20,104 bases of DNA from a virus, in the IMG/VR virus record IMGVR_UViG_3300031141_000058, positions 1 to 20,104 of that record. One strand, given 5' to 3'. Of the stretch, positions 1 to 20,104 are shown piece by piece (position 1 is the stretch's first letter; every line of letters begins with the position of its first letter). The notes under the pieces were generated by a model. It was not told where the DNA came from and did no database searches. It saw only the letters and a program-made list of their open reading frames with translations. The translations under genes were made by a program, and so were the position numbers.

Positions 1-1
1 G

Positions 2-169
2 AAACAGGCAAGATGGCAGAAAAACAAAGCGGAGTGGAGTCGAATATTGGAACGCATTATTGAAGCCATAAAGAAATATATAGTTTCTAGTTTTACAGGA
101 AAGATCACCCTTCATTTGCACAAGGGCATTGTTAAGAAAGTAACCGAGGAGAAATCGATAGAGTTTTAA
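2..169 (+). CDS. C-terminal part of a small DUF2292-like protein (partial)
   Basis: An open frame enters from the left edge and stops at 167-169, giving 55 residues. The part from about ILERIIEAIKK to EEKSIEF has the shape of the DUF2292 (YezD-like) family: a short helix, then two beta-strands with a central K/G-rich turn and a charged end. Function is unknown in that family. No ATG lies in this frame, so the start is either outside the window or a TTG at 47. In the latter case the product would be about 40 residues, close to the usual size of the family. Two other frames also run in from the edge and stop at 61-63 and 69-71. One of these could be the end of the upstream gene (perhaps the portal), with overlap. 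The family assignment rests on pattern memory only. Confidence 0.5.
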   Translation, partial: KQARWQKNKAEWSRILERIIEAIKKYIVSSFTGKITLHLHKGIVKKVTEEKSIEF

Positions 170-219
170 GCAGTAGACATTTATTGAGCGAGTAACAAAT
201 TACGAGTCCAATCCAACGG

Positions 220-268
220 AAGCCTCGATGAGAACAACCCTAACGGGAATCTTGTCGGGGCTTTTTTT
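220..268 (+). terminator. Rho-independent terminator just upstream of the scaffold gene
   Basis: AAGCCTCG at 220-227 pairs with CGGGGCTT at 256-263 (one G-U pair), enclosing further pairing (ACAA/TTGT and CCC/GGG). A run of seven T (262-268) follows. This is a textbook intrinsic terminator for rightward transcription. Only 26 bases separate it from the scaffold ATG, and these carry the ribosome-binding site GAGGT (284-288). No promoter can fit between, so the hairpin sits inside the leader of the capsid genes if they are read from upstream. Confidence 0.8.
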
Positions 269-294
269 ATTAGATCAACCAACGAGGTAACAAC

Positions 295-1227
295 ATGGCA
301 GACAACCCAGAACAGGGAACTGGCGAAGAAGGAACAGTAGAAGAGGCATCACAGGCGATCCTTGATGCCGAGGATACAGAAGAAGAAGGCTATGAGTCCC
401 AGCGACCTGAGACATCAGATAGCCAAGCAGACAAAGAACAAGAAGGTGTAGATGCGGAAGACGAAGACGAAGATGAATCGGAGCCTCAACTATACACCGT
501 CAAAGTAGACGGCAAGGAAGTAGAGATAACTCTTGACGAACTCCAGTCTGGATACCTGAAGCATTCAGATTATTCAAAGAAGACGGAAGAACTTGCAGGG
601 CAACGCAAATCGATGCTTCAACAGGCGCAAGCGGTCCAGCAAGAACGCAACCAGTATGCTCAAGCTCTTGGACAGATGCAGTCCGAGGCTGGCAAGCAGT
701 TGGACGAGTACAAACAAATCGACTGGAACCAGCTTAGGGAAGAAGACCCGATGCTTTTCATGCAACGCCGTGACGAACAGCGCGAACTGGAAAAGAGTAT
801 CGAGGATTCACAACGACAACAGCATCACATTGCGGCCCAATCTCAACAGTACCAGACCCACAAGTTTAATGCAGATGTGGAGACTGGTCGGGATCACCTC
901 TTATCTATCATGCCGGACTGGGATGACAAGGTGAGTAAGTCGGTCCGTGACTTTGGACTTAACGAAGGTTTTAGCAGTAACGAACTTTCAGGCATTACCG
1001 ATCACAGGTCAATGGCGGTGCTAAGGAAAGCGATGATGTATGACGCAATCCAAAAAGCACAACCAGCGAAGAAACGTGTTCGGGCCGCTACTCCACAATA
1101 TGTGAAGCCGGGTCTTTCTAAGAGCAAGGGCGATGTCAGCGCGAAGAAACGCTCTGATAAAACCAAACAATTACGCAAGTCGGGAGCGGTAGATGATGCC
1201 GCGTCCATGATTTACGATATGCTTTAA
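295..1227 (+). CDS. Capsid scaffolding protein
   Basis: The 310-residue product is very acidic in its first 65 residues (runs of E and D), then has a short ordered segment near residues 67-95 (YTVKVDGKEVEITLDELQSG, followed by a YLKHSDYSKKTEEL-type stretch). This segment recurs in podovirus and siphovirus scaffolding proteins. A long Q/E/K-rich helical, probably coiled-coil, region covers about residues 95-190, and the C-terminal third is basic (residues 255-300). An acidic start, a coiled-coil middle and a basic capsid-binding end are typical of scaffolds. It would assemble inside the prohead and leave before or during DNA packaging. It lies directly before the major capsid gene (12 bases between), as scaffolds usually do. 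The start is supported by GAGGT at 284-288. No protease motif is seen. Confidence 0.85.
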   Translation: MADNPEQGTGEEGTVEEASQAILDAEDTEEEGYESQRPETSDSQADKEQEGVDAEDEDEDESEPQLYTVKVDGKEVEITLDELQSGYLKHSDYSKKTEELAGQRKSMLQQAQAVQQERNQYAQALGQMQSEAGKQLDEYKQIDWNQLREEDPMLFMQRRDEQRELEKSIEDSQRQQHHIAAQSQQYQTHKFNADVETGRDHLLSIMPDWDDKVSKSVRDFGLNEGFSSNELSGITDHRSMAVLRKAMMYDAIQKAQPAKKRVRAATPQYVKPGLSKSKGDVSAKKRSDKTKQLRKSGAVDDAASMIYDML

Positions 1228-1239
1228 AGGAAATTCAAA

Positions 1240-2196
1240 ATGGCACAACCAGCAAATAGTTACGACTCATATGATTTAAATGGGGCAAGAGAAGGTCTTA
1301 CCAACATTATCGAGAACATCAGTCCCACCGATGTTCCTTTCCAGAGCAATATTGGTCGCGCAAAAGCTACCAGTATTCTGCATGAGTTCCAGACTGACTC
1401 ACTTTCAGCCGCCGCATCTAATGCAGTGATTGAAGGCGATGACTCAGCCGCTGAAGCGCAGGTTGCAACCGCTCGACTCAGTAACCGCACACAGATTTCT
1501 AAGAAGGTTGTGTTGGTAACTGGAACAGCTAACGCTACGGTTAAAGCCGGACGCGGAAAAAACGAGTTAAGTTTCATGTTAGCCAAGGCAGGAAAAGAAT
1601 TGAAGCGAGACATGGAAGTTGATCTTTGTGGCAAGAATCCACTGGTAGCGGGTAACGCAACAACTGCCCGAAAACTTCGTGGCTTCGAGTCTTGGGTATC
1701 AACCAACACTTCTTACGGAACCAATGGCGCAACTAACGCTTCCACGGGGGTAGTCACCGATGGGACTCAGCGAGCTTTTACAGAAGCTATGTTGAAGACT
1801 GCATTGCAGAAATGTTTCACCGAGGGTGGTGATCCTGATTGTGTGATGGTCGGACCGTTTAATAAGCAGAAAGTTTCGGGCTTCGGCGGGATCGCAACTC
1901 TTTACCGTGACACTGCGGGTTCTAAAGGTAGCGCAAACGCATCGATTCTCGGAGCGGCTGATCTCTATATTTCGGATTGGGGCGAAGTGAAAATTGTTCC
2001 TAACCGTTTCCAGCGAGATCGTACTGCAATGATTATCGAAAAAGACAAGTGGGCCGTTGCATATCTCCGACCTTTCCGCCAAGAGAAATTGGCGAAGACG
2101 GGCGATAGCGATAAGGTTCATATGTTAGTTGAGTACACTTTGGAAGCACGACAAGAAGCATCTTCGGGAAAAGTTGCTGACCTGACAACTGCATAG
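1240..2196 (+). CDS. Major capsid protein, SU10/DUF5309 type
   Basis: The 318-residue product begins MAQPANSYDSYDLNGAREGL and continues with ENISPTDVPFQSNIGRAKA. This N-terminus is characteristic of the DUF5309/SU10-type major head proteins, which have the HK97 fold. Length and the position right after the scaffold both fit. The middle carries the usual features: the conserved IEGDDSAAEAQ region, a long spine-helix candidate at about residues 105-130 (ELSFMLAKAGKELKRDMEVD), and a C-terminal beta-rich P-domain-like part with KIVPNRFQRDRTAMI. Hundreds of copies would form the shell. An AAGG ribosome-binding site precedes the ATG by about 9 bases. A hairpin follows the gene (2251-2278), which would fit partial termination after a highly expressed gene. 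The exact family is from memory. Confidence 0.9.
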   Translation: MAQPANSYDSYDLNGAREGLTNIIENISPTDVPFQSNIGRAKATSILHEFQTDSLSAAASNAVIEGDDSAAEAQVATARLSNRTQISKKVVLVTGTANATVKAGRGKNELSFMLAKAGKELKRDMEVDLCGKNPLVAGNATTARKLRGFESWVSTNTSYGTNGATNASTGVVTDGTQRAFTEAMLKTALQKCFTEGGDPDCVMVGPFNKQKVSGFGGIATLYRDTAGSKGSANASILGAADLYISDWGEVKIVPNRFQRDRTAMIIEKDKWAVAYLRPFRQEKLAKTGDSDKVHMLVEYTLEARQEASSGKVADLTTA

Positions 2197-2250
2197 GGGT
2201 TCCTCCAGAGTGGTAGGGCGAATAGGCTCTGCTTCTCACTCCTGCGCTTT

Positions 2251-2278
2251 GGCGGTTGTGCGTGGTATTACAACCGCC
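2251..2278 (+). terminator. Hairpin after the capsid gene, weak terminator or mRNA stabiliser
   Basis: GGCGGTTGT (2251-2259) and ACAACCGCC (2270-2278) form a perfect 9-bp stem with a 10-base loop. The downstream bases (GCCTATTTATTTAT) are A/T-rich but lack a true T run. It may cause partial termination after the capsid gene or protect its mRNA 3' end. The rest of the 107-base gap (2197-2303) holds only the ribosome-binding site of the next gene. Confidence 0.5.
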
Positions 2279-2303
2279 GCCTATTTATTTATAAGAGGGT
2301 GAC

Positions 2304-2621
2304 ATGGAAGAGAACGAAATACTACCGCCATCAGTTAAGCAGACAGCGCATTGGGATAATATTGACAACAAACTCATCATCGAAAGCACTCAAGATATTG
2401 CCCCGATTATGGAAGCCAATAAGTATGAGCGCAACGAGTTTGACGTTACCCGTAACTCCGACATGAAGTACAAGGAATGTTGGAACAAGGTTGCGACAAT
2501 ACCCAACATCGTTATCGATAAGCTAATGCGGGACGGGACTTGGCACGACAAAAAAAGGATGAAGTTGTGGCTGAATGACCCCGACAACAAACCATATCGT
2601 ACAGGCGGAGGTTGGCTCTAA
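2304..2621 (+). CDS. Conserved small head-region protein
   Basis: A 105-residue soluble protein. The central stretch KLIIESTQDIAPIMEANKYERNE and the later IPNIVIDKLMRDGTW followed by KLWLNDPDNKPYRTGGG form a pattern I recognise from many podoviruses and T7-like marine phages, where the gene follows the major capsid gene. No enzymatic motif is visible, and its role (head completion, decoration or assembly) is not established. The next gene begins one base after its stop, and that gene's ribosome-binding site GGAGG (2607-2611) lies inside this gene's last codons. The two are therefore probably translationally coupled. GGGTG precedes the chosen ATG. Confidence 0.75.
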   Translation: MEENEILPPSVKQTAHWDNIDNKLIIESTQDIAPIMEANKYERNEFDVTRNSDMKYKECWNKVATIPNIVIDKLMRDGTWHDKKRMKLWLNDPDNKPYRTGGGWL

Positions 2622-3245
2622 ATGATTACTAATTACGCAGAATTGCAGACGGCAGTTGGTAGTTGGTCAAAACGCACAGACCTCGATGCCCTCATCCCTG
2701 ACTTCATTCGTTTGTCGGAATTGAGAGTGAACAGGAATCTGCGTATCAGGAAAATGGAAACTCGACAGCAGACCGCAACTGTGGCAGGTCAATCATATTA
2801 TGGGTTGCCGACAAACTACGTTCAAATGCGGTCCTTCAAGTTGAATACTTCGCCACTTACGGACTTGGATTATTTGACCCCGGAACGGATGGACACTGTA
2901 TGGGCTGGCAGCCAGCAAGGGATGCCGAAAGCCTACACAATTGTAGGTGACGAATTACGGTTAGGTCCGACACCTGACTCCGCGTACACGATGGAAATGC
3001 TTTTCTGGCAAAAGCCAGCAAGCCTCACCGACTCTGCGACAACAAACTTTATGCTGACCGAGAACCCTGACGCTTTACTTTACGGGGCGTTGATAGAACT
3101 TTGCAGTTACAGTGAAAACGACAAAGGGGTTCTGAAGTGGACCCAATTATTTAATGAGTCGATTAACGCGGTGCAGACTGGTGACGATAGGGACAGGGCT
3201 TCAGGCGGTGCGTTGCAGGTTAGAGCCGACCAATATGTTGTTTAA
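2622..3245 (+). CDS. Head-tail adaptor protein
   Basis: The 207-residue product begins with a helix (NYAELQTAVGSWSKR), then a second helix with FIRLSELRVNRNLRIRKME. A beta-rich insert contains YYGLPTNYVQMRSFKLN and IVGDELRLGPTP, and long C-terminal helices include NPDALLYGALIELCSY. This is the arrangement of podovirus head-tail adaptors (T7 gp11 / P22 gp4 type, and the SU10 adaptor family). These form a dodecameric ring under the portal and connect to the nozzle. Position between capsid and tail genes agrees. GGAGG at 2607-2611 serves the ATG. The assignment is by pattern, with good length agreement. Confidence 0.75.
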   Translation: MITNYAELQTAVGSWSKRTDLDALIPDFIRLSELRVNRNLRIRKMETRQQTATVAGQSYYGLPTNYVQMRSFKLNTSPLTDLDYLTPERMDTVWAGSQQGMPKAYTIVGDELRLGPTPDSAYTMEMLFWQKPASLTDSATTNFMLTENPDALLYGALIELCSYSENDKGVLKWTQLFNESINAVQTGDDRDRASGGALQVRADQYVV

Positions 3246-3369
3246 GTTATGAAGGATTTATTGCTCTCGATTATATCGATACCCGTTAAAAAGAAAACAA
3301 GGTTGAGCCAGTGCGGAACAATTAGTTTTGTGTATCCACCTCAGCATACTCGAAAAAGGAAAAATAAAA

Positions 3370-3462
3370 ATGACTGTTTGGACAGAGGAAAGCGAAGAGA
3401 CAACGACATGGACCGAGGACAATGAAGAGACAACTAATTGGAATGAACAAGCGGAGAATTAA
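3370..3462 (+). CDS. 30-residue W-T-E repeat mini-protein
   Basis: ATG at 3370 is preceded by AGGA with suitable spacing, and the stop at 3460-3462 is three bases before the fibre start. The product, MTVWTEESEETTTW..., is built of a ten-residue unit: W-T/N-E-x-x-E-E-T-T-x repeated twice, with a third partial copy. It is strongly acidic with three evenly spaced tryptophans. Short W-T-E repeat proteins like this occur next to tail genes in other marine phages as far as I recall, without a known role. The 220-base gap it lies in (3246-3465) shows nothing else convincing. Confidence 0.6.
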   Translation: MTVWTEESEETTTWTEDNEETTNWNEQAEN

Positions 3463-3465
3463 ATT

Positions 3466-4587
3466 ATGGGCTTAGAAACTTCCACATATATAGATGGTCT
3501 GGTAATCACAAACCCGACAGCGACTGATGTAATGAGCAAAGGTGATGACCACCTCCGTTTGCTAAAGACTACAATTAAATCGAGTTTCCCTGATGTCGAT
3601 GAAGCGGTTGTGACAATCCACAACGGCACAAATGCCCCGGCTAGTAAGCAGACAGGGACAGTCTGGAGGGATACGACAAATTCACTGTGGAAATTCTGGA
3701 ACGGTTCCGCGTGGGTAGTTCTCGCTTTAGCCTTCAATGACACCAACGGTGATATCACAATCACGCCGACAGGGACGGGAGAAATCATTCTTGACGGACA
3801 GAAATTCCCAAAAGCAGACGGGGCTAACACGAATTATCTTACAACAAACGGCGCGGGGCAATTAGCGTGGACGGCGAACAGCGTACTAACATCAGAGTCT
3901 AACGCCTCAAATTCAGCCACGGCTTCTGCTAGTTCAGCCACGGCTTCTGCAACCTCCGCCACGGCTTCGGCTTCAAGTGCTACTTCGGCCCAGTCTGCAC
4001 AGACTTCATGCGAGGCTGTGCTTGATACCTTTGATGATAAATTCCTTGGTAGCAAAAATTCTGTACCAAGCGTTGACAACGATTCCAACACATTGACTGA
4101 TGGCGCACTTTATTTTTTGACCACTACGAATAGAATGTTTGTCTACGATTTAGCGACCACGACTTGGCTTCAACTTTCGCCGTCTGCTTCGGACCAAGCG
4201 AATATAAATATTGTTGCGGGTGATGTAGTTTTTACGGAGGACTTAGGTTCTATTGCGGATACGCCCACAACTTCAAACGGCAGTGGGCATATCGCAACGG
4301 TTGCCAACGCGATTGCAGATGTTAATCGTTACGCAACTGAGTACACGATTGCGTCTTCTGCCCCCGGATCTCCGTCAGAAGGGGATTTGTGGTACGACAG
4401 CGCAAATAATTCACTAAATTATCATACGGGTTCTGCCTTCTTGCCAATTGTTCCGGGGGTAGCGTATTTAGAAACGGACACTTCGCCGCAGTTAGCAGGG
4501 ACGTTAGACGGGCAGGATAATAACTTTACAAATTGCGGCACGGTCAGTGGTGCGAACTTACAAATGGATTTCGGGAGTATTGTCTAA
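3466..4587 (+). CDS. Tail fibre protein with Ser/Ala coiled-coil repeat
   Basis: The 373-residue product begins with a segment common at the N-terminus of phage tail fibres: YIDGLVITNPTATDVMSKGD followed by DHLRLLKTTIKSSFPDVDEA (about residues 8-45). This usually anchors the fibre to the virion. A beta-rich region with WRDTTNSLWKFWNGSAW follows. Residues about 145-180 are a seven-residue Ser/Ala/Thr repeat resembling the triple-helical rod of T7-type fibres. A second globular part contains SSAPGSPSEGDLWYDSANN, a motif frequent in marine phage fibres. The stop overlaps the ATG of the next fibre protein (TAATG). The C-terminus has no obvious receptor domain, so binding may be delegated to the two following proteins. 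Confidence 0.8.
   Translation: MGLETSTYIDGLVITNPTATDVMSKGDDHLRLLKTTIKSSFPDVDEAVVTIHNGTNAPASKQTGTVWRDTTNSLWKFWNGSAWVVLALAFNDTNGDITITPTGTGEIILDGQKFPKADGANTNYLTTNGAGQLAWTANSVLTSESNASNSATASASSATASATSATASASSATSAQSAQTSCEAVLDTFDDKFLGSKNSVPSVDNDSNTLTDGALYFLTTTNRMFVYDLATTTWLQLSPSASDQANINIVAGDVVFTEDLGSIADTPTTSNGSGHIATVANAIADVNRYATEYTIASSAPGSPSEGDLWYDSANNSLNYHTGSAFLPIVPGVAYLETDTSPQLAGTLDGQDNNFTNCGTVSGANLQMDFGSIV
3913..3971 (+). repeat. 21-base tandem repeat in the fibre gene
   Basis: TCAGCCACGGCTTCTGC occurs at 3913-3929 and again at 3934-3950, with a two-substitution copy (TCCGCCACGGCTTCGGC) at 3955-3971. The period is 21 bases, i.e. one protein heptad (SATASAS-like). It encodes the rod of the fibre and could change length by recombination. 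Confidence 0.8.
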
Positions 4588-5330
4588 TGGCTAAAAAATT
4601 ACAGCTTCGTGGGGGAACAACATCACAACATACTTCCTTCACGGGTGCGCTCAGAGAAGTAACAGTGGACACAGATAAAAATGTTGTGGTTGTACATAAC
4701 GGTTCGACAGCGGGTGGTTTCCCCGCCGCGACTGGGGATTTGCTGGCTTCCAATAATCTCTCGGAAGTAACAGCGGCAACTGCTTTTACAACTATCAAGC
4801 AAGCCGCAACTGCAACTGCAACTGGAGTTGTGGAGTTGGCAACAGACGCGGAAACTTCGACAGGCACTGACACTGGTAGGGCTGTTACCCCGGCAGGGTT
4901 AGCTTCTCTGATTGGCTCAGATATTCAAGCCTATAACTCTACATATGTGGTCGATGCCGATATTGGCAGTAGTGTTCAGGCTTACGATGCTGATACCTTG
5001 AAAGCAGATACTGCTGACACCCTGACTGCTGGGTATGCTTGCACTGTACATGATGCCGGGACTAAAGCATCAGGCACTTATACACCTGATGAAGCTGATG
5101 GGAATATGCAGAAATTCATAAATGGCGGGGCGCATACTCTTGCTCCTCCTGCTAATGATTGTACTTTAGTGCTTCAACAAACAAATAATGCAAGTGCGGG
5201 TACTATAACAACATCTGGGTTCACGCTAGTAGATGGAGACTCCCTCACTAGCACAAATGGACACGATTTCTTCCTTTATATTACGAATAGCGACAGCTTC
5301 TCATCTCTAACTGTGAAGGCACTACAATGA
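4587..5330 (+). CDS. Tail fibre / adhesin with Mtd-like N-terminal domain
   Basis: The start chosen is ATG 4587, overlapping the upstream stop and served by GGGAG at 4574-4578. The frame is open further upstream, but only inside the previous gene. The product (about 247 residues) begins MAKKLQLRGGTTSQHTSFTG and then reads LREVTVDTDKNVVVVHNGST. This matches the N-terminal domain of the Bordetella phage major tropism determinant (Mtd_N), a small beta-fold used to attach adhesins to phage tails. Next is a fibre repeat, GVVELATDAETSTGTDTGRA followed by VTPAGLAS. The C-terminal part (TYTPDEADGNMQKFINGG onward) looks like a small beta-rich receptor-binding or trimerisation domain. There is no C-type lectin end and no diversity-generating reverse transcriptase in the window. 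Confidence 0.75.
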   Translation: MAKKLQLRGGTTSQHTSFTGALREVTVDTDKNVVVVHNGSTAGGFPAATGDLLASNNLSEVTAATAFTTIKQAATATATGVVELATDAETSTGTDTGRAVTPAGLASLIGSDIQAYNSTYVVDADIGSSVQAYDADTLKADTADTLTAGYACTVHDAGTKASGTYTPDEADGNMQKFINGGAHTLAPPANDCTLVLQQTNNASAGTITTSGFTLVDGDSLTSTNGHDFFLYITNSDSFSSLTVKALQ

Positions 5331-6133
5331 TATTACCTATCGTGCATGGGCAGGTTCTTGCTGGCGGTGACATAACAACCAGTGAGGGCGGGGCAATTGT
5401 TGAGGCGGGTGGTTACCGTACACATACCTTTACCTCATCAGGTACGTTCACAGCTAGCGGAAATGGCGTTGCTGATTATCTTGTTGTGGCGGGCGGCGGC
5501 GGGGGCGCGGGCCGATATATGGGCGGCGGCGGGGGCGCGGGGGGCTATCAAGCAATCAGTGGCGGTTCGGTGTCGTCAGGTGCAAATGTTATAACCGTTG
5601 GAGGCCTCGGTGCAGGTGGGGCAGCATATAATCTTGGGGGGAGTGGCTACCCTAGTAGCGCATTTGGAACTACATCGCTAGGCGGTGGTGGGGGCGGAAA
5701 TTCCTATGGTACTGGACTTGTTGGTGGTTCGGGGGGTGGCAATTCCGGCTATAACAATAGTGCTACATATGGTGCTGGAACGGCAGGTCAGGGTAATCGA
5801 GGGGGAGGTGGGGCGTTATACGGCTCAGGCGGCGGCGGGGGGTCAAACACAGCGGGCGGTCATGGAACAACTGCAAATGGCGGTGTTGGTGGGAATGGAA
5901 CAGCTTGGGTTAATGGCACTCTATATAGTGCCGGCGGCGGAGGGGCGGCATATCAAGGGAGTGCGGGGGCTGGCGGAAGCGGCATCGGTGGAAATGGCGC
6001 GCCATACACTGGTTCTCCTACTACGGGTGATACGAATACTGGCTCAGGCGGGGGCGGGGCCAACGGATACGGCTCTGCCACAGCTGGTGCATCAGGTGGG
6101 ACGGGTATTGTAATTATCAGGTATGCAGTTTAA
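5327..6133 (+). CDS. Glycine-rich tail-tip adhesin
   Basis: The 268-residue product overlaps the previous gene by ATGA. After a short N-terminal part (residues 1-30) it has the typical entry of the glycine-rich phage domain, YRTHTFTSSGTFTASG then VADYLVVAGGGGGAG. About 200 residues of Gly runs interspersed with Tyr/Asn/Ser/Thr/Ala follow. It closes with the strand GTGIVIIRYAV, the usual end of this domain. In known phages such domains form polyglycine-helix sandwiches at fibre tips and bind receptors, with loop residues setting specificity. The coding DNA is far richer in G/C than its neighbours because of the GGN codons. Location as third in a row of fibre genes fits a receptor-binding role. 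Confidence 0.8.
   Translation: MILPIVHGQVLAGGDITTSEGGAIVEAGGYRTHTFTSSGTFTASGNGVADYLVVAGGGGGAGRYMGGGGGAGGYQAISGGSVSSGANVITVGGLGAGGAAYNLGGSGYPSSAFGTTSLGGGGGGNSYGTGLVGGSGGGNSGYNNSATYGAGTAGQGNRGGGGALYGSGGGGGSNTAGGHGTTANGGVGGNGTAWVNGTLYSAGGGGAAYQGSAGAGGSGIGGNGAPYTGSPTTGDTNTGSGGGGANGYGSATAGASGGTGIVIIRYAV
5491..5541 (+). repeat. Exact 21-base direct repeat, 30-base period, in the glycine-rich adhesin
   Basis: The G/C-only stretch at 5491-5511 is repeated exactly at 5521-5541, nine bases apart. It encodes a duplicated Gly-rich turn. Such a repeat can shorten or lengthen the adhesin by slippage in steps of ten residues. Confidence 0.7.
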
Positions 6134-6149
6134 AACAAGGGGATGAGAG

Positions 6150-6470
6150 ATGGGTTACTTTGCAGAGATTAATTCAGACAGTATCGTACAGCGAGTAATA
6201 GTGGCAGATCAGGCTTTTATAGATAGCGGTGTAGTTGGCGAAAGTTCTAGCTGGGTAGAAACGAGTGAGGACAGCAACTTACGCAAGAACTACGCTGGGA
6301 TTGGTTATACATATGACACAGCTAGAGATGCGTTTATCGCTCCCCAGCCTTTCCCTAGTTGGGCATTTTCCGAAGAGACCTGCCAGTGGGTTTGCCCAGT
6401 AGCTCACCCAGCAGACGGTAAAGGGCCATATATGTGGGATGATGATGTGTCGAACTGGGTAAAGATTTAG
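6150..6470 (+). CDS. Conserved 106-residue marine phage protein
   Basis: A small soluble protein beginning MGYFAEINSDSIVQRVIVAD, with the conserved centre LRKNYAGIGYTYDTARDAF, then APQPFPSW and an ETCQWVCPV segment. I recognise this pattern from many cyanophages and pelagic phages, where it sits among tail-fibre genes. Its role is not established; a structural or fibre-accessory role is inferred from place only. GGGG lies about 8 bases before the ATG. The sulfotransferase start follows one base after its stop, so the two are likely read together. Confidence 0.75.
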   Translation: MGYFAEINSDSIVQRVIVADQAFIDSGVVGESSSWVETSEDSNLRKNYAGIGYTYDTARDAFIAPQPFPSWAFSEETCQWVCPVAHPADGKGPYMWDDDVSNWVKI

Positions 6471-6471
6471 C

Positions 6472-7236
6472 ATGGATAACTCTGCTCTTCTTTCAGGTTT
6501 GCCCAGAAGCGGGATCACGTTATTAGCTTCTATGTTAAATAAAGATGACAATATTTATGTCACAACCTCATCACCCTTTGTAGAAATCCTATGGCGCAAC
6601 TTTACTTTATGGGATGACCCCAGTTACAGCGGTGATTGTGACACAGAAAATATACGGCAAGCGAAGTTACCGTTCCTGCGAGGGCTGACAGAGGCATACT
6701 TTACTCAACTTACAGATAAACCAATTGTAATTGACAAACGCAGATCATGGCAGTCTGCTTACAACATCGAAATGTACCGAGATGTTTATGGGAATTTTCC
6801 TAAGATCATATGTCCCGTAAGAAGCGTGACTGAAATTATCACATCGTACAAAGTACTGTACAAAGCTAACGGAACAGAATGGAACTATGAACGCCTGAAA
6901 TCAAATATGTTTGAGAGTAGTTATTCTGACTTTGCCACGGGTTATGAAAAATACCCTGAGTGTTTTTTACTTGTTGAATACGATGATTTAGTAGACAAAC
7001 CCCATGAGACCTTATCGGGTGTATACGATTTTATCGGGGCTGATATGCCTGAACAGAATTTCGATTTAGTTGAGGCTTCAGAGGATGAGGGGAATCATGG
7101 CATACATGGCTTACATACTTTGAGAACTACGCTATCTAAAGATACTGCGATCCCGCAGGAAGTTTTGACTGAAGAAGAGTTTGAAAAGTTTTCCACTTGG
7201 GATTTTTGGAGGACACCACTAACTGGATTGGATTAA
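6472..7236 (+). CDS. PAPS-dependent sulfotransferase family protein
   Basis: The 254-residue product opens with SGLPRSGITLLASML (residues 8-22). This is the 5'-phosphosulfate-binding loop of the sulfotransferase superfamily (GLPRSGTTLL type). A second expected element, IICPVRSVTEIITSY (residues 112-126), offers Arg117 and Ser125 as the 3'-phosphate-binding pair. VIDKRRSW (86-93) resembles the VDK-W element of bacterial members, and VEYDDLVDKPHETL near the C-terminal third is the usual YE-DL--P segment. Length is normal for a complete enzyme. It would transfer sulfate from PAPS to a hydroxyl or amino group; the acceptor cannot be read from sequence. Its place directly after the adhesins suggests action on a cell-surface glycan or on a virion protein. 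That is inference. Confidence 0.8.
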   Translation: MDNSALLSGLPRSGITLLASMLNKDDNIYVTTSSPFVEILWRNFTLWDDPSYSGDCDTENIRQAKLPFLRGLTEAYFTQLTDKPIVIDKRRSWQSAYNIEMYRDVYGNFPKIICPVRSVTEIITSYKVLYKANGTEWNYERLKSNMFESSYSDFATGYEKYPECFLLVEYDDLVDKPHETLSGVYDFIGADMPEQNFDLVEASEDEGNHGIHGLHTLRTTLSKDTAIPQEVLTEEEFEKFSTWDFWRTPLTGLD

Positions 7237-7240
7237 CATA

Positions 7241-7396
7241 ATGATAAGAGCATTTATTTTAATACTTTGTATGTCACATATTAGTTGCTCTGGCCTCGCT
7301 TCATTTGCGATCTCTGCGGGTGGAAATGTTGCAGGAGATTTTATTGGCAAGAAGATAGCCGCTAGTGATGAGTGTAGTGAAGAGTCTGATGATTAG
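7241..7396 (+). CDS. 51-residue small lipoprotein candidate
   Basis: The product is MIRAFILILCMSHISC followed by SGLASFAISAGGNVAG and a charged tail ending ESDD. The first 15 residues form a short hydrophobic signal sequence. Cys16 is the likely lipidated residue, although His at -3 makes the lipobox atypical. The post-Cys part resembles the small Gly/Ala-rich lipoproteins found in phage lysis or tail regions. It could be an outer-membrane spanin subunit or an exclusion lipoprotein; the sequence does not decide. It starts 4 bases after the sulfotransferase stop and overlaps the next small gene. Confidence 0.55.
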   Translation: MIRAFILILCMSHISCSGLASFAISAGGNVAGDFIGKKIAASDECSEESDD

Positions 7397-7487
7397 ATTT
7401 TACATTATGCTATCCATCATTCTGGGCAGCCTTGGATTCGGGACTTATTATTTACTGGTCACTTTGAATAAAAGCCTTTACCAGTAA
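7389..7487 (+). CDS. 32-residue single-TM peptide
   Basis: ATG 7389 lies within the end of the lipoprotein gene, and the stop is at 7485-7487. The product, MIRFYIMLSIILGSLGFGTYY and a short tail ending NKSLYQ, is almost entirely one membrane helix with positively charged residues near both ends. It fits a holin-like or lysis-accessory peptide, but nothing diagnostic is present. It is tightly packed between two other small membrane genes (6 bases to the next ATG), which supports it being real. Confidence 0.5.
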   Translation: MIRFYIMLSIILGSLGFGTYYLLVTLNKSLYQ

Positions 7488-7493
7488 AATTAT

Positions 7494-7823
7494 ATGGAAA
7501 CAATACTGGGCAATTTGTGGGTTCTGTTTATCGCGATAGGATCGTGGATGGTCAACCGTCTGACTGCTAAGATTGACGATTTGGAGAAGGGGAAGGCCAG
7601 TGGAGATGATCTGAATGGCGTGAGGAAAGGGCTTAGTGAACTCGACAAGCGGCTTGACGCAATAGATCACTCAACGCAGCTTCGGCTAGTGCCAAGATCA
7701 GAATACAAATCCGATATAGGACTGCTACACCAAAGGTGCAACGATTTATCTGAACGGCTTTGCCAGAAGGAAGACCGCATAAAAACAATAAGAGTTAACG
7801 AAAATAAAGAGAAAACTAAATAA
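7494..7823 (+). CDS. TM-plus-coiled-coil small membrane protein (spanin/holin-like)
   Basis: The 109-residue product has one N-terminal membrane helix (about residues 5-22, LGNLWVLFIAIGSWMV). A long charged helix follows with heptad spacing (LTAKIDDLEKGK and LSELDKRLDAI), and the C-terminus is Lys-rich. This is the shape of an inner-membrane spanin (Rz-like) or a class III holin-like protein. No endolysin is visible next to it, so the role stays open. It resembles the next gene product in size, membrane helix and coiled-coil arrangement, and the two may be divergent copies. No strong ribosome-binding site is seen before the ATG. Confidence 0.6.
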   Translation: METILGNLWVLFIAIGSWMVNRLTAKIDDLEKGKASGDDLNGVRKGLSELDKRLDAIDHSTQLRLVPRSEYKSDIGLLHQRCNDLSERLCQKEDRIKTIRVNENKEKTK

Positions 7824-7824
7824 T

Positions 7825-8070
7825 ATGTTCAAACTTGAAGAGCTGACGTTGGGCTTAACTGGCGTACTGGCGGCGGTATCAGGGTGGGTGGTTAAAACAA
7901 TGCACCAGTCAAACGAGAAGTCTGAGGCTAGACTCTCGACACTGGAGAAGAGCTTGGTGAATAGACCATTTTTAGAATCACAATTGGCTCCCATCAGATC
8001 GGATTTGAATTTAATTTTATCCCACCTTCTTGAACACAGAAAAACGGAGAAAAAAAATGTTCATAAATGA
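7825..8070 (+). CDS. Second TM-plus-coiled-coil small membrane protein
   Basis: The 81-residue product has a membrane helix at about residues 7-25 (LTLGLTGVLAAVSGWVVKTM). A charged helix follows (NEKSEARLSTLEKSLVNR), then a C-terminal helix with regularly spaced Leu (IRSDLNLILSHLLEHRK). It starts one base after the previous stop and shares its layout, including an LG---VL--V-GW-V pattern in the membrane helix. A paired role at the membrane (spanin-type or holin/antiholin-type) is plausible but not shown. The last 14 bases overlap the next gene. Confidence 0.6.
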   Translation: MFKLEELTLGLTGVLAAVSGWVVKTMHQSNEKSEARLSTLEKSLVNRPFLESQLAPIRSDLNLILSHLLEHRKTEKKNVHK

Positions 8071-9622
8071 CGTTGGCTCTATTGGACTAATCTCCGATAA
8101 ACCCCCACACTCACTCCCGCTCAACGCTTGGTCCGATGGGAAGAATGTGAGATTTTTTGAAGGTGGAGTGGAGAAGGTAACGGGTCACAGGTCAGCGATT
8201 GGTACACCTTCGGTCAGCCCATATTTTCTTTTGCCCGTCCGAAGTGGCAACGAAGCCCTGTGGGTTTACTGCGGGAATAACGCAATCTATGCAACCGCTG
8301 GCGGGACTGGCGGATCGCACAAAAATATCACGCGATCATCAGGGGCTTATTCTGCAAGCACAACGGCGCAAACATGGACCGGGCTTGTCTTTGGCGGCAT
8401 CCCTGTAATAAATAACGGCGTTGATGTCCCACAAATGTGGAACCCCGTTAATTTTTCGTCACCACAATTACTGCAAGACCTTTCCAACTGGCCTTCGACA
8501 CTGCGCTGTAAAAGCATCTCTGGTTTTAAGCAATTCCTTATAGCGATGAATGTTACGGATAACGGCACAAACTATCCGAGGGAGATCAGGTGGAGTCACG
8601 CCAGCAGTCACAATGCAGTTCCTTCAAGCTGGGATTATGCTGACGCGACTTTAGACGCGGGTGCGTATGAACTTGCGGATTCACCCGGTCCTATCTTGCT
8701 TGGCAGACAATTGCGTGACAGCTTTCTGATTTATAAAAACGACTCAATTTGGGGAATGAATTATATTGGTGCGCCTTATATATTCAGGTTTTATGAGGTG
8801 TCAAAACAGTATGGAGCTTTGTCCCGGCATAGCGTAATGGAAGTTGAAGGTGGACACATCGTTTTAGCAAACGGGGATCTGCTCCTTTGCGATGGACAGT
8901 CTGTGAAAAGTCTGATGACCTCAAAGATGCGGCGGTATCTTTTCGATTCTATCGACCCAGATAATTACGGGAATTCCTTTCTCGCTCTTAACCAGTCTAA
9001 AAATGAAATCTGGATTTGCTACCCCACAAACGGCGCGGTATGGCCTGACCGAGCAGTGATTTGGAATTACAAAGAAAATACATTCGGAGTGAGAGACTTG
9101 CCGACAGGAACGACATTCGGAACCAACGCTGTGGTGAATCCGTCCGACACATTGACATGGTCTGTTACTGACACATGGGACGAGGCAATAGACGAAGGGT
9201 GGGATTCTAGAGTATACAACCCAAGTCAAACCCGGCTGGTGTTGTCTAATGTGACATCAACCAAATTATTCCTGTGCGACACAACAAACCGATTTGATTC
9301 TAGTAATGCCATTTCATACATCGAGCGAACCGGGTTGCACTTTGACGCACCTAACATCATCAAGTTGGTGACTCGCGTTCACTTGAACTTCGAGAAGTAT
9401 GGTACTGGTACGGTTGAGGTTTTGGTCGGCAGTCATTCTGCTCCAGAAGGCGCGGTTGAATGGTCAAGCCCCACAACGGTTGACCCTACAACTTCAGTCG
9501 GGAGCAAAGTCGATGTGACGGTGTCAGGGAAGTACCTTGCCATCCGAGTCCAATCTAGCACCAATGTTGGCTGGAAACTTCACAGCTATGATATGCAAAT
9601 AACCGAGATGGGAACTGACTGA
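8057..9622 (+). CDS. Tail nozzle / P22 gp10-like stabilisation protein
   Basis: The start at ATG 8057 is chosen over an in-frame ATG at 8030 because GGAG (8046-8049) lies 7 bases before it and the product then begins MFINDVGSIGLISDKPPH, the usual N-terminus of this group. The 521 residues are beta-rich with repeated W/Y/G-containing strands, e.g. LPLNAWSDGKNVRFFEGG and later LRDSFLIYKNDSIWGMNYIG and IVLANGDLLLCDG. This fits a beta-propeller tail hub/nozzle such as P22 gp10 or T7 gp12, which closes the tail below the adaptor and holds DNA. Length and its position ahead of the ejection proteins agree. The family call is by architecture and remembered pattern, not by search. Confidence 0.6.
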   Translation: MFINDVGSIGLISDKPPHSLPLNAWSDGKNVRFFEGGVEKVTGHRSAIGTPSVSPYFLLPVRSGNEALWVYCGNNAIYATAGGTGGSHKNITRSSGAYSASTTAQTWTGLVFGGIPVINNGVDVPQMWNPVNFSSPQLLQDLSNWPSTLRCKSISGFKQFLIAMNVTDNGTNYPREIRWSHASSHNAVPSSWDYADATLDAGAYELADSPGPILLGRQLRDSFLIYKNDSIWGMNYIGAPYIFRFYEVSKQYGALSRHSVMEVEGGHIVLANGDLLLCDGQSVKSLMTSKMRRYLFDSIDPDNYGNSFLALNQSKNEIWICYPTNGAVWPDRAVIWNYKENTFGVRDLPTGTTFGTNAVVNPSDTLTWSVTDTWDEAIDEGWDSRVYNPSQTRLVLSNVTSTKLFLCDTTNRFDSSNAISYIERTGLHFDAPNIIKLVTRVHLNFEKYGTGTVEVLVGSHSAPEGAVEWSSPTTVDPTTSVGSKVDVTVSGKYLAIRVQSSTNVGWKLHSYDMQITEMGTD

Positions 9623-9888
9623 TGGTTGATTTCTCAAAAGCGCAACAGAACAGATATTTCCCGAAGCGTACTCCATCCGAATATTCGCAGGGCTACATTC
9701 AAGACGAACTTGGGTATATATCATCTGCAATCGAGCAGCAGGCTTTGGGTTTTATTGATGTTGTGAATGTCGCACCAGTCAGACCGAGGCAGGGAATGAT
9801 CCGTTATGCAGACGGTACAAACTGGAATCCCGGTGGGGGTGAAGGAATTTATTATTTTAACGCGGCGGGGTCATGGGTCAAACTTTAG
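9622..9888 (+). CDS. Conserved 88-residue virion-region protein
   Basis: The start overlaps the previous stop (TGATG). A helical N-terminal half (QDELGYISSAIEQQALGF) is followed by a beta-rich end: VNVAPVRPRQGMIRYADGT, then NWNPGGGEGIYYFNAAGSW and VKL. The last part is a short motif common at the ends of podovirus fibre or tail accessory proteins, where it resembles a small carbohydrate- or fibre-docking hairpin. Function is unknown. It overlaps the next gene by 16 bases. Confidence 0.7.
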   Translation: MVDFSKAQQNRYFPKRTPSEYSQGYIQDELGYISSAIEQQALGFIDVVNVAPVRPRQGMIRYADGTNWNPGGGEGIYYFNAAGSWVKL

Positions 9889-10310
9889 AAAAACAAAATG
9901 TTAATGTCAGCGGCGTACCGCAGGAAGCAATAGACGGTATGTGGCCTTTGGTAGTAGATCATATTTTAGTTGGGTTAGATCACGGTCATGGGGAGCTAGA
10001 TGTCGAAGATGTATACAGGGGTTTGAAGAGTAGAGATATGCAATTGTGGACCGCTTTCCAGACTGACGGGGAATGTGTGGCAAGTCTTGTCACTGAGATT
10101 TTCCATTTTGGTAGTAAGAAAGTAATGCGCTTGATTGTCTTGGGTGGGGGCCATATGGCTGACTGGCTCGACTTCCTTGATACACTGAAAGAGTGGGCGA
10201 AGGAAAATGAGTGCGACAGAATAGAAGCGTATTGCAGAGATGGAATGATGCGGCGGCTGGAACATTACGGATATAAAAAACTATATAACTTGTGCGGAGT
10301 TGAGCTATGA
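9873..10310 (+). CDS. GNAT-fold-like protein of podovirus tail/internal region
   Basis: The 145-residue product has the strand/helix order of an acetyltransferase-like fold: CVASLVTEI, then KKVMRLIVLGGGHMADWLDF, then a helix LDTLKEWAKENECDRIEAYC, and RDGMMRRLEHYGYKKLYNLC at the end. The last stretch matches the usual 'RLE--GYK' terminus of GNAT proteins. Many marine podoviruses carry such a protein before the ejection proteins, and T7 gp13 has been compared with it. Whether it binds acetyl-CoA is unclear; the classical Q/R-x-x-G-x-G/A loop is not evident, so it may be structural only. It overlaps the next gene by ATGA. Confidence 0.65.
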   Translation: MGQTLEKQNVNVSGVPQEAIDGMWPLVVDHILVGLDHGHGELDVEDVYRGLKSRDMQLWTAFQTDGECVASLVTEIFHFGSKKVMRLIVLGGGHMADWLDFLDTLKEWAKENECDRIEAYCRDGMMRRLEHYGYKKLYNLCGVEL

Positions 10311-11458
10311 GACTTGAGAAAATAAACGAACTTGAAGACAAATACTTTACAGACCAGCTCTTCCGAAACGCAGTTTTTAAGGGCGGCGGCGGTGGAGGTC
10401 AGAATACGGCTACACAAACTGTAGAAAAGGCAGACCCGTGGGCAGGGCAACAGCCTTTCCTGACAGATGTTTTTGCACAAGCACAGGACCGATATAACGA
10501 GGATGGCCCCGGCTTTTTCCCCGATAGCACAATATCAGGATTCAACCCCTTAGAAACAAGTTATCAGAATTCAGTTGTGGATTACGCCCAAGGCGGTAGA
10601 CCTCAAGCATTGCAAGCTGGCGCAGAAAACGCAATCAACAATGAGTTATTTAACCCCGCCGGGAACTCAACTTTCCAAGCCACAAGAGGACTTGCCCCTT
10701 ACGCAACATCAGGTATGAACAGGGCCAGCGGGTTCACTGGTGAGCAAGCTTTGGATGATACCAACGCTAGTCCGATTATGAAGCAGATGTTGTCGGGGAG
10801 TGTGGACCAGAATCCTTTTATCCAAGGGGCCGTGAATAACTTTGCTACGGACGCAGTGAGCAACTTTCAACAACAAGTTATGCCAGCTTTAAGATCGAGC
10901 CAAATAGCATACCAACCGGGTGGATCGAGCCGGGGTGACATAGCTTCTGGACTAGCGGCAGGAACGGTGGGCAGGAGTATAGCCGACTTCTCCAACCGGG
11001 CTTATATGGACGCATTTAATTCTGCACAGAATCAGCAGATGGGAGCGGCCCAACTAATGGAGAGCGGCAGGAACCAGCGAGCCGGGGAAGCGTTGTCACA
11101 AGGCATGGGTGGCTTCAACCAAGGTCTTGCCGGAGAGAACCAAATCCAAGGCGGTTTCGGAATGGGCCTAGAGAGCTTCGGCGGCGTTAGTCAGGCTCCA
11201 ATTGAGAACATGGCTAACGTGGGCGATGTCGGTATGACCCAGCGCGAACTTGTTCAACAACAATTAGATGAATCGGTAAATCGGTTCCAGTTCGATCAGA
11301 ATGTGCAGGATCAAAAACTGGCCTCGTATGCGAACCTAATCCAAGGTAATTACGGTTCAAATAATGTTACGAGCCAAAATCGTGGGGGAACTTCTCTTGC
11401 CGGAAATTTAGCACAGGGAGCCGGGGCCATTGCCGGGTTGTCTGGGTTGTTGGGTTGA
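10307..11458 (+). CDS. Internal virion / DNA-ejection protein A
   Basis: A 383-residue, Gln/Asn/Gly/Ala-rich protein. After a basic N-terminal helix there is a run of six Gly (residues 26-31), the motif KADPWAGQQPFLTDVFAQAQ, and helices rich in Ala/Gln such as AGAENAIN and SNFQQQVMPALRSS. SQIAYQPGGSSRGDIASGLA lies in the middle, and the protein ends with an Ala/Gly helix NLAQGAGAIAGLSGLLG. This layout recurs among podovirus ejection proteins that leave the capsid with the DNA and build the trans-envelope channel. The call is by position (after nozzle and GNAT-like genes), composition and remembered motifs. Confidence 0.6.
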   Translation: MRLEKINELEDKYFTDQLFRNAVFKGGGGGGQNTATQTVEKADPWAGQQPFLTDVFAQAQDRYNEDGPGFFPDSTISGFNPLETSYQNSVVDYAQGGRPQALQAGAENAINNELFNPAGNSTFQATRGLAPYATSGMNRASGFTGEQALDDTNASPIMKQMLSGSVDQNPFIQGAVNNFATDAVSNFQQQVMPALRSSQIAYQPGGSSRGDIASGLAAGTVGRSIADFSNRAYMDAFNSAQNQQMGAAQLMESGRNQRAGEALSQGMGGFNQGLAGENQIQGGFGMGLESFGGVSQAPIENMANVGDVGMTQRELVQQQLDESVNRFQFDQNVQDQKLASYANLIQGNYGSNNVTSQNRGGTSLAGNLAQGAGAIAGLSGLLG

Positions 11459-11491
11459 TCCACATAAAGTCTAAAACTAAAGGAAATTGAT

Positions 11492-12337
11492 ATGGTAGGT
11501 ATCGTCAGAAAAAGAACAAGAAAACCAATAAGGAAAACAGGATACACAGGTTTGACTGCGGCCCCAGCGAGACAACAACAAACGCGTGGTGCGTACAGAC
11601 CTCCAACACCATCATCGAGCGAAAGTCAGAAAACTGGACCTGCACAGCCACAGCCACAGCAAGGGGGTTTGTTGGGTCAGGCTATGGTGGGCAAGGGGGC
11701 CATTGACTCTGTCGGGGATATGTATGAAGGCGGTAAAAGTTTACGCGAAGGTTTTGATGGTTTGGGGGGTGCTTATGACAAGACTGTCGATTATTTGGGT
11801 GATGCTTGGACGGGTTCCCCGATTGGGGAAGCTACGTCAGGGTTGAGTATGCCGAGTTTTGATATACCGAGTTTTGATATGCCCGATATGCCGACCATTG
11901 GCTTGAGTATGCCAGATTTTGGTATGCCGGATGCTCTAATCGGCGGCGGTTCCACAGCCCCAGTGGGACTGGGTTCAATACCGAGTGACTTCAGTTCTGT
12001 GAATGGGTCAATTACTTCTTTGGGTGGTGATGCTGTGGGGGCAAATAGTGTTTACGCTGGCGGCGATATGGGTGGACTGACATCAGGGTCCGAAGGCGTT
12101 GGGGCTTTGGGTGAGGGAGCAGAGGCAACGACTGGCTTGAAGACGGCCCCCGGTGCGCCTCCCGGCCTCGGTGACGCACTTCCATATTTGAATATTGGTG
12201 TGGACCTGCTTTCGGGATCGGACAACCTTACGGGTAACCAATACGGTGACGCGGCTTTAAGGGCATCAGCGGCTTACGCGACTGGCGGCCTTAGTGAACT
12301 GGGATATTCCATAGGCGGAATGTTCGACTGGTGGTGA
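11492..12337 (+). CDS. Internal virion protein B with MPxF repeats
   Basis: The 281-residue product has a strongly basic start (VRKRTRKPIRK), a Pro/Gln linker (residues 38-57) and a helical segment (GLLGQAMVGKGAIDSVGDMY). An unusual short repeat at residues 117-148, of the form L-S-M-P-x-F-x-M/I-P, follows. The Gly/Ser-rich remainder ends in an amphipathic stretch, ALRASAAYATGGLSELGYS and a C-terminal WW. I do not know this family. Its place between two ejection-type genes and its low-complexity, helix-ended composition suggest a virion component ejected with DNA. AGGA lies about 10 bases before the ATG. Confidence 0.55.
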   Translation: MVGIVRKRTRKPIRKTGYTGLTAAPARQQQTRGAYRPPTPSSSESQKTGPAQPQPQQGGLLGQAMVGKGAIDSVGDMYEGGKSLREGFDGLGGAYDKTVDYLGDAWTGSPIGEATSGLSMPSFDIPSFDMPDMPTIGLSMPDFGMPDALIGGGSTAPVGLGSIPSDFSSVNGSITSLGGDAVGANSVYAGGDMGGLTSGSEGVGALGEGAEATTGLKTAPGAPPGLGDALPYLNIGVDLLSGSDNLTGNQYGDAALRASAAYATGGLSELGYSIGGMFDWW

Positions 12338-12385
12338 TCTTGACCTTAACTAAAAAATACAGTTCAAACATTAAAGGACATAAAC

Positions 12386-13792
12386 ATGGTAAACGCTAAT
12401 ATGACGGATAACGAAAGAGCAGCATGGGAGATGACGCGGGAGAATAAGGCGGCGGGTGACCCGACAGACGCAACGCTTATGTATAAAAATACCTTAGCGC
12501 AACTAGAACAAGACAATATGCCTTCGCAGAATGCCCCAATGCAGGTCGCTGGGATAAACCCCGTACCAACGCCTTTGGCAGTAAGTCCTAGCATGGATAT
12601 GGGTCAAGTCCATAGAGCGACAGAGAATGCCAGCCGTATCGACCAAGAGAGATTTTATATCGAACAGGAAAAGCAGAAAAAAATGCAAGAGGCTTTAGCC
12701 GCAAAGAAGGTTGGAAGTAACAGGCAAGAACAAGGTGGTCTTTTAAGTGATATCGGCGATGGAATAAGCGGAGCCTATGACGGCGCGAAGGGTATGCTTT
12801 CAGGCTTAAGGGATGGGGCACATAAATTATTTAACGACCCTACTAGAATGGCTTTGCTACAAGGTGGCCTCACTGCAATGAACCCGAACAGTTATTACGA
12901 CCAGCAGGGTTTTTATTCTCCAATGGAAGGACTCAGCAAGGCGATGGGCCAAGCCGGGAAAACTTTTCAGGCTACGGGACTGCCTAGAAAGTTAGGATTT
13001 AAGCAAGAGGAACAGATTAAGCATAAGAACAAAATGGCGGAAGAAAAGGCCAAGGCATCATACCTAATCCCCAAGACAGCAAAGGATGCAAATAAAAGAC
13101 AACGCTTCACTTCTGGCCCAAAAACAGGAGAGCTTGTCTTCGATATTGAAGTGGCCCCAGACCAAATGGACAAGAACCAGATAATAAATGCGGAACTTAA
13201 ATTTAGAAAAGATTTTGCTAACGATACTGCTTTAGAGCGCGATCAGATGAGCGCATATAGAAGGATAGAAGCCATCTATGATGACCCCAGCCAAGCTCCA
13301 GTGTTTGACGATTCTGGTCCAGTGAGGGAAGTGCAATCAACGGACGGGGTAAAAGTTAGTATGTTTGAACTGAGCAAGGCCGGGGCCGCTGATTTGGCTT
13401 TGATTTTTAACTACATGAAGATGCTAGACCCCGGTTCCGTGGTAAGAGAAAGCGAGTTTGCCCTTGCCGCCCAAACTGGTGGCTTGACGGCAAGGGTGTC
13501 AGCTTACTGGGACAAGATCGTGAAAGGTGGAACGCTGGACGAATCAATGAGGCGTGACCTTGTAGGGCAGTCAAGAAACCAGTTCAATAGTGCGGTTAAT
13601 AATATAACAAAAAAATATAATGTTGTTCTCGGTCAAATGGAAGAATACAAGGACTTTGGACTTAAGGCTGATCGGGCAATAAAACTTCGGACTTATAGCC
13701 CAATGATAGACGAAAGCAACTTCTTAGACCCTAACCCAGTTAAAAAAGTAGACCCAAATAATAGGCTTAATCTTAGACCCCGAAGACAATAG
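12386..13792 (+). CDS. Internal virion / ejection protein C
   Basis: A 468-residue, mostly helical and charged protein. The region about 115-165 has LLSDIGDGISGAYDGAKGM, LFNDPTRMALLQGGLTAMN and a Tyr-rich loop. Residues about 330-440 form a recognisable domain found in several podovirus internal proteins: AGAADLALIFNYMKMLDPGS, VVRESEFALAAQTGG, and a helix DLVGQSRNQFNSAVNNI, followed by a LGQMEEYKDFGL end. There is no catalytic motif or signal sequence. It would be packed in the capsid and ejected. AGGA precedes the ATG. The following gene begins 9 bases after the stop. Confidence 0.65.
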   Translation: MVNANMTDNERAAWEMTRENKAAGDPTDATLMYKNTLAQLEQDNMPSQNAPMQVAGINPVPTPLAVSPSMDMGQVHRATENASRIDQERFYIEQEKQKKMQEALAAKKVGSNRQEQGGLLSDIGDGISGAYDGAKGMLSGLRDGAHKLFNDPTRMALLQGGLTAMNPNSYYDQQGFYSPMEGLSKAMGQAGKTFQATGLPRKLGFKQEEQIKHKNKMAEEKAKASYLIPKTAKDANKRQRFTSGPKTGELVFDIEVAPDQMDKNQIINAELKFRKDFANDTALERDQMSAYRRIEAIYDDPSQAPVFDDSGPVREVQSTDGVKVSMFELSKAGAADLALIFNYMKMLDPGSVVRESEFALAAQTGGLTARVSAYWDKIVKGGTLDESMRRDLVGQSRNQFNSAVNNITKKYNVVLGQMEEYKDFGLKADRAIKLRTYSPMIDESNFLDPNPVKKVDPNNRLNLRPRRQ

Positions 13793-13801
13793 AGGTAATA
13801 A

Positions 13802-16105
13802 ATGGACACCAGAGAGATCAAAGCTAAATTTCCAGAATATCAGGATTGGGATGACCAAGACCTAGCGGAAGCTGTAAACGCAGAGTATAAAGACCCTAGC
13901 GAAATAGAACTGATTTGGGAAGGTTTTAAGGATGGAATCCCAGAACTATGGCACGGAGCAAAACAGCTTGCTACTAGGGCAACTGGTGCAGTCGTTGATG
14001 TTGACCCCGAAACAATTAAGCAAGCCGATGCTGACGCAAACGAATACGGGACAGGGAACCCGTATGATCTTTTGGGGGAAAACCCTGATAAAAAGGTATT
14101 CGACACATTTAATCCTTATAGAACTGGAAAGGCTGTGGCGCAGCTAGGTCTTCCTTTCGCTCCAAGCAAAGCGACCATGTTGAAGAAAGGCTACGATGGC
14201 CTAAAGGCTAGGGCCAAATTTGGCGGCAAAGTTGGGGCTGCTTATGGGGCGGCTTTACCCGTTAAAGAAAAAGACTCGCAAGATAGTTATTGGGAGAAAA
14301 AAGCAAAGGATACCGGGGTAAGTGTGGCGGGGGGAATTGTGGGTGGTGAGTTGATGAACCTCTTGATTAAAGGTGGCGGGGCTACAATAGAGGCAGGGAA
14401 GAAGGGCGTGAATGTAGTTAAAAATTTAGTCCAGAAAATTCAACAGGGAGAACAGCTTCCGCAAGGCGTGACCGATCTAGGTGATCCCTCAGAAATGATG
14501 GACATATCAGCAGTCCTACAAAAGAGAATCCAAAAAATACTTAGCAAGGCGAATGAGCAGGGGGGCATTATTTCTCCAGACGAAGCCATGAAGCTTGCCA
14601 AGTATGAAGATATAGGGTATCCAGCAGGATCAGTGGGAGCGTCTAAATACCCGCATGAGCCTTTATCCCCAGCGCAACTTACCCATGACCCTCATATCGC
14701 CCAAGAGGAAATCATGGCGCAAGGAAACCCATTAATGAAACAAAAAACTGCGAACCAAGCCAGATATATGACGGGGGCAATTGAGAAAATTTCTGAAGAG
14801 CTTCAGACTCCATTAGGCAAAACCCCTGCCTACACAGGCTCGGCTGATTCACTTTCGAGGAGAGAGACTGGCGAGTCTATCATTGGTGCGGCTGATTTAA
14901 TGAGAAGCAAGATAGGCGAGAAAGTTGGGAAAGTATACAAAGCCGCAACAGAAAAATATGGGAACAGGAAGATTCGACCTACACAGTTTATGGCAGTCGC
15001 AGATGGTTTAAAGCATGAGGCCACGGCCTCTAATGTCTTGAAAGTTGTTGACGGTTACAAAGGCATGATACGCCAGAAGATAGCGGAACAAGCCCCGGCA
15101 TATAAAGGGCAAGAGGGAACAATGAACCGTGATATGTGGTCCAGTAATTTCGGCAGGACTAAAGGCGGCAGTAAAAAACCAGAATCTCAATTGGACCTTG
15201 TCACTTATGAGGGAATCCGCAAGCAGCTAACCGCGCAGATTGATGAACTTGCTAACTCTGGAAAAAACGAAGGGGCAGGAACTTTACGAAAGCTAAGACA
15301 GGCAATGGATGAAGATGTGGTCAAGGCCGTAGGGCATGATGTTTACAAGGCTGGCAGAGGACTGCACGAAAGCAGCATGAACGAAATCGACATACCGTCA
15401 ATCAAAAAAGCATTGCTAGGGAAGTACGATGATGACAGCGAAAAACTTGTAAAAAATATCAGGGACTCCTCGACAGAGCAATTGTCTAAACTGAAAGACC
15501 GCATGATGGATGAAGGAGAAAGCGGCAAAGAGACATGGCGAAGGCTAGGGGCGCAGATTTGGAATGACATGGTTGAAAGTTCTGTCAAAACATTTAGTGC
15601 CGAAGGTTACGGAAAGGGTAGGCTCGCAAGCGTTGCCGAGATGGAAAAATTAATATCTAAGTTTGGGGCTAGAGGCCGAGAGATCGGAGCCAACAGCGAA
15701 AAAGGAATTCTATTATTTGGCGAGGAGATGGCTAAAAAAATGAATGATGTCCTTCTTCTTAGTCGTAACATGGAAATCCTTGGGGTAGGTGAAGTCAAAA
15801 CAGGATTCTCCGCAATGTTCAACTTAATTGATTGGGGCAGTCGGGTATTGGGGAAAGTCCCAAGCGTTACAACCCGCGCCACTTCTGGGGCTATGAACAC
15901 CGCTTCCAGCTTGTTGAAAAAAGGGAAAAAAGAAAAGATTGAGCAAGATATAGCTGAGAGAACAATGGGAGGACCGATTTTTTCTGGGATGAGAAATAGA
16001 AAAGTTTCTGGGTCTGGTCTACCTGCACGTTACTTGGCTGGAGGTGGTGCTAGGATTGGTGCTACTGAAGGGGGAAAGAAAATACGGGGAATGCTTGCTC
16101 CTTAG
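13802..16105 (+). CDS. Large internal virion / ejection protein D
   Basis: At 767 residues this is the largest protein here. Residues 4-30 (REIKAKFPEYQDWDDQDLAE and AVNAEY) match a short helical motif ('I-x-x-K-F/Y-P-x-Y-x-D-L-S/D-D-x-x-L-A') found at the start of many phage ejection and internal-core proteins. An Ala/Gly-rich, weakly hydrophobic region follows (residues about 138-200) that could insert in or cross a membrane. Long charged helices make up the rest, and the C-terminus is basic and Gly-rich (KVSGSGLPARYLAGGGARIG). No lysozyme or transglycosylase active-site motif is evident. It probably forms part of the ejected channel. It is the last gene of the virion block, and its stop is overlapped by a tiny gene on the other strand. 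Confidence 0.65.
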   Translation: MDTREIKAKFPEYQDWDDQDLAEAVNAEYKDPSEIELIWEGFKDGIPELWHGAKQLATRATGAVVDVDPETIKQADADANEYGTGNPYDLLGENPDKKVFDTFNPYRTGKAVAQLGLPFAPSKATMLKKGYDGLKARAKFGGKVGAAYGAALPVKEKDSQDSYWEKKAKDTGVSVAGGIVGGELMNLLIKGGGATIEAGKKGVNVVKNLVQKIQQGEQLPQGVTDLGDPSEMMDISAVLQKRIQKILSKANEQGGIISPDEAMKLAKYEDIGYPAGSVGASKYPHEPLSPAQLTHDPHIAQEEIMAQGNPLMKQKTANQARYMTGAIEKISEELQTPLGKTPAYTGSADSLSRRETGESIIGAADLMRSKIGEKVGKVYKAATEKYGNRKIRPTQFMAVADGLKHEATASNVLKVVDGYKGMIRQKIAEQAPAYKGQEGTMNRDMWSSNFGRTKGGSKKPESQLDLVTYEGIRKQLTAQIDELANSGKNEGAGTLRKLRQAMDEDVVKAVGHDVYKAGRGLHESSMNEIDIPSIKKALLGKYDDDSEKLVKNIRDSSTEQLSKLKDRMMDEGESGKETWRRLGAQIWNDMVESSVKTFSAEGYGKGRLASVAEMEKLISKFGARGREIGANSEKGILLFGEEMAKKMNDVLLLSRNMEILGVGEVKTGFSAMFNLIDWGSRVLGKVPSVTTRATSGAMNTASSLLKKGKKEKIEQDIAERTMGGPIFSGMRNRKVSGSGLPARYLAGGGARIGATEGGKKIRGMLAP

Positions 16106-16200
16106 AGTTGGGGGTAATGCTTTACTAGCATGACAATGAACCATGCCAGAACAATTCCTCCCCCCACGCCGATGGCGATGGTTATTATTTCTGCGACCAT
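16102..16200 (-). CDS. 32-residue single-TM peptide, opposite strand
   Basis: On the minus strand ATG (16198-16200) is preceded by a G8 run and TAGT, which may serve as ribosome-binding site. The stop TAA is complementary to 16102-16104, so it overlaps the end of the ejection gene tail to tail. The product, MVAEIITIAIGVGGGIVLAW followed by FIVMLVKHYPQL, is a clean single membrane helix with a charged end. A promoter-like sequence lies 34-63 bases upstream. It would also be downstream of the repressor on the same strand, so it could be a lysogeny- or exclusion-type peptide. Its small size keeps the call modest. Confidence 0.45.
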   Translation of the reverse strand: MVAEIITIAIGVGGGIVLAWFIVMLVKHYPQL

Positions 16201-16233
16201 ACTACCCCCCCCGTAATCCATGTTATCGGTAAA

Positions 16234-16263
16234 AGTATAAAGTAAAGTCAGTGGAAAAGTAAA
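16234..16263 (-). promoter_or_regulatory. Sigma70-like promoter reading leftward
   Basis: Read on the minus strand, TTTACT (16263-16258) and TATACT (16239-16234) are separated by 18 bases. They match the -35 consensus at 4 of 6 and the -10 at 5 of 6 positions. Transcription would begin near 16227 and enter the 32-residue membrane peptide. No other promoter is as good in this gap. Confidence 0.4.
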
Positions 16264-16305
16264 CCCCTAAACCCACACCATAAGAAGCCATACTTGCGTA
16301 TAGCT

Positions 16306-16343
16306 AACCCAAGGTATGGGTTTAAATTTGGGCAAATTTTTTT
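16306..16343 (+). terminator. Weak double hairpin with T run after the virion block
   Basis: AACCC (16306-16310) pairs with GGGTT (16318-16322). Directly after it AAATTT-GGGC-AAATTT (16324-16339) runs into seven T (16337-16343). The second stem is all A-T and weak, but a hairpin followed by a T run at the end of a long rightward operon suggests a terminator. The remaining sequence of the 422-base gap (16106-16527) holds the small minus-strand peptide gene, its promoter and the repressor's possible frameshift extension. I see nothing else in it. Confidence 0.45.
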
Positions 16344-16345
16344 AG

Positions 16346-16537
16346 CTAAAAACTAGCACAAACTCGTAAGTACCCCGTGCTTGCACCCGCCCCTATCGCT
16401 CTCGGAGCTTGACCCGGATCGTTATAAAATAAAACTGCTCGTCTACACTCTTGCAGATCGTGGTCGAACAATTCGTTGAAATTCGTAACACTCTTGTACG
16501 GAGTTTTCCCTCTAATGTTGCCTGAATTTAGGCTCCC
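16346..16537 (-). other. Open -1 frame that would extend the repressor by 63 residues
   Basis: From the repressor's codon pair AAA-AAG, a one-base backward slip enters a frame that stays open for 63 codons, to TAG at 16348-16346. Its product begins GSLNSGNIRGKTPYK and contains NFNELFDHDLQECRRAVLF and RAIGAGASTGYLRVCASF. This is a protein-like composition with no start codon except an internal TTG lacking a ribosome-binding site. The slip site is A_AAA_AAG (16543-16537, minus strand), the heptamer used by E. coli dnaX. Either programmed frameshifting joins it to the repressor (205 residues in all) or an old indel cut it off. I do not recognise the extension. Confidence 0.4.
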
Positions 16538-16962
16538 TTTTTTACCACTAGAGGTATGGCTTTTTTTTCAGAAAGTTCGTTTTCTAGACTGTTTATTTTC
16601 TTCATCAATAATATTATTTCAGCCTGTGCTTCAATTAGCTGTTTAGTGAACATCCGTTCTGTCTCCCCTTCTAGGTTTGCTTGTGAACTTTCTTTTAGTC
16701 CTTCTGCTATTTCCTCAGTAAAGATCATATCTTCTTTTTGGTAAGCGATCCTTAATTCTACTGCAATTTGGCGCAATAGTGTCTCCCCATTCTTGGGAGG
16801 TCTATCCCCAGTTTCCCACCCTGACACAGTTCTGACGCTAACTTGCATCAACTCGCCAAGTTCTGACTGAGTTAAGCCATTATCTTGGCGCATAATGGCA
16901 ATTTGACGAGCTATAGTTTTTTTATTCATATACTTATTGACATCGAAGTGACTTTCTGACAC
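16528..16962 (-). CDS. Cro/C1-type HTH transcriptional repressor
   Basis: The 144-residue product has an XRE-family helix-turn-helix at about residues 16-70. IARQIAIMRQDNGLTQSELG leads into ELMQVSVRTVSGWETGDRPP, with the classic TQ-ELG (helix 2) and V-VRTVSGWE (recognition helix). The C-terminal half (about residues 75-135) is charged and helical, ending LIEAQAEIILLMKKINSLEN, likely a dimerising coiled coil. The frame can begin with GTG at 16962 or with ATG at 16929 (MNKKTIARQ). Neither has a good ribosome-binding site, and the ATG gives the usual HTH N-terminus. A palindromic operator candidate lies just upstream. It is the main minus-strand gene, set between late and early blocks, as expected of a phage repressor, but no integrase is in view. 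Confidence 0.85.
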   Translation of the reverse strand: MSESHFDVNKYMNKKTIARQIAIMRQDNGLTQSELGELMQVSVRTVSGWETGDRPPKNGETLLRQIAVELRIAYQKEDMIFTEEIAEGLKESSQANLEGETERMFTKQLIEAQAEIILLMKKINSLENELSEKKAIPLVVKKGA

Positions 16963-16967
16963 GATGA

Positions 16968-16984
16968 TGACAGTTCAACAGTCA
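16968..16984. promoter_or_regulatory. Operator-like 17-bp palindrome upstream of the repressor
   Basis: TGACAGTTCAACAGTCA is symmetrical about its centre C at all but one pair of positions: TGAC-x-GTT-c-AAC-x-GTCA, with the x pair not complementary. Such 14-18-bp near-palindromes are typical binding sites for Cro/C1-type dimers. It lies 6 bases before the repressor's GTG and about 39 before its ATG, where bound protein would block leftward transcription (autoregulation). Additional TGAC/GTGAC half-sites occur at 16938-16962. A TTGACT -35-like element for leftward transcription is at 17031-17026, without a good -10. Confidence 0.6.
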
Positions 16985-17040
16985 CTGGGATTCGTATGAA
17001 TAACTTAGACCATAAAACCCAACCAAGTCAAGAAAAACCT

Positions 17041-17057
17041 ATAGGCAATATGCCTAT
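17041..17057. promoter_or_regulatory. Second 17-bp palindrome in the control region
   Basis: ATAGGCA-ATA-TGCCTAT is a perfect 7-bp inverted repeat with a 3-base centre. It is unlike the 16968 palindrome, so a different regulator or a different form of the repressor may bind here. It lies between the repressor and the HU-type gene, just before the leader terminator, and could control the rightward early promoter. That promoter itself cannot be identified with confidence. Confidence 0.5.
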
Positions 17058-17064
17058 GAGTTTT

Positions 17065-17121
17065 GGACTCCTCATCTCCTCCCCCATCCCAGTGGCCTTG
17101 GGTGGGGAGTCCTTTTTTTTT
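17065..17121 (+). terminator. Strong intrinsic terminator in the leader of the early block
   Basis: GGACTCC (17065-17071) pairs with GGAGTCC (17106-17112). Inner C-rich and G-rich arms (CCCCATCCCA around 17082-17091 and TGGGTGGGG at 17099-17107) give an alternative or extended stem, and nine T follow (17113-17121). It points rightward. The ATG of the HU-type gene is only 17 bases beyond the T run, and its ribosome-binding site GGAG is at 17128-17131. The early genes must therefore be transcribed through this hairpin, which suggests attenuation or antitermination. Confidence 0.85.
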
Positions 17122-17138
17122 ATTAGCGGAGAATTTTA

Positions 17139-17426
17139 ATGAAGAAGATGACAAAAAACGGTTTGGCTTTAGAAGTCAGCAAGCTCTTAGATTTGCCGCA
17201 CAAAGACGGGATGAAGATTACAGATGCAGTTTTTAAGTGTCTGCGTGATGGCATGGTGAAAGGGCAAAGCGTTGAAATCAGGAACTTCGGAACTTGGCAT
17301 TACCGTGACCTGTCTGGGCGAACCGGGCGCAACCCAAAAACTGGCGAAGCTCTAAAAATACCGGCAAGAAAGAGAGTGGTTTTCCGAGCCGGGAAGCTGT
17401 TGCGGGAGGGTGTGCGCGGTGATTAA
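17139..17426 (+). CDS. HU/IHF-family DNA-bending protein
   Basis: The 95-residue product follows the HU/IHF fold throughout. An N-terminal helix pair (LALEVSKLLDLPHKDGMKI, DAVFKCLRDGMVKGQ) leads into the strand SVEIRNFGTWHYRDL and the DNA-binding arm TGRNPKTGEALKIPA, with the intercalating Pro at residue 66. VVFRAGKLLREGV ends it, matching the conserved 'F-x-x-G-K-x-L'. Length is normal. A phage-encoded HU would bend or coat phage DNA, for example in replication, recombination or early gene control. GGAG at 17128-17131 serves the ATG; an internal ATG three codons later is also possible. It is the first gene of the rightward early block, right behind an intrinsic terminator. Confidence 0.9.
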   Translation: MKKMTKNGLALEVSKLLDLPHKDGMKITDAVFKCLRDGMVKGQSVEIRNFGTWHYRDLSGRTGRNPKTGEALKIPARKRVVFRAGKLLREGVRGD

Positions 17427-17829
17427 TGAAGTGCGGATTTACAACTCAAAAATGAAGTTGGTTGCCGTTGTGACCCCAGAGCTTACTTTCGACAGCATGA
17501 AAAAGTTCCAGCCCCATCTGTGCGGCAATGGCAAGTGCGGCACGATGACAGTGAACCGCCATTACTGTTCGGACTTATGCAGACTAGACATCCGGGCTAA
17601 GGCGTATAAAGCGAAGAGGGCCGCGAAAGCGAAGCTCGAAGACGCGAAGCCTACTCGCATATGTATTAAAAAAGGTTGCAGGACGAAACTGATTAAACGG
17701 AAATTGAAATTTTGTTCGAGAAAGTGTTCGGAAGCCGAGGGAATTGTGACCCGGCGCAAAGAGGCGGAAGTCAGAAAAAACAAACTAAAGGAGCTTCGAA
17801 AAAATGGAAACTATCAACGACAAGTTTAG
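17410..17829 (+). CDS. Basic protein with two Cys4 zinc-binding clusters
   Basis: GTG starts are available at 17410 and 17419, both overlapping the HU gene, and an ATG at 17452. Numbering from 17410 gives 139 residues. Two like clusters are present: C38-x4-C43-x9-C53-x3-C57 and C85-x4-C90-x11-C102-x3-C106, each ending YCSDLC or FCSRKC, a treble-clef or zinc-ribbon-like signature. A Lys/Ala/Arg-rich helix lies between them (residues 60-80), and the C-terminus is a basic helix. It probably binds nucleic acid. The exact family is not recognised; single-cluster relatives are common in phage early regions. The last 26 bases overlap the next gene. Confidence 0.7.
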   Translation: MCAVINEVRIYNSKMKLVAVVTPELTFDSMKKFQPHLCGNGKCGTMTVNRHYCSDLCRLDIRAKAYKAKRAAKAKLEDAKPTRICIKKGCRTKLIKRKLKFCSRKCSEAEGIVTRRKEAEVRKNKLKELRKNGNYQRQV

Positions 17830-18106
17830 CGCAGATTTCGAGACATTGCGGGACAAAATTGAGTTGCTTCGTAAAACCTTCAAAGAAGGTGTGGACGATT
17901 TACCTGATGACTTGAATACGCCAGAGTTTGAGCGTGATGCCCACAAAGTTAAGTGGTTTTCCGAAATGATTTATTCGCTGGGATGTGACATTTCTGAAAT
18001 TGGCGAAGACATGATGGTGGATAAACAGGTGGGCGAAAACTATGAAGAAAGATATGTGGAAATGAACGGTCATAGAGAGTTTGAAGGTTATGGGGTGGGC
18101 CAGTGA
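17804..18106 (+). CDS. Small acidic early protein, unknown
   Basis: A 100-residue acidic, mainly helical protein beginning METINDKFSADFETLRDKIE, with a central FERDAHKVKWFSEMIYSLGC and a C-terminal EFEGYGVGQ. No motif is recognised. GGAG precedes the ATG at a normal distance, the start lies inside the previous gene, and the stop overlaps the next start (GTGA), so it is part of a tightly coupled early operon. Acidic early phage proteins often act as inhibitors of host factors; that is only a possibility here. Confidence 0.7.
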   Translation: METINDKFSADFETLRDKIELLRKTFKEGVDDLPDDLNTPEFERDAHKVKWFSEMIYSLGCDISEIGEDMMVDKQVGENYEERYVEMNGHREFEGYGVGQ

Positions 18107-18276
18107 GCGACATGGCAGTAGCGTGGTTGTTGATCGGCGGCGCGGTTTGGTCTGTGACAATCGGCGCGGTACTTGTTAGTTGCTGGGCGGAAGACTGTAC
18201 CGAGGCTGAATACGAAGCCCTTGAAAATGACCAGTGGCAGCGTGACCACGATGAGATTGAAGCTTTAGATCATTAG
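18103..18276 (+). CDS. 57-residue single-TM protein with acidic tail
   Basis: GTG 18103 overlaps the previous stop (GTGA); ATG 18112 is an alternative. The product, MSDMAVAWLLIGGAVWSVTI followed by GAVLVSCWAE, has one membrane helix (about residues 5-27). An acidic C-terminal tail with two Cys and many Glu/Asp ends EIEALDH. It is probably an inner-membrane protein with the tail on one side; the family is unknown. Its stop codon TAG (18274-18276) lies within stem I of the hammerhead ribozyme that follows, so translation to the end of this gene may affect ribozyme folding. Confidence 0.6.
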   Translation: MSDMAVAWLLIGGAVWSVTIGAVLVSCWAEDCTEAEYEALENDQWQRDHDEIEALDH

Positions 18277-18368
18277 CCCTCTGATGAGCCTGTGAAATCC
18301 GGGCGAAACAGCGGGTGAGAATAGCTTGTACAGGGGGGCAATTCTCATTCGCTGTCAGGAATAATTAT
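18269..18368 (+). ncRNA. Type I hammerhead self-cleaving ribozyme
   Basis: All conserved core bases are present in order: CUGAUGA (18281-18287), stem II, GAA (18305-18307), stem III, then the cleavage triplet GUC (18354-18356). Stem II is GCCUG/CGGGC (18288-18292 with 18300-18304) with a 7-base loop. Stem III is 15 continuous pairs, 18308-18322 with 18341-18355, including the required A15.1-U16.1 pair (18308-18355) and two G-U pairs, with an 18-base loop. Stem I pairs 18278-18280 with 18357-18359. After a 2x2 internal loop 18272-18275 pairs with 18362-18365, leaving both RNA ends in stem I (type I). The internal loop is where a loop I-loop II contact would be expected. Cleavage would fall between 18356 and 18357, leaving a 34-base leader before the annealing-protein gene. 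Confidence 0.92.
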
Positions 18369-18390
18369 AAAAACCACTGGGAGAAATAAA

Positions 18391-19110
18391 ATGGCAGATA
18401 AAAAAGAAAATAAGGGGATTTTTGAGAATCTGTATTCGATTAACGTGGGCGAGCATTTAGACCTGAAGGGCGGGTTCAAGTATTTAAAGTGGTCAGTCGC
18501 ATTTCGCATTTTGTTGCAGCATTATCCCAAGTCTCATTGGAGAGTTTTGAAGCAGGACGAAATTGACATTGGTGTCGATCTTTCATCTGTCAAGGGGTCC
18601 ATTGTAGCGACAGAAATCACAGTTGTGGGACACGATGAAACCGTTACTAGGACTGAGTTTCTGCCCGTCTTGGATTATAGGAACAATATATTGCCGGGGC
18701 CGTCAACGATGGACATTAACAGTTCTATAAAGCGGTGCTATGTGAAGACTCTTGCTCATCTAGGTCTTGGAATGAAGGTTTTTGAGGGGGCAGACTACCC
18801 TGAGGATTGCACGGAGCCGAATGACGCAATCGTTGCCCCTGCTGTAAATGCAGCCATTGACCGCATTTTGGATCGACCCGTTGTCCATGACGATATTGAT
18901 GACTTTATCGATGAGGTTGGTGAGCGCATAAACCACGAAGACCAAGAAGCATTGATGGAACTGATGGACAGTTTAGGGCTGGGAGTCCCTGACGTTATGG
19001 AAACTATAAAAGAGCAAGGTTACACCCGCTCCAGCGAAATACCTAAAGGCAAACTTGAGGAATTTAAAGAAGCACTGAAGGCAAAGGGGGTGGCAAATGT
19101 TGCAAGTTAA
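18391..19110 (+). CDS. Sak3-type single-strand annealing protein (DUF1071)
   Basis: The 239-residue product has the conserved layout of the Sak3/DUF1071 group of phage annealing proteins. FKYLKWSVAFRILLQHYPKS lies near the N-terminus (the usual 'YLSWA-AW--' region). A central beta-rich part has VATEITVVGHDETVTRTEF and LPVLDYRN, and the diagnostic TMDINSSIKRCYVKTLAHLG and LGMKVFEGADYPED cover residues about 110-144. The acidic C-terminus is variable. Such proteins anneal complementary single strands in phage recombination, with an exonuclease or SSB partner. GGGAG lies about 9 bases before the ATG. The mRNA 5' end for this gene may be made by the hammerhead cut at 18356/18357. It overlaps the next gene by 14 bases. 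Confidence 0.8.
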   Translation: MADKKENKGIFENLYSINVGEHLDLKGGFKYLKWSVAFRILLQHYPKSHWRVLKQDEIDIGVDLSSVKGSIVATEITVVGHDETVTRTEFLPVLDYRNNILPGPSTMDINSSIKRCYVKTLAHLGLGMKVFEGADYPEDCTEPNDAIVAPAVNAAIDRILDRPVVHDDIDDFIDEVGERINHEDQEALMELMDSLGLGVPDVMETIKEQGYTRSSEIPKGKLEEFKEALKAKGVANVAS

Positions 19111-19771
19111 GGAAGATTCAAAAGTTGGAGAAGAATTAGCAAGGCGCGGAAACGCAGTGTACAAAGCGTGTGTGGCCTTAGTGATTTGTGATGACGCGAG
19201 TTATGCGGTGGCTGATGCGATGCTTAGTGAAACGAAAAGGCTTGAGAATGGAAATGTAAAATTCTGGGCTGACACAAAAATGTGGGCGCACAAAGCTTGG
19301 AAGGCGATTGTGTACAAGGAGAGAATGATGTCGCAGCCTATAAATGAAGGCGGCAAGGTACTGGCGCGGAAGATGTCAGATTACAGACGTGACCGTTGTG
19401 AGCTTAAAGAGGCTGAGCGTAAAACTGAGCAGGAGAAACGGAGTCTGACAATGAAGGTCAAGGCTTTAGAACTTGCGGAGCAAGGGGTTCCTCAAGTCGC
19501 AGTCGATGAAGTTATGGCGATGGCAGAGGAGCCGTTAGTCGTAAGGGGTTCAGAACTTCGGGGTAAGACTTCATTCATTTTGAGCTATGAAGTCGAGATT
19601 AAGCAGGGCGAAGAGCATTTGATTCCGAGGGAAATTTTGGAACCTACAACCACAAAGATGAGAGATGCTTTGATTTCGAAAGTCAAAGCGATAGCAAAAA
19701 CCAGCGGTGGAAAACAAATTGAGGGGCTGAATATTATTCAAACGTCAACGGCGAGGAGGAGAAGCGCATGA
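19097..19771 (+). CDS. Conserved recombination-neighbour coiled-coil protein
   Basis: The 224-residue product has a pattern seen in many phage early regions. An N-terminal helical domain includes VKFWADTKMWAHKAWKAIVY and KERMMSQPINEGGKVLARKM (about residues 54-92). A charged coiled coil follows (residues 95-130), then a small C-terminal domain with SYEVEIKQGEEHLIPREILE, PTTTKMRDALIS and GLNIIQTSTARRRS. Such proteins commonly lie beside single-strand annealing or RecT-like genes; their function is not settled. AGGGGGT precedes the ATG. It overlaps both neighbours (14 bases and ATGA), so it is made with them. Confidence 0.65.
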   Translation: MLQVKEDSKVGEELARRGNAVYKACVALVICDDASYAVADAMLSETKRLENGNVKFWADTKMWAHKAWKAIVYKERMMSQPINEGGKVLARKMSDYRRDRCELKEAERKTEQEKRSLTMKVKALELAEQGVPQVAVDEVMAMAEEPLVVRGSELRGKTSFILSYEVEIKQGEEHLIPREILEPTTTKMRDALISKVKAIAKTSGGKQIEGLNIIQTSTARRRSA

Positions 19772-19986
19772 GCGATCTTTTGAAAATGGGGGGTCTTTGG
19801 ACTAACAAGGACAAGAACGGCAAGGAATATTTAGCCGGAGATTTCACGAATGGCACGAAGATTTTGATTTACAAAAACTCTTTTAAGGAGAAAGAGAGTC
19901 AACCCGATTGGCATTTTTACCTCTCCGAAAAACAGAAGAAAGATGAACAGGCGAGGAAGCCTGAACCGTCTGACATTCCATTCTAA
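19768..19986 (+). CDS. 72-residue protein with SSB-like C-terminal tip
   Basis: The product begins MSDLLKMGGLWTNKDKNGKE and has a small beta-rich body (YLAGDFTNGTKILIYKNSFK and a DWHFYLSEK strand). It resembles small phage proteins of DUF736-like character that I recall from replication regions. A charged linker leads to the end EPSDIPF. The last four residues are the same as the DIPF tip by which bacterial SSB recruits partner proteins. It may bind single-stranded DNA or imitate the SSB tip; neither is shown. GAGGAG precedes the ATG, which overlaps the previous stop. Confidence 0.7.
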   Translation: MSDLLKMGGLWTNKDKNGKEYLAGDFTNGTKILIYKNSFKEKESQPDWHFYLSEKQKKDEQARKPEPSDIPF

Positions 19987-19995
19987 GCAAATTAT

Positions 19996-20104
19996 ATGAA
20001 GTGGTTGAAGCACGAAACGGATGCGATGGATTCTGAAAAACTAAAGATGCTGATACATGAATTTGGCTTTGAAGGATACGGATGGTTTTGGAGAATTATG
20101 GAAA
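19996..20104 (+). CDS. N-terminal part of a DUF4373/Lin1244-type replication protein (partial)
   Basis: The frame is open from ATG 19996 to the right edge (36 codons). It reads MKWLKHETDAMDSEKLKMLI and then HEFGFEGYGWFWRIME. This is the conserved N-terminus ('MKWFKHD-DA--D-K---L---YG--GYG-YW') of the Lin1244/Lin1753-like domain, a winged-helix element of phage and plasmid replication initiators. The rest lies outside the window. There are 9 bases between it and the previous stop, with a poor ribosome-binding site. Confidence 0.7.
   Translation, partial: MKWLKHETDAMDSEKLKMLIHEFGFEGYGWFWRIME

Follow-up and report, generated by a model that had tools for sequence, protein, structure and literature searches.

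Hammerhead ribozymes have been reported at phage gene boundaries before. Clustered hammerheads flank prophage genes, and activity has been shown for some of them both in vitro and in E. coli (Perreault et al. 2011, PMC3088659); the same work proposed that long phage RNAs are processed into operon- or gene-length mRNAs. In haloviruses HF1/HF2, a transcript 5' end was mapped within 3 nt of the cut of the HHphage ribozyme, ahead of an early helicase gene (PMC3088659). A 2017 review describes a persistent link of prokaryotic hammerheads to phages and treats their roles as an open question (PMC6155905). Hammerheads before phage early genes are already published, and the element that we describe here is a well-supported further example.

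The stretch that we analysed (the window) is the whole of IMG/VR record IMGVR_UViG_3300031141_000058, 20104 bases. The early region occupies its right part and begins with a divergent repressor on the minus strand, followed by a plus-strand operon in the order HU, Cys-rich ORF, two small ORFs, hammerhead, Sak, exonuclease, SSB-like ORF and replication ORF. As the earlier note had proposed, the hammerhead sets apart the part with HU and small ORFs from the part with Sak and the exonuclease. The features of the region are as follows.

16528-16962, minus strand: divergent repressor of the early region
5' part of the operon, plus strand: HU (PF00216, E 1.5e-22)
18103-18276, plus strand: 57-aa ORF upstream of the hammerhead, ending within stem I, without family match
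18270-18287, plus strand: competing hairpin UCAUUAG-CCCU-CUGAUGA, which pairs with the core in the predicted fold
18272-18280, plus strand: stem I, 5' strand (inner 18278-18280, 3 bp; internal loop 18276-18277; outer 18272-18275, 4 bp), from sequence and descriptor
18281-18287, plus strand: catalytic core C3-A9, CUGAUGA, from sequence and covariance-model match
18288-18304, plus strand: stem II (18288-18292 with 18300-18304, 5 bp, one G-U; loop UGAAAUC)
18305-18307, plus strand: core GAA (G12 A13 A14), from sequence
18308-18355, plus strand: stem III and apical loop (18308-18322 with 18341-18355, 15 unbroken pairs, two G-U; A15.1-U16.1 closes the stem)
18356, plus strand: C17 of the GUC site, with the predicted cut at 18356^18357, from position in the motif
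18357-18365, plus strand: stem I, 3' strand (18357-18359; internal loop 18360-18361; outer 18362-18365)
18357-18390, plus strand: predicted leader of the downstream message, 34 nt to ATG 18391, with GGGAG at 18379-18383, 7 nt before the start
18391-19110, plus strand: Sak single-strand annealing protein, first gene past the cut (PF06378, E 1.6e-27; phrog_659, E 1.5e-31)
downstream of Sak, plus strand: exonuclease (weak match to phrog_10477, E 1.1e-4)
plus strand: SSB-like ORF, named from position and ending, without family match
after the SSB-like ORF, plus strand: replication ORF

Reading the sequence and running a script both recovered the complete type I hammerhead claimed in the earlier note, at 18272-18365 on the plus strand, with its core, 5-bp stem II, 15-bp stem III and GUC site. 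All of C3 U4 G5 A6 N7 G8 A9, G12 A13 A14, A15.1-U16.1 and H17 are present, and three stems surround the core, which opens at stem I. Stem I consists of a 3-bp inner helix, a 2x2 internal loop and a 4-bp outer helix, and the UAG stop codon (18274-18276) of the upstream ORF falls inside it, at -4. Among the 119 type I matches listed, this inner stem I is the shortest and this stem III the longest.

Chance occurrence was expected to be very small, and simulation bears this out: 20.1 Mb simulated with a first-order model yielded 10 matches to a loose type I descriptor, none of them with a stem III of at least 8 bp, and both strands of the window yielded one, namely the hammerhead itself. A proposed Rfam search, by contrast, came back negative, with no hammerhead match in the window at gathering score. 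This score proved uninformative as a test, since it was equally silent at five loci where phage hammerheads are plain to see, two of which reached 26-37 bits, below the cut-off, in a relaxed search; at relaxed E-value only Hammerhead_3 matched the window (18.1 bits). Clear phage type I hammerheads in L005, L011, L012, L020 and L021 fall below the Rfam 15 gathering scores, and phage hammerheads are for this reason probably under-annotated by Rfam-based pipelines.

Because Rfam gathering scores were silent on obvious phage hammerheads, we trained our own covariance model on 64 other phage type I hammerheads from IMG/VR, leaving the window copy out. In this alignment 98.7% of cells are paired, and the covariation score is 0.862, versus 0.160 in shuffles. 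Run with filters off, the model scored the window copy at 21.1 bits (E 2.4e-5, 801 bases searched), and the runner-up site reached 7.8 bits; run with default filters on four sources, it did not report the window copy, which is an outlier for this model because its stem III is long and its stem I short. On a negative background of more distant MCP/TerL relatives (789 kb), the model gave one match (12.8 bits, E 6.7), and we saw no convincing hammerhead in these more distant relatives, many of whose contigs stop short of the early region. The relaxed descriptor produced 9 false positives in 15 Mb of simulated sequence, with scores of 10-18, and given this rate we set aside weak matches in L157, L170, L175 and L184.

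A DNA similarity search in phage records with the window gave no match, and Sak as query matched only the same phage (99.9% identical, 7.7 kb). This second contig of the phage, IMGVR_UViG_3300031655_000026 (L001/G001, 32195 bases), is 99.9% identical over the compared 7.7 kb, and its hammerhead region is identical to that of the window. The phage carries another type I hammerhead on the opposite strand (G001 9869; L224 9869-9906), scored by the phage model at 46.9 bits (E 5.7e-11). It lies between two small ORFs, one stopping at 9864 and the next starting at 9937, in a geometry like that of the window copy (stop at -4, predicted leader of 30 nt). The strict descriptor misses it on account of one extra U before stem II; the relaxed descriptor, like the phage model, recovers it. 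An extra U between A9 and stem II (CUGANGAU plus stem) occurs in three hammerheads (L224 9869, L230 4979 and L101 9873), and the text of PMC3088659 names core insertions after A6 and A13, not at this place. Near-identical copies of TATATATACCTATAGATGTATATTA..TGGACAACACG, which may be a repeated promoter, stand at L224 9480-9540 and 10920-10990, ahead of two genes that share their strand with the second hammerhead.

One relative shares the junction. L227 (IMGVR_UViG_3300031167_000001) resembles the window operon in its exonuclease (49%), SSB-like (45%), Lin1244-like (55%) and VRR-NUC-type (69%; named by inspection only) proteins, and aligning the exonuclease for further relatives again returned L227 only. 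In the equivalent gap it has a hammerhead with its core at 8226 (GACCU, CUGAAGA, UUAGCUGAGAUGCUAU, GAA, AUCCGUUUGUG...CACAAGCGGAU A^AGGUU), and here the minimum free energy (MFE) structure is the hammerhead fold (z -3.43). Its stems II and III have other sequences than those of the window and still pair, which is the compensatory pairing that the earlier note had asked of homologous phages, seen here in the only relative found with this junction. In L227, stem II opens with a U-U pair, which Perreault et al. discuss as a natural variant (PMC3088659). The two hammerheads presumably descend from one ancestor, judging from their position and a shared AGNCCUCUGANGA segment. The gene behind the L227 hammerhead encodes an ERF-family annealing protein (PF04404, E 9.5e-10) and not Sak; the junction has therefore been retained while the annealing-protein family differs. 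In L230, another relative (TerL 69%), a hammerhead-like RNA lies between other genes, closely preceded by a stop and followed by a 34-nt leader; its fold score by itself is not significant.

Loop II of the window copy, UGAAAU, resembles the RF00008 consensus. Hammerheads with a UGARAU loop II (window, L227 and one L085 copy) have UAA in the stem I 3' strand in 3 of 3 cases, versus 6 of 121 others, a pattern that was noticed before it was counted; this association may point to a type III-like contact between stem I and loop II. Both phages have a G-rich apex on stem III (window 18323-18340, GGGGGG; L227 8263-8286, GGGGG), and the stem sequences themselves differ.

We wondered how typical the placement of the window hammerhead is, and compared it with a set collected by pattern scan and descriptor, which holds at least 119 distinct type I and at least 47 type III hammerheads, the window included, and is biased to the chosen stem II letters. 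Among the type I matches listed, the next start preceded by a Shine-Dalgarno (SD) sequence lies a median of 30.5 nt past the cut (interquartile range 25-44), and upstream stops cluster from -12 to +4 relative to C3, 18 of them being the UGA of CUGA. Both features together, a stop at the 5' edge of the core and an SD-preceded start 20-45 nt past the cut, are found in 46% of the 104 listed IMG/VR type I matches with enough flank; random sites taken from those contigs show them in 0.3% of cases. A start within 300 nt after the cut is on the same strand in 86 of the 119 type I matches listed and on the other strand in 13. Tight packing of phage genes may explain part of this geometry. The genes downstream of listed hammerheads are varied and mostly without assigned function; those with names include a RecE-like exonuclease, anti-restriction proteins and MazG-like pyrophosphatases. 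Some contigs (L053, L137, L085, L012/L021, L060 and L041) carry four to six hammerheads packed into a few kb, each ahead of a small ORF.

The window fits this pattern, with same-strand genes on both sides, its stop at -4 and a 34-nt leader. Both the fixed 34-nt leader from the predicted cut to ATG 18391 and the position of the stop codon in stem I, pointed out in the earlier note, turn out to be typical of phage type I hammerheads, in which leaders of about 30 nt are common.

These data suggest that the type I hammerhead probably punctuates a single early operon of the phage at the point where its two blocks meet. RNA polymerase, coming from an upstream promoter, would transcribe the HU gene, the Cys-rich ORF and both small ORFs and continue into the Sak, exonuclease, SSB-like and replication genes, and once the 3' strand of stem I is transcribed the ribozyme would cut after 18356. 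The upstream message would then end just past stem-loop III with a 2',3'-cyclic phosphate, and the recombination/replication message would begin with a 5'-OH and an A-rich 34-nt leader bearing a free ribosome site, with a likely effect on expression. We favour punctuation because the full core and stems are present, the chance estimate is tiny and an independent model matches at 21.1 bits; because L227 has a hammerhead in the same place, the phage has a second one and the stop/start geometry is shared; and because phage operon RNA cleavage is published (PMC3088659) and the junction has no promoter-like site on the plus strand in a scan for the sigma-70 consensus, which the host may not share. 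We also considered an intrinsic terminator at stem III and rejected it, since reading the sequence 3' of the stem revealed no U-run. Punctuation is opposed by the 3-bp inner stem I, the concealment of the core in the predicted fold, the sub-threshold Rfam score and the miss with default filters.

The predicted fold bears on two alternatives. The hammerhead region has a fold z-score of -2.56 to -3.26. In the unconstrained fold the core pairs with UCAUUAG at 18270-18276 and is hidden, and the hammerhead fold lies about 4 kcal/mol above the ensemble (rank 109 of 119 among matches listed), as computed by a program without core or loop-loop stabilisation. Removing the 5' arm in silico frees the core from this competing hairpin, to which the earlier note makes no reference. 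It is possible, if unlikely, that the junction works as a switch timed by translation of the 57-aa ORF, in which a ribosome terminating at the stem I UAG would block or free the ribozyme. The stop codon inside stem I, the clustering of stops at the core edge in phage hammerheads and the release of the core on removal of the 5' arm would all fit such timing; however, close gene packing alone would put the stop there, and the competing hairpin is neither exceptional nor part of the L227 MFE. Competing hairpins of similar strength occur in other phage hammerheads, among which the window ranks 13 of 124, and with the hairpin common in the set and absent from the L227 MFE we rejected it as a general, conserved switch. 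We regard as possible, if unlikely, the broader idea that type I hammerheads serve phages as a stock component of gene junctions, with a stop in stem I or the core and a leader of about 30 nt, kept while neighbours swap (Sak versus ERF) and timed by the ribosome terminating in stem I.

It is quite improbable that the hammerhead is decaying or very slow, once active and now left with little activity in the cell by the loss of two stem I pairs and by the competing hairpin. At the two lost pairs the window stem I has the mismatches C-A and G-A, L230 the pairs C-G and G-U, and L227 the pairs A-U and G-U; these mismatches, the 3-bp inner helix and the sequestered core are what such decay might leave behind. 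However, every core base and the 15-bp stem III are intact, the hammerhead is identical in both contigs of the phage, a 4-bp outer stem I can still form, and competing hairpins are found in other phage hammerheads as well. That there is no ribozyme, only a chance core beside a hairpin of the transcript (a terminator, for instance, or a stem processed by an RNase), as the lack of an Rfam type I match might suggest, is extremely improbable in view of the chance estimate, the independent covariance-model match, the same-place hammerhead in L227, the second hammerhead of the phage and the absence of a U-run after the stem.

With one hammerhead at one clear junction, the operon offers a well-defined test case for hammerhead role, and the value of the case lies in a relative with the same junction and another gene behind it, and in a stop/start geometry drawn from about 100 listed examples. 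We found no description in the open-access literature of this geometry or of a junction retained with a different annealing protein. Like the prophage clusters (PMC3088659), the window phage has hammerheads between phage operon genes; unlike them, it has a single copy per operon, one per strand, ahead of an annealing-protein gene, and its activity is a prediction. It shares with HHphage of HF1/HF2 (PMC3088659) a position just 5' of the first gene in an early replication block, but HHphage contains an insertion of 2 nt in its core, precedes the start by 13 nt and belongs to viruses of haloarchaeal hosts, whereas the window combines a consensus core with a leader of 34 nt. The window hammerhead has the core and stem layout of Rfam RF00163 (Hammerhead_1) and RF00008 (Hammerhead_3), yet scores below both gathering cut-offs, and it is type I by topology, open at stem I, yet carries a loop II of the type III kind (RF00008).
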